Source: Leuctra nigra
Taxonomy: Eukaryota > Arthropoda > Insecta > Plecoptera > Leuctridae
Direction: 5' to 3'
DNA: 64,000 bases
NCBI GenBank assembly: GCA_934045905.1
Contig: OW203763.1
Span: forward strand, 39,214,724-39,278,723
Both the position numbers and the translations under genes were made by a program. Positions 1 to 64,000 of this stretch are shown here, one piece after another. The notes under the pieces were generated by a model. It did no database searches. It was not told the origin of the DNA and saw nothing but the letters and a program-made list of their open reading frames with translations. Numbering within the stretch: position 1 is the first letter of the stretch; every line of letters starts with the position of its first letter.

Positions 1-988
1 AATGCTATTCCCTACGCGAGGAAACAAGCTGGAGATGCCATTGCAAGACCTCTGCAATTGGTTTGGCCCTAATAAGCTCTGCCTAAATCAAGAAAAGACT
101 CAAGTAATGCTATTCGCTACGCAAGGAAACAAGCTGGAGATGCCATTGCAAGACCTCTGCAATTGGTTTGGCCCTAATAAGCTCTGCCTAAATCAAGAAA
201 AGACTCAAGTAATGCTATTCGCTACGCAAGGAAACAAGCTGGAGATGCCATTGCAAGACCTCTGCAATTGGTTTGGCCCTAATAAGCTCTGCCTAAATCA
301 AGAAAAGACTCAAGTAATGCTATTCGCTACGCAAGGAAACAAGCTGGAGATGCCATTGCAAGACCTCTGCAATTGGTTTGGCCCTAATAAGCTCTGCCTA
401 AATCAAGAAAAGACTCAAGTAATGCTATTCGCTACGCAAGGAAACAAGCTGGAGATGCCATTGCAAGACCTCTGCAATTGGTTTGGCCCTAATAAGCTCT
501 GCCTAAATCAAGAAAAGACTCAAGTAATGCTATTCCCTACGCGAGGAAACAAGCTGGAGATGCCATTGCAAGACCTCTGCAATTGGTTTGGCCCTAATAA
601 GCTCTGCCTAAATCAAGAAAAGACTCAAGTAATGCTATTCCCTACGCGAGGAAACAAGCTGGAGATGCCATTGCAAGACCTCTGCAATTGGTTTGGCCCT
701 AATAAGCTCTGCCTAAATCAAGAAAAGACTCAAGTAATGCTATTCGCTACGCGAGGAAACAAGCTGGAGATGCCATTGCAAGACCTCTGCAATTGGTTTG
801 GCCCTAATAAGCTCTGCCTAAATCAAGAAAAGACTCAAGTAATGCTATTCGCTACGCGAGGAAACAAGCTGGAGATGCCATTGCAAGACCTCTGCAATTG
901 GTTTGGCCCTAATAAGCTCTGCCTAAATCAGGAAAAGACTCAAGTAATGCTATTCGCTACGCAAGGAAACAAGCTGGAGATGCCATCG
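1..988 (+). repeat. 105-bp tandem repeat inside a reverse transcriptase ORF
   Basis: Units start at 1, 106, 211, 316, 421, 526, 631, 736, 841 and 946, exactly 105 bases (35 codons) apart, so the reading frame stays open throughout. Units differ mainly at a short variable spot: cctacgcgag, gctacgcaag or gctacgcgag. Each unit encodes the WFGPNKLCLNQEKTQ segment that lies just after the catalytic core of non-LTR reverse transcriptases. The array probably starts left of the window. A collapsed or expanded assembly cannot be excluded. Confidence 0.95.
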
Positions 989-1621
989 CAACCAGACGCT
1001 GCTACAAGTACTAAGTTCCTGGGACTGGTTGTCGACCATCAGCTGACCTGGAAACCGCACATTTCGGAACTGAGACTGAAGCTATCTAGAGCCAATTATG
1101 TAATAAGAATCCTCACCCGGCAGTGCAATTGGCAATCGGTACGCTCTGCATACTATGCGTACGTACAATCTTTATTAATGTATGGTGTTATCTTCTGGGG
1201 CAATGCTCCACACAGCGGCAATATCTTCCGAGCTCAGAAGAGAATAGTGCGGTCAATACTGACTTTAACACCATGGGCCTCGTGCAGAGAAAAATTCAGG
1301 GAGCTGGGATTTCTTACCCTAGCTAGTATTTATATTCTAGAGATTGGCTGTTTTACGGTCAGGAACATGGAGCTTTTCAGCCTGAATGAGCACGCTTATG
1401 ACACAAGAGGAGCGTTAAGACTCCGTCATGAATACTGCCGACTGCAATCTACATCTAATGGCGTCATCCAGGCTGGAATAAGAATTTTCAACTCTCTACC
1501 TGACTCAATTAGATCTCAGAAAACAGACTTAAATAAATTTAGGATAGCATTGAAATTGTTTTTAGTTAGGGAAAGTTACTACAGTGTAGACGAATTTTTA
1601 AACCGAAGTAACTTGCGTTAG
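2..1621 (+). CDS. Non-LTR retrotransposon reverse transcriptase, C-terminal part, with internal amplification
   Basis: This open frame reads through the 105-bp array and then into a unique C-terminal stretch of about 210 residues, ending at TAG 1619-1621. The unique part has the look of the post-RT region of Jockey/CR1-type LINEs: FLGLVVD near the start, then AQKRIVRSILTL, then YDTRGALRL, and SLPDSIR near the end. The repeated part corresponds to the thumb-proximal WF..NKL.LN..KT motif. The upstream RT catalytic motifs and the endonuclease lie outside the window or are absent. With ten iterations of the same 35 residues the product is unlikely to be an active polymerase, so I read it as a decaying 5'-truncated copy. 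Two related C-terminal fragments lie at 35032-35325 and about 46820-47035. Confidence 0.8.
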   Translation: MLFPTRGNKLEMPLQDLCNWFGPNKLCLNQEKTQVMLFATQGNKLEMPLQDLCNWFGPNKLCLNQEKTQVMLFATQGNKLEMPLQDLCNWFGPNKLCLNQEKTQVMLFATQGNKLEMPLQDLCNWFGPNKLCLNQEKTQVMLFATQGNKLEMPLQDLCNWFGPNKLCLNQEKTQVMLFPTRGNKLEMPLQDLCNWFGPNKLCLNQEKTQVMLFPTRGNKLEMPLQDLCNWFGPNKLCLNQEKTQVMLFATRGNKLEMPLQDLCNWFGPNKLCLNQEKTQVMLFATRGNKLEMPLQDLCNWFGPNKLCLNQEKTQVMLFATQGNKLEMPSQPDAATSTKFLGLVVDHQLTWKPHISELRLKLSRANYVIRILTRQCNWQSVRSAYYAYVQSLLMYGVIFWGNAPHSGNIFRAQKRIVRSILTLTPWASCREKFRELGFLTLASIYILEIGCFTVRNMELFSLNEHAYDTRGALRLRHEYCRLQSTSNGVIQAGIRIFNSLPDSIRSQKTDLNKFRIALKLFLVRESYYSVDEFLNRSNLR

Positions 1622-1868
1622 TTAAATAAATATAGACATGGAAGTATTTCATAAATACTTTTAATTAATTAATTTTACTTTGACATTGAATTGTAATACT
1701 ATTTATTACTTTCTAAAATTATTCTAGTACATTTATATGCTTATGCTTTTACTTGGTTGACTTGTGATATGTGATATGTATCTTGTTTTATTTAAGACTG
1801 ACAATGCTTATACAATGTACCTATTGTGAAAAAAGCTGTAATAAATACAATACAATACAATACAATAT
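1622..1868 (+). mobile_element. 3' end and TACAA-type tail of the non-LTR element
   Basis: After the stop the element continues through an AT-rich 3' UTR and ends in a short (TACAA)n tail at about 1842-1866, the simple-repeat tail typical of many LINEs. A second copy of the same 3' UTR lies at 27553-28216, where it is split by a later insertion, which confirms that it is a dispersed element end. Confidence 0.7.
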
Positions 1869-3778
1869 AAAACTTCTTACCAAATTAGAAGATTATCTCA
1901 GAATTAAATGAAAATGTAATCTCTCTGAAGCTATCTGGGTTGGGGCTCCAGAACTTTAGGGGGCCTAAATATTCTTCTAGTGATTTATTTTCATTAAAAG
2001 TAAATCACACATAAAAACATAAATAAAATCACCACCAAGAAATTCAATGTTACATTAATCTTTCATTAAAAAGAATAAATAATTGAATAACTGGAATGAA
2101 TATTAGGCACTGATGTATCTAGGAGGAAATTGCATAGGTAATTAGTTACTGTCACACAGGTATTGTAAAACAATCTCAATTCCAAGATTTCTGGACTCCG
2201 TACCTAGTTTTAATCATTATGAAACATGACTCGATCAAAAATAGATTTATTGCGTTAAACTGAATCAATGACCCGCCACGGGTACCTACATAATGAGTTA
2301 ATGGATATAAATATTTTCTTGGGGGCCTGGCCCCTGAACCCCCGGCTATCAAATCAAATTTATTTGGTGTCTAGAACCCACCAAACTGAAGATTTTTGTA
2401 AAAGAAAGGTTAAACGAAACATTTCTTTCTTTCGGGGTAGTGGCTGGTGGGGGTGGGGGAAGGGGCACGTAACTACAGTATGCCACTGCTCTCCCTCAGC
2501 TTAGTGTCTACCATAGTTCTTTGCTTTCTTGGGTGTGTACCCAAGAGAGGTGTATCCGATTATTGTGTTGATTCTCTTCATATATTTTGCTTCTTTATTT
2601 TGTGTTACCTACGGTTTCCTCTCATTGTGCTTTTCTCAACTGTCATTTTAAACATTTGTTTAAATGTCTCAGATTCTTTTGTGGCTTACAAAAATTACTA
2701 ATATTACAGCAGAAAAAAATAATATGCTGCTGAAATCATTGAATATTACATTATTATTCAAAGCTGAAATAGCCGTATTATGTATAAGGAGGGCAATAAA
2801 AAAATTAAATCAAACAAGACAATGTACCCATAAACACAATCTACTGCATGCAACCCATGGTATAGTAGGTAGGTACCTACCTAGAACGATATTACAGACT
2901 GAGTTGTTACATCATGACTGCAACTGAACAATTTCAACTGTAGTAAAATGTATTTATTTATTACATGTCTCACAACTTTGGACAATATAAGAAACAACTG
3001 CATTGTATTTGTACTAATATAGAAAATCAACATTGCACAAGTATTTGTCTCTTGTCCGGATGTTGACAATGATTGACAATGTCAAACTAAATGAGAGGTT
3101 CATTGCTCATTTGTACAATACAGTAGATAATAGGAATAGAGTACTGTGATTATTACATAAGTATCCTTCAAATTCAAACTGACCTTGACCATAACAAATA
3201 CAATAAACTTTTAATAGTAGATAGGGTACTTATTAAGGTAATTATTACGTACCTATTGTCTGTAAGGTTATATTAGTGGATTATAATAAAGATGATTATA
3301 ATCACTAATCAGTAATAATTATGTTGTGATAAACTGCAAAACAGTTAATCATTATAAATGTGTGTTGGTGATACTGATGGGTGAAGTGAAGACTGATGAA
3401 TGATGGTATTGATCATAAAGTTACACAGCGGTAATTTTTAATAACAAAAGGAAATTGGTGTAGTTAGTAAATTACCTACAATTGTTAATTTCGTAATATA
3501 GTTGGTTGGTAAGACTTATTTCTGTTGAGGGATTTCAGAGTAAAGTGAATGACGAATTGTTAGATGTTGATTTTCCGCTTTTTTAAAAACTTTCTACAGC
3601 TGTTTTTGCATACCATGTGGTCACTTTAACATTAATTAGGTATATGACGTTAGTCAATTATTTAATTAGGATTTATTGACTGAAAGGTAATAAAATAGTA
3701 GCAATAACAGCACACCTGCCCTTGAGCAGTATTAGCACGAAAATATGACTAAAAAAATTAAAAAATAAAGATAATTAT
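1869..3778. other. Gene-free AT-rich spacer
   Basis: No ORF with recognisable domains and no tandem array. Short open frames at 2268-3069 show no family resemblance. Many gtaggtacctacc words, which are common filler in this genome, occur here. Confidence 0.6.
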
Positions 3779-3993
3779 GTACACTCGACAATTCATAAAA
3801 CGGTATTTGAACGAAACAGATTGGCTGATGGTCAGGTTCATTGACAATCAATCCTTGTTATTATCAATGAAATCAGAGCTCACCTACTAGATGTAGATGA
3901 CGAGTAAGTATAGACTCCATCAGATGATGCCATCACATTTTTTTCAGACAATCCATTTCTTTCAAATACCGTTTTATGAATTGTCGAGTGTAC
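3779..3993. mobile_element. About 215-bp MITE, family A copy 1
   Basis: Terminal inverted repeats of roughly 35 bases: the left end begins GTACACTCGACAATTCATAA and the right end is its reverse complement. A second copy with the same internal sequence, including AACGAAACAGATTGGCTG, lies at about 19208-19422 in SPS intron 5. No coding capacity. Confidence 0.8.
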
Positions 3994-4581
3994 CTATGCT
4001 GTTTTCTGCACATTTCTGCTAAGGTAAACATTCAGTTACAGTCCTTCAAATTGCAGTATAGGTAATTAACTTTCCGAACATTAAAAAAAATTAAATTTTC
4101 CGTCTCACATTTTTACGAATTGTACAAGTTCAAGCTTTGAATATTTAATCCTTACCGTAAGGATGAAATATTCAAAGGTTCAAGCCTCCACTATTTGGAC
4201 ATAACACCAGCTAGGTCTCTCATCCTACACAGTTGTCATTCAAATTGCCCAAATATTTCACACTAACTTTGAAAAGGTATTATTAACTTTGTATTAGACT
4301 TTGTCACATACCTAGGTACTTTTCCAAATGATCAAAGTTGTCATAGAAATTCATTTCTAAATTCAAGTCTGTCAGATTTACCTGGATAACTTTGACAACC
4401 CCATAAAGTCATAACAATTATCTTGTACTTACTGCTGGTAACAAGTCAGATTTTAATAATTATGAAATTTGAACCCCCTTTTGAGTCCGTTTTTGAAATT
4501 AAATGTAGGCCTAACCACAATGAACATTCTAGGTCCTACTTATTTTTTATGAGCTCTTCCTATGATTTCAAATGAGTTTAC

Positions 4582-4831
4582 TTAGGGCCCTCTTTACCAT
4601 TAGTTTAAGCTTCAGTTAGTTTAAGCTTCAGTTAGTTTAAGCTCCACTTAGGGAAATATGGTGTATTACCATTAGACAGCTTAAATAAACTGCAGTCAAT
4701 GCGGCCTGAGGTTAATTTAAATTGAGGAAATATGCTCCAGAATTAAGTTGCAGTAATGGTAATTACACCAAGTTTCCTTTTAAGTGGAGCTAACTGTAGC
4801 TTAAACTAATGGTACCTAATCCTGGCCCTAA
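4582..4831. mobile_element. About 250-bp MITE with TTAGGGCC ends
   Basis: Both ends carry TTAGGGCC followed by ACCATTAGTTTAAGCT in inverted orientation. The left arm contains three short direct repeats of AGTTTAAGCTNCAGTT. The right arm has AAGTGGAGCTAACTGTAGCT. Non-coding. Confidence 0.65.
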
Positions 4832-4892
4832 ATCTGTGTAAGTACAATCTCATTATTTTAGTTAGGTATCACGATTATAGTATAAATACCGA

Positions 4893-5689
4893 GTGGCCCT
4901 AAAAAAACGTCCAATGAGCGAGACAACGCTGTGACGAAACTACTATATAAATTAGGCTGAAATTTTGACATGTTATAAAAAACATTCCAAAGTTTGATGT
5001 GTGAAAATGTCCAAAACATTACTTTTGCAGGAACAGTTACAGTCAAGGGTTACAGTGCTCAAATAGCCTGTGTCCAGAAAACGTCCAATGGCCGAACTCC
5101 GCTTTTTCAAAACTACTGACGATAGGAAGCTGAAAATTTCAAAAAAATTTCAGAATAATGTCAAATGTGACTATTGATTGTGTTAATAACATTGGAATCA
5201 ATGACACGAAAGTTATGGTATCTTGTCGAAGATAAATAGAATATCCGGGACTCTGGAGATAATTTCACTAGTTTTATTCACATCTCCGGCATTTATGGTT
5301 TTAAGCTGAACTTCAGGATACCATAACTTTTGAAGTTTTGTTCCATTGATTCAAATATAGTGAAATTTTAACACAATCGATAGTCACATACTAGGTACCT
5401 ATTTTGAATAAAGAAAGAAATTTTCGGTTTGATATCGTCAATAGTTTTGAAAATACGGTGTTCCGGCAATTGGAGGTTTTCTGGGCAGGCTATTTCGAGC
5501 TCCGTATAATCGACTTTTCCAAAACGAAATTCGAACAGCTGTAACTTCTTTCCTACTAAAGTAAAGTTTTCGAAACTTTCACACATCAAACCATAGTATG
5601 TGAATAATATGTGAAATTTTCAGTCCGATCAGTTCTCAGTAGTTTGATCAAAGCGGTGTCTGGCCAATTGGATGTTTTTTTGGGGCCAC
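4893..5689. mobile_element. About 800-bp non-autonomous element with GTGGCCCTAAAAAAACGTCC ends
   Basis: The left end GTGGCCCTAAAAAAACGTCC matches the inverted right end GTGGCCCCAAAAAAACATCC. The interior repeats GTCCAATGG.CGAA-type phrases and has no convincing ORF. Frames at 4858-5046 and 5368-5589 are shadows of the repeat. Confidence 0.65.
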
Positions 5690-6384
5690 CTTGTAGGTAC
5701 ACCTATATTAACTTCCTATTATAATTAAATTAAATTTAGTAATAAATAAAATTGTAAAGGTACACTAATGTCAGATGTGTCAATTTGGTAGTTATAATTT
5801 GTGTCAATAACTCATCCCTTCCCTTCTATCAGATTCAGGTTACATAAACAAAATTTAAGTAGGTAGGTAGCAGTGTAATCTACAAGCACATTAGCTTAGC
5901 TGTAGATGAGAATGTACCTACACCACAATATAAATATGAATCTGAAGTAATATCATTCATTATATCACTACAATCAAGATGATAATTTATCACTTTCAGT
6001 CTAGTCACTCAAATTTGATGGCCAGCAGATTTCATTTTACAAAAAAGCATAGTACCTACTCAATTGTTAGTAGATATGAAGTGATATCATTGACACAATC
6101 TCAAGTAGTCAATAACCTGGAGTATGATAAGGAAACTTAATGAAACACATTTTGTTTATCTGTAAACTACATGTGGCATGCATGCATAATTACAATATAC
6201 CTATACTACCTATTTGAGAACATGCTGCTTATACACAGCATTAAAAATGTTTTTAATGAAAAAATAAACAAGACGAAGCAATTAAATTTTACTTGTTGCA
6301 TAAAATATTATGCAATAATATTAAATAGATGGTGGATGTAGGGTCAGGCCAACAATAGGAAGAGAGCAAATTACAAAGTATTAA

Positions 6385-6840
6385 GGGCAACACATTTTTT
6401 CCCGCCAAAAGTCGTTTTGGAGCGGTTTTAAAGGGAAATACGAAATATAAATTGCCATATTTGGCAACGGTTATGAATATCGAAAAAAGCAAGAAAGACA
6501 TGACATGACATATTGAACCTTTATCTACATTTTCATCGCTTACACTCATAACTTTACTCATACTATGTCACGTGGTCAGCATTGGTCGGGCACGAAAACG
6601 CTCCGTTTCTTGTCGTCGCTCAAACGGAGCGTTTTTGTGCCCGACTAATGCTGACCACATAGTAGGAGCTAAGTTATGACAGTAAGTGATGTCAATGCAG
6701 ATAAAGGTTCAATACATGTCATGTCTTTCTTGCTTTTTCAATATTCATAACCGTTTGCCAAATATGGCAATTTATATTTCGTATTTCCCTCTAAAACCGC
6801 CCCTAAACGACTTTTGGCGGGAAAAAATATATGACCGGCC
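6385..6840. mobile_element. Foldback element flanked by TTAA
   Basis: Two arms of about 225 bases are inverted copies of each other and meet near 6612. Shared blocks include CCCGCCAAAAGTCGTTT, ATTTGGCAA and AACGGAGCGTTTT. TTAA stands at both outer edges (6381-6384 and 6841-6844), which suggests a piggyBac-type target duplication, although the termini GGGC and GGCC are only weakly alike. Non-coding. Confidence 0.7.
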
Positions 6841-7281
6841 TTAAGGATGACAGCTAACTTACAGATCTGATAATGAAAAGATATTATAAAAAGATACTAT
6901 ACCTATCAGCACAATCAGGAAGCATGCTATCTTTTATTATTTCAAATATATTACCTAGATATTAAAATTTATATTTGTATTATTTTATTTTATCTTTTAT
7001 GTTCAGGTTTCATGATCAGGTTACCTATTCAGGTTTCAGGTTTTATGATAATTTTCAAATGTTTGTTTGTAACAAATCTAGCAGGACTGTCACAGATGCA
7101 GCTATTTACAAAGCATTCAATTGGCATAAATTAAAATGAAGTACAGCACATCAGATGCCTACGTACGTAGTACCTACCTACCTCATTATGTCATTACAAA
7201 ATGAACCTACACTAGGCATTTTGCATGTTTTAAACTGTAATCATTTATTATCAAAGTTCCAGGTCTTAGTTTGGAGATTAA

Positions 7282-7451
7282 TTAATAAAACTTAATTGGA
7301 CTTTTCACAAACTCTTTTATTTATTTATTTATAAATGTACCTAATAGGTAGGTACCTACTTCGTTATATTAAATAATTTCATTAAAGTAGACAAAATATT
7401 GCATTTATAAATAAATACAAGAGTTTGTGAAAAGTACAACGAAGTTTTATT
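7282..7451. repeat. Foldback repeat with about 50-bp arms
   Basis: The left arm around 7290-7342 (CTTTTCACAAACTC, then ATTTATAAATG) returns inverted at 7401-7451, with a loop containing taggtaggtacctac. A short MITE-like hairpin with no coding content. Confidence 0.6.
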
Positions 7452-7945
7452 AATTCATTTAGGTATAATTAATATCTTCAATATCAATCAGATTAAATTC
7501 CTACAAGGACATTTACAATGTAGGCTGTGAATGTGAAAATATGTTTATAGATTATCTCCGGAAATCCTCAAGTTTTACAGTTTTAACATGATGTAAGATA
7601 GGTTACATTGATGTAAGTAATGTTCAATGCACATTAAAGTAGGTAGGTAGTCAATTATTGAGTACTAAGGTATACCTACTACTTAATTCATTCATTCAAT
7701 TTGTGCAAATTATACATAATTTTTAATTGGCTATAAAACTATATCTTTGTGGGGTAGGTCTTTTAAAATAAATTTGGGGGCTAAGTGGCTTTGGAGCCTT
7801 TTGGTTAATGGGCCATTTTTCACAATTTTCCAGTTTTTTCACTAAATTTCGGGCTCCGGGCCGGGCTTCCGGGTAACTGGGCCTTTTGGGTATCATCCCA
7901 GTCCGCCTCTGAACAAGCTGAACAGATAATAGAAAAATAGTTTAC

Positions 7946-8272
7946 CTCTTAAATAGTTCTGCAGTGTTTTCACCCAAGATGCGACTTGTCGTGAATCAGC
8001 TTGGTTGAACACAATAACTTCATGACGCAGTTTATTCGGGTTGCTCGTTCCCCGCTGTACGAAATGTATTGTGAAACTGTTGTGTCCTTGTCGCATATTC
8101 CCCGGTAAAGATGTACTGACAGCGACAGGTTCATGCGTCGACTTGTCAGTACCATTGACATCGTTATTAACACCGCCCGAAGATTCATCGTGGCTACCGC
8201 AGCAGACGTTACGGTTGTAATTGTGGTTGTAATAGACTCCCAGTATATTTCTTGCCGAGAGAATGTTACTAA
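7946..8272 (-). CDS. Cerk: Ceramide-kinase-like exon 2
   Basis: Begins after TTACAG and ends before GTAAAC, 327 bases open in one frame. The middle, rich in Asn, Ser, Gly and Asp (about residues 60-100), is a likely loop. The end carries the lipid-kinase PH-like strand pattern described for the gene. Confidence 0.65.
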
Positions 8273-8645
8273 CTGTAACAAAGAAATTCCTAAGAAATCC
8301 AATAATCTTTCAGGCCCTACATGGTACTAGGTATGTGTGACCCTATGTGTATGTGTATATTCATGGCCCTAAATGTGACAAAGGAATGAAAATGTATTTT
8401 TTTTACAAAAATAAATGTGAAGGAATTTAAAGGGCACCTGTAACAATGATTGACTGTATGAAATATCTTATAAATCTTATTACCTAGTGTTTTAAGCAAT
8501 TTGACTTACTGTAAGGTGTATCAGTTGTCTCCCATGTAAGAATACCACGATGAAAAACAACTTTGTAACGTTTTTTGGAGATGACGAAGTAACTTAACAG
8601 CACCGTTTTGTCCATTGTATCATTGTCTTGTTCTAGCCCCGACAT
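7946..8645 (-). CDS. Cerk: Ceramide-kinase-like lipid kinase, 5' part (two coding exons)
   Basis: Exon 1 is 8510-8645 and exon 2 is 7946-8272; both junctions have GT-AG signals and the phases match (phase 1 across both). The 154 codons seen align with the N-terminal PH-like region that precedes the diacylglycerol-kinase catalytic fold in ceramide kinases. There is a basic strand with FHRGILTWE, then ISNILSARN where human CERK has its SEIIAVEE strand, and then SFTIHFVQR, KLRHEVIVF and ASWVKTLQNYLR, matching the FTVH.VKR, KW..VTF and LWLQTLREML spacing. The catalytic segment (NPFGGK and GGDG motifs) should follow in exon 3, but I could not find it between 1 and 7945, so the intron is long or the gene runs off the left edge. 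In insects this enzyme makes ceramide 1-phosphate. A diverged sphingosine kinase is the main alternative. Confidence 0.65.
8510..8645 (-). CDS. Cerk: Ceramide-kinase-like exon 1
   Basis: Starts at the first ATG (8645-8643) and encodes 45 codons plus one base, including LLSYFVISKKRYKVVFHRG. It ends at a clean donor, with the last base at 8510 followed by GTAAGT. Confidence 0.65.
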
Positions 8646-9410
8646 CGTTAATAGATGTTGGAGGATATGTTACACGAAACGTTCAAAGCATACAACACTA
8701 TCAGCACATACACTACTGACACACTGGCGGTGAAATCACATTATGAGGAACTAAATAACTAAATGCTAAATGGAATGCGAGAGAAATGTAAACAGGACAA
8801 CAGACAGGACAGTGGCGCTTTCTGTAGGATTGAAACATACGTTACTGCCACTCAATTCTTCTCATTATATATAATTACGGATATTTATACAAACCAAGTT
8901 GTATTATAGCTCTTATTATTGTTTAGTTTGGAGCATGCTGTATTTACAAGAACGGCCTAAATACAACATTGTTGTATAAATGTCAAACGTCAAAATCACG
9001 TAACCATGAACGTACATACGTCGCCATTTGCAAATTCCAAGACATCACCGCCACCTTGAGTCGACCCCCGCCAATACAACTGCATTTGAATTTGATCACC
9101 AATGAGCAGGGCAGGGCCCTGATTCTATAATCCTTATGAAAGCAATTGCTAAGCGGTCGCAATGGAGTTATAGAATCCCACCTCAGTGAACGATTACGAT
9201 ACAAAAACAAAAGAATTAATGAAAATTATGAGGAAGGTAGGTATAGGCTAGGTATACGAAAATAATAATAAAGGGAATAGTTATTTAGCAAATAACCTCT
9301 TGCAATAGCCATAGCATGCGTCTTACCTAAAGTAAGTAAGCGCACTAATTGAACATTTCATTTTCAAATTTAATTACAAAAATGTGTACCTACATTAGTG
9401 GTTACTTTGG
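8646..9410. promoter_or_regulatory. Upstream region of the ceramide-kinase-like gene; no other gene seen
   Basis: The proximal 200 bases should hold the minus-strand promoter, but I see no clear TATA box or strong consensus. The rest is AT-rich spacer. Confidence 0.3.
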
Positions 9411-9690
9411 CGGCGGACGAGGGCAGACGCGTCCCCCCACTCTTTTTCAGGGTGGACGCCGTCCATCCACTTATTTTCCATGAAAGTAAAATTGTCTTAT
9501 TGTGTAGAAATCGCGTAGAAAGGCACTGAAATTATTTCTAAATTTCAAAATTTTCCCAGGGCTATGCGCCCCAAACCAGCATTGTATTGGGGGGCCCTCC
9601 CACCAAGCCCCCAAGGTTGTCGTACGTAAAATGTGTTACCCCTGACAATAGCCGAGCGTCCGCCCACTTATTATTTTACAAATTGACCAC
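9411..9690. repeat. Dispersed GC-rich repeat, family B copy 1
   Basis: Shares ACGCGTCCCC, CAGGGTGGACGCCGTCC and AATAGCCGAGCGTCC with a copy at 15880-16140 in SPS intron 3. Unlike the AT-rich surroundings it is GC-rich at its left end. No ORF of note. Confidence 0.7.
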
Positions 9691-9731
9691 TTAGGGCTAA
9701 AAAATCAAGTTAATTTAAAAACTAAATGAAT

Positions 9732-10690
9732 AAACTAGGAAAACGCTCAGTGTAACGCGTTGATGAGCGAGCACGGGTACGTGCAAATTCTCGAACCGGA
9801 AATGCGTACACAACGCAAAGAAAACATATATACATCCATATTTAATTGAAATATGATCACTCAATCAATAAAAAAGTATGATTTTCATCGAAACTTGAAA
9901 ATAGCATCTAAGCACCCTGGTAAATATAGCAAATCAGATTCAATTCAAGTGGCACTGGAAAACATATTACTTTCGATACTTCATTACTGACAGATATTAA
10001 AAATGTAAATTAGTTCATACGTTCTTAACTGATTGGGATGAAAATTTGTAAAATAAGAGACAATGTTGTTCTTAATGATCATGCAAAATATGAGTTTGAT
10101 CAGAATTATCGAAGACCGTTTTCATTTTTCAGCCTATCAGGAGATATTTATTTAAATTTTAACCAACGCATGGATTTCAAAAAAATTAGGGTCTGCAAAC
10201 AGAGAAGGTTGTCTCTACATGTGTGCAAAATTTCAGCTCGATCGAAGAAAAACTCTGACCTGTATAGCCAAAATATGAGTTTGATTAGAATTATCGAAGA
10301 CCGCTTTAATTTTTCAGCCTATCAGGAGATATTTAATTAAATTTTAACCAACGAATGGATTTCAAAAAATTTACGGTCTGCAAACAGAGAAGGTTGGTTT
10401 TACATGTGTGCAAAATTTCAGATCGATTGCTGAAACGGTGCAACCTGTGTATCGGTTAATAGCAGAAAAAAAAAAAAAAAAAAAAAAACAGAGGTCCGTG
10501 CCAAACGAGCCAAAAGGAGACGCTCGCTTTGCTCGCTCAATAAATCATTGCTTGGCGCATTGCGGCAAGACGATAACCAACGAAGATAGGAAGGGAAGAA
10601 GACAGAAGACGTTAACCTGTGCAAATTCGATAAATTATAATTACTTGATAGATTTTCAGAAAGATTAAAAACGAATGAACGACCTTTTGA
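9732..10690 (+). mobile_element. Non-coding element with the ACTAGGAAAACGCT end and internal repeat
   Basis: Begins with ACTAGGAAAACGCTCAGTG, then a GATGAGCGAGCAC block shared with 21107, the inverted end at 24288 and the inverted end at 50308. Inside, a unit of about 185 bases is repeated at about 10080-10450 (shared phrases GAATTATCGAAGACCG, CAGCCTATCAGGAGATATTT and GCAAAATTTCAG). A poly-A run follows at 10466-10487. It is not evidently protein-coding. Confidence 0.6.
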
Positions 10691-12403
10691 AGATCAATAA
10701 AACGTCCTTGACTCATGAAATCAAAGTTTCGGGATAATTAATACTGTTTTGTAAGTACTGCTTAATTGTTGCCTTAAAATAAAAAATAATTATATTCTAG
10801 TGCATAGTGATGGCCATAGTTCATTATTTTATTAAACCAAATTTTAGTTTTTTTACCGAGTAAAAATGGTTAAATTTGAAAAATTTGAAAAATTCAAAAA
10901 ACAAACAATAACATAATTGTTAATAAGGATATTTATTTTGAATGCAAACTGTTTCATTCACTGATAACGATCACTTGCAATTACATATTTAAACAAAATT
11001 GAGCTTTCAATATAATTTTTCATCAGACAAAATTCATTATTTCCTAATATTATAATATTTCCTATTATTTTCCCATTATTCCTATTCCTATTCTATAACT
11101 ATTATTCCTATTTCCTATTATTTCCTAATATTTCCTATTATTTCCATTATCTTATGACCATCCTTATAATTCCAATGAAAAAAAAATTAACTTTAACACC
11201 ATTAAACGTTGAATGTTTTCATTAAACATTTAATTACGTCCTGAATTTGAAGGAATATCATAAGTAATTTTATTCAAAATGTAAGTAAAGAGCTTAAAAT
11301 ATAACATCTGACCAAAAACTCAATTTGCCAAGAAATATGACTTCACCCTTTTTCATGCGTGCAAGACAAGGCTTTTTTTGGTTTTTGGACACCACGTTAT
11401 GAGGTGTATTTTGTTGAAATATTCAATATTTTTTTAAATATTGCACTTTGGGGGGGGGGGGGGAGACATGTTTAAACCTGCCCCGCAGGGCATTTTTTTG
11501 TTTTTTTGACACTTTGAAATCAATTTTCTTTAGTTTTTTGGTTACAAAATGAAACTATACGTAAAACCCCAGAAAATGTGTATGTTTTCCTGACATCCAG
11601 GGGAGGGGGCAAACGCCCCCCCCCTTGCCCCTCCCTGCGGACGCCCATGCTTATAGGTAATTACGTTCAAGCATGTACTACAAGGAATAATGTTTACAAT
11701 ACGAACTGATTTGCTAGCTCAAATGAGCAAAATCAAAATATAATGTGATTGCGTTCTTGCAGATTGTATAGCGTTATGTGCGGTAATTAATTAGATGTTA
11801 TTAACTTCAATATAGGAACGAATTAACATTGCATTTTTTTATAATAATACAAATAATTATGGGCTGCCAAATTTGTTAAACTCATTTTTCCCAAAAATCT
11901 TTTTTGATGGAAACACATTTGCTCAGGAAAACAATGGATATTACCTCCCTCCTCTTACGAGGATACGGGTGATATCCCCCCATCCCCCACCCCTCTACAA
12001 GTTTAAAACCACACTTGACCTTACTGGTCAAGGACAAAACTGCATTGAAAACTGAATGTGGACCGTGTCGTCTGGACTATAGTAGTTTTGATATTTTGAA
12101 ACCTATAAAACTTTTCTTCAATTATAATTTCTTTATTAAAGTTTGTTTCCTAATAGGCATAATATATTTCATATTCTTTCATTTTCTATTTTATATGAAA
12201 TGAAAGTGTTTTAATATTTTTGAAATAAAAAATGAACTTTGTCTCTACAACATAATTAATATATCATCACAGACTGTTGCACAATACTTGCTAAGCTGCC
12301 AGCAATACTGTACAAATTGTGTGTGTTTTTTAAAATAAATAAATAAATAAATAAGTAAATTATATTTTTGCAGATTGTTTGTTGAAAAGTAGCAGTAAAG
12401 TAA
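10691..12403. other. Spacer with a degenerate GC-box repeat
   Basis: AT-rich and gene-free. At about 11360-11650 it contains a dispersed repeat with a G homopolymer, CCCCGCAGGGC and a tail reading GCCCATGCT. The same parts recur at 49330-50525. Around 11040-11150 there is a TTCCTATTA-type low-complexity tract. Confidence 0.5.
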
Positions 12404-12575
12404 AGCCCCATTTACACGGTGCAATTTCTTGTACAACTTCTGTACCACACTTTTTGAATGGAAATAAGGTTTTAAGTTCTGTGACAGAAAGTTGCGTCGT
12501 GTAAATACAAAATTGATGAAAAATGGGAATGTGACACAGACGTTGTTCAAGAAATTGCACCGTGTAAATGGGGCT
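12404..12575. mobile_element. 172-bp Tourist-like MITE with TAA duplication
   Basis: Near-perfect inverted ends of about 28 bases beginning AGCCCCATTTACACGG, flanked by TAA at 12401-12403 and 12576-12578. A 3-bp TWA target duplication fits the PIF/Harbinger group. A longer family member lies at 28746-28988. Confidence 0.8.
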
Positions 12576-12779
12576 TAAGTAAACGCCAAATAATATAATT
12601 AACATTAAAATTCCATTGTGTTTTCAGTAACTTTATTATATGAATAATGTTTTATTGCTTATCTCCATGACGTTCTTCATCCATCAGTGCAGTGCAGCAT
12701 TTGTTAAACTACCTATGGTTTTGTACGGAATGCTCACAAGTAACATCAACGTTGAAATTCAATGTTGCTGTCCTCCACT

Positions 12780-13025
12780 ATGCTCGGTTTTGCCGGTGAA
12801 GTTGGGGAGAATTACTAGCCGCTCCCCAGCGTTATGGCGGGCTTGCTTTTGACCAATCAGAATCGTTCTAGAAGAAGCGATTCTGTCCGGACCTTGCGCG
12901 CTCTCGCTGTTCAGGGAGAACGCCAGCCATTTTGTGAGATACAGGGCGGCCGTAGGATTGTATGTGCATAAGTTCGAAAGTTCTCAAAGATTTTTACTGA
13001 TTATTCACAATATCAGTCATCTACG
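12780..13025 (+). promoter_or_regulatory. Likely promoter and 5' UTR of selenophosphate synthetase
   Basis: A GC-richer stretch directly before the SPS start, in an otherwise AT-rich neighbourhood. It has a CCAAT box at 12853-12857. A heat-shock-element-like cluster follows at 12866-12883 (TTCTAGAAG, then GATTC), inside a larger palindrome AGAATCG...CGATTCT. CCATTTTG stands near 12929. No TATA box is obvious. Function is inferred from position and motifs only. Confidence 0.4.
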
Positions 13026-13308
13026 ATGGCTGATGTGCATGCGGTGGCGATTTCTCAAGAGGCTCTTTCGGTTGCACAACTGGAATTAGGAGGAAATCCA
13101 AATGCTTTAGCCTTACGAAGGCCGTTCGATCCTGTGGCACATGAGTTGGACGCTAATTTCCGTCTGACACGTTTTGCTGATCTGAAAGGATGAGGGTGTA
13201 AGGTTCCTCAAGAGGTTCTAGCGAAACTCTTAGAGGGACTACAGCAAGATGATAATAATGCCCAGGACGAACATGCCCATTTCATGCACATGGCTATTCC
13301 GCGTATCG
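13026..13308 (+). CDS. Sps: SPS exon 1, with in-frame TGA
   Basis: Codons 1-94 plus one base. The start ATG is the first in this frame after a GC-rich leader. TGA at 13191-13193 is codon 56. The frame stays conserved on both sides ([10 protein letters not shown] before, GCKVPQEVL after), which is why a standard ORF search misses this exon. Donor CG|GTGAGT. Confidence 0.95.
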
Positions 13309-16300
13309 GTGAGTACACATTTTCTTTCGGCTTTGGTTCACAAGTGCTGCATGGAATTTAGCTCTAGTCTACCGGCATCATGGCCGACAAAAGGTTCTAC
13401 ATAACTTGCCGATTTGTTCCTTGCAATAAATGTTTTTACGCTTTAACTAAGCATTGTATCATCCCTAATGGGGTGGATTTCGTTATTATTTAGGGCACGT
13501 TGGTATTTTATAACGAATGACAGGTGTATAACAAGTGGTCTCGTCGAAGGTATGACTGAGGTGAAAATATTTGTAGGTGACTGTCAGATCTTGCTTACTC
13601 TACGATGCATCTACAAAGCGCTCGACCCCAACTAACCATAAGCTCAACATACAAATCTTGTCTACTCGGTAATATATGTTACCACGTGCGTTTATCAGTA
13701 TTTCCCGTCTCCACATTGTGGAAATAACCTAAACAACAGAGTTCTCGACGAAAAACACTTGTTACGTAAAAATTAACACAAATGTTATCAATAATAATTG
13801 TTTACTCTTATTGAGAGAAATTGAATTAAATAGTTTTCGTCAATAATGGTAAATAATTGGTAAATTAGTTAATGACAACCTATTTTTCTTTGGGTAGTAC
13901 TATTTTGGATATATTAGTTATTGAACCAAAAAGTACCTACCATAATTTAACATTTAAATACCCAGTTTAGTTGGTTAATTAATTACTTGCCTAATAGGTT
14001 ATTGTGCTTGAGGAGCTGTAGACCTAGTAGCCTACTCTCTAATCATTTTTTTTAAATATAATTATTAATATTATTGATTGTCAATATTTTTTAAATATAA
14101 TTTATATGCCTAAGTAGGTAGCCTTTTTCAAAAGCATGTGATGACAATATTTGACAAAATTGCATAATACTACATAATAACCCAACCCCATACAAAAGGC
14201 TTGTTATGTTGTGTCTATTTTTGTAGCAACAGGTATATTGTGAATTATCTCTTGATAATTGTAATAAGTATAATTTAGTATAGGTACTAGGGATGTTCAC
14301 GATTACGATTTAATTGAATCAATTAATCGATTATGACATTCAAAACGATTAATCGATGTTAGTACAAATAATCGAATTACATAAATTTTAATTCGCCGCC
14401 TTGAAAATGGTTCCACTTAACAATGCCTTCATTCTGTCAACATTTTTCTTTGTGTGCGTAATATTTTAGTGATAAATTTATGTTTGTGTGTATTTTCCCA
14501 AGTTTCAGTGTGTATTTCTAATTCGCATTACCATTTATCAGTGATGATTAAATTAATTACGGAACATTACAGCTTCTTTGAAGTAAAAATGACTGACTTC
14601 CCGGACACATTTCATTGTTGAGGTTAATTTTGCCGTAAAAGATGATAATATGATGACCACTCTGAACATGATGATATAAATACGATTTAATTAGATGATT
14701 AATCGATTTAAATTAAATAATCGTTGAACACCCCTAATAAGTACTCACATTAGTCTGGTCAAATGTACATACAATTTGAAATATAATTAAAATATTTTAA
14801 TTTAATGCATTTCTATGTCAAAAATTATGATTATGGACTACTTATTTTTAGATAACAAATTTATCTGAATTTAAATACTGATTATGAAATGATTTTTTTT
14901 TTTTGAAAAAATGTGTAATGGATGTTGCAGGAATTGGCATGGATTCCTCCGTAACTCCGCTGCGCCATGGGGGTCTGTCGCTGGTCCAGACCACAGATTT
15001 CTTCTATCCTCTAGTGGATGATCCGTACATGATGGGTAACATTGGAGATTTGATGTATTTTAAATTACTTTTCACTCTAGTACCACCGTTCTATTAGTTT
15101 TGCTCAAGATAATATCAGCTATAATTTCTTTATCAATTCCAAGAATTCAACTTTGAACCACATTGTTTAGATAGGTCTAAATAACCTTGATTTTTTAGAA
15201 TATGTTGTCCAACAGGTACCAGATGTTAGGTAACAATGTAGTAAAGCTGATAACAATAATGTAATTACAAGTATCAAATATTGAACAAGTGATTATGATT
15301 GATCGGTCATTATGAAAATAACCCCCAGCTTCAATTATGATTTTTAAAATGCTAAATTTAGCTGAGTATCTAGCCTGATTTTGATACTTTAATTAATTGT
15401 CATTCAATGTCTTGGCATTGCATTTGCATGTAACAACAATACAAATTGGTGACAAATACTAAATAGGTAGGCTCATTATCATGGTACTTATATATAATTA
15501 CTGTTGGCTGTGTGCCTCTGTGGATTGCTTTGCAATACTCACTCTCTTCGACTATGTATTTTTATCACGGAAGATTTCAAGTTTTACAATGTTGATAGCT
15601 TCAAAGGTTCCATCCGGCTTTGGATGTAATTTGTTTGCACTCTGACTTCCCTGGTTGACATGTTGCGAGTGTCTGTTGACAGGTAAGATTGCTTGCGCGA
15701 ACGTGATCAGTGACTTGTACGCGATGGGCGTCACGGAATGTGACAACATGCTGATGCTTCTCGGAGTGTCCACCAAGATGACGGAGAAGGAGAGAGATGT
15801 CGTTGTGCCGTTACTTATGCGTGGATTCAAGGTGATCATTTGCTATACCTACACATTGTATTAATCAGGGGTTAATTTTGGGGCGGACGTGGGTGGACGC
15901 GTCCCCTCACTTTCTTCAGGGTGGACGCCGTCCGCCCACTTATTTTTCATAGAAGCAAAAGTTGGCTTAAAATTGTGTACAAATTGAGTAGAAATGCACC
16001 AAATTTGGTCCTGAAATGACCCACAATGTATTGGGGGGCCCCTCCTCCCACCCCCCATTGTTTTTGTGTGCAAATATGTTTCCCTAACAATAGCCGAGCG
16101 TCCACCCTTTTATTGTTGTCAATAGTGTTAAAAATTGCTAAGAGTTTGAGCTGATTTCTTCGTGCTACGAGCTGTGCTTGAGATGGTTCATCACATTGGT
16201 TGTAAAATGAACCCAATACATAGAGCTGCTAGGGGGGGGGGGGGGGGGGGATCTTTTGTGTTTTCCATTTTCTTTGGTCGGACATAGTTTGCTTATTTAA

Positions 16301-19300
16301 GTTAGTTTTTCCTACCTTAACGTGGCAGTGGATTATTTCATCAAAACAATTACTTGAAACTCTCCTTCCGATCTAAGTCGAACAACTACCTATGCAATAT
16401 TAGAAATATACTTTAAATGTTATCAAAGTACAACAATATCATTCTACTGCCATGGTAGGGTAGGACGGAAGCATTTTTTACATGGCTAACTATCGAAAAC
16501 TTGAGATTGGTTCAAGCTCACTTGCATCATCCGTTCACTATCGAACTCTTGTTGTAGGATTCTGCATTGGAAGCTGGCACAACAGTAACTGGAGGTCAAA
16601 CAGTTGTCAACCCGTGGTGCACGATCGGTGGGGTCGCTTCCACAGTCTGCCAGCCCAACGAGTACATCGTGTAAGTTTACTGCTTGCCTCATATTATCAG
16701 GAAAAGTTTGATTGTGCTTCTGTCGACTGGTTAACGTTCCAGCTACCAACATTGACAATCTTTCGATGTGTGATTCATGGGAACCAGAATGGGGACGAAC
16801 TATGTAGCTGCCACATAGCTTTTGCTAAGCCACATCAAGTTACGTTTGGTCCTTTTTGATTCCATAGGTCTTATACCCCAATTTGCTTGCCTACTAAACA
16901 TGTCTCTCCCTCCACTGAGATAAAGTAAGTCATTACCTACTGCCCATTAGTGGTAAAAAACTTAGTTTTACCATAGGATAGGGCATATTATATAGATGAG
17001 AAGGCTAGAAGATTCTATTCTCTATGATGGATGGTACATGTCCTTAAATCAAAGTCGAAGATGGGGTAGGGTGCTGGGTATTAGTGGCCTACCAGGTAGC
17101 ATTTAAATGTAAATTGTCAGATGGTCTGGACTCTGGAGATTATTGAAAGAGATACATGATCCCATCCCAGTAGTCCTGTAGTCCTGTCCTCAAGTAAGTA
17201 GGTGAAAAAAATCAGTTCTGACCCATAGCAAAGAAATAGACAAGCAGATTCTCATTGGTTGGAAACCAGTTGGGGGAGATTTTCCACAGACCCACTTCGG
17301 GGCCTTAGCTAATTTCTGTTCGCCCCACCACATTACTAGACATGCCACCCACCGCTACTGATTTTCATCATGTTGTATTGGATCTAACATTTTTATTTCC
17401 AGAATACCTACAAAAAGCAAAATATAATAATGGCTACCATCTGGTAAAATGACAAAATTCTTATTGAACTCCCACCCACACAGTCACAAAAAGTATTTCC
17501 TCTTGAAATAAGGGAGCGACATGACATTAACTCCATGGACACGTTAATTTAAGTATCGCAAGTTATATTCTGAAAAGCAAGTGAGAATATATATGAAGTA
17601 AATCGGGAGGTGAAAGTTGCTCATGTTGATTATCTTGCTTTAGGCCCGATAATGCGGTTGTCGGTGACGTGTTGGTGCTGACGAAACCGCTGGGAACACA
17701 GGTGGCGGTCAACGCTCACCAGTGGCTGGACCAACCGGAACGTTGGAACAGGATCAAGCTGGTGGTCTCTGAGGATGATGTGCGCAAGGCATACCAACGC
17801 TCCATGGACTCTATGGCCCGCCTCAACAGAATCGGTAAATCCTCATCATTTTCTTTTTCAATAATTTATATCCGTTCAATTTTTCAATCTTGTCATCCAT
17901 TCTTATTATATTAAAGATTAAAAAGGAGGTAAGAAGTAGAATGTTTATAGGAAGACTTTAAGTAACGCAAAATCATTCTCCGGACGTTATGTATCTTCCT
18001 CATCTTTGTCCTCTTCAACCTCCACTCTTTCCATCGGCGTTCAATAAATCTGATAGGCTGATAAATGTAAGATCGCACCATCAGAAGTCAGTCTAAGCGA
18101 TCTCATTGTCTCACTCGAGTAGGTGACCTCACATTTCAATGATAATAACAAGCTTTGATTGGTTATGGGTAGTGATGGCAATTTTCTGAAAAAATTTTTT
18201 TTTGAAAATTTTCATGAAAATTTTCATGAAAATTTTCAATGCGTTGAAAATTTGTTAAATTACTTTTTTTAGAAGAAGATTATTATTTATTTACTTTTTT
18301 TATTGCTTTATTGCACACAATTGTTAATAATATATCTGAAAAAAGCGTTAAATCAAAATCAAAATGAAAGCCAAATATAAGCCCAAATCTCAGTTTTTCT
18401 TCATTGTAATTTTGGCCAGACTGTAATTTCTACATAGGCGGGAAATTTGAATGCTGTTTTTATTTTTTATTTTTTTTTTATTTAACAATCACACAATACA
18501 ATTATACAATAATGATCATTTTGCACATTTACCACTCAGACAACAACACGCATCAATCACACATCATACAAGAGATCAGTATGCATCCCAACTAGGCACA
18601 TAATTACAAATAAATGTATTTAATAAAATATAATTGAATTTAAGTATTTTTAAGAAAATTTCAAATTTTCAAGGGTCTCTGAAAATTTTCTGAAAATTTT
18701 CAATTTTCTGAAAATTTTCAAATGAAAATTTTCAATGGTGCCATCACTAGTTATGGGACATGACCAGCAGTCATTCAAATTTGGTCAATGTTCAATTTTT
18801 GTTTGGCCGAGTGTACAGCTTTGGAATAATATCTCGATCATCCCTACGCTTATACCCTCCCGCCATACAACGGAGATCGTACAGTGGTATACCAGCGCTC
18901 CGTTGTATGGCTGGATGGTATTAGCGTTGGGATGATCGACACATTTTTCCACATACTAGTACCTAGGTTTAATTATTTTGGTTTTTGAATATTAGTGTTG
19001 GTTGACAGTGTATATTTATTTTATATTGTGAAAATTAATATAATTTTTAAAGTAAAATGCTGCATTTTGATGTATGTATGTAATAAACACCTATCACTTG
19101 GGGACTAGAACTATTGCCATATAACTGGGACATTTTAGGAAATAAATTGACTATTCTTATGGGAAAGTGGTTGGAACTTAACAAAATTGACATCCTATTG
19201 TACATACCTTGGTACACCCAACAAATCATAAAATGGTATTTGAACGAAACAGATTGGCTGCTAGTCAGGTTCCTCGTCAATCGAAACTTGTTATTATCAA

Positions 19301-22300
19301 TGATATTAGAGCTAAACTACTAGAGGTGACAAGTTAGCATAACTTCATTGGATGATGTTATCACATTTTTTTCAGCCAATCCATTTCTTTCAAATACCAT
19401 TTTATCATTTGTGGAGTGTCCATATTTCTTACATTTCTGTTTTGCCCAACTCATAATAAATAATATGTAATGGGTAGTTTGTTAGTGATGGATAGCTACT
19501 CTTCAATGGCAATGTTTGTTGCAGCCGCACGGCTCATGCACAAGTACAATGCACACGGTGCGACGGACATCACCGGCTTCGGACTGCTCGGACACGCGCA
19601 GAATCTGGCACGACACCAGAAGAACGAAGTGTCGTTTGTCATCCACAACTTGCCCGTCATCGCTAAGATGGCTGCCGTGGCGAAAGCATGTGGCAACATG
19701 TTTCAACTGCTACAGGGACACTCGGCAGAAACTTCCGGTAAGAGTTCACAGCATGGCAAACCACGTATACGTTTCATTTACTTCTGGATGTATTAACTTA
19801 TTAATTATTATTTCTAATTTAACCCTCTTAGTGCCAAGAGCCGATATATCGGCTCTGAGAGTTTGTGCGAAACTTGCCAAGGGCCGATATATCGGCTAAA
19901 TTTTAAATTAAATCTCGCGCCTCTTAATGTCTTTGGAATGTTGAACTGCTTGATCGACTGGGTTGGTAATAGTGTGGTAGTTTATTGAAAAAATGTTTGG
20001 TGGCGGTAGTGTACAGATTTCTTACTATTTTGACTCAAAATGACATTTTTTCAATTCAAAATGGCGTCTACTTTTGCTGGCATATATTTTATACATTATT
20101 TCATAGCTTGTGTAGTTTTAATCACAAAAATATGAAATTAATCATTAGTGTTGAGAAAATATCAGTTAATCAAAAAAATATATTCACTTTATTGGGAAAA
20201 ATTCATTACAAAATTTGTGGCATAATAAACATTTTTTTAATTTTTAATTTTTTTTTATAATCCAAATAAAAAAATAAAACGTGTACAATAAGAATAATCA
20301 TGAACTAAATTTTTGTCCAAGTCCTCATTATACTTTTATCACCATGTAAAAAAAAAAATCAACAGTTTTGGTGAAGCACAAGCAAAGATATCAACTTTTT
20401 ACTGCGACTCAACAATTTGTGAAAATATGGCCTGGCATTCTTCGCATATATACAGGAAATAATGCTGGCACTAAGAGGGTTAAGGTGTTGCAAGCGCAAG
20501 CGATTTTGCCGCTTGTTGCAGGCACTTTTTTGGATACGATTGGAGACAAAATGGGTTGACGAAATGATTTGAAATTTTAACCATAAATAGATAGAAGACA
20601 AACTCAGGGTTATCTTCACTAAGTACATTTTTAATTTTTTAAATTAGTAATAATTTGTTGATTTTTTTTGGTGAAAAATGGTTAAAAAAATTTGTCTCAC
20701 TGAGTGCCGTATAAAATTTAATTTTAAAAATGTGCCAAGTGATAACCCTAAGTGGGTCTTTTATCTAATCATGATTAAAATTTGAGATTAATTGGTTCAC
20801 GGGTTTAATCTCCAATCATATAGGAAATTTCATAGTTTTGAGCAGTTTTGACCGGCGCCTTATCAAGGTACAAAGCAAAAATGTAGAAGTGCTACTAATA
20901 TACAATCAGACTGATCATGTGAACATCCTATCAAAGTTACACCCCCTTAAGAAACAATTTTTCTCTCAATTTGCTAAAATGGCCAAGCACCACCTTAAAA
21001 TAAAAAAAATATAGATAAATCAATGTCATTGGCTTGTGATTTTACAAAAATAAAACATTTTCCTATACATGCTTTTGCACAGGGTAATACACTTTTATGA
21101 ACTAGGTACTAGGAAAACGCTTAGTGTAACGCATTGATGAGCGAGCACTGAATGCGCAACATCTCGAATTGAAATTTTGGAACGCACGAAACATAACATC
21201 CATATTGAATTGAAATATTGTACACTTAATCAACATAAAAGTACCTACCTGCTTTTTATTGAAACTGAGATTATCCATCCATCCATGAGACTGATCTGAC
21301 ATCCATCCACTCCGGTTACATAAAGAAAATCAGATCCAAGTTGTTTTGGTCCAAGTTTCCCATTTTCGATACCATCACATCACAGTTCTGTCAATATATT
21401 TCAAACAGTTAAAAATGGCAATTAGTGTATACTTTCTTGACCGATTGGGCTGAAAATTAGTAAAATGAGATAAAGTGGTACAAAAAAGTTAGGTATGTAT
21501 GATAAAGTTATGGAGGTACCTACATAATTTTAATTTTAATAGCAATGCAAAATTTGAAGTTGATCTGACCATTTTGATTTTTGACCAATTGGGAGACATT
21601 TTCATTTTTGAACCAATCCGAGGGCAGCTTTCGAAAACTATACACGATTAAGTTAGAATGATATTAGTATGTGTGCAAAATTTCAGCTCGGTTGGATAAA
21701 AATTGTGGCCTGTGCCTACGGGCCAAACACAAAAAAGGGTCCAAAAGTGCAGAATGGAGATGCTCGCTCAATAATATTATTATATTATGTATAGGTAGGT
21801 AGAGCCACGTATATTTCGCGAGGCGCCATATCGCGATAATACCGTATTAACTCGTGTATAAGACGCACTCGTGTATAAGACGCACCCTTGTTTTGAGAAG
21901 TCTATTTTAAGAAAACACTTAGCATGCGTGTATAAGACTCACTAAAATGATGTAAACATTGTGTGTTTGTATACATGATGTCCATCTAAATGTTGGTTGT
22001 CCAGCTAACTGAGCTATTTGAATGAAAATCACTGCCAACTTGTTGTAAACAAACAGTAATTTCCTGCGTCTGAGAAAGGGGGGAGGGGAGTCTCTTCCCA
22101 GCAGCTGTTGCTTGCTCTAAGAGGCATGCACCTGCCTTTCCTCTGCATTCCAAAACAAACCCAACTCCTCTCCTCCCCTTCCATTAAGATCGCCATTCAA
22201 CAGTGTTTAGTCTATTTTATGTCTGTCAGAGCAATGTTTTTCAGACGTAAACATATATTTTGTCTCCTGATCTAAATGCAAGGGAAAACATTTTGTTGCA

Positions 22301-25197
22301 CACATTTAATATGTTAATAGTGTTGTGTCTAGACACAGTATGAGTAGTCCAGACAGAGTGAGAGGGAAAGGCAGAGATAGACAACATGTGGCAGTCTACA
22401 ACAGCTCTGTTTACAAACATCCACCTTGGATTTACTGGGAAAAAAGCTTGGTATGCGTGTATAAGACGCAGGGCTGTTTTCAGAATCAAAATATTGACAT
22501 ATAATTGCGTCTTATACACGAGTTAATACCGTAATCTAAGTTGTTCAGCAGATAACCCTCTTTTTGCTCAATGTGCATGAGTAATGTAATTTGAAGTTCA
22601 AGTACTAATTTATTTGCAAAATAAAACGAAATTGAAGAAAAATCATCAAAAAATCAAAATAGGTTGTTTTACTGCAAAAATAAGCACGAAATCGCGTCAT
22701 ATTTTCCAAAATAACATTATAAATAGAAGGGCTGTGCGAGCAGCTATAAATAAATTCGAGCAAGTTTCGAACGAGTTTTACAAATTTGCTTGAAATTCGA
22801 GCAAATTTCGAACGAGTTTAATAGTTGCTTGAAAATCGAGCATATTTCCTAGTTGCTTGAAAATCGAGCAAACTAGTTAAGGTAGGTTATGTTTCATCAT
22901 TTATTTTTACGTACCTAGTAGTTATACACAGGTGCAGACCTCATAGTGTTCCTTAGATCTGGAACTCACAATAGATAGCGAGCGGGTTACTAGTTGTGCA
23001 ATATTAACAATTCAATCATTAGCGATAAAAGGGACAGAATGAAAATCTGTGTGAAGAAGTGCAGTTTATTTTGTATGTCTTCACATTTCAATACAATCAG
23101 TGCTCGTTGACACGATATGATACTTATATTTTTGATAAAAATGTGCTGTTGTGCTGTTCCAAGTTTTCAGTGAAATTAGGCTTTGTTTTATGGAATTATT
23201 AAGCGAGCGGAGCGAGCGTCTCCACTTGAAACTTATGGCTCGAATCTGTGTGCATTTGGCGTCTCCTGCCAAACGAAGTAATGGATCAGGCCAATTTTTT
23301 CACACAACTTAAATTACTATTCTCGTTATGGTCAAAATGATTTTCAGCAAGTTCGCTCCATTGGTTGCATCGGAAACTTGATGTGTAGTTATAGTTAGCT
23401 TGGCAATGAGGATGAAGGAAACTCTGTGTATATAACTGCAATAGTTTGACCCATCATCACCAAATTTTGCAAGGTCATTTGTACCAGCATTATAAGTGAT
23501 TTTTTACAAATCTGTAATGAGCTTCAAGAGTAATAGAGATTTTACTGACATTTGTATACTTAATTTAAAACGGCCTATAGCCACACCACCATTTGACCTA
23601 TCAAATGGTCTTCGATTAATCTGATCAATCAAACTCATATTTTGCATGGTCGTTCAGACCAACATTGTCTCTTATTTTACAAATTTTCAGCCCTACCAGT
23701 CAAGAACATAGATGCACTTATTGACAGTTTTAATAACTGTCAGAAATGACATTTCAAAACAGAAATTCCACTGCATTCTGGGTTGCTCTATGTAGCAAAA
23801 CAAAGTTTATAGATGGCTATTCTCAATATCAATGTAAGACAGATTCTTTTCTTAGTGGATCATATTATTGCAATACATAATGTAGTCAAAATGTAATGTA
23901 GGTATTTCATATACATAGGTATAAGTATACCTTATCTAAAATAATTTATTTTACGATATGGATTGTGTTTCACAGAACTATGAAAACAACGTTTTGACTA
24001 GATAGCATCATATTTTACACATTTCCAGCCCAATCGGTCAAGAATTTACAGACTTATTGCTGTTTTAAGTGTTTGAATATCTGTCCAAAGAGATTGATGG
24101 AAAAATAACAGTACAATAATCTGTTATTTAATTGATCCAGAGTGTTTATGAAAAGTTGCAAGGAAAATTGGTAATAATTAATGTAAGTTAGTTATCTTTG
24201 ATTGAATGGATCGTGCTATGATTGGCGATGTCGTGCGTGTCGGTGCTCGCTCATCAACGCGTTACACCGAGCGTTTTCCTAGTATTTTAAATAAAAAATT
24301 ATCGATATCTTTGTCAAGTGACTTGCACAATAACTAAATAATTAATCATTAATTTCTCAAAAACAAATTTTTAGCCATCTCCAAATTTTGTGTGATTGTA
24401 CCTACGTATATTAGAATAATATTACCAAGTTTAAAAAAAATCGGAGATAGTCTTTTTGACCTTTGACCATGTCTAGATGTAGGTCAATTTTGTGGGGCCA
24501 TTTAAGGTGTCCTGGGTATGAAATTGGATAGGGAATGTCATTACCTTTCCAATTAGACCATTCCCAGCTATGTAGCTAGGATAGGAGCCGAATAATTACA
24601 AGAAAACCAAAAAGTAACTCGCGAAAAGGTCACCGACGGGCGACGGGTCACAATTTGACCCGCCATACCTTTGTAACCAAGAGCCCCAAAATTATTTTAA
24701 AAAATCATGGTTGCTACTGTCTATGAAATTTCATGGAAATTGAAGAAAGTCAGAACAAAATGTTTTTATTTTGGGTGGTTTCTTTTGGAATGACCCTGTT
24801 TGTTGTAATTACTATATAGTATCAATATTTGTATCTCTTCAATGATTTTTTTTATATGAAAGTGAATGACTTGACCCTGTACCTACACTTTTTTTGCATG
24901 AAAAATGCAATTTTTCCTGATACTTGTGATTTCTTGTAAATGAATGCTACGAACACGTGTATGTAGCGTTGATGACACACACAGTTGGTCTTATGAGTTT
25001 GCCTTCCATCAGGGGGGCTGCTAATCTGCTTGCCGCGAGAGCAAGCGGCCGCCTACTGCAAGGACATCGAGAAGCAGGAGGGATACCAGGCGTGGATCAT
25101 CGGGATCGTGGAGAAGGGCAACCGCACGGCGCGCATCATCGACAAGCCGCGCGTCATCGAAGTGCCAGCCAAGGAGAAGGACGGCGAACTCTGGTAG
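13026..25197 (+). CDS. Sps: Selenophosphate synthetase with an in-frame UGA at the active-site position (7 exons)
   Basis: Exons: 13026-13308, 14931-15035, 15683-15831, 16558-16670, 17644-17834, 19525-19737, 25013-25197. All twelve splice sites are GT or AG, the phases agree, and the sum is 1239 bases (412 codons plus TAG). The enzyme family converts selenide and ATP to selenophosphate for selenocysteine synthesis. The SPS1 branch in insects has another, less clear role. Codon 56 is TGA in the context LKG-UGA-GCKVPQ, exactly where SPS2 has Sec, human SPS1 has Thr and Drosophila SPS1 has Arg. Next come C58, the catalytic-type K59, GIGMDSS (from residue 95), [19 protein letters not shown]-like [67 protein letters not shown] and [20 protein letters not shown]. 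Every other exon is intact, so a pseudogene is unlikely. It could be an SPS1-UGA read-through gene or a true Sec-containing SPS2. I found no convincing SECIS downstream by eye. Confidence 0.95.
13191..13240 (+). promoter_or_regulatory. Recoding signal: UGA, GGGUGU hexamer and 13-bp stem-loop
   Basis: The TGA is followed at once by GGGTGT, a hexamer class linked to stop-codon read-through. After an 8-base spacer, 13202-13214 (GGTTCCTCAAGAG) pairs with 13227-13240 (CTCTTAGAGGGACT). The result is 13 pairs with one bulged A at 13232, two G-U pairs and a 12-base loop. Position and shape match the stem-loop placed just 3' of the UGA in selenocysteine redefinition elements and in the read-through element described for hymenopteran SPS1. 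Seen directly in the sequence; the function is inferred. Confidence 0.75.
14286..14735. mobile_element. About 450-bp MITE with GTTCA ends, copy 1 (SPS intron 1)
   Basis: Ends GGGATGTTCACGATTACGAT and, inverted, GGGGTGTTCAACGATTATTT. The interior has repeated ATTAATCGATT words. The same family lies in the opposite orientation at 27597-28116. Confidence 0.75.
14931..15035 (+). CDS. Sps: SPS exon 2
   Basis: Residues 95-129. Encodes [20 protein letters not shown] and [16 protein letters not shown]; the Asp in GMD belongs to the ATP/Mg-binding site of the family. Acceptor TTGCAG, donor GG|GTAACA. Confidence 0.95.
15683..15831 (+). CDS. Sps: SPS exon 3
   Basis: Residues 130-179, from [20 protein letters not shown] to LLMRGFK. 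Acceptor TTGACAG, donor AAG|GTGATC. Intron phase 0 at its end. Confidence 0.95.
15880..16260. repeat. Family B dispersed repeat copy 2 (SPS intron 3)
   Basis: Matches 9411-9690 in TGGACGCGTCCCC, CAGGGTGGACGCCGTCC and AATAGCCGAGCGTCC. A homopolymer of about 18 G stands at about 16232-16250. Confidence 0.7.
16558..16670 (+). CDS. Sps: SPS exon 4
   Basis: Residues 180-216, with [20 protein letters not shown], the conserved TGGQT loop. Acceptor TTGTAG, donor GT|GTAAGT. Confidence 0.95.
17644..17834 (+). CDS. Sps: SPS exon 5
   Basis: Residues 217-280, with [20 protein letters not shown] and [15 protein letters not shown]. Acceptor CTTTAG, donor CG|GTAAAT. Confidence 0.95.
18170..18749. mobile_element. 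580-bp hAT-type MITE with 8-bp duplication (SPS intron 5)
   Basis: The ends TAGTGATGGC and GCCATCACTA are inverted, and GTTATGGG flanks both sides exactly (18162-18169 and 18750-18757). The eight-base duplication and the TAG start fit hAT. Subterminal GAAAATTTTCA palindromes are repeated at both ends. Confidence 0.88.
18833..18941. repeat. Short hairpin with about 42-bp arms
   Basis: TCGATCATCCC and CCATACAACGGAG on the left return inverted on the right (CTCCGTTGTATGG, GGGATGATCGA) around a loop of about 20 bases. A miniature foldback in SPS intron 5. Confidence 0.75.
19208..19422. mobile_element. MITE family A copy 2 (SPS intron 5)
   Basis: Same length and interior as 3779-3993 (GGTATTTGAACGAAACAGAT and TTTCAAATACC at the ends), with more decay in its termini. 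Confidence 0.8.
19525..19737 (+). CDS. Sps: SPS exon 6
   Basis: Residues 281-351, with [19 protein letters not shown] and [18 protein letters not shown], the most conserved C-terminal-domain core. Acceptor TTGCAG, donor CG|GTAAGA. Confidence 0.95.
19823..20479. mobile_element. 657-bp piggyBac-type MITE (SPS intron 6)
   Basis: Perfect 14-base inverted ends CCCTCTTAGTGCCA flanked by TTAA on both sides (19819-19822 and 20480-20483). Just inside the left end are two copies of GCCGATATATCGGC, about 40 bases apart. No transposase. Confidence 0.9.
21107..24288. mobile_element. About 3.2-kb non-coding element with ACTAGGAAAACGC inverted ends (SPS intron 6)
   Basis: The left end (TACTAGGAAAACGCTTAGTG, then a GATGAGCGAGCAC block) is mirrored at the right end (GTGCTCGCTCATCA, then GCGTTTTCCTAGTA). 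TA at both edges suits a Tc1/mariner-like duplication. The interior lacks a transposase ORF and carries phrases shared with 9732-10690. It contains a nested element at 21840-22532. Confidence 0.7.
21840..22532. mobile_element. Nested pogo/Tc1-like MITE, about 690 bp
   Basis: Ends TACCGTATTAACTCGTGTAT and, inverted, TACGGTATTAACTCGTGTAT, each followed by AAGACGC. Internal extra copies of GTGTATAAGACGCA stand near both ends (about 21875 and 22455). TA-type target site. No transposase. Confidence 0.75.
25013..25197 (+). CDS. Sps: SPS exon 7 (terminal)
   Basis: Residues 352-412 and stop TAG. Encodes [16 protein letters not shown] and [20 protein letters not shown]. It is clearly GC-richer than the intron around it. 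Acceptor CATCAG. Confidence 0.95.
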
Positions 25198-27150
25198 AGC
25201 TCGCTCAACAACTTGCTGCTCTTAGTTACGGTTTTTCTATTCTAAAAAAAGTACATATATATATAAAAATATGAACGACGATGACGTTCATAAGGGCATC
25301 TGTTCGATACTAACAATTCGATAACTTTTATAAAGTTCTAAATTCCCTTTAGGTATAGCATTGGTTGGCATTGATCCTTGTTTGCTTGAATGTCGGGTGT
25401 GAATCTTTTTTTGATAAATTTTTTGAGGTGAGGAAAATGCTATGACCTGGATGCAGTACTTGACAGGTTGAGAACCTCCCTGTGGTGTGGCATTGATAGA
25501 TAACTGATTACCTACGAGACGATGACAGGGCTATTTCCAGTGGCTTTGTTGTCATGTGATTGGAGGGATCGTGATGGAGAGAATTAATGGCTATTAATGT
25601 GGAGCACCAATCGTGAAGCTGAAGATGATACTGATATTACAGTTAGAAATGTCTGGAATGGATGAATACTGTTGGCTGGGTTGTTGGAGATATGATTATC
25701 TGGATCCTAGATGTTGATTTGATATTGCGATTATCTTGAATGCCGTTATTAGACATTGCTCTATCTTCACACTTATGTAAGTGTGAAATAGGTTCAATTT
25801 ACCATTTTTGGTCTAATGAGACTCATTAGCTAATAGCTATCTGTCTTTTATATTACCTTGTACTACCTTCTTGTGGGCATTCAGCTTATTTGCAATAGAA
25901 TTATTTTTGATTCCTTGTTACACATTACAATATACAACAGAGTTTTTCCTGTAGGAACCTAATTTTATTTTTAAATTTGATATACACCTAAGTAATTTAG
26001 TTAATGAACTTTTGAAGCGATCCATTTTTTGAAGGCCATCAAAGTGCTTTGTAGGTATATTATTACATGACTTGTTGCATTAGGTCATTTTGACAAGACG
26101 GAGCCATTCACTGGCCATGTATGAAAATGGCAGAGTCTATGACATACTAAAATGTCTCATGTGCCAACCTGTTGTAAAAGTTGAAAGCACATTCCTTTTA
26201 AAAAATGGTTTATAATTATGTATCCTCCATTATTTAAGAAATTAATGCAAGTGCTTAATATCATCTTACACCTGTTTTTAGGATAGGTACAATTTTTTCT
26301 TAATTCATAACGTTATGCAAGTGGTAGTGAAGTTGCATACCTTTTATTACTATTATTACATAGTCCTGTATGCGCAAAGGTCCTGGCTCAAATGTACTTT
26401 TTATTTCATCAATAACTCTCACTATGAATTAAAACAGGGAAATTTGGTGTTTCTTTTCAAATCCTGCTTTAAAGATGCTTTTAGAATATTGATGAAATGA
26501 AATAGTTATGTTCATGGCTACAATCTTTCACAAATAGTTTTGTAACAAAATTTAAAGTTTCTTGTGCTTGTAATTAAATATGTGTATTTATTCACTCCCA
26601 AGATTTTCCTAAGTCCTTGTCCGAAATACCACCCGAAATCCGCCACTGGCAGGGGGCGTGGCAATAGAGCCAGCCGACGTCCAACCACCAACAAAACAAC
26701 AAACAAGTAGAAGAAACATAGAAGTTCGAAGATAGCACAAAGTAGTCATTGCCTGATAAGAAGTCGTAGAGTTTACAACTTCGTGGACTTAGGGTAATTA
26801 TCTCTATACATTTCTAATTTTCGGGTGGCGAGATAATTAACCTTTTTTTTAATATTGATGTTTTGGCATTGACATCAAGTGTTTCTTAGGTTAGATTTGG
26901 GTAAAAGATGTTTGCATTAAACGTTCAGATGTCTCAACCCACAAAATTGAAGTGTATCTTTCACTTTGCTGTGGTAATATAATGTAACTGCTCCTAAGTT
27001 GAAAAATAAATCTATTTTGAATCGTTGAAAATGCACATTTCTTTCTTGAGTTTCTAATTACAATGGTAGCTTGTAGCATAAAGTACTTGTAGTATACTAA
27101 AACACTGTGAAGTGTAAATAAATGCATAGTGAATTGATCTTCCTTCCAGA
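25198..27150. other. SPS 3' UTR and intergenic spacer
   Basis: A small perfect hairpin (TATGAACG...CGTTCATA, 25270-25292) lies 73 bases after the SPS stop. Beyond that, AT-rich sequence without recognisable coding exons. A 5' non-coding exon of the next gene may lie here but cannot be placed. Confidence 0.4.
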
Positions 27151-27207
27151 ATGTGATTGGAGAACTGCTGACCATATCTACTGTACATCCACAAGTGTTG
27201 CAGAACC

Positions 27208-27290
27208 ATGGGGGGGGGTTATTTTCAAGATCAATGGAGGACAACTTGAGGAAAAACCAAGAGTTTTTTACGGAGATGAATAAAATTACT
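27208..27290 (+). CDS. Plgrkt: PLGRKT-like exon 1 with G-run at the start codon
   Basis: CCATGG context, then a G homopolymer. The frame that encodes LFSRSMEDN needs the number of G after ATG to be a multiple of three; eight are present. If the assembly is right, the in-frame Met at 27234 could be used instead, shortening the protein by about 9 residues. Donor ACT|GTACGT, phase 0. An acceptor-like TTCCAG ends at 27149. Confidence 0.75.
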
Positions 27291-30200
27291 GTACGTAGTC
27301 TTCATATTCGTAACATCTATTCTTATTTCTTATGTAGGTAATTTTTGTGTGACTTTTATCCAAACACAAAACACTAGTCAGTGATCAAAGTCGGGTCATG
27401 CAGGGCGGTCTGGAAGGAATAGGACTGGGGTGCGATGAGGCAAAGGGCCCGGATAATCATGTGACAGGGCCCGTAAAACAATTTAGAGAAAGAAAAAAAT
27501 GTATTTAAAATGAGTAAAAATACTGGTCATATGAAAAAACGCCAGTAAAATGTTAATTACTTTTACTTTAACATTTAATTGTAATACTATTTATTAGGGG
27601 TGTTCAACGATTATTTTATTTAAATCAATTAATAATTCGATTTTCGTAATTTAAATTGATTAAATAATTGAATTAAATTGTATTGATATATAACTATAAT
27701 GTAATCATGTTCAGGGTGGTCATCATCATCTTACGGCAATATTAACCTCAGCAATGAAATTGTCCGGAAAGTCATTCATTTTTACTTAAAAGACCGCAGT
27801 CCATTCATTCAATTAAATCATTAAATCATTAACTCATTCAATCATCACTTGGTAATGCGAAAGAGAAATACACACTGAAACTTGGGAAAATAATACAAAC
27901 GTGAATTTACCACTAAAATATTACGCACACAAAGAAAAAACTTGACAGAATGAAGGGCAGCAATTATTTTAGAATGTAAAGTGCAACCATTTTCAAGGAG
28001 GCAAATACAAATTGATATTCGATTATTTTTTCTAAAATCGATTAATCGTTTTGAAAGTCATAATCGATTAATCGATTCGATTAAATCGTAATCGTGAACA
28101 CCCCCTCCTATTTATTACTTTCTAAAGTTATTCTAGTACAATTTATGCTTATATGCTTTTACTTGGTTGACTTGTGATACTTATTGTGAAAAAAGCTGTA
28201 ATAAATACAATACAATAAATAGGGGCCCGTAATATGGGAAAAAGGGCCTATAAAAAGCAGGGGCTCGGGATGCGATCGCACCCTGGGCCAGATCGCCACT
28301 GCCTATTGCCTGTACCTCAAGAGACCTCGATCACGGAGCCGTGTCAACCTCGGATTACAACGAGGATGGTTAATAACGTTGGACATAAACTAAACACTAG
28401 CAAAATAGAATTGTGATGGCTGATTGTGCACTGAGGAAGCAAGAGTAAGGCTGCGTAGACCATTGTTATTCGTNNNNNNNNNNNNNNNNNNNNNNNNNNN
28501 NNNNNNNNNNNNNNNNNNNNNNNNNNNNNNNNNNNNNNNNNNNNNNNNNNNNNNNNNNNNNNNNNNNNNNNNNNNNNNNNNNNNNNNNNNNNNNNNNNNN
28601 NNNNNNNNNNNNNNNNNNNNNNNNNNNNNNNNNNNNNNNNNNNNNNNNNNNNNNNNNNNNNNNNNNNNNNNNNACTATTTTTTCAATTTTTACGTATGTA
28701 GGTAATTATGAACCACTTTCCTGATTGTCAGGCCAGTGTGCTTTAAGCCCCATTTACACGGTAAAATTTCCTGTAAAATCTTTTATAAAATCTTTTCGTA
28801 AAATCTTTTCGTAAAATCTTTTACAGAAATAGAACATGTTTTATATCATAAAAGGTTTTACACAACCCTTTTACAAAACATTTTACGAAGATTTTACCAT
28901 CAAATTGGCTTGTTTACATGGTAAAATTTCTTCTACGAAAAGATTTTATAAAAGATTTTACAGGAAATTATACCGTGTAAATGGGGCTTTAGTTACTGTA
29001 ATGTTTAATGAAATGCTCCTAGTTTGCATACAAATTATAATAAATAATCAATCAATGTCACTATTTTAAGTGTGTCAGGGGTAGAGTTAGCCCAAATAAA
29101 GCGCCCTTCAGAGCTGGCTTGTCGATCCAACATTCCCCCACTTCCTCTACTCGGTGACAGTGACAGGCTAAGTTGGCCGGCCTCTGTCTGACCATGCTTA
29201 ACAGGTATCAACTCGGTCTGTTGCTGAGCGTATTATTTGCTTGCTTCTACAATTCATTGTCGTTATTGTTTTATTTAGGTGGAGCGGCAGATCCAAATGC
29301 AGAATCAGATGCGAGAACGAATGATGGCCATGCAAGTGGCAAAAGCAAGAGAATTACTTTACTGGGCTGGTTCCTTCTATGTCTTAGCGTCGATTGGAAT
29401 GATAGCTGGGTATGCATATCTTTGTTTCTGTATTCATTATAGATTAGAAGGAAGAAGCTAAGTGTATTGGGGTTGTGCATAAAGGACATCACGATTCAGG
29501 GGGGGGGGGGGGGGGGGGTTGGAGCTGGTGGGACATCACGTTTTGATGTACTTAAAGCATTTTCCTTTTAAGTTCAGTTAATATGTCGGGGCCTGAAATT
29601 TCACTAAAAAGTACAAACGATAAATTCTTATAAATTTGGCTGTCAGACAAATTCTATTTAGAATTTGGTAGAGATAGTTTTGTGACTCTTTTTAGCGGGG
29701 AAGGTTTTTGAACAGTGTGACACTGTGCGACAAGGGGAGTGGCCCCGGGTGTCGGAATAGCCCATGTTTTGCGCGATGTCTTTTATGCACAACCCGAATG
29801 TGTTGCCGAGGAGCGAGCACTGGGTGCATGCAACACCTCCAGGCGCGTGGGAACTAAATTTGTAAGTTGCAGTGATCGTAAATAACAATGGCGAGAAATA
29901 TGATTATTGATTGCCTTCAAGGCTTCAAAGATAATGGAACTTGTGGAGGACTGCCTTGGTACTATGCTGGTCTGAGGTGCATGACAATCAGATATATTGA
30001 GCAATCATTCTTTGTTTTGCCAAGTGTTCATTCAGATTTTTTTTAAATCTTAACCAATCGGAGGATTTGGAGAAAATGTTCACTGAAAACACAGGAGGTG
30101 GTCCTTATTTGTGTTCAAAATTTCAGCTCGATCAGAGAAATGATCTGTTTCCTTGTAGTAACAACCAGACTTACACAAAAAATCAGTGATTTGAGTTGAA

Positions 30201-31221
30201 AGGAGACTAAAGGTATGTTCCCATACTTCCCTTTCAGTTCGGTTTAGCGAAATGGCTAAATGGCTACCTTTTAATAACGAAATCGGCCATGTGTGTATAT
30301 TCGCTAGATACCGAAATAGAATAATATTAGGTCCACTTCATCTTTACTGAAACCAAAGCGAAACCGAAACATGAAAACTCTGGAAGTGGTGCAATATCTC
30401 GAAGTCACATATTCTGGTGGATCTTCATTTTCCACTTGTTATTGGATTGTTGAATGTACTGGATGATTGGTGAACCCGCCAAAAATAGTACAAATTTGCG
30501 AATAGCATTGGCAAAAATAAGGCTACAGTAGGTACTTTTGATGTGGGCTATGCAGTGCTTGAGAGCAAATGCCAAAACAAAACTGCCAACAAAATTGCTC
30601 TAGAAATGCTGTGTGTATTGCCGTTAGAAATGAGGGTTTGTCTACGCTTGTCTATTGTTATTGGGGGAGGGGGGGGGGGGGGGGGGGGGGAGAGAGGTAA
30701 TAGGAAAGGAATTACAAACTGAAAATATTTTTTCATTAATGCATATCACTGTCCAAACGCACTGTAGGTGGCTCTATCGCGATACCGAATGTATGGAAAC
30801 AGACCGAAATCTCTGTGAAGCGAAACCGAAGTATGGGAACATAGCTCTCTTAGTTATATTGTGTCTTAAGTTTATTTAAATTTTTCAGATTTCGTCGTAC
30901 ACGAAAGCCGGGTGTTTTGGCTCCATTATTACCGCTATCATTTGTTGTTGGTTATCAAGCTGATATGGCTTATGGTACTAAATTATATCGTATTAAAGGT
31001 AAGTGTCACTCCAGAATGATAGTAAACTAGCCTGGCATATTCATTGGCACATTGAAACATTATTTTTTACTATTTATCCAGGAGAAGCAGAGAATATTAT
31101 GCAGTATGAAGTGGATCTACTAGAACTGCCTTGTGGCCTACCAACTGCTTCCACCATTGACCAAGCTCGGCTCGATACGGACGAGAAGAAGAAACTTCAT
31201 CCTGCTGTTCCGCCTCTCTAG
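27208..31221 (+). CDS. Plgrkt: PLGRKT-like small membrane protein (4 exons), start codon frame disturbed
   Basis: Exons: 27208-27290, 29279-29409, 30889-30998, 31082-31221, all with GT-AG junctions and matching phases. The product is about 150 residues against 147 in human PLGRKT (plasminogen receptor with C-terminal lysine). Matches: LFSRSMEDNLRKNQEFF to FSKSMNESMKNQKEF, VERQIQMQNQMRERMMAMQV to LERQLIMQNEMRERQMAMQI, and GYQADMAYGTKLYRIKGEAE to TYQYDLGYGTLLERMKGEAE. Two hydrophobic segments are visible (YWAGSFYVLASIGMIAG and VLAPLLPLSFVVGY), fitting an integral membrane protein. The C-terminus is ...PAVPPL with no terminal lysine, so plasminogen binding of the mammalian kind is not expected. 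ATG at 27208 is followed by eight G, which puts it out of frame with the conserved N-terminus. AATAAA at 31326-31331 is a likely poly(A) signal. Confidence 0.88.
27398..28302. mobile_element. Composite insertion with hAT-like ends
   Basis: The left end CAGGGCGGTCTGG and the inverted right end CCAGATCGCCACTG resemble hAT termini. Inside sits the 3' end of the 0-2 kb non-LTR element (27553-28216), and within that a further MITE (27597-28116), giving three insertion levels. Degenerate, with no clear target duplication. Confidence 0.5.
27597..28116. mobile_element. About 520-bp GTTCA-end MITE copy 2, nested in a non-LTR 3' end
   Basis: Ends GGGGTGTTCAACGATTATTT and, inverted, GGGGGTGTTCACGATTACGA. 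Flanked by TATTTATTA on both sides, while the unbroken copy at about 1695-1720 has this word once, so the insertion point is directly visible. A duplication of 8-9 bases suits hAT. Confidence 0.85.
28474..28673. other. Assembly gap (200 N)
   Basis: A run of exactly 200 N, probably a placeholder of unknown true size. It lies in intron 1 of the PLGRKT-like gene. Confidence 1.
28746..28988. mobile_element. 243-bp Tourist-like MITE with TTA duplication
   Basis: Same AGCCCCATTTACACGG ends as 12404-12575. TTA flanks it at 28743-28745 and 28989-28991. The arms contain several AAAATCTTTT-type repeats. Intron 1 of the PLGRKT-like gene. Confidence 0.8.
29279..29409 (+). CDS. Plgrkt: PLGRKT-like exon 2
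   Basis: 43 codons plus two bases, from VERQIQMQ to the first hydrophobic segment ending IAG. Acceptor ATTTAG, donor GG|GTATGC. Confidence 0.9.
30889..30998 (+). CDS. Plgrkt: PLGRKT-like exon 3
   Basis: Encodes FRRTRKPGVLAPLLPLSFVV and GYQADMAYGTKLYRIK, a basic linker and the second hydrophobic segment. Acceptor TTTCAG, donor AAG|GTAAGT. Confidence 0.9.
31082..31221 (+). CDS. Plgrkt: PLGRKT-like exon 4 (terminal)
   Basis: Starts GEAENIMQYE, matching the GEAEDILE region of PLGRKT, and ends in PAVPPL before TAG at 31219-31221. No C-terminal lysine. Confidence 0.9.
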
Positions 31222-32367
31222 ACCCGTAAGACGATAATGCAATAATTCTTTGTTCTGGTTGTGTTGAAAGGGCCTTCAATGTAGCAACATAAAACAACCA
31301 ATATTTCTCTAAATATGTTTATTCAAATAAATGAATGTACAATAATACGATTACATACCTATTTGTTTAGGTATTTACTTATGGCAACAATAATAATTGT
31401 TCATTTGGATTGTTGATTATTTTTTATGAAAAATATTGAACAATTTACTAAAGACTTGATACGTTTTTGACACTAGAATTGTTACAACTTGAGAGTTTAT
31501 AAATGTATACCTATTGGTAGTAATTTGGGAACTCATACAATAAATATGAAATAGACTATAGTAGGTAGATTGTACCATACTTTACTACGGTGGTGACAAG
31601 AAATATAAAATAATGCGTACTATTGAATGTTGATTGATATTGGTACTACATTCATTCTCTGATCATGCTTTGATATTGATATTGATTTTCTGATAATTTA
31701 TTTTATACCTACATGACTTGTTTATCACTTTTTAAGCTTTAATTTGCAATTGCTCATTGGGAGAACTCCATTAAATCGATTCAGAAACACGACGAATGGA
31801 GGTAATGTACAACAAAAGTATGATATTTAAACCCAGGTGTTGCATTTTTAAGTTCATTTGGAACAATCTTTTCCATGGACTCAAGCTATTTTTAGATTAA
31901 TATGCAAGTGACAATTGTCACTTAATTTGTCACTTTTTAACTGATAAACAGTCAACACGTTTAAATGTGTTTACTGTTTATCAGTTAAAAAGTGATAAAT
32001 TATCAGAAAATCCTACTTATTCTTGCCTGTAATGTAAAGTCAAACTTTTTTCTTGTAGGGGTTCATATTCGTGCATTGTCATCACTATTGTGATACAATC
32101 TTATCCTTCACTGATGCCTTTCACAAGGTATAGTTTGAAAATTTCATGTCCCATCTTAAAACGTCTCAAACGAAAATAGAAATATTGAAAGGCTTCCATC
32201 CACTTGCTTATTCGCTATTGCTCACTATTTTGAAGATACACTTCACTATTTTCACTAATTTTCTTAATCATAGCCTCAGCAGAGCCAGGCTCCACTAGTG
32301 AGGATGTAATATAGAGAATGGAGGAGAGGAAACCCGGGGGTACCGGCTTAGGCTCTTTACTCTAAGG
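31222..32367. other. Intergenic spacer with one hairpin
   Basis: Apart from the PLGRKT 3' UTR, the only structure is an inverted repeat at about 31917-31999 (CACTTTTTAACTGATAAACA and its complement, around 20 bases). No exons recognised. Confidence 0.5.
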
Positions 32368-32734
32368 CAGAGGTTGGCAACCTGCGGCTCCTTGGTTGTT
32401 CTTGAAAGGCTCTTTATAATTTACATAAAGATCTGGATTCGAAAAATTTGACAAATTCAGGAAAAAACGCCCTGCGGGCCAACATTTGGAAGGTTATTTG
32501 ATTCAGTTTGTTCATTTTAGAGTCCCAGAATCACTATTAAATTGTTGAGATTTTAAAAAAACGCCCTGCGGGGTAAAAACTGAGGGACTTCGTCAAAATA
32601 CCAAAATAAACTAGTATGCAATATATTATTTTTGGTGTATATATTTGATTGCCTCTACTGCGGATCCCATTATTATCTCATTTATTAATTTTTAGGAAAT
32701 TAGCTCCTTCAACAAAAAAGGTTGCCGACTCCTG
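32368..32734. mobile_element. About 367-bp hAT-like element
   Basis: Ends CAGAGGTTGGCAACC and, inverted, CAGGAGTCGGCAACC, the CAG..GTTGGCAACC style of Charlie-like hATs. The flanking octamers CTCTAAGG and CTTTATGG agree at six of eight bases, an aged target duplication. Two internal CGCCCTGCGGG words occur. Confidence 0.75.
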
Positions 32735-32978
32735 CTTTATGGTCACCCACCGTTTTGTTTGCATTGGATCCTACAAGAGTAAATTGATCAATCTTGACGA
32801 ACTAAATTAGACATCAATCGTAGGTGGTATGTTTTATAAATTTGTATTGTTTTTATCATACGTTAACCACAATCATTTTTATTATAAATCATAATCAATT
32901 TCTAATTTATTTTGATAACAATAAAATTTACGAAATGATTCCAGTTCGAATCGTAAATTTATTTTAATTTTTTAACTA

Positions 32979-33457
32979 CAGAGACTAGACCTACACTTCC
33001 CCCACCCCATCCCACCACAAGGAAAGAGCGTCATATTCAAGATTTTCGCGGTCTCGAAATGGCCAATAAGAAACGTTCTAAAATCGTAATTACGAACCGC
33101 AGTGCTCCTGAAACGCTGTGGTGGTGGGAACACGTGGGTTCGTTACGTATATAATCTAAATATGTAAATAATTATATAAATATATACGTATATATTTATA
33201 AATCATACATAAATGCGTATTAATAAGTATATTTTTAATTACTATTTACGTATTTAATGCGTTTACTATACGGATAATGTATCGACTGAGCCATCGACTT
33301 TTCATTTACTTCCATTGTCACTTGGAAGATGGCACTGATGGGAGTTCCTCCGATGGACTTGGTTGTGCTTCAAACAAACATTAGCATTTGCAGCATAGGA
33401 AGTTGACGCTCTTTCCTTGTGTTAGGGGGGGGGGGGAGGTGTAGGTCTAGTCTCTTT
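32979..33457. mobile_element. About 480-bp MITE with AGAGACTAGACCTACAC ends
   Basis: Perfect 17-base inverted ends, each followed by a C- or G-rich run and then GGAAAGAGCGTCA or its complement. No ORF. Confidence 0.75.
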
Positions 33458-34283
33458 AATTTTAACTTCTATTTTACAATAATATTAATATTATACATTT
33501 CCACTTACTAGAGGATCTAATGTTGTGTGTGTTGAGCTTGTGATACTGCATTTGTCATCCACGTCAATGCTACCTCTTGACTAATATTGTCATACCAACC
33601 ATAAAGCCCCGAATAGACATGAAACCTGTTTCAACTTCTGCATAGCTCCTGTTTCAATTACTAAATGGGGATTTATGGTATCTTAACGAGCACAATAAGT
33701 AGACAATGTAGATTCCAATGATCCTAATAAATACTTCATAATTTCAAAAATATCGATTGGGTGGGTGCATTATGGTTGGTATGGCAGAGTAGTACGCGAG
33801 TATGTTTCAGTTTAGACATATTTTTTGTCAAAGATATGTCACCCAAGGTCACAAGGGAAAGCCATATTTCATAAACAAACCTTTGTGGTCTTATCACAGA
33901 ACCTTTACCATATCACTGCAGTGGTCAGATAGGTTTACGAAAATGGCTGACTTATTTTTTTTATTTGTTTGTTGAGAGAAATAGCTGAAATCACTATCAG
34001 AAAAAGTTTGACTATAACTGGTTGTTTAAACTGATATATCTTGTATCCTGACTGTGAAATTAATTAATTGAAATTCTCTTGCATATTTTTTTTATTGAAT
34101 ACATATTATGCTTACTGAAGAGAGTGTACCTTCCAGTTCCTGTTATAACTTAAATAATGGTTGTGTATGTGCTTTACTTAATTAGGGGATACTCAATATT
34201 TTGAATAATCAAGTTTTTGTTATTTGGCCAAGTATTAAAGAACATATCCAAATATACTACTTTAAAGTTTTATTTCTGTACAT
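33458..34283. other. Gene-free spacer
   Basis: AT-rich, with no repeat boundary or coding signal I can support. Confidence 0.5.
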
Positions 34284-34526
34284 CAGAATATGTAGAAGGC
34301 CCGATGTCCATTTCACTGATTTTTTAGGTGATTTCAAAAACCATTAATTCTTTTGATAATCCCATCTTATTTGTAATTGTGACATAGTTATAAGTATTGT
34401 AAGAGAATCTCAATATAACTATATTTGTTGGCTTAAGCGAATTGCAATGGATAGAGTTTGTTTACATGATGACAAAAGTGTGCAATACAAACCCGAGAAA
34501 GCGGACATCGGGCCTTCTACTTCTGA
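34284..34526. mobile_element. MITE with GTAGAAGGCCCGAT ends, copy 1
   Basis: The left GTAGAAGGCCCGATGTCC and the inverted right GGACATCGGGCCTTCTAC are perfect 18-base mirrors. A related copy lies at 53492-53651 inside Nup155. Confidence 0.75.
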
Positions 34527-35031
34527 GGGAGTAGCACTCCACAGAGTTATTTTTAAATATGTATTGTAAATCGGCAAATTGGCACAAGTCATTCTTGCAT
34601 TAATTTGAATGCTACTGGTAGTTATTTGTGGGTTGATGACTGATGCAAGTAAGACAAAATGTTTTATTTACTTTTGGATAACTCCATCTCTGAATAATAA
34701 AATTTGCTATTAATTTTAGAATTAATTGATTAAATACAAGTTTATATTTTAGATGGTTGCGTTTTTTTTATTTTTATTGAGCTGTTTGTATAAATTACAT
34801 TACATAATGTGAAAACATAGGCAAACATGAGATACCTACAAATGAGATTATATTAATTAAAATAATGATTCAGTTATGAAAACATTTCAGACAGGAACCA
34901 GTCACACACACAAAATCACAAATGTGTTTAGTCACAGGCTAAAATCAGTTGCAGTAAAATCAAGATTAAAATATTCATCATTGCTGTAAGTTGGCTGTAA
35001 AAGTAACAGCTCGCCAAGAGACCTCTTGAAG

Positions 35032-35325
35032 TTAAAACGGCTTGTAGAGCTCTAGAAGAAAATTAAAAAATCTTCCCGCCTGACACACACCCTTGGACAT
35101 CGTCGCCAGCCTGCAGTACGAGGTCTTGATGTTGTTGGCGCTTCTCGTGTTGTAGATGTTATCTCTGCCAGTGGGGAAAATGTCCATATTCTCGTATACA
35201 AACGTGCATGTAGCTTGTATGTATACAGCCGGAAAAGGCAAAATCTTCAGCTCTTTAAAGAGAGGCCTACATGAAACTCGAGAGTGATTGAAAGTCATAG
35301 CTCTGACTATCCTTTTCTGAGCCAT
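35032..35325 (-). pseudogene. Non-LTR reverse transcriptase C-terminal fragment
   Basis: Residues AQKRIVRAMTF, then YNTRSANNIKTSYCRLATMS, then GVCQAGRFFNFL follow the same pattern as the 0-1.6 kb element (AQKRIVRSILTL, YDTRGALRL, CRLQSTSNGVIQAG), so it is a diverged relative. The frame breaks on both sides and the 3' end drifts into AT-rich sequence. Dead copy. Confidence 0.7.
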
Positions 35326-36180
35326 GAATACTTTTGAAGATTTGGGAAATAGAGCCGAGGATAGGAAATAGCTCCATTAATTTTCACATTGTTTATTAAT
35401 TTATTTGTATCAATTAATTTCCTCGTAAAGATCTCCTGTATATTTTTCAAGCACAGGGCTTTTACGATTCGGCAAGTTTCATCATCGTTCTCTTTTAAAT
35501 TTGATATAATACAATACACCAAATTTCTTCAGCACACATTTTAGTTTCACTATCCATTACACCCATGTTGCTTGTTGAAACACTGTAAATAATCTAAAAT
35601 TGATATTGGAAAATGTATTGTTTTGAAAAAGTAAATTATTCTAGTAGACCATTCTAATTATTGCAAGACTTGCAAGATAGGAGATACCTAATAGGAGTAA
35701 TACCTACTGGGACCTTTTTTCATGAAACATAGAAATCAAAAAATAAATTCTACTTTTTCAGTGAAATTTTGAAGCCAATCGGACATAGCCGTTATTGAAA
35801 AACTATATATTATATTATATTACTTATATTATGTATTATTATATTATATAATTATATATATATTTTTTATTTTTTTTTTACCAACACTTTAGACTGTTGC
35901 TCTTGCTTAGGTGATCTCCACAAATTTTGCGTGAAGTAGGTACGTGAAAATTGAATTATTATTTTCTCACTTGGACCCAAAAAGAAAGTAAATATACCTT
36001 ACCTAAGAGTCTATAACATACCTACTCGCAGAGATGTGCGATTCTGATAAAGAAATGTCAAACAAATGCAGGGCATAACGGCGAATGTAGTTTAAATGTA
36101 AGAAATCGCATCTGCCGTAAGAGTGTACCTACCTACATCGAAAATAAATTATCGACACCAAAAACAATCTGTAAGTATTG

Positions 36181-36447
36181 GAGTGTTGCTGGCGAGAATG
36201 AAAAACACGTGACACACTATCACCCTCCGTCCCTTGTCACACTCACACTATCAGAAATCGAAATCCCCCCCCCCCCCCCCCTTCCAGCATGTACACCCGC
36301 GGTCAGAAAAATCGAGAGTATGACCGCGGGTGTACATGCTGGAAGGGTGGGGGGGGGGGGGGGATTTCGATTTCTGATAGTGTGAGTGTGACAAGGGACG
36401 GAGGGTGATAGTGTGTCACGTGTTTTTCATTCTCGCCAGCAACACTC
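36181..36447. repeat. Near-perfect palindrome with about 125-bp arms
   Basis: GAGTGTTGCTGGCGAGAATG at the left returns inverted at 36428-36447. The arms stay matched through CACGTGACACACTATCACCC, a C/G homopolymer and CATGTACACCCGCGGTCA. The loop of about 15 bases is centred near 36311. The very high arm identity implies a recent origin or gene conversion. Confidence 0.85.
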
Positions 36448-38148
36448 TATAACACGGGAGGTCCTATGGAGGTCCTGAATTTAGGAAGATCCCTCGCAGA
36501 GAGGGAGATCCTAATGTGATGTACTATGGACCTCCATAGGACCTCGCAAATTGAGAGGTAAAGACAAATTTCAGAGCGGCCATTTTATCCTTTTTTGGGA
36601 TATCCATGGGACCTCCATAGTACCTCGCAAATTGGGAGGTAAAGACAGATGTCAGAGCGGCCATTTTATCCTTTTTTGCGATATCCATGGGATATCCATG
36701 GGAGCTCCCTCAATGCGATGCGATAGGGTGCAGGCGCGTAGGAACTTTATTTTGACAGGGGGGGTCAAAATTATAGGGGATCGATGGATGTCAGGAAAAG
36801 GTAGTTCACTTCTACAAGGCGTCTGGGGGACTCACCCCCAGTTAGCCCCGCAGGGCCATTTTTGAATTTTTGATACAAACTAATCGAATTTTAAGCTATT
36901 CTTCTCAAAGAAATGTAAAATGTGTGATATGCAATATTCTGTGGGAACTTAAGAAAACTTGTTTTTATAGAATTCTCAATGGCCCCGCAGGGCATATTTT
37001 TACATCTTGATAAAAAAAAAGAATCGAATTCGACGCTTTTTTGGCATCTTATTTAAAGAAATTTAAAATGTGGGTCCTATGCAATATTCTTGGGGATACA
37101 AGAGACAAAATAAAATTTAGTTATTTGACAAAATCCTAAATGGCCCCGCAGGGAAATACTTGAATTCTAGTGAAAGAGAATCGATTATGAATTGAATTTG
37201 GAATCGACCTTTGAAAAAGGTTGCAAGAGCAACAGCAATAAGCAATCAATAAGAAAAATCTGCATGTGTTTTGGAATCTATTAGTTTAACGTGTAATTAT
37301 TTAATTTAATTCATGAGGATGATCATGTTGGACAAATGAGTAAATGAGTTTTCTCATTGGATAATACCTCTGTTCAATTAGTTTTGCAAAACTTGAGAAA
37401 ATTTTGAGAATTCAACCTCATAATGAAGCAAATCTGTGCATTCTGTGCAACACTTAATCAACATTTGTGTATATCTGGATGTGTTCAGGATCTCTAGCAG
37501 GGGGGGGGTCAGAGTCTCTAGCAGGGGGGTCAGGATCTCTGGCAGGGGGGGGGGGGGGTCAGGCTCCAGACAGGGGGGTCCGTTCCCCCCTTTCCCCCCC
37601 TATTCCTACGCGCCTGATAGGGTGGCAACCAGAGTCATTTAACATTAGTTTAATGAAAAAAATACTATTACGTGTATAAACAGATTAAGGATTGTAATTT
37701 CGATTGGTTGTTTTGCCATATTTATCGTGCTTTGTGGTGCAATTTTTTATGCTATATGGGGTAAAATTTCAAATTTGTAACAAAGTTACTCGGTGACACT
37801 GATTTGACTAGGTATAGTAGAAAGAAATACATTTCCTGTCATGCACTCTGCTCAAACTAACATTCTTGAGTAGCTGCGAAAATTATTACCGCGATATTTA
37901 TCTCCAATCATCGAAAGAATCTGCACTTGCAAAGAAACTGCAATGTAAGTATTATATACTTTTATTTTATCTATTAATCGGAGGAAAGTTTTAGGCTATT
38001 ATGCATTACTGCGTGATCAGTATTTTACCGTGTTTTTCTCATTATCTTTTGCAGACGAAATCCGCATTGAGATGACTGAATCGGACTGAATGAATGCGCG
38101 AAGACCCCAAGATGGTGTTTTTCAAAGGAAATTAATGATTATCATTCT
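36448..38148. repeat. Low-copy repeats with CCCCGCAGGGC words and G tracts
   Basis: Contains duplicated phrases (GACCTCCATAG, GAGAGGTAAAGACA and CGGCCATTTTATCCTTTTTT, each about 80-100 bases apart at 36530-36710). CCCCGCAGGG occurs at about 36846, 36982 and 37143, and CTCTAGCAGGGGGG-type repeats at 37490-37580. Open frames across the G tracts are not genes. Confidence 0.5.
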
Positions 38149-38339
38149 ATAGACCGATTTAAAAATTATCTAGGTGGATCTGCTTTTCAAAAAAATTCAC
38201 ATGCAGTTTGGTTTTCCATATATCTATTGGTGTTTTACAACAATGGATAAAAACACCAACAGATATTTATGGAAAACCAAACTGTATGTGAAATTTTTTG
38301 AAAAGCAGAGCCACCTAGATAATTTTTAAATCGGTCTAT
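38149..38339. repeat. Foldback repeat with about 85-bp arms
   Basis: ATAGACCGATTTAAAAATTA at the left mirrors TAATTTTTAAATCGGTCTAT at the right. The inner arms share AACACCAA and GGAAAACCAAACTG. Non-coding. Confidence 0.8.
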
Positions 38340-38440
38340 TTCTTTGATTTATTTAATAAATAATTGTTATGAATTTTCATTTTATAATTGCATACTCTCC
38401 TCCTAATAAAGGATTAAACATCCCAATAAAGGAATATGAA

Positions 38441-38640
38441 TCCTCCCAATGTGCGAGCTTCGACCTCGCGGCATGGGAAGATTCCTCCCAATATGCGAGC
38501 TTCGACCTCGCGGCATGGGAAGAATCCTCGCAATATGCGAGCTTCGACCTCGCGGCATGGGAAGAATCCTCCCAATATGCGAGCTTCGACCTCGCGGCAT
38601 GGGAAGAATCCTCGCAATGTGCGAGCTTTGATCTCGCAGT
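38441..38640. repeat. 42-bp tandem repeat with internal hairpin
   Basis: Four to five units of 42 bases built on ATGCGAGCTTCGACCTCGC and GGCATGGGAAGAATCC. GCGAG and CTCGC in each unit can pair. Open in several frames on both strands, because 42 is a multiple of three. Confidence 0.9.
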
Positions 38641-39463
38641 GCGATGTCCCAGGGACATCGCGTGGAGTGACAAAAGGCAGGCAATAGGAGGCGTATGGGA
38701 GGATTTTGGGAGGTTTTGCGAGGTACTATGGATGTCCCTCTCAAAAAGGCAGGAGCTCCTATGGCTATCCATAGTACATCTTTGTGTTACCTGGGCCCAA
38801 ACTGCTAAGTTGGAGCTCGAATTACAATCAATATTTGTTGAATGGAAGAATAATTGTTATAATCAAACCCTCCAACCCCACCTGCTCGAAATCTGCGTTT
38901 ACTTCTGTGTTTCGTCTGGATAATCAAAATTTGACAAAGTGCCTAGGTACCTACTTAGAATCTTGCAAGCGTGACCGCGGGTGTACGTAATGACTGGACG
39001 CCGTCTTTCAAGTGTCCTCCATCCTTCCATTCCAAAGGAAAAGCTGTCACTTGATATGATGCATTTGGTTTGCACATTTTATATGGAATTGCCTGGGAGA
39101 GGAGATCTAGAATTATGCAGGAAGTAATATTCTGTGTCTTGGACTTGTGTACCGGTTGGCGCAAAAATCACCATGTTTGAGAGGTTACTCCGACAGAACT
39201 ATAAAAGATGAAGAGCTGAAATTTTCACACATTATAAGAAGACATATGAAAATTTAATTTGTGTAATTTTCAGAAAGTTTTGAAAAGTTACTGGCATTTG
39301 AATTAAGATGTTGAAAAACAGTTCATACCAGCGTTATAAAACAAACTTGAACATAATTTACTGCACTGAAAACAAAAATATAAGATTCGTGTCCACTAAT
39401 TTCGGTATCACAGATTCATAAATCTATATTACAATGGAAACATCGTTTGTACATATTCCACAA

Positions 39464-39898
39464 GGAAAATGGTGGACCGAACAACATAATTTCACCACAA
39501 TCCTTCAAACAAGTCAATCATCTCATATTCTTATTTTTTAATTGTAACTAGGAAAATGGTGGACCAAACAACATAATTTCACCACAATCCTTCAAACAAG
39601 TCAATCATCTCATATTCTTATTTTTTCATTGTAACTAGGAAAATGGTGGACCAAACAACATAATTTCACCACAATCCTTCAAACAAGTCAATCATCTCAT
39701 ATTCTGATTTTTCAATTGTAACTATAGGAAAATGGTGGACCAAACAACATAATTTCACCACAATCCTTCAAACAAGTCAATCATCTCATATTCTGATTTT
39801 TCAATTGTAACTATAGGAAAATGGTGGACCAAACAACATAATTTCACCACAATCCTTCAAACAAGTCAATCATCTCATATTCTGATTTTTCAATTGTA
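39464..39898. repeat. 87-89-bp tandem repeat, five units
   Basis: Units start at GGAAAATGGTGGACC: 39464, 39551, 39638, 39727 and 39816. The last three carry an extra TA before GGAAAA, which explains the change from 87 to 89. Non-coding. Confidence 0.95.
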
Positions 39899-39939
39899 TA
39901 ACATCAATAAGTTACATGGTAGATCAACAATGACCAATG

Positions 39940-40020
39940 TGTTCATGATAATGTTGAATGTCGCCTTTTTGAATGATAATGTGCAAATAAAGATAAATTG
40001 AAATTGAAATTGAAATTGAA
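39940..40020 (+). mobile_element. 3' end of a LINE with (TTGAAA)n tail
   Basis: AATAAAGATAAATTGAAATT runs into a short (TTGAAA)n repeat ending near 40019, typical of a non-LTR retrotransposon tail. Upstream coding sequence is missing or replaced by the 87-89-bp satellite. Confidence 0.5.
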
Positions 40021-40221
40021 TAATTTCCATTTTTTTCCTTTTCAACAAAAATGATTGAAACTTGCACTTATTAATTAATGGTATGTTTTCTTACATGGGT
40101 AAACATTTCAGAACCCTACTTACCCTCTCAAACCGAGAGATTTTTTTTACCGTTCCCTGAATGACATGTTTTTTGTATTTATTTGACTCGATAATCTTTG
40201 ACTAAACCGACTAAACACATA

Positions 40222-42014
40222 CCCATAAAAACACTTCGTGTAAAAATAACAGCCAAGTCTCTTCAACTAAAAAAAATATGAAATCTAAAAATTCTGTACT
40301 GAAAAGTAGTGATATTAAAAAATGAGCCAAGTCAAACTTTATTTGAAAATCAAAAAATACTTGGCGCATCGTGTACTTATATAAATAGTTTGGAAGTATA
40401 GGCCAATTATAAAATATACATCAAATATACATATACATAGTATACCTATAATGCCCTAAAAAAACGATGCGCCAAGTATTTTTGGATTTTCAAATAAAGT
40501 TTTGACTTGGCTCATTTTTTAATATCACTACTTTTCAGTGCAAAATTTTTAGATTTCATATTTTTTTTAGTTGAAGAGACTTGGCTGTTATTTTTACACG
40601 AAGTGTTTTTTATGGGGATATCACTCCTTTTTTTAGTTTATTCTTAGGACTTGTGACAATCGAATGAACAATTTCTAAATCCTTTAAAAAAATCACGCTT
40701 TACAATTTTGTTATTCTCATGAAGAATAGCAAAGTTTTCATTCCAATCGGTCAACCCAGTTCCGAGATAATGCAACACTTCGGTTTTCAAAATGGCTGCT
40801 GAACTTTCTGCAGTGCCACATAGAATTTATAACTATAAATGATGTGTATTATTTTAAGCTTTCTGAATATGTATTTATTGTATAGGAGGGGATTATAATA
40901 ATTTATTATTATAAACGTCAATATAAACGTCAATGACGTCAATTGAATGACGTCATTTCCGGTCTCATTAATAGGAAAATTCTAGTTTGACTGTTCCTAT
41001 TCCATAAAGATGGCCTTCCGAATCGTTTGGTGCTAGTTTCATATCGATCTGTTTACCAGTTTTCGAGATATGACGTTTCTTCCGGTTTCAAAATGGCTGC
41101 TGAAATCACGGACCCCTTGAATTATAATTTAAACATGATTACATTTTATTATAAGCTGTCTCAAATAGTATATTCATTGCATCAAAATGTAAATGTGTGA
41201 GATTTTTAAAATGTGTGACGTCATTTCCGGTTTCGGTATGGGAAACTTAAAATATTATTGATGATAATACATGAAGTTGACCGTCTAAATTGTTTAGCGC
41301 TGGTTTCGTTCAAATCTATTTAGCCGTTATTGAGATATGATGTCACTTCTGGTTTCAAAATGGCGGCTTCCGGTTGGTTTTATAACAAGTCAAATGAGAT
41401 ATCAAAAGTACATACGTTACATAATTATCAAAATAATCGGATCAAATTTGTTGCCGAAATGCCAATCGATGAATTTCAAATTTCATTACGTCATTTCCGG
41501 TTTCATTAACGTAATTTTTAGTATTTTGCTAATGATAATCCATAAAGATGACCATCTGAATCGTTTGGCGCAAATTTCGTTATAATCGGACCAGCCGTTG
41601 ACAAGATATGACGTCACTTCCGGTTTCAAAATGACGGCACAAAAAATTTATGGGAGAAGGTTAAATCAGACGCCAAAAGTGCACACGTGGTAAAAATGTG
41701 AGATCAATCGGTTCAGCCGTTTAAGGCTGTGGCCTGTTTACCGGATTCTAGCTCCACCCTACTACGGAGATTATTATGAAAACCGCCCTAAAACACTGTT
41801 TTCACGGCCCTCTAGCTCGCAAAGGGCGTAACCTATTGTTCCCAAATTTGGTATATGTTGTAGGGTGGGCCATAGCTCGAAATTAAGATATATCGCAACA
41901 ATGTGAGATTTCCCAATTTTAAGATCCACAGTAAAAGTGGGTTTGCTCCAGCCTTTATATGAGAGTGTGCGCGCGCCGTACGACTTGGCTGGCGTGGAGC
42001 GACCGCTCCACTAG
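40222..42014 (-). mobile_element. 1.8-kb non-autonomous element with terminal hairpin and ETS-CRE motifs, copy 1
   Basis: Same element as 55251-57153, in reverse orientation. One end is a long hairpin (40222-40616, arms of about 190 bases, outer word CCCATAAAAACACTTCGTG). The other end is CTAGTGGAGCGGTCGCTCCA (at 41995-42014 on the minus strand). Between them a unit of roughly 270 bases recurs, each with a CCGGAAGT/TGACGTCA motif beside AAAATGGCTGC or a similar word. No transposase seen. Confidence 0.8.
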
Positions 42015-42357
42015 ATACAGATTAATCCCTACCAATGTGTAATACTGAAATTGTTGCACGATATAAAGAAATTTCCTGTGGGTGGTGCCACCCAAGTGCA
42101 TCCACGTAATCGGCGCCAATGGCAGTCTGAATGTCTCATTGTTGTCGGGCCGATATCTATTGACGGATGTTTACTCGCGTTACTTCATAGAATTCGACAG
42201 CTTAGAAATAGATTGCAAATTGTGCGATTGCTCAGCTGCAGATTTAACTCTTGAATCAATCCGTTACTGCAGGACTGGAAAAACTTTTGGCTGAAGGGCC
42301 TCATTGAGAAATTCGAGCCACAAAAAATGCGATTATCCAGATACATTTTTAGGAAGG

Positions 42358-43021
42358 AAAATGGGTCAACGATCCCCATTGTCTTGGTCGAGACCTCAAT
42401 GAAGACAATGGGTCAACGACCTCCATTGTCTTGGTCGAGACCTCAATGAAGACAATGGGTCAACGACCTCCATTGTCTTGGTCGAGACCTCAATGAAGAC
42501 AATGGGTCAACGACCTCCATTGTCTTGGTCGAAACCTCAATGAAGACAATGGGTCAACGACCTCCATTGTCTTAGTCGAGACCTCAATGAAGACAATGGC
42601 TCAACGACCCCCATTGTCTTGGTCGAGACCTCAATGAAGACAATGGGTCAACGACCCCCATTGTCTTGGTCGAGACCTCAATGAAGACAATGGGTCAACG
42701 ACCTCCATTGTCTTGGTCGAGACCTCAATGAAGACAATGGGTCAACGACCCCCATTGTCTTGGTCGAGACCTCAATGAAGACAATGGGTCAACGACCTCC
42801 ATTGTCTTGGTCGAGACCTCAATGAAGACAATGGGTCAACGACCTCCATTGTCTTGGTCGAGACCTCAATGAAGACAATGGGTCAACGACCCCCATTGTC
42901 TTGGTCGAGACCTCAATGAAGACAATGGGTCAACGACCTCCATTGTCTTGGTCGAGACCTCAATGAAGACAATGGGTCAACGACCTCCATTGTCTTGGTC
43001 GAGACCTCAATGAAGACAATG
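42358..43021. repeat. 47-bp satellite, about 14 units, each a potential hairpin
   Basis: Unit of 47 bases containing CCATTGTCTTGGTCGAGACC and AATGAAGACAATGGGTCAAC. CCATTGTCTT pairs with AAGACAATGG, and GGTCGAGACC is itself palindromic, so every unit can fold. Units alternate irregularly between GACCTCC and GACCCCC. It lies between the two inverted arms at 40.2-42.0 and 44.8-46.7 kb. Confidence 0.95.
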
Positions 43022-43969
43022 GGGGTCGGGGAGAGGTCTCCACAGAAGATTGATATTTCTTGATTGAGTTTGTTGCACTTTTTCGTTTGCACCGATTTTT
43101 ATCTTTCCTTTGATTTTGAAATGAAGGTACCACCATTACTTTTATATGCAAGGTTGTTGAACTTATTGTTCTCTAAATAAATTTGAGGAACAATACATTC
43201 TTCAGTATTAATAAGTATCCGTGAAGAGAAGGGGTTCGGGCCGGAGCAAAGCCCCCGAGAACATTTTCTATCGCAAACATAAGTTTGGTGCAATTTTGAG
43301 ACAAATTACGTCCAGTAGGTGTGAAATATATACTTGTTAATATATTTTATTAAACATTCATACATCTTTACATGTCATTTTATCAAGACAACAAACACTA
43401 GACTCTCTCTCAAGGTGTACTGTTTTCACCGCCTCCTTGATCGTCAGTCCACAACTGATGCCAACCTTACATCCCCCTTTGGGCATCGTAACGCTTCGGC
43501 TTTCTTCTTATTCTGCTTCTTGAACAAAGCGCCTGTTCAGTAATTGCTTCAGTGCCTTGTTCAGTACTTCCTTCTTGTTCAGTACTTTCTTCAGTCGTCG
43601 GACTTGGTTCACATTGATTGAGATGGATTCGGTTCCTGCGCATTATCCCCTGCGAGGTCTCAATGTTTGTATGACCGTGGGAGCAGTACTGTTTGACACC
43701 ACGTAGCCATACCTCTTCTGATCGGTCACATTAACTTTTGAGCCTAACTCCAATCATTGACTACCGCTCAGTATGGGACTCGTGACTGCTATAGCTGCAG
43801 CACTGAATGCTTCCGCCGATGTCTGAGGCCGCACTACAAACCACGATTCTGGCAATATAAAGACATTATTATTAATTTTGCTCAATGCTACAAAATGCCT
43901 TCATATTTATAGCATATGCCTAAATTAAGCTTATTGTTGTGCTGCGTCAGCTTTCCGTGCAATCTTTCC
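43022..43969. other. Gene-free spacer between satellite and retrotransposon relic
   Basis: Holds a GGAGCAAAGCCCCCGAGAAC word near 43236, similar to GGGGGCGAAGCCCCCTAGAA at about 62454, and a stretch of TTGTTCAGTACTTCCTTC-like short repeats at 43545-43590. No domain recognised. Confidence 0.4.
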
Positions 43970-44820
43970 AAATGTAAGACGATCTCAGCCGGACGAGTGA
44001 AGAATTTGACCTTGGTCTGTACGTAAGAACGGGGCGGTTCCGTTTGTCACTAGACATCGACGACAGATGACTGGCCAGTCGCATGTCCCCACCCCCAGTG
44101 TACGTCAATGCTCCAATGGTGGTAGTTCTCTTGCACGATGTCTACGATCGTGATTCTCTTTTTGTTTTCTCTTGAGGTTATTCTCAACCTGCCTCCACTT
44201 CTCCTCATCCTTGGTTGATGGATAAAGTCGCTCCGGTGCTGACGGTAAAGTTGTACGTAGCTCATGTCTCATCAACAGCTCAGCTGGGCTGCGACCTGAA
44301 GCTAGAGGTGTCGTACGATAGGCAAGAATACCAAGGTACGGGTCTTCAGCTTTCTGTAAGATAGACTTGATAGTTTTAACCATCCTCTCCGAGTCCGACA
44401 TTCCATTAGATTGGGGAAATCTCGGGCTGCTTGTAACATATGACTAAATCCCCATGATTTTGCAAATTCTCGGAACATATCCGAACGAAACTGAGGTCCG
44501 TTATCAGACATGACAACCTCAGGTATTCCAAATCTTGCAAATACTGATTTGATTCGTTGAATCACAAAACTACTTGTTGTCTTATTCAGCAACAACACTT
44601 CTGGAAATCTTGAATAATAATCGACGATTAACAAATAGTTTACTCCATTTATTTCGAACAGATCCATGCCAACTTTCTGCCAAGCTCGGTCTGGCAGAGG
44701 TGTTGATATCATCGGTTCGGCATGATTCTGTCGAAACTCCATACAGATCTGGCAGCTGGATACTAGGTCTTGGATTTGCTGTCCAATCTGTCCAACAAGT
44801 CTTGATGAAATGAGAATTGA
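43970..44820 (-). pseudogene. Ty3/gypsy-type integrase relic
   Basis: Reading minus: a zinc-finger-like end (LVSSCQICMEFRQ), then the integrase core with Asp in MDLFEINGVNYLLIVDYYSR, the second Asp in VVMSDNGPQFRS, and in another frame the catalytic Glu within NGMSDSERMVKTIKSIL. Between the last two a frameshift splits the ORF (44302-44742, then 44105-44401). The C-terminal LAYRTTPLASGRSPAELL segment is typical of Ty3/gypsy Pol. A stop follows at about 44105. No LTRs, protease or RT are seen, so this is an old fragment cut by the arm element at 44838. Confidence 0.85.
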
Positions 44821-44837
44821 ATTTGTCTACTACAATA

Positions 44838-45354
44838 ATCTAGTGGAGCGGTCGCTTCACTCAGCCAAGTCGTACCGTACACTCACAGTCACTCAACATA
44901 CCGTAAATGCCTATATAAACTGAGGAGCAGACCAACTACTTTTACTGTTGTAAGCAACAACATGGCATTTTCGGCCTACTGGATCTCAACAATGGAAAAT
45001 CTCTCATTGTTGTGAAATGTCTTAATTTTGAGCTATGGCCCACCTGACAACAAATACATCACGCGACAACAACCAGTCATGCCGTTTACGACCTAGAGGG
45101 CAGTAAAAATCGTGAAATTGCACCGCTTTCATCTGCTTTTTCTTCTTCTTCTTCTTCTTCTTCTTCTTCTTCTTCTTCTTCTTCTTCTTCTTCTTCTTCT
45201 TCTTCTTCTTCTTCTTCTTCTTCTTCTTCTTCTTCTTCTTCTTCTTCTTCTTCTTCTTCTTCTTCTTCTTCTTCTTCTTCTTCTTCTTCTTCTTCTTCTT
45301 CTTCTTCTTCTTCTTCTTCTTCTTCTTCTTCTTCTTCTTCTTCTTCTTCTTCTT

Positions 45355-45385
<31 letters not shown>

Positions 45386-46740
45386 TTCCCGAAAATTTGC
45401 TGTCACCGCCACAGCCTAAGCGGCTGAACCGATCAACCTGAAATTTGTACCACTTATGCACTTTTGGCGTCTGATGATACCTTGCCTCTTGTGATTTTTT
45501 GTGCCGCCATTTTTAAACCGGAAGTGACGTCATATCTCAAAAACGTCTGGACCGATTGGAACGAAATTAGCAACATTCGATTTAGATGGTATCTTTATGA
45601 AGTATCAATAAAAAATTAATTTTTTTTTTATTTTTTTTAACCGGAAGTGACGTCATAAATACGCAATATTTAACTAATTTCAACAAATTATACTTAAAAT
45701 ACATACATAATTAACTTACATTGTAACATAGACAATACAATTTATAAATTCAAGGTTGCAGTGTTCTCGGCCGCCATTCCTGAAACCGGAAGTAACGTCA
45801 TATATCTAAAACGCCTGTCACGATTGCAACTGAACTAGCTCCTGCGTATTCATTCTGCAATTTATTTGAAAAATCAATTGTGAAAAATGAATAAACAAAT
45901 TAACGGTACCGGAAATGGCGGCAGGAACCACTAAATGAAACCGGAAGTGACATCATATATAACAAACGGTATGAACGATTTTACGGAAATATAGGGATTA
46001 TGAATTCAGATGGTCGTTCATGAAGTATCAACTAGATTGTTTTTTATTAGCTATACCGGAAATGACGTCATAAATATGCTAAATGTCGTCATAAATATGC
46101 TAAATGGCACTAAATTCACCACTTTATACTTTTAAATAGATATCAGTAAACGTACTTTGTAAATAATTATAAATTCAAGGTTGCAGTGTTCTCGGCCGCC
46201 ATTTTTATAACCGGAAGTGACGTCATATATCGAAAACGGCTGTACTGATTGCAACCAAATTTGGGAAATGTGTAGGTCTAATAATTATGAATTAAAGACG
46301 ACATTATTTTCAGCCGCCATTGTTTAAACCGGAAGTGACGTCATATATCAAAAACGGTTGTATTGATTGCAATCAAATTATGCAATTTTGTAGGAATTAT
46401 AATTATGAATTCAAGACGACATTATTTTCGGCCGCTATTTCAAACCCGGAAGTGACGTCATATATCGAAAACGGCTGGACCGATTGGATAATCATTTTAA
46501 TCTCTAACCAAACACAACTTTTCTTAGTACCTATCCAAATCGGTTGACGCGTATTTTTTTTAAAGAAATTAGTCCTTGCTCGGATATGTGCTACAATCTG
46601 TATGAATAAACTAACAAAAGAAGTGATATCCCAGAAAAAAAACACTCCATGTAAAAAAGGCAGCCAAGTCTATATATTTACTTTAAAAAAATTCAACACC
46701 GAAAAGGAGTGATATCAAAAAAGGAGCCAAGTCAATGACA
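44838..46740 (+). mobile_element. 1.8-kb hairpin/ETS-CRE element, copy 2 (inverted relative to copy 1)
   Basis: Starts CTAGTGGAGCGGTCGCTTCA and runs through repeated CCGGAAGTGACGTCA units (45518, 45641, 46211, 46329, 46446). It reaches a decayed version of the outer hairpin (GTGATATC, AACACT, AGCCAAGTC) near 46740. It is more degenerate than the copy at 55251 and is interrupted by a CTT microsatellite. Confidence 0.75.
45132..45384. repeat. (CTT)n microsatellite, about 84 units
   Basis: An uninterrupted pyrimidine triplet run of about 250 bases. It appears as poly-Leu or poly-Arg open frames, which are artefacts. A purine/pyrimidine mirror tract of this length can form triplex DNA. Confidence 0.98.
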
Positions 46741-47100
46741 TTTACAAATATTTAATCGTATTTTTGAAATAAAAGAATAAACACCGAGAAATACTTTACA
46801 AAAGGACTTCAACAGGTCCATGTTCACAACACAACAGGTCCATGTTCAATACAAAAGAACAAAACAAATACAACAAAACTCAGCATACATACATTCGAAA
46901 ATCTACAACCAAATTCCAAATAGAATTAGAAAAGCCAAATACATCAATCAGTTCAAAAATGCTCATAAAACACTCCTCTCAAAAGCAGCATATTACTTAG
47001 TCGAAGAGTTTCTTGATAAGAACATTAATTAGTTAGTTACTTAGGTAATTAGTTTTGACTCAAATATTAGTATTCGCATTAGACTTATAGTTCATAATTA
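46741..47100 (+). pseudogene. Non-LTR reverse transcriptase C-terminal fragment
   Basis: The frame at 46820-47032 encodes SAYIHSKIYNQIPNRIRKAK, then a FKNAHKTLLSKAAYYLVEEF ending, the pattern of LINE ORF2 C-termini (compare IRIFNSLPDSIR and YYSVDEFLN at about 1480-1600). Truncated at its 5' side. Confidence 0.65.
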
Positions 47101-47160
47101 TAATAATTTTAATTTTAATATATAAAATAAACAGTACTGTATGAGTTCTAAGTATTTATT

Positions 47161-47207
47161 TTGAGTGACGTTTCAAGTGAACTGTGTCACCCCTCATCAG
47201 GCTCGGA
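47161..47207 (-). ncRNA. Hammerhead-ribozyme-like motif of the Penelope element (degenerate)
   Basis: On the minus strand, CTGATGA (47200-47194) is followed by a stem-II-like segment in which GGTGA and TCACT can pair (about 47193-47175). GAAA-CGTC follows (47074+100 offset: 47174-47067+100, i.e. 47174-47167). These are the conserved core blocks of a hammerhead with the minimal palindromic stem III (ACGT) known from Penelope-like elements. Stem I is only partial (GAG with CTC, with a mismatch next to the cleavage site), so activity is doubtful. Confidence 0.5.
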
Positions 47208-48330
47208 AATGTAACATTTTAAAAGAAGAGAAAACAAAACTGATAACATCATAGAGACTTATAAAAACAATTACACATAGAACCAGAAAGCACGAGTCAA
47301 AAATCATTGGGCATGCGTATAGACATCATTCCAAAACTAGCTGCGTCCCATGCAATTGAAAGCATTGAAAGCAGCTGGCTGGGAAGACGTTGCAGGTTCT
47401 GTAGGCTGCACCCTTATTCTTGCCAACACTGGCTACCAAGCATGAGGCAGGTAAATACTATCTTCCCTCTTGTTGCAGTTGTGAGGCCTTCTCTCAATTT
47501 CAATCGCCTCGCGGATAGACCGTATGGCACAGTTCTCAACTGCAACAAGAGGCCTCATAGCGTCGAAATTGATGGAGTGTCCAGTGTTCAGTACATGTGT
47601 CGCTAGCGATGACGTGGTTGTCTTGTTCTTGACGTCTCGACGATGTTCTTTAAGCCGAGTGGACATATTTCGACCTGTTTGGCCAACATATTTTCGAATA
47701 CATTCCGAGCAGGGAATTTCATAAACCCCCTTCTTCTCTAAATGTATTTGATCCTTGACCGGCCTCAGCATCGCCCCTATCTTCCTGTCTGTGTTGAAGA
47801 TGGTCTTGATGTTTACTTCTGCAAGAAGGCGGCTCACCCAGTCCGTCAAATCCCAGTCCCAGTCCTCGAATGTATGGCAGGAAGGCTAGTTTCGGACTTT
47901 CCGGTTGAGCTTAAGAAGACGCCTCCTTTTCTGACGACGCCTCCTCTTCTACAACGTCCTGCTCTGCTCTTGGAACACGATTCCAAGCTTTATGAAACAC
48001 GCGGTTTGGGTAGCCATTCTGGATAAGTTCATCCCGTAGAAAATGAGCCTCAGCACCAATGTTGTCGGCATCTGCAATCCTCTACGACCGGGTGGCCAAC
48101 GTGTAAGCTACAGAGCGGATCTGCGCCGGATGATGGTGGGATGATGCATTGAGGTGTCTGTTTGTATGCGTCGGCTTCCGATAAACAGTGTAACCGAGCA
48201 TACCATTGGGTTACTTCAAAACTAAACAGTCTAAAAAGGCAAGCTTCTCATCAGCTTCTAATCATTAATCATTAATCATCAGCTTCTCATTAATCTTCAC
48301 TTGGAATTCCTCAATAATGTCTACTGTAAT
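47161..48330 (-). pseudogene. Penelope-like element fragment with GIY-YIG endonuclease
   Basis: Reading minus from 48330: a piece of the RT C-terminus (VDIIEEFQVKINEKL, then KLAFLDCLV and MLGYTVYRKPTHTNRHLNAS), broken by a stop and short ATTAATG repeats. Then the frame at 47849-47433 carries the GIY-YIG-type nuclease GVYEIPC..CIRKYVGQTGRNMSTRLKEH followed by HVLNTGH and IREAIEIER, features of Penelope-like elements. The 3' flank at 47161-47210 holds a hammerhead-like motif. Stops and frameshifts in the RT part mark it as inactive, although the nuclease segment is intact. Confidence 0.85.
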
Positions 48331-49300
48331 ATTACTTATGCATACCTACCTATTTTAAATTTTAATACTCTACTTATCATAAGAATGCTTTCCTAAATAC
48401 CCTCATATGAGGGCCTCATTATTGAGTCCCTCAAGGGTCAATACATTGTAATATTTACTATTGTAATGTGAAAAGGAAATAAAACTATGAAAACTATGAA
48501 TAGATTGTTAGCAAAATGTTCTATAATCACACTTTCATCAATTAGTAGATAACGATCCATTATCTCGGCTAAAAAAGATATTCAATCGCACTATCACATC
48601 AAATGAGACCTTCTTGTCACCGAGACAAAGTTTTAATTTTATAAGTTTAGTTTAGTTTAGTTTAGTTAGTTTATTTTTATTTGTCTGTTGACCAGGTAAA
48701 GTGGTATAATGTCAACATACTGCATAGTAAAAAGTCAGTACAGTAACTAATACAATAGTTGTAATACATTACAATATCTAACTTCTTAATCATCCTAGTA
48801 AAAAATCAATCACTTTATAACAGAAATTTTCAAAAAAATACATTTTCATATCACTTTTATCTCATTAGGGAAAGCATTAATAAACTTGCAGCCTGCATAA
48901 AAAGGATCACTTGTAAACAATTTCAGTCTGTGCAAATGAACTGTTTGTTTCTTAAAATTACAGTTATTCCTGAGAAGATGCCGTGTGTTCACACTCACTA
49001 GTCACTGCACTATTCGTAACTAAATGACCATGTTCCATTACAAATAAAACAGAACAATAAATGTATAATTGTATAAAGATGGGAAAGACTAACATAAGTT
49101 TAAGAACAAGATCGCATCCCAGGTGCTGGAACTAACCTAGGCAATTCCTCCTTTATTCATAGGACCATTGCAGAATAGAATAGACTTCCATTAGAGATGT
49201 GCAATAGATGAATAGCATCAATTCCAAAATCTTTCGGACTAGCTATAAATGAGTTAGTAGTTGCTATTTTTTTTATTTAACGACGCAAATGCATTACTAT
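48331..49300 (-). mobile_element. Probable LINE 3' region with (CTAAA)n tail
   Basis: On the minus strand the sequence runs to AAATAAACTAAC and then CTAAA repeats at about 48648-48665, a LINE-like simple tail. Before it there is only AT-rich DNA without a readable RT domain. Low certainty about its upstream limit. Confidence 0.35.
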
Positions 49301-49329
49301 GTATTTTCTCCTCACCATGGGATCCGCAG

Positions 49330-50525
49330 TCCGCAGGATTTCTGTCAGGGGGGGGGGGGGGGGCACCGCGTTTTATTGGTTTTTGGACACTTTGAAATCA
49401 ATTTTGAGACATATTGAGGTGTATTTTGTTGAAAAATGTAATATTTTTGAGCGAGCGACTCATTTTGGCTCTTTTTTTTAGTTTTAGTTTTTTTCTGTTA
49501 TTGAGGTCACAGTCACAGTTTTTCTTCGATCAAGCTAAAATTTTGCACACATGTACGGACCATTTCTGGGCGTTGCAGACCCTAATTTTTTTGAAATCTC
49601 TGATTGGTTCAAATTTAAAAAAAATCTTTCGATTGGTTGGTTTGATCAATTTGAAATTTAGACAAGTCATTACGACCAACCTTTTCCCCAATCTAACAAG
49701 GTTTCAGCCAAATCCTCCCTTTGGTTAAAATTTAAAAAAAACTTTCATGTGATTTTTGAAATTTAAGCTAAAACCGATTGACCGATCAACTTAAAACTTT
49801 GCATGGTCATTGGGACCAACATTACCTGTATTTTTGAACATTTTCAGTCTATTCCGTGTATCCAAAAGTTATTCACAGTAAAATTTACGGACATTTTGCG
49901 TGTTCATGGCTATCTAATTTCTCGAATTTCATATTTCACGGCAACTTCAACTCTTCAGTCCAAGGTAGTTAGAGCAGAAACTTTCTACCGCATATGAAAC
50001 TAATAATGACCGTTCAACAGATCTATCTAATATTGTGTACACTTATCATATGAGTGGTCCCAGGTATATTTTTTGAACGAGAACCTGTGATTTTTTAAAA
50101 TTAACAAGGACCCGCTTGATCAACTAAAAACTTTGCATGTTTATTGGGAATATTTTAGGAATTTTTGGAGATTTTCATGCAAGTCTGTTACGAAATTCAA
50201 GAATTATTGGCTATTAAGGAAATTTTCGATAGACAGAATTTCGGTTCGAGGTGTTGCGCGTATCCGTGCTCGCTCATTAACGCGTTACACAGAGCGTTTT
50301 CCTAGTTTAACTTTAGACACTTTTGGTGGATGGCATGCCACCACCTTGCCCCGCAGGGAAGTTTTTGGTTTTTTAACACTTTGAAATAATTTTTTTTATA
50401 TTTTCGTTTACAAAATGAAGTTATACATAAAACACCACAAAAAATTATGTTTTCCTGAACTCTAGGGAGGGGGACACGCGCTCCCCCTTGCCCCCCCCCC
50501 CCCCCCCCCTGTGGCCGCCCATGCT
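49330..50525. repeat. Dispersed repeat with G/C homopolymers and CCCCGCAGGG word
   Basis: Shares with 11360-11650 the order G-run, GTTTTTGGACA, ACTTTGAAATCAATTTT, CCCCGCAGGG, AAAATGAAGTTATAC-like, C-run and CGCCCATGCTCA. Inside, at about 50256-50308, is the inverted ACTAGGAAAACGCT end of another family. No convincing ORF. Confidence 0.6.
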
Positions 50526-51989
50526 CATCGCTTTTATTTAATTCCTCACTGACGCATAAGCACCTACAAATTACCTTCTTTTACTATATTTAATTTGTTT
50601 TTAACTGTGATTCATTACATTTGAAGGGTAGGTACGTGAAAGAACGAAAGAAGTATATTTTTTGAGTGAGACGTGTCAACTGGTAGGGAATCGGTTTAGA
50701 ATAGAAAAGAAGCATATTCGTAATAATACAAAAAGGAGTACATTCAATTATATTATCCTATTGGATTACTGATCTTCCACGTAACTCAACATGTAGGAAA
50801 CAATATGATTCCCCAAAAGAAACAGTTCAACAGTGAGGTTGCAGAGTCCTTTAAATGGAGACTTTCACTTCCCAGACGCATTCTCTTCGAATAGAATCAA
50901 ATGGATTTGTTCCCCTTTACCTTCATTTCATTCCTTGACACAGTGAAGACTTTCCACTTGCAAGAGTTAGAACAATATTATAAATAAATCAAGTAATCAC
51001 AGAGGATATTTAAGAATAAAACAGTACAAATATAGTATATCAATGGACGTTTAATTTAATTTCAATTCTTTCTCTCGATCGCAGTTTCATTGTCATCACA
51101 GGAAATTCGAACACCAACAAGTACTGATAAAAATGTTCAAGTGCCCAGAAGAAATAATTGTGGGAGGGGCTGGGATTGTCAACTTTACGTGGGTCTCGGG
51201 CACATTGTTTCAGACAAATTTTGTGTGCCTTGATGGATTCATGCATTTTAAGCGTACCTACTTGATTGTTTTTGAACATGTTGAATTCAAGAATGAAGTT
51301 TAGGGGCAAATAATATTTTGTTCATTTAACAAAAGAACCTTGAAGACCAGGGTTCGGCCTCGAATTTCATGTACGGCTAGATCGTTTCGTGCAATTTTGG
51401 GGCTTTACACTATGATTTAACTTCTTAGGAAATTAACGACATTTATCAAAAAATAATTGTGAATTTCACTTCACGGTATCCAATCTTGGTTCAGTATACC
51501 AATTACCTACACACGAATAGTCAGATCTTTTTCTCTCTGTTGCAATTTGAAATATTTTATATAAAAAAAGATGGCAAGTTTTGGAATTTAAACTCCTCGA
51601 AACGAATTTGGAAAGCATAAATTAACCAATTTTACCCTATAAAGTATCTAGAAAATAAAAATAAAATCATCCCATTTGCATAAAAAATATAGGGAACATG
51701 TGGTTTATAGGAACAATAGGAAATATAGTATCGCTGGGAACCCTGATTAATGGACAAACTCAGAATGTATTTTCACAAATTAACATTAATTTATTGCTAT
51801 AGTTACCAAATAATACAATTGTAACCTTTTTAAAGCAAAAAAGAAAACATACATACAACCATAAATACAAAAATACAACCAAATGAATAAATTTTGACAA
51901 TTTCAAATGCGTTCATTAAAGACCCACAAGGTGATCACAATGACGTGTTTTTGAATGATTGGTTTCAGCATAAAGGTTTCAGTCCATCT
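50526..51989. other. Spacer and probable Nup155 3' UTR
   Basis: No exons seen. On the minus strand AATAAA at 51795-51790 lies about 195 bases after the Nup155 stop and is the best poly(A)-signal candidate. Confidence 0.4.
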
Positions 51990-52119
51990 TCAGCGCGTCA
52001 CCTTCAGTTTCATGTAAATATCGTCGATCATGTCGACCAGGTCCTTTGCAGCTTGTTTGTTGATCAGGATGCTGAGACAAGATGCCAGCACCTCCACAGC
52101 GTACTCCTGGCTCACAATC
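51990..52119 (-). CDS. Nup155: Nup155 terminal coding exon (functional copy)
   Basis: Acceptor CTGCAG|G, then 42 codons ending IYMKLKVTR and TGA. This is the only array copy that keeps AAKDLVDMIDDIYMKLK in frame. Phase joins cleanly to the GAA-AG end of 52769-53006. Confidence 0.85.
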
Positions 52120-55100
52120 CTGCAGGACACAAACAATCAGGTTACAAGGATCATGTCGACCAGGTCCTTGTGGCATGGTTGTTGATCAGGATGCTGAGAC
52201 AAGTTGCCAGCACCTCCACAGCGTACTCCTAGCTCACAATCCTGCAGGACACAAACAATCAGGTTACAAGGATCATGTCGACCAGGTCCTTGTGGCATGG
52301 TTGTTGATCAGGATCCTGAGACAAGTTGCCAGCACCTCCACAGCGTACTCCTAGCTCACAATCCTGCAGGACACAAACAATCAGGTTACAAGGATCATGT
52401 CGACCAGGTCCTTGTGGCATGGTTGTTGACCAGGATGCTGCGACAAGATGCCAGCACCTCCACAGCGTACTCCTGGCTCACAATCCTGCAGGACACATAC
52501 AATCAGGTTACAAGGATCATGTCGACCAGGTCCTTGTGGCATGGTTGTTGGTCAGGTTGCTGAGACAAGATACCAGCACCTCCACAGCGTAATCCCGGCT
52601 CCTGGCGTACCTACTCTTAATCATCATCATAATCATTCATTTGTCGCCATTAATCTAGCTGCAGAACAGGGCTACGTTAAAAAAGTCGAGTAAAAGTCTC
52701 TACTCGAGTCTCTAATCTCTAATCTCTCATCGAGTCTCTATACCTCAGAGAGAGAGAAGTGTTTGTACCTTTCATTCGTGTTTCTGGGTAGAGTGAGAAC
52801 GGCCGGTGCGAGCTCGCCTATGACTCGGACGAGATGGAACTCGTCGCCCTCCTCCTGCCAGCACGGCTCGTTGGCAACCATGAGGTCGCTGTACACGTGC
52901 AGCAGGCGGCCGACGCGCATCCCCAGCTCCAGGAACAGCTCGAACACGAGGCTTAAGTCGCCTTCCATACGACACGTCTGGATCTCCAGCAGTCGCACCA
53001 ACGTCTCTGCACACGGAGACAGAGTACAGCGTTAAGAATAGGACTAGGAAAGAATTAGGGATAGCAGAACATCACTGGCCGGATACTGGACATTTGGCTT
53101 GCTTGTTTTTCTGCATTAATCTGTATAAAATTCTGCATGAAGACCAGTAGGCTCAAGTGGTCGAATACTGGCGGGTACCATGGTTCTAGTCAGCTTAGTA
53201 GTTACTAGTGGGTTGGATGACCGTTTAACTCTGGCTTGCTAGGTTGCTGCTGTTGGGCCAGAGAGACTGGGGTGTTTGAGTGTTAGTGTGACGACCTCCC
53301 TCCACCTGTTATCAGTCTCTCGACGGCGCGGATGGCCCCCTTGGTATCTTTCGTCAGGAGTAGGCTATGCCGGTATTGGGTTTTAAATACTCCCTTCTCT
53401 ATATTACATTCTCACTTGTGGACCCTCGGCTCTGTTGAGAATGTATGCTTAATAATAATCAGATCATTCTTGTCAATAAACAATGCTGTATGTACCTCAG
53501 AGGTAGAAGGCCCGATATCCATCTCAATTATTCTTGAAGTGAGCTAAAAATCCATAAATTCTACCTTCATTGAGTTATATTTGTAATAGTGACACCAGTC
53601 ATTTAACTATAATGGTTGACTTTGCAGTTGTTCGGGCCTTCTACCTCTGATGTCCTGAAGCTGTGCATGAGACTCACTGGTCGGGAAACATCTGGGATTG
53701 GAGATGTACAGATGTCCCAAGCTCCTGATCTTTGCCAACACGGCCTCCAGCTTGGCCTGGCCGTCGGCGTCCGCGCAGCCACTGATCTCCTTGTCGATGA
53801 TGCGCCCCCAGATGTTGGCCACTAGTGTGGGGTCGTGGTGAGAGGCAATGTCGACGATAGCCAACTCCACGTCGTACAGACCGAACACTTCGGCGTAGGA
53901 CTCGAACAGCACGGTGATCTCAATGAAGCCTGGAAGTTGAGAGGAACAATATCATCGTCCGTGACCTCAAGGGGTTAATAGATTGCATACTGCACTTGAA
54001 GGTAAACATTGGAGATAATGTTTCCTAAATATTGTCAGAACCTTTTGAACCATTCATCATCATCATCATCATCATCATCGCTCCAAGGATTTGGCAAACT
54101 TTCCTGTTCCATCCTCAATTTTCAAGCCACCTGAATTTCGGGTACCAATATCTCTTCTGCCTTTTAGTTGAAAGGTCAAACTCAAGATCTATTTTGGTAG
54201 GCGGTCATCGTCAATTCTACACATATCATTCTACCAGTCATACCTTCCCTCATACAATTTTTCATTCATGAACAGTTTTAATTTCATGGATATTTTAACT
54301 CCTTTCTTATGTCAGTGTTCCCTATCTTGTCTTGCAGTTGACACCTTTTAACTCTTTGCAAGAACTTTATTTCTGCTAATTGTATTCTGTTCTTGCACCA
54401 TTCACATTATGAAAATAGTGAAATTTAATGGAAAAAATCTAATTTTTTAGTCGAACTTTCAACATTAACACGCACTTATAAACTCGATAATTTAAGCCCA
54501 AACTCGACTAAAAGCTGGAAATTGAGACATTTTAGATTTAAGTCGAGATAGGCACAAATATCGTTTTTAGGTTGGTGTTTATGTTCCAAGGTCGACTAAA
54601 ATATTACATCTGTTAATAATTTTCCATAATTTTCATTATGTGAATGGTTCAAAAGTTATGACGACATTTATTATTGTTTCCAATATCTTCGAGTGAAGCT
54701 TGACTCCTCAGTTTAGTCCAGTCACTTGTTGAGTTGTTGACGTACCTCCTTGAAGTGTGTCGAGGGCTGTGTGGATGTCCGGTCGGCCGTCAGGTACCAT
54801 CTCGTACAACTCCTGATAGATGCGCTGCTGCAGTTGACCCACAGCAATGATGTCCTGTATTTGATGCACAAGTTCCCTGTGCGAGCCCCGTGGAAGAGAG
54901 AGCAAGGTGAGCTTGGCGCGGGCCAAGTAGTCCAAGCGTTTTGTCAGTGTCAAGCTCCTGGAAGACATCAACATCATCATCAACATCGTCATCATCATCG
55001 TCATCGTCATCGTCGTCTGTGCATTCAACGGGGAAAGTGTTAAGATCATAGATCCTGAAATTACCCGATGAATCGACTGACATGATGAAACGTTGTATTT

Positions 55101-58100
55101 GTTAAATTACACAAATTGAGAACAAGTCAAAGTGAATGTTCAAAGTGAATGTGAACTTTTGATTTAATAGATTTGGAATGGGAATTTCTTGGATTAATTT
55201 TTAAATTTACATCAATGAAGCATCAAGAAAACGAACTCTTGATTAAATCTAGTGGAGCGGTCGCTCCACGCCAGCCAAGTCGTACGGCGCGCGCACACAC
55301 TCATTTAAAAAGGCTGGAGCAAACCCACTTTTACTGTAAGCATCAAAGTGGCATTTTCGGCCTACTGGATCTTAAAATTGGAAAATCTCACATTGTTGCG
55401 ATATATCTTAATTTCGAGCTATGGCCCACCCTACAACATATACCAAATTTGGGAACAATAGGTTACGCCCTTTGCGCGCTAGAGGACCGTGAAAACAGTG
55501 TTTTAGGGCGGTTTTCATAATAATAATAATCTCAGTAGTAGTAGTAGTAGTAGTCTCCTGGAATTCAAATCCGGTAAACAGGCCACAGCCTAAACGGCTG
55601 AACCGATTGATCCCACATTTTTACCACGTGTGCACTTTTGGCGTCTGATTTAACCTTCACCCCATGAATTTTTTGTGCCGCCATTTTGAAACCGGAAGTG
55701 ACGTCATATCTCGTCAACAGCTGGACTGATTGGAACGAAAATTGCGCCAAACGATCCAGACGGTCATCTATATGCATGATCAGTAGCAAAAGACTAAACA
55801 TTATGTTAAAGAAACCGGAAATGACGTAATGAAATTTGAAATACATCGATTGGCTTTTTGGCAACAAAGGGTGATCCGATTATTTTGATATTTATGTAAC
55901 GTATGTACTTTTGACGTCTAATGTGACTTGTTATAAAACCAACCGGAAGCCGCCATTTTGAAACCGGAAGTGACATCATATCTCAATAACGGCTAAATAG
56001 ATTTCAACGAAACCAGCGCAATACAATTTAGACTGTCAACTTTATGTATTATCATCAATAATATTTGCAGTTTCCCATACCTAAACCGGAAATGACGTCA
56101 CACATTTTAATAATCTTACAAATTTTTATTTTGATGCAATAAATATACTATTTGAGACAGCTTATAAAATTGTAATCATGTTTCAAATATACTTCAAGGG
56201 GTCAGAGATTTCAGCAGCCATTTTTAAACCGGAAGTAACGTCATATCTCAAAAACTGGTAGACAAATCGGTATGAAACTAGCGCCAAACGATTCGGAAGG
56301 CCATCTCTATGGATATATGGAATATATATCCATATATATGTTCATATGGAATATGAACAGTACAAATAGAATTTTCCTATTTATGAGACCGGAAATGACG
56401 TCATTCAAATGTATAAATTATTATAATTCCCTCCTATACAATAAATACATATTCAGAAAGCTTAAAATGATACACATCATTTATAGAAATAAATTCTATG
56501 TGGCATTGCAGAAAGTTCAGCAGCCATTTTGAAAACCGAAGTGTTTCCATATCTCGGAACTGGGTTGACTGATTGGAATGAAACCTTTGCTATTCTTCGT
56601 GAAAGATCATTTAAAGCAATTATTTAGGACCATACGCTGCTATTCATTAGTGGTAACGAAATTGTAAAGGGTGATGATTTTTTAAAAGAATTTAGTAATT
56701 GTTCATTTCATATGTGTCACAAGTTGTTAGAATAAACTAAAAAAAGGTGTGATATCCCCATAAAAACACTTCGTGTAAAAATACCAGCCAAGTCTCTTCT
56801 ACTAAAAAAAAATATATGAAATCTAAAATTTCTGCACTGAAAAGTAATGATATCAAAAAATTTGCCAAGTCAAAACTTTATTTGAAAATCAAAAAATACT
56901 TGGCGCATCGATTTTTTAGGGCATTTTAGGTATACTATATGTTTGTATATTTTATGTATATTTTAAATCTGGCCTATACTTCTAAGCTATTAATATACAC
57001 GATGCGCCAAGTATTTTTTGATTTTCAAATAAAGTTTTGACTTGGCAAATTTTTTGATATCATTACTTTTCAGTGCAGAATTTTTAGATTTCATATATTT
57101 TTTTAGTAGAAGAGACTTGGCTGGTATTTTTACACGAAGTGTTTTTTATGGGTTTCCTCTTCCTGATAAGTTTGGTGTTATATTAAATGAATTACTTTCC
57201 TTTGGACAGGACACAAACTTTATTTTTTATTATAAATTGCACAATATTTCGGCCACTGTCTGCGGCCTTCTTCAAGTGACTGTAAACAATTATTGAAAAA
57301 TTGACAGGTATAAAAACATTATGATTAAAAAAGACAAACAAATCACAATCCATTCATTATGCTTATCAAAAACCAAAGACTTCAAACAAAAGATAAACCA
57401 ATAAATAGGTTGACATTTATATATAATAGGTTGACAAAGACCAGATAATGAGAAGATGGCAAAGTGTGAAAAGTAGTTAATGGAAGAATAGAAATAGAAC
57501 AAACAAAATTTTGATGTCAATTTTTAGAACGTATTAGTTTAGGATAAGAAATGTCAACCTATTTATTGGTTTATCTTTTGTTTGAAGTCTTTGGTTTTTG
57601 ATAAGCCTAATGTATTGTGATTTGTTTGTCTTTTTTAATCATAATGTTTTTATACCTGTCAATTTTTCAATAATTGTTTACATTCACTTGAAGAAGGCCG
57701 CAGACAGTGGCCGAAATATTGTGCAATTTATAATAAAAAATAAAGTTTGTGTCCTGTCCAAAGGAAAGTAATTCATTTAAAACGAACTCTAATAATACAT
57801 CCAGGAATTTCTCTCCAAATCTATTAAAACCATTCATTTTTCGAGTTGTGGCTGAAGTGCACCTTTAAGCGTTCCATATTCTTATATCCCCTACTTTATC
57901 CATACGATCTTTCAATACGCAGCCCAAAGAAAACACAGATTACTGTAATAAGAGCTTACAAAACTGAATCAATGTTTGCATGTGGTTATTTTCCGTTTGC
58001 TCTCGGCTTTCGGCCCATGGTACCCCGTGGATTCTTACTTGCTCTTTGTAGCCAGCGTGAAGAGATGATCGGCGGCGTTGGTGTATTCCTCGTTCTTGTT

Positions 58101-58313
58101 GAAGTATTTCCAAAGAAGCTCGTGCAGGCGGATGTTCTCTGGCATGATCTGCAACTGCTTCTTTATGAAGGGCAATACACTGGGCCTCTCGACGGTTAGA
58201 AGATCCTCCAAGTTGTTCATCAACATCCACTGATACATCGTCTCGTGGAGCAACTCGTCGGCGCTTAGCAAACTGATGGACACCAACATGCGAGTGGCCA
58301 GGTGAGGGTCCAT
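51990..58313 (-). CDS. Nup155: Nuclear pore scaffold protein Nup155 (Nup154), C-terminal five exons
   Basis: Exons in coding order: 58039-58313, 54746-54957, 53678-53929, 52769-53006, 51990-52119. All junctions are GT-AG and the phases (2, 1, 1, 2) fit, giving 368 residues and TGA at 51992-51990. The match is to the alpha-helical C-terminal solenoid of Nup155: SADELLHETMYQWMLMNNLE and KYFNKNEEYTNAADHLFTLA (human ADELF..ALYNWL and YYEKN..FSNAARVLSRLA), KRLDYLARAKL, IHTALDTLQGG, LFESYAEVFGLYDVELAIVD, NIWGRIIDKEIS, NPRCFPT, LGMRVGRLLHVYSDL and the short last exon IVSQEYAVEVLAS. The protein is a core member of the inner-ring/Nup93 complex of the nuclear pore. Upstream exons should lie beyond 58315, but I could not recognise any before 64000. 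The introns are packed with transposons. Confidence 0.9.
52026..52610 (-). repeat. 122-bp tandem array of the Nup155 terminal exon and its acceptor
   Basis: The word GATCATGTCGACCAGGTCCT recurs at 52026, 52149, 52271, 52393 and 52515 (plus strand). Each unit holds about 93 bases of exon plus 29 bases of intron end with CTGAT and TTTGTGTCCTGCAG. Copies starting at 52241 and 52363 have TAG as their fourth codon. The copy at 52485 stays open longer but has lost one base and ends NNHATRTWST. The outermost copy (about 52515-52600) has no acceptor. Confidence 0.92.
52769..53006 (-). CDS. Nup155: Nup155 exon (fourth from the left-running set)
   Basis: Encodes KTLVRLLEIQTCRMEG to APAVLTLPRNTNER. Acceptor TGTGCAG, donor AAAG|GTACAA. 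It is GC-rich compared with its introns. Confidence 0.9.
53492..53651. mobile_element. MITE with TCAGAGGTAGAAGGCCCGA ends, copy 2 (Nup155 intron)
   Basis: A 19-base inverted pair, TCAGAGGTAGAAGGCCCGA and TCGGGCCTTCTACCTCTGA. Its inner edge is only about 25 bases from the 5' splice site of exon 53678-53929, so the intron start is almost directly element DNA. Confidence 0.8.
53678..53929 (-). CDS. Nup155: Nup155 exon
   Basis: Encodes GFIEITVLFESYAEVFGLYD and on to NPRCFPT. Acceptor TTCCAG, donor CCA|GTGAGT. Confidence 0.9.
54053..54079. repeat. (ATC)n microsatellite
   Basis: Nine perfect ATC-type units in a Nup155 intron. Confidence 0.9.
54746..54957 (-). CDS. Nup155: Nup155 exon with purine-rich acceptor
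   Basis: Encodes SLTLTKRLDYLARAKLTLLS to IHTALDTLQGG. Donor GGAG|GTACGT. The acceptor CTTCCAG is preceded by about 60 bases of GAT/GAC repeats instead of a pyrimidine tract. Confidence 0.88.
55251..57153 (+). mobile_element. 1.9-kb hairpin/ETS-CRE element, copy 3 (Nup155 intron)
   Basis: The most complete copy. It starts at CTAGTGGAGCGGTCGCTCCA and ends in a near-perfect hairpin (56757-57153, arms of about 190 bases, loop near 56950). Between them are recurrent CCGGAAGTGACGTCA-like sites (exact at 55692), often with GCCGCCATTTT just before. No ORF of transposase size. Compare 40222-42014 (inverted) and 44838-46740. Confidence 0.85.
57183..57780. mobile_element. Inverted pair of Penelope-type terminal sequences
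   Basis: Arms of about 235 bases (57183-57420 and 57549-57780) mirror each other, from TTAAATGAATTACTTTCC inward. Both carry CTTGAAGAAGGCCGCAGACA and GTGGCCGAAATATTGTGC, a phrase typical of Penelope-like element ends (a decayed hammerhead core). Inverted terminal copies are a known arrangement of these elements. No RT between the arms. Confidence 0.65.
58039..58313 (-). CDS. Nup155: Nup155 exon (most upstream one seen)
   Basis: Encodes DPHLATRMLVSISLLSADEL to FTLATKSK. Acceptor CCCTAG, phase 0, so the Met at its first codon is internal. Donor AA|GTAAGA. Confidence 0.9.
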
Positions 58314-59255
58314 CTAGGGAATAAACACACAGTACCATTGAATTTATCTCCTATAAGATTTGTCTTATAGTCAGGGGTCTTATGACATAAAAACACCAGA
58401 ATAGTTCAAAATGTGATACTAATTTTTCCTTTGGCGGTCTTATAGTAAAAAATGTGCTCTTTCGACTGAGCGATGGATCTTGGCGAGATCTCTTCTGGTT
58501 TGGCCCCCAGGGGTGTCCAAAGTCAAATTTTTGATATTTTTATTTATACTGCAAAATCATATTATATAATTCCCATAGCACACTAATAGTAAAATTATTG
58601 CTATTTTTTATTGTTCCTTCAAGTCCTGCAGGATTATTTCAAATTAATCATTCAGGGGTGCCCAAAACACAAAAAGTTTTATCTATTGAAAAAATCAGTT
58701 TAAATGTCATAGAATTTTTTTTTATTGCAATATTATTGTTATATACATAATGGGACAAGGATCCAAAAATATTTCGGTAAATTGAACTTTAAGGGGTATC
58801 CAAAAGACTTATTTTTCATATTTTGTGGCTGGAGTGTAATTCAAAAGTGGGTGACTCGAATGTTATTTGTAAAAGTTTTTGCAATATTATTGTAATGCAC
58901 ATGATGTGATAAGGATGCAAAAAAATTGTAATGAAATTGAACCTTCAGGGGTATCCAAAATATTTATTTTTCATATTTTGTGTAATGAGTGTAATTCAAA
59001 AGCGGGTATATTTCGTATGTTAATTTTATAAGTATTTATTGGTCTAGTATCACTTGTTTTTTTACATAATTTTGATAGTAAGGGGTGTACAGACTGACAT
59101 TTGAATGATTACATTCCGTGCTATTTTCCTTTGAAACATTAATAGAAAATATTTTAAAATGGAACTTATAGCATCAAAAGTAACTAATTTTTACTGTCCG
59201 TACAAATGACTATGTTTCGTGAAAGCAAAACCAACAAAAAAAACTGGAAAATAGT

Positions 59256-60169
59256 TTACAATGTCTTGTAATCAAGTTTATAAATATACAAAGACTTATG
59301 TGACGAGGCGATCACGATATGTGCATCGTTTGTACATTGGCCATCACAATTGCAGAACTTTGTGCAAACCAGGGATGTCTTAACACAATTACAATTACAG
59401 CCGCAATGAATAAGCTCGGCCCAATGTTTTGACGCTTCTACTAAGGAAGTCCAAAATGCTGTGTATCCCTCTTCCTCTTCAAGACACTTCCATTCATATT
59501 CAGATGGATCAGGCAAGTCTTGGTTCTTCTCTAGACATAGTTTCCAAATTCCAGATTGAAAGCACGCTCTCTTAGATTGTTGAAGTTACCCTTGATGGAA
59601 GGATGCAATCCATCGGTCGATTCATTTTTGTGAATAAAGCTTTGCGGCATTCATTAACATCGTCGCACGAGCTTGTCCTGTCATACATGAGCACAGTAAA
59701 GAGTTCTAGTGCTGATTTCAAGAGTGTGTCAACCTGCGCTGGAAACTGGGAGAGTGGAATGAAAATCGGGATTTTTTACCACGCCCAAAGAAAGACGAGA
59801 CTGTATCACAGCCAGTAAATGCAAACCAATTTACCTATCCTACTAGCTGCAGCATTTTCTTCCCCAAGAGAAGATGCATGCATGAAATGGTAGGGTGTTC
59901 TACACGCTTTTTTCCTGGTCTTTTTTTCCTATTCCGAAATGTACCCAAAGTGTGTCAATGTTAAGTTTACGAAACATGGACTTGGCAATTATGAATACGT
60001 CAGTGTCCACTGTTTTAATAGTGATTATCTTGTGGCCGTTTAAGAACACATTTTGGGCGTGCAGGAATAAATGTCCCCGTGCTTTCAAAATATCATTCTC
60101 AAGAGTAGCCACGATTGATTTGGCATTGCCGTTGACATCTTTAAATCCTTGAGCTAATAGCTTGAACAA
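59256..60169 (-). pseudogene. Decayed transposon protein with DTDV and CXC-type segments
   Basis: Reading minus: 60169-59900 holds IKTVDTDVFIIAKSMFRKLN and LWVHFGIGK, then frameshifts, then 59640-59256 with ALFTKMNRSMDC and EYEWKCLEEEEGYTAFWTSL. The end is AELIHCGCNCNCVKTSLVCT followed by more Cys, close to a tesmin/TSO1-like CXC pattern. I recognise this combination from repeated hypothetical proteins in arthropod and cnidarian genomes, probably transposon-encoded. I cannot name the superfamily. Several stops, not functional. Confidence 0.6.
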
Positions 60170-60284
60170 TTCTTCCTTGTTGTCCTCATCGTGCAGGAAA
60201 AGTGACCACTGGTCAGTGGTCTGGGACTTCGATGGTGTTATTAATTTTGAGTTTTACACCACTTCCTCGCTTCCTGGCCGCAAA

Positions 60285-60575
60285 GCTTTATTCACAAAAA
60301 TGAATCGACCAATAGATTGCATCCCCCCATCAAGGGCAGCTCTTATGCAACAATCTAAGATAGCTTGCTTTCAAGCTGGAATTAAGAAACGATGTCTAGA
60401 GAAGAACCAAGACTTGCCTGCTCCATCTGAATATCGATGCAAAAGTCTTGAAGAGGAAGAGGGATTCACACCATTTGGGACTTCCTTGGGAAAAGCGTCA
60501 AAACATTGTGCCGAGCTTATTCATTGCGGCTGTAAAATCATGTGCAATAATTGTTGTAAATGTATCAAGGCATAG
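60285..60575 (+). pseudogene. Inverted second copy of the CXC-type gene end
   Basis: RKALFTKMNRPIDCIPPSRA to CAELIHCGCKIMCNNCCKCI matches the minus-strand copy at 59256-59640 and is the mirror arm of the giant inverted repeat. This arm keeps ALMQQSKIACFQAGI intact where the other arm is broken. Confidence 0.6.
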
Positions 60576-61576
60576 TTCGTACACAGTTGTGCAATTGTGA
60601 CGGCTAATGTACAAACGGATAAAATATCGTCACATAGTACGTCAATTGTATATTTATAAAACTTGTTTCCAGAGAGTGAAAACTAATTTTTCAGTTGATT
60701 CGTTGGTTATAATTCGTGAAACATGGTAATTTGTAGGGTAGTGGCTGCTATATTGACTGAAATAAATTGTTTACTTTTGATGCCGTAAGTTCAATTTTAA
60801 AATATTTTCTATAAATGTTTCAAAGGAAAATAGCACGGAATGTAATCATTCAAATATCAGTCTGTACACCCCTTACTATCAAAATAATGTAAAAAACAAG
60901 TGATACAATACCAATAAATACTTATAAAATTAACATACGAAATATACCCGCTTTTGAATTACACTCATTACACAAAACATGAAAAATAAATATTTTGGAT
61001 ACCCCTGAAAGTTTAATTTAATTAAACAAAAATTGCATCCTTATCCTTTTATGTGCATTACAATAATATTGTAAAAACTTATACAAATAACATTCGAGAT
61101 ACCCGCTTTTGAATTACACTCCTGACTCAAAATATGAAAAATAAATATTTGGATACCCCTGATGGTTCAACTTCACGAAATATTTTTGGATCCTTGACCC
61201 ATCCTGTATATTATAATAATATTGCAATGAAAAATAATTTCACGACATTTATACTGATTTTTTCAACATATAAAACTTTTTGTGTTTTGGACATCCCTGA
61301 AGGATTAATTTGAAATAATCCTGCAGGACTTTAAAGAACTATAAAAAATAGCAATAATTTTACTATTCGTGTGCTATGGGAATAATATAATATGATTTTG
61401 TAGTATAAATAAAAATATCAAAAATTTGAATTTGGACACCCCTGGGGGCCAAACTAGCAGAGATCTCGCCGAGATCCATCGCTCAGTCGAAAGAGCAAAT
61501 TTTTTACTATAAGACTGCCAAAGGAAAAATTAGTATCACATTTTGAACTATTTTTGTCATAAGACCCCTGACTATT

Positions 61577-63384
61577 AGGTTTTGAAACTTTAAGGCTGAA
61601 GGGCCGCATTGAGTAGGTATTTAAAATAGCAGAACCAAATAAAATTATGTTTTCTTGAAGATACATTCATGTAAATGAAATAAGTAAAGACTTGGTGTTC
61701 ATAAGCTGAAGCGTGCGTCAGAGAAATCAATGGGGTGATGGGAAGGGGTGGGGGAGTGGGAGGCGCAAGGGAAAATGGCGCCCCGGGCAAGACTAATGTA
61801 TGCGTCCCCCCCCCCCCCCCCCAAATATATAACATTTTCAACACCGCACGACCTCATTCGGGTCCGGTGCGAACAGCCCCGGGAAAATTTTGAATTTCAA
61901 ATTAGGAATTGGTGCATTTTGGTGCTGCTTGGGCACCGGTAATCAGTAATATTACGGAATGTAATAGCCCCGCAGGGCGTTATTTTTTAGAATTTAACAA
62001 TTGAAAAGTGATTCTAGGACTAAAAAATGTACGAACTGAAGCAAAATACCCTCCAATTGCCCTTGGTGCCCTTGTTGTTCCGCAGGGAGATTTTTTAAAA
62101 TTTAAGCAATTTATAAATGATTCTGGGATGCTAAACTTAATTTTGTATGGTGAATGGGCAGGCAGTCTGATCGAGTGGGGGGAAGGATAATCTCCCCCAT
62201 CCCCCCGTTCCTACGCGCCTGGTAGCACTAGAAACATGCTGATCCGCGATTGGATTTAGTACATTTTTACACTTTTGGCATATCATTATGCAACCTTGTG
62301 ATTTTCTCAATATTTTTGGTATTTGAGACTGGAAAATAAGTACTTTCTGATTGAATGGTTACAAACCTAACCAAATCATGTGCCCTCGAATACATGTAAG
62401 ACGGACAATAATTACAAACTTATTTATAAAAACACAAGGAAGAAAAGGGGGTTCGGGGGCGAAGCCCCCTAGAAAATTTGATATCGAGGCCAATCATTTT
62501 GGTGCAATTTTGATGCTAACTTCACCAGATAGTGTTGGGAGGAAAAGCACGATATTTCTATAAAGAATTTTAATTTTGTCTGAAAGTATGAACTTGTTTT
62601 CGTGATATTTAGCGCCCCCCTAGACCTTCATTAAATAATTATTTAATGAAGTACCTATAAGCATTTGTTTTCATGATATTGTCTTATATTTTGAACGTGT
62701 TATTTTATAAATTTCGTAAATGGCAAGTCTAAGGGGTCGTAAGCCTCCCCCTGGACCTTTTTTAAAGAAATTTTAACTTTAATAAGCACTTGTTTTCGTG
62801 ATATTTTCTTATATTTTGACCGTGATCTATGAAAAATTTAGTACATATGCCATGTGCAGGGGGGCGCATGCGCCCCCCTGGACATGGCGCCCCGGGCGGT
62901 CGCCCGCCTCACCCGCCCCTCCCGGAGGGGTGGGGGAGGCGAAGGTTTTGGCGAGGAAAATGGTGTATTCAAGCAAGAAGATGAGGGGAAGACGAATGGA
63001 TGTAATTCAGAGTGAATGTTGATGTGCAGAGAGAGTATGTGGCAGATCGAAGGGAAAGGAGAGAAGGGTAACAAGTAGTGAAGGAGAAATATATAGTGAG
63101 TTCTGAGGTGTAAAATCAGCTTACTCTCAAGCAAAGCAGAGGGTAAAACAATTATGTCCAGGAAAGGAAAAATAAAACATTGACAGTATTTTCAGAAAAG
63201 TTGGTAAAGATCATGGTGGTATACAGGAAAAGACTAAAAGTGGAATGAATAAGACTGTGGGAACAAGAACAAATGTAGGCAAAGTGAATTAGAAATCTGA
63301 TGGATAATAATTGACCAATATGAAATAAGTTTCTATAGGAGATCCATTTTCGGAATCTGGTGAACAGTCCTTGCTCAAGAGAGA
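61577..63384. other. Gene-free region with dispersed C/G-run repeats
   Basis: Contains CCCCGCAGGGCGTTATTTTT near 61966, a second CCGCAGGGAGATTTTTT near 62078, and GGGGGCGAAGCCCCCTAGAA near 62454. GGGGGCGCATGCGCCCCCCT near 62859 is palindromic, and GGCGAGGAAAATGG lies further on. It may belong to the same repeat class as 11.4, 36.8 and 50.4 kb. No exon of the upstream part of Nup155 recognised. Confidence 0.4.
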
Positions 63385-64000
63385 GGTCGCTTACCCTGGG
63401 ATAGTGTAATGGAATGGAAGTACCACCCCGACTGTAGGGGATGTTGGCAGTGTAGTCGTTGTGGAGACTCTATGATTCAAGAGAGAGGTTGCTTACCCTG
63501 GGATAGTGATATGGAATGGAAGTACCACCCCGACTGTAGGGGATGTTGGCAGTGTAGTCGTTGTGGAGACTCTATGAATCAAGAGAGAGGTTGCTTACCC
63601 TGGGATAGTGATATGGAATGGAAGTACCACCCCGACTGTAGGGGATGTTGGCAGTGTAGTCGTTGTGGAGACTCTATGATTCAAGAGAGAGGTTGCTTAC
63701 CCTGGGATAGTGATATGGAATGGAAGTACCACCCCGACTGTAGGGGATGTTGGCAGTGTAGTCGTTGTGGAGACTCTATGAATCAAGAGAGAGGTTGCTT
63801 ACCCTGGGATAGTGATATGGAATGGAAGTACCACCCCGACTGTAGGGGATGTTGGCAGTGTAGTCGTTGCAGACTCTATGATTCAAGAGAGAGGTTGCTT
63901 ACCCTGGGATAGTGATATGGAATGGAAGTACCACCCCGACTGTAGGGGATGTTGGCAGTGTAGTCGTTGTGGAGACTCTATGATTCAAGAGAGAGGTCGC
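63385..64000. repeat. 102-bp minisatellite, at least six units, running off the right edge
   Basis: Unit of 102 bases (34 codons) from GATATGGAATGGAAGTACCA through CCCGACTGTAGGGGATG to AGAGAGGTTGCTTACCC. Units alternate ATGATTCAAG and ATGAATCAAG, giving a 204-base higher order for four units. The fifth differs by a 3-base loss at TTGCAGAC. The open frame 63409-63912 is a by-product of the length being a multiple of three. Confidence 0.95.

Follow-up and report, generated by a model that had tools for sequence, protein, structure and literature searches.

A selenophosphate synthetase gene with an active-site UGA codon, a GGGUGU hexamer and hairpin, and a candidate SECIS element in the stonefly Leuctra nigra

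The SPS gene and its in-frame UGA codon

A stretch of 64,000 nucleotides from chromosome X of Leuctra nigra (contig OW203763.1), referred to here as the window, was found to contain a complete selenophosphate synthetase (SPS) gene on the plus strand, between positions 13026 and 25197. The gene comprises seven exons with GT-AG borders throughout, and the joined exons form a reading frame of 1239 nt, interrupted only by a TGA at codon 56. The features of the gene are as follows:

13026..13308, plus strand: SPS exon 1, from the start ATG to a GT donor; contains the in-frame TGA; matches its own protein with one TGA
13191-13193, plus strand: TGA codon 56, counted from the ATG at 13026; aligned to the Sec/Cys/Thr/Arg active-site position
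14931..15035, plus strand: SPS exon 2, from splice joining and a genome match with its own protein
15683..15831, plus strand: SPS exon 3, from splice joining and a genome match with its own protein
16558..16670, plus strand: SPS exon 4, from splice joining and a genome match with its own protein
17644..17834, plus strand: SPS exon 5, from splice joining and a genome match with its own protein
19525..19737, plus strand: SPS exon 6, from splice joining and a genome match with its own protein
25013..25197, plus strand: SPS exon 7, ending with TAG at 25195-25197; genome match with its own protein
27005..27122, plus strand: first AATAAA signals after the SPS stop, at 27005 and 27117, both 3' of the SECIS candidate described below

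The predicted protein belongs to the SPS/SelD family, with 93% identity to Timema SPS over 100% of its length. The best homologues among those listed were insect SPS1-Arg proteins, from Timema (93%) and the leafhoppers Cuerna and Homalodisca (91%); other SPS1-Arg identities were 85% for Drosophila kikkawai and 78% for Parthenolecanium. Insect SPS1-Arg (Drosophila SelD type) is thus of the same protein family, and the stonefly has UGA in place of the Arg codon. Human SEPHS1 (PDB 3FD5), of the same family by sequence and with Thr at the Sec position, was matched with an E value of 2.4e-189. A scan of IMG/VR for SPS gave no match.

In a comparison with the best 120 of 7949 homologues, codon 56 aligned with the SPS active-site position. 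The active-site motif was visible in 83 of these 120, with Arg in 73, Leu in 6, Trp in 2 and Cys in 2; the remaining 37 were without the motif, skipped it or began after it. Exon joining and homologue alignment therefore bear out the first-pass annotation, which had described an intact seven-exon SPS gene with TGA at the active-site codon. The position of the UGA and the intact frame form the strong part of the observation; the hexamer and hairpin described below are, by themselves, moderate evidence.

Several database entries were also unusual at this site. Two metagenome SPS proteins (P0009 and P0057) have Trp at the Sec position, which could be TGG, or UGA under another code, and two mite proteins, from Panonychus (P0083) and Halotydeus (P0092), have Cys; metazoan SPS-Cys is reported in nematodes only in the sections of Mariotti et al. 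2015 (PMC4561486) cited here. Three crustacean entries (P0095, P0117 and P0119) are 326-327 aa long and begin just past the UGA site, and P0124 and P0125, grouped with them by length only, are likewise of 326-327 aa; these entries look as if annotation had truncated a UGA gene.

Sequence elements associated with the UGA codon

Immediately downstream of the UGA lie a hexamer and a stem-loop, and a SECIS-like fold was located 3' of the coding sequence:

13194..13199, plus strand: GGGTGT hexanucleotide adjoining the TGA; leaky-stop context; identical hexamer in the deduced DNA of an ant and a wasp
13202..13240, plus strand: stem-loop, SRE/HRE-like; arms 13202-13214 and 13227-13240, 13 pairs, a bulged A and a 12-base loop
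26401..26500, plus strand: candidate form-2 SECIS, from predicted fold and scans; no Rfam match
26401-26414/26487-26500, plus strand: helix I of the SECIS candidate, 14 pairs
26424-26427 and 26474-26475, plus strand: core of the SECIS candidate, ATGA opposite GA in the predicted fold
26429-26438/26463-26472, plus strand: helix II of the SECIS candidate, one mismatch
26440-26442, plus strand: AAA of the SECIS candidate, 12 nt past the core UGA
26443-26447/26457-26461, plus strand: helix III of the SECIS candidate in the centroid fold; in the MFE fold the third A forms one further pair

The hexamer and the stem, with its 13 pairs, single bulged A and 12-base loop, were both found where the first-pass annotation had placed them. 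Bases 13180-13260 folded with a z-score of -3.33, and 1 of 200 dinucleotide shuffles was equally stable. Synonymous-codon shuffles reached the stability of the 54-nt segment starting 9 nt after the TGA start in 35 of 1000 cases; this segment (-19.4) was less stable than each of the twelve 54-nt coding segments listed. The best hairpin segment ranked fifth of 395 across the coding sequence, four overlapping segments at coding positions 1044-1053 being more stable. The structure at the UGA is therefore stable, moderately so by comparison with synonymous shuffles, and the GGG-UG[C/U] motif of the SPS1-UGA HRE directly follows the UGA. The hexamer itself is cheap evidence, because Gly-Cys is conserved after the UGA and GGGTGT is expected at ∼7% from the codon use of the gene (GGG for 6 of 32 Gly, TGT for 3 of 8 Cys).

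The gene models of the ant Trachymyrmex (P0085) and the wasp Cotesia (P0069) are predicted in another frame across the UGA segment, and their DNA was deduced from both reading frames together, with some bases chosen among fitting options. Both deduced sequences carry TGA GGGTGT, followed by a hairpin resembling that of the stonefly; over the same segment of 57 nt, z was -2.07 and -3.04 in the two species and -2.55 in the stonefly. The fold is kept despite synonymous differences, with changes in the upper stem.

The SECIS candidate lies 1.2 kb downstream of the SPS stop, is single-copy in the genome rather than a repeat, and folded with a z-score of -2.78, none of 200 shuffles being equally stable; the predicted fold places three pairs within the internal loop between helix I and the core. 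A first SECIS scan gave one hit in the window and none in three controls, a result that was weakened by a larger background. When both strands of the window were scored by anatomy, the candidate came first (25), ahead of a site in a minus-strand tandem repeat (22) and of 12 resampled windows (20 or below); the SECIS candidate of a GPx gene described below scored just 16 and so does not validate this scoring. By energy the candidate reached -21.8; the most stable site in 18 further segments of the window reached -16.1. Over 228,478 bases, scanned on both strands, four sites reached -21.8, of which the SPS candidate was the fourth, after sites at the SepSecS locus (-23.1), at the GPx candidate (-22.9) and near a tRNA-Sec gene (-22.8). 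As two unrelated sites outscore the SPS candidate, the chance of such a hit is ∼2% per 1.9-kb UTR. Rfam SECIS models had no match in the window or the 3' region at the thresholds tried.

No AATAAA or ATTAAA was present between the SPS stop and 26401. Weak TATAAA variants occur 5' of the candidate at 25262 and 25329, and an ATTAAA lies inside it at 26428. The SPS 3' UTR is predicted to run through the SECIS candidate.

Selenocysteine machinery and SPS copies in the genome

Searches of the assembly for the Sec machinery and for a second SPS, as proposed in the first-pass annotation, were performed on 536,196,549 bases in 144 contigs. The published assembly, ipLeuNigr2.1, has 536,298,261 bp in 174 scaffolds, with a BUSCO score of 98.9% and a QV of 57.2 (cited part of PMC10280035); 30 of its small scaffolds were outside the searches.

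Most of the Sec machinery was detected. Two tRNA-Sec genes with a TCA anticodon exceeded the cut-off of 47 bits, with scores of 71.8 and 66.7, and two weaker matches were tRNA-Ser; the same search gave matches in 14 of 14 control genomes, above the cut-off in 5. The two genes (L001 and L002) are on different chromosomes and both are called tRNA-SeC by ARAGORN. SepSecS was represented by five matches, which together cover positions 19-387 of 389, PSTK by one match (E 6.2e-24, under the curated cut-off of the family) within a 295-aa open frame, and eEFSec by a domain III match (E 8.8e-38) that had no counterpart in the control genomes. Nine L7Ae-type matches were found, and one of these, a weak match (E 8.7e-4) with one TGA inside it, resembles SBP2 by eye and is putatively SBP2-type.

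A second gene with an in-frame UGA was also identified. Of the GPx genes, one has Cys at the active site (NVASQCGLT) and one has UGA (NTATY-UGA-GFT). In the latter, the last exon runs to C7:12866337. Two SECIS-like sites lie 3' of this exon, and the better one, at 12868252, ranks first in that 3' region. Because both the Sec machinery and a UGA-GPx are present, L. nigra very probably makes selenoproteins, judging from its genome sequence.

All matches to SPS in the genome fell on the same gene, whether the query was the stonefly protein itself (7 matches, 8 candidates scored), TIGR00476 (6 matches at E<=1, none alone above the cut-off) or a mite SPS-Cys (7 matches at E<=10). A second SPS, and with it the separate SPS2 that accompanies SPS1-UGA in hosts making selenoproteins, was therefore not found with these three queries in the 144 contigs, few candidates being scored. 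It is likely that there is no second SPS in L. nigra, although a divergent SPS2 may have escaped detection, given the few candidates scored, or may lie on one of the 30 small scaffolds.

Decoding of the UGA codon and history of the gene

We consider it highly probable that the SPS gene of L. nigra itself encodes a selenoprotein, in which UGA-56 is read as selenocysteine. UGA-56 would be decoded by tRNA-Sec, eEFSec and SBP2 via the candidate SECIS in the 3' UTR, with GGGUGU and the hairpin serving as a local helper that reduces termination, and the enzyme would supply selenophosphate for itself and for further selenoproteins. Since the searches turned up no second SPS, the 'SPS1' function probably falls to this gene too, and some non-Sec read-through may account for it. 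The first-pass annotation had favoured an SPS1 read through in a host without other selenoproteins, and this is unsupported, because L. nigra carries Sec machinery as well as a UGA-GPx and the gene has a SECIS candidate; its second suggestion, a true selenoprotein SPS2, is supported by the SECIS candidate and the Sec machinery, although not proven. A Sec or Cys SPS was found in every genome encoding selenoproteins, according to the cited sections of Mariotti et al. 2015 (PMC4561486).

The stonefly gene most likely works like, and is, an unduplicated SPS2-Sec. As in the unduplicated metazoan SPS2-Sec genes treated in the same sections (PMC4561486), it has a UGA at the active-site position, a 3' SECIS (a candidate in the stonefly) and an SRE-type hairpin, and no SPS1 was found in the genome, a situation in which those authors expect dual function. 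It differs in that the stonefly is an insect: in those sections, all insect genomes examined have SPS1 as a separate copy that is not a selenoprotein, the duplication is placed near the insect root, and insect SPS2 lacks the hexamer that SPS1-UGA conserves. We are confident that this is a known type of SPS, in a group for which the main survey gives a duplicated state. The Leuctra gene appears to disagree with the insect pattern of Mariotti et al. 2015, unless a copy has been lost or missed.

The gene also resembles insect SPS1-UGA (SEPHS1-rt) with an HRE, having its UGA, GGGUGU and hairpin in the same place, and is 95% identical to the Cotesia protein and 93% identical to that of Trachymyrmex over 98% of the 326 residues past the UGA region. 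In contrast to insect SPS1-UGA, reported to be without a SECIS, the stonefly gene has a SECIS candidate, and unlike Hymenoptera, reported to be without most of the Sec machinery, the stonefly appears to have it (both reports from the cited sections of PMC4561486). SPS1-UGA with the hexamer and HRE was described there in Hymenoptera. The first-pass annotation had regarded such genes as mainly hymenopteran and had allowed for a host other than a wasp, bee or ant. The host is indeed a stonefly (Plecoptera, Polyneoptera); the stated distribution is incomplete, as Rhodnius and Pediculus each have an SPS1 with UGA plus a separate SPS2 (2015; PMC4561486) and a phylloxera paper of 2020 maps SEPHS1-arg and SEPHS1-rt in Paraneoptera (PMC7376646), in the portions cited. 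SPS1-UGA outside Hymenoptera is thus already in print and is not new. Literature searches, which did not reach supplements, found no paper on stonefly SPS or selenoproteins.

The same decoding would apply if the stonefly gene were the SPS1-side product of an old insect duplication that had kept its SECIS, the divergent SPS2 having been lost and the Sec-SPS function having fallen back on the remaining gene. This possibility, which overlaps the unduplicated SPS2-Sec reading, is judged unlikely but deserves weight. It is favoured by a 53-row tree (53 chosen from 136 proteins plus the stonefly protein, less Centruroides, which had no anchor), in which Leuctra belonged to a group of 29 insect-type rows (99/95). 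Its partner in this tree was P0024, the second of the Timema proteins (99/89). The SPS1-side history requires one more loss, and in a tree of 25 more complete sequences (24 of the 136 proteins and the stonefly protein, after mispredicted stretches had been trimmed from Apis, Cotesia, Trachymyrmex and Bulinus) no starred set contained Leuctra, which grouped with both Timema proteins at 43/36. AU tests on this tree rejected nothing: the p values were 0.40 with all insects together, 0.19 with Leuctra placed outside the insects and 0.30 with all Arg forms together. The trees neither back nor exclude an SPS1-side origin with loss of SPS2, and they do not date the SPS duplication. Timema has an Arg protein, P0001, plus P0024, whose gene model jumps over the UGA segment, a hint of an unannotated copy; this suggests that Timema may have a UGA copy beside its Arg copy.

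Returning to the unduplicated SPS2-Sec, a history can be put forward tentatively, at less than even confidence. Stoneflies may keep an ancestral state in which a single SPS gene makes two proteins from one UGA, the SECIS directing synthesis of the Sec enzyme and read-through at the hexamer and hairpin giving an SPS1-type form without Sec; the duplication would then have followed the split of Polyneoptera or been repeated, and the hymenopteran SPS1-UGA would be such a gene minus its SECIS. A single insect SPS with UGA, SECIS and hexamer would be the intermediate predicted by the subfunctionalization model of Mariotti et al., there placed before insects, and the hypothesis of dual function would become testable in an animal near the SPS1-UGA lineages. 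A single-gene state in stoneflies would change the date of the insect duplication, imply more than one such event, or reveal a loss. It also suggests that the hexamer and hairpin by themselves do not mark a non-Sec SPS1-UGA gene.

Against selenocysteine at UGA-56 stand the publication of the hexamer as a mark of SPS1-UGA and the SPS1-Arg identity of the closest proteins among the matches listed. The gene could accordingly be a SECIS-less SPS1-UGA paralogue, in which a standard amino acid is inserted, beside a missed SPS2, as in Rhodnius and Pediculus. Such a paralogue would fit the strong hairpin next to the hexamer, which together are its published marks (cited sections of PMC4561486), their deduced presence in the ant and the wasp, and the failure of the Rfam SECIS models to match. 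However, the SECIS-like fold sits where it would be expected, and three genome searches of an assembly with 98.9% BUSCO completeness found no other SPS; after these results the paralogue was demoted to an alternative, and we now regard it as improbable. A pseudogene, or an assembly error at codon 56, is scarcely credible, since nothing but the in-frame stop favours it, whereas the frame is open elsewhere, the splice sites are clean, the UGA falls exactly on the active site and the published assembly quality is high (QV 57.2; PMC10280035, cited part).

Elsewhere in the window, minisatellite arrays lie in long open frames at 1-991, 38438-38637 and 63375-63997; the first of these is in an ORF that resembles reverse transcriptase by eye, and the last has a cysteine-rich unit. 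A search with a retrotransposon-like ORF gave 486 candidates, of which none was significant. Frames on the minus strand at 53607-55106 resemble, by eye, a nucleoporin that we take to be of the Nup155 type. A hairpin at 31920-32005 matched several miRNA families below the cut-off, on both strands, and is probably a small inverted-repeat element.
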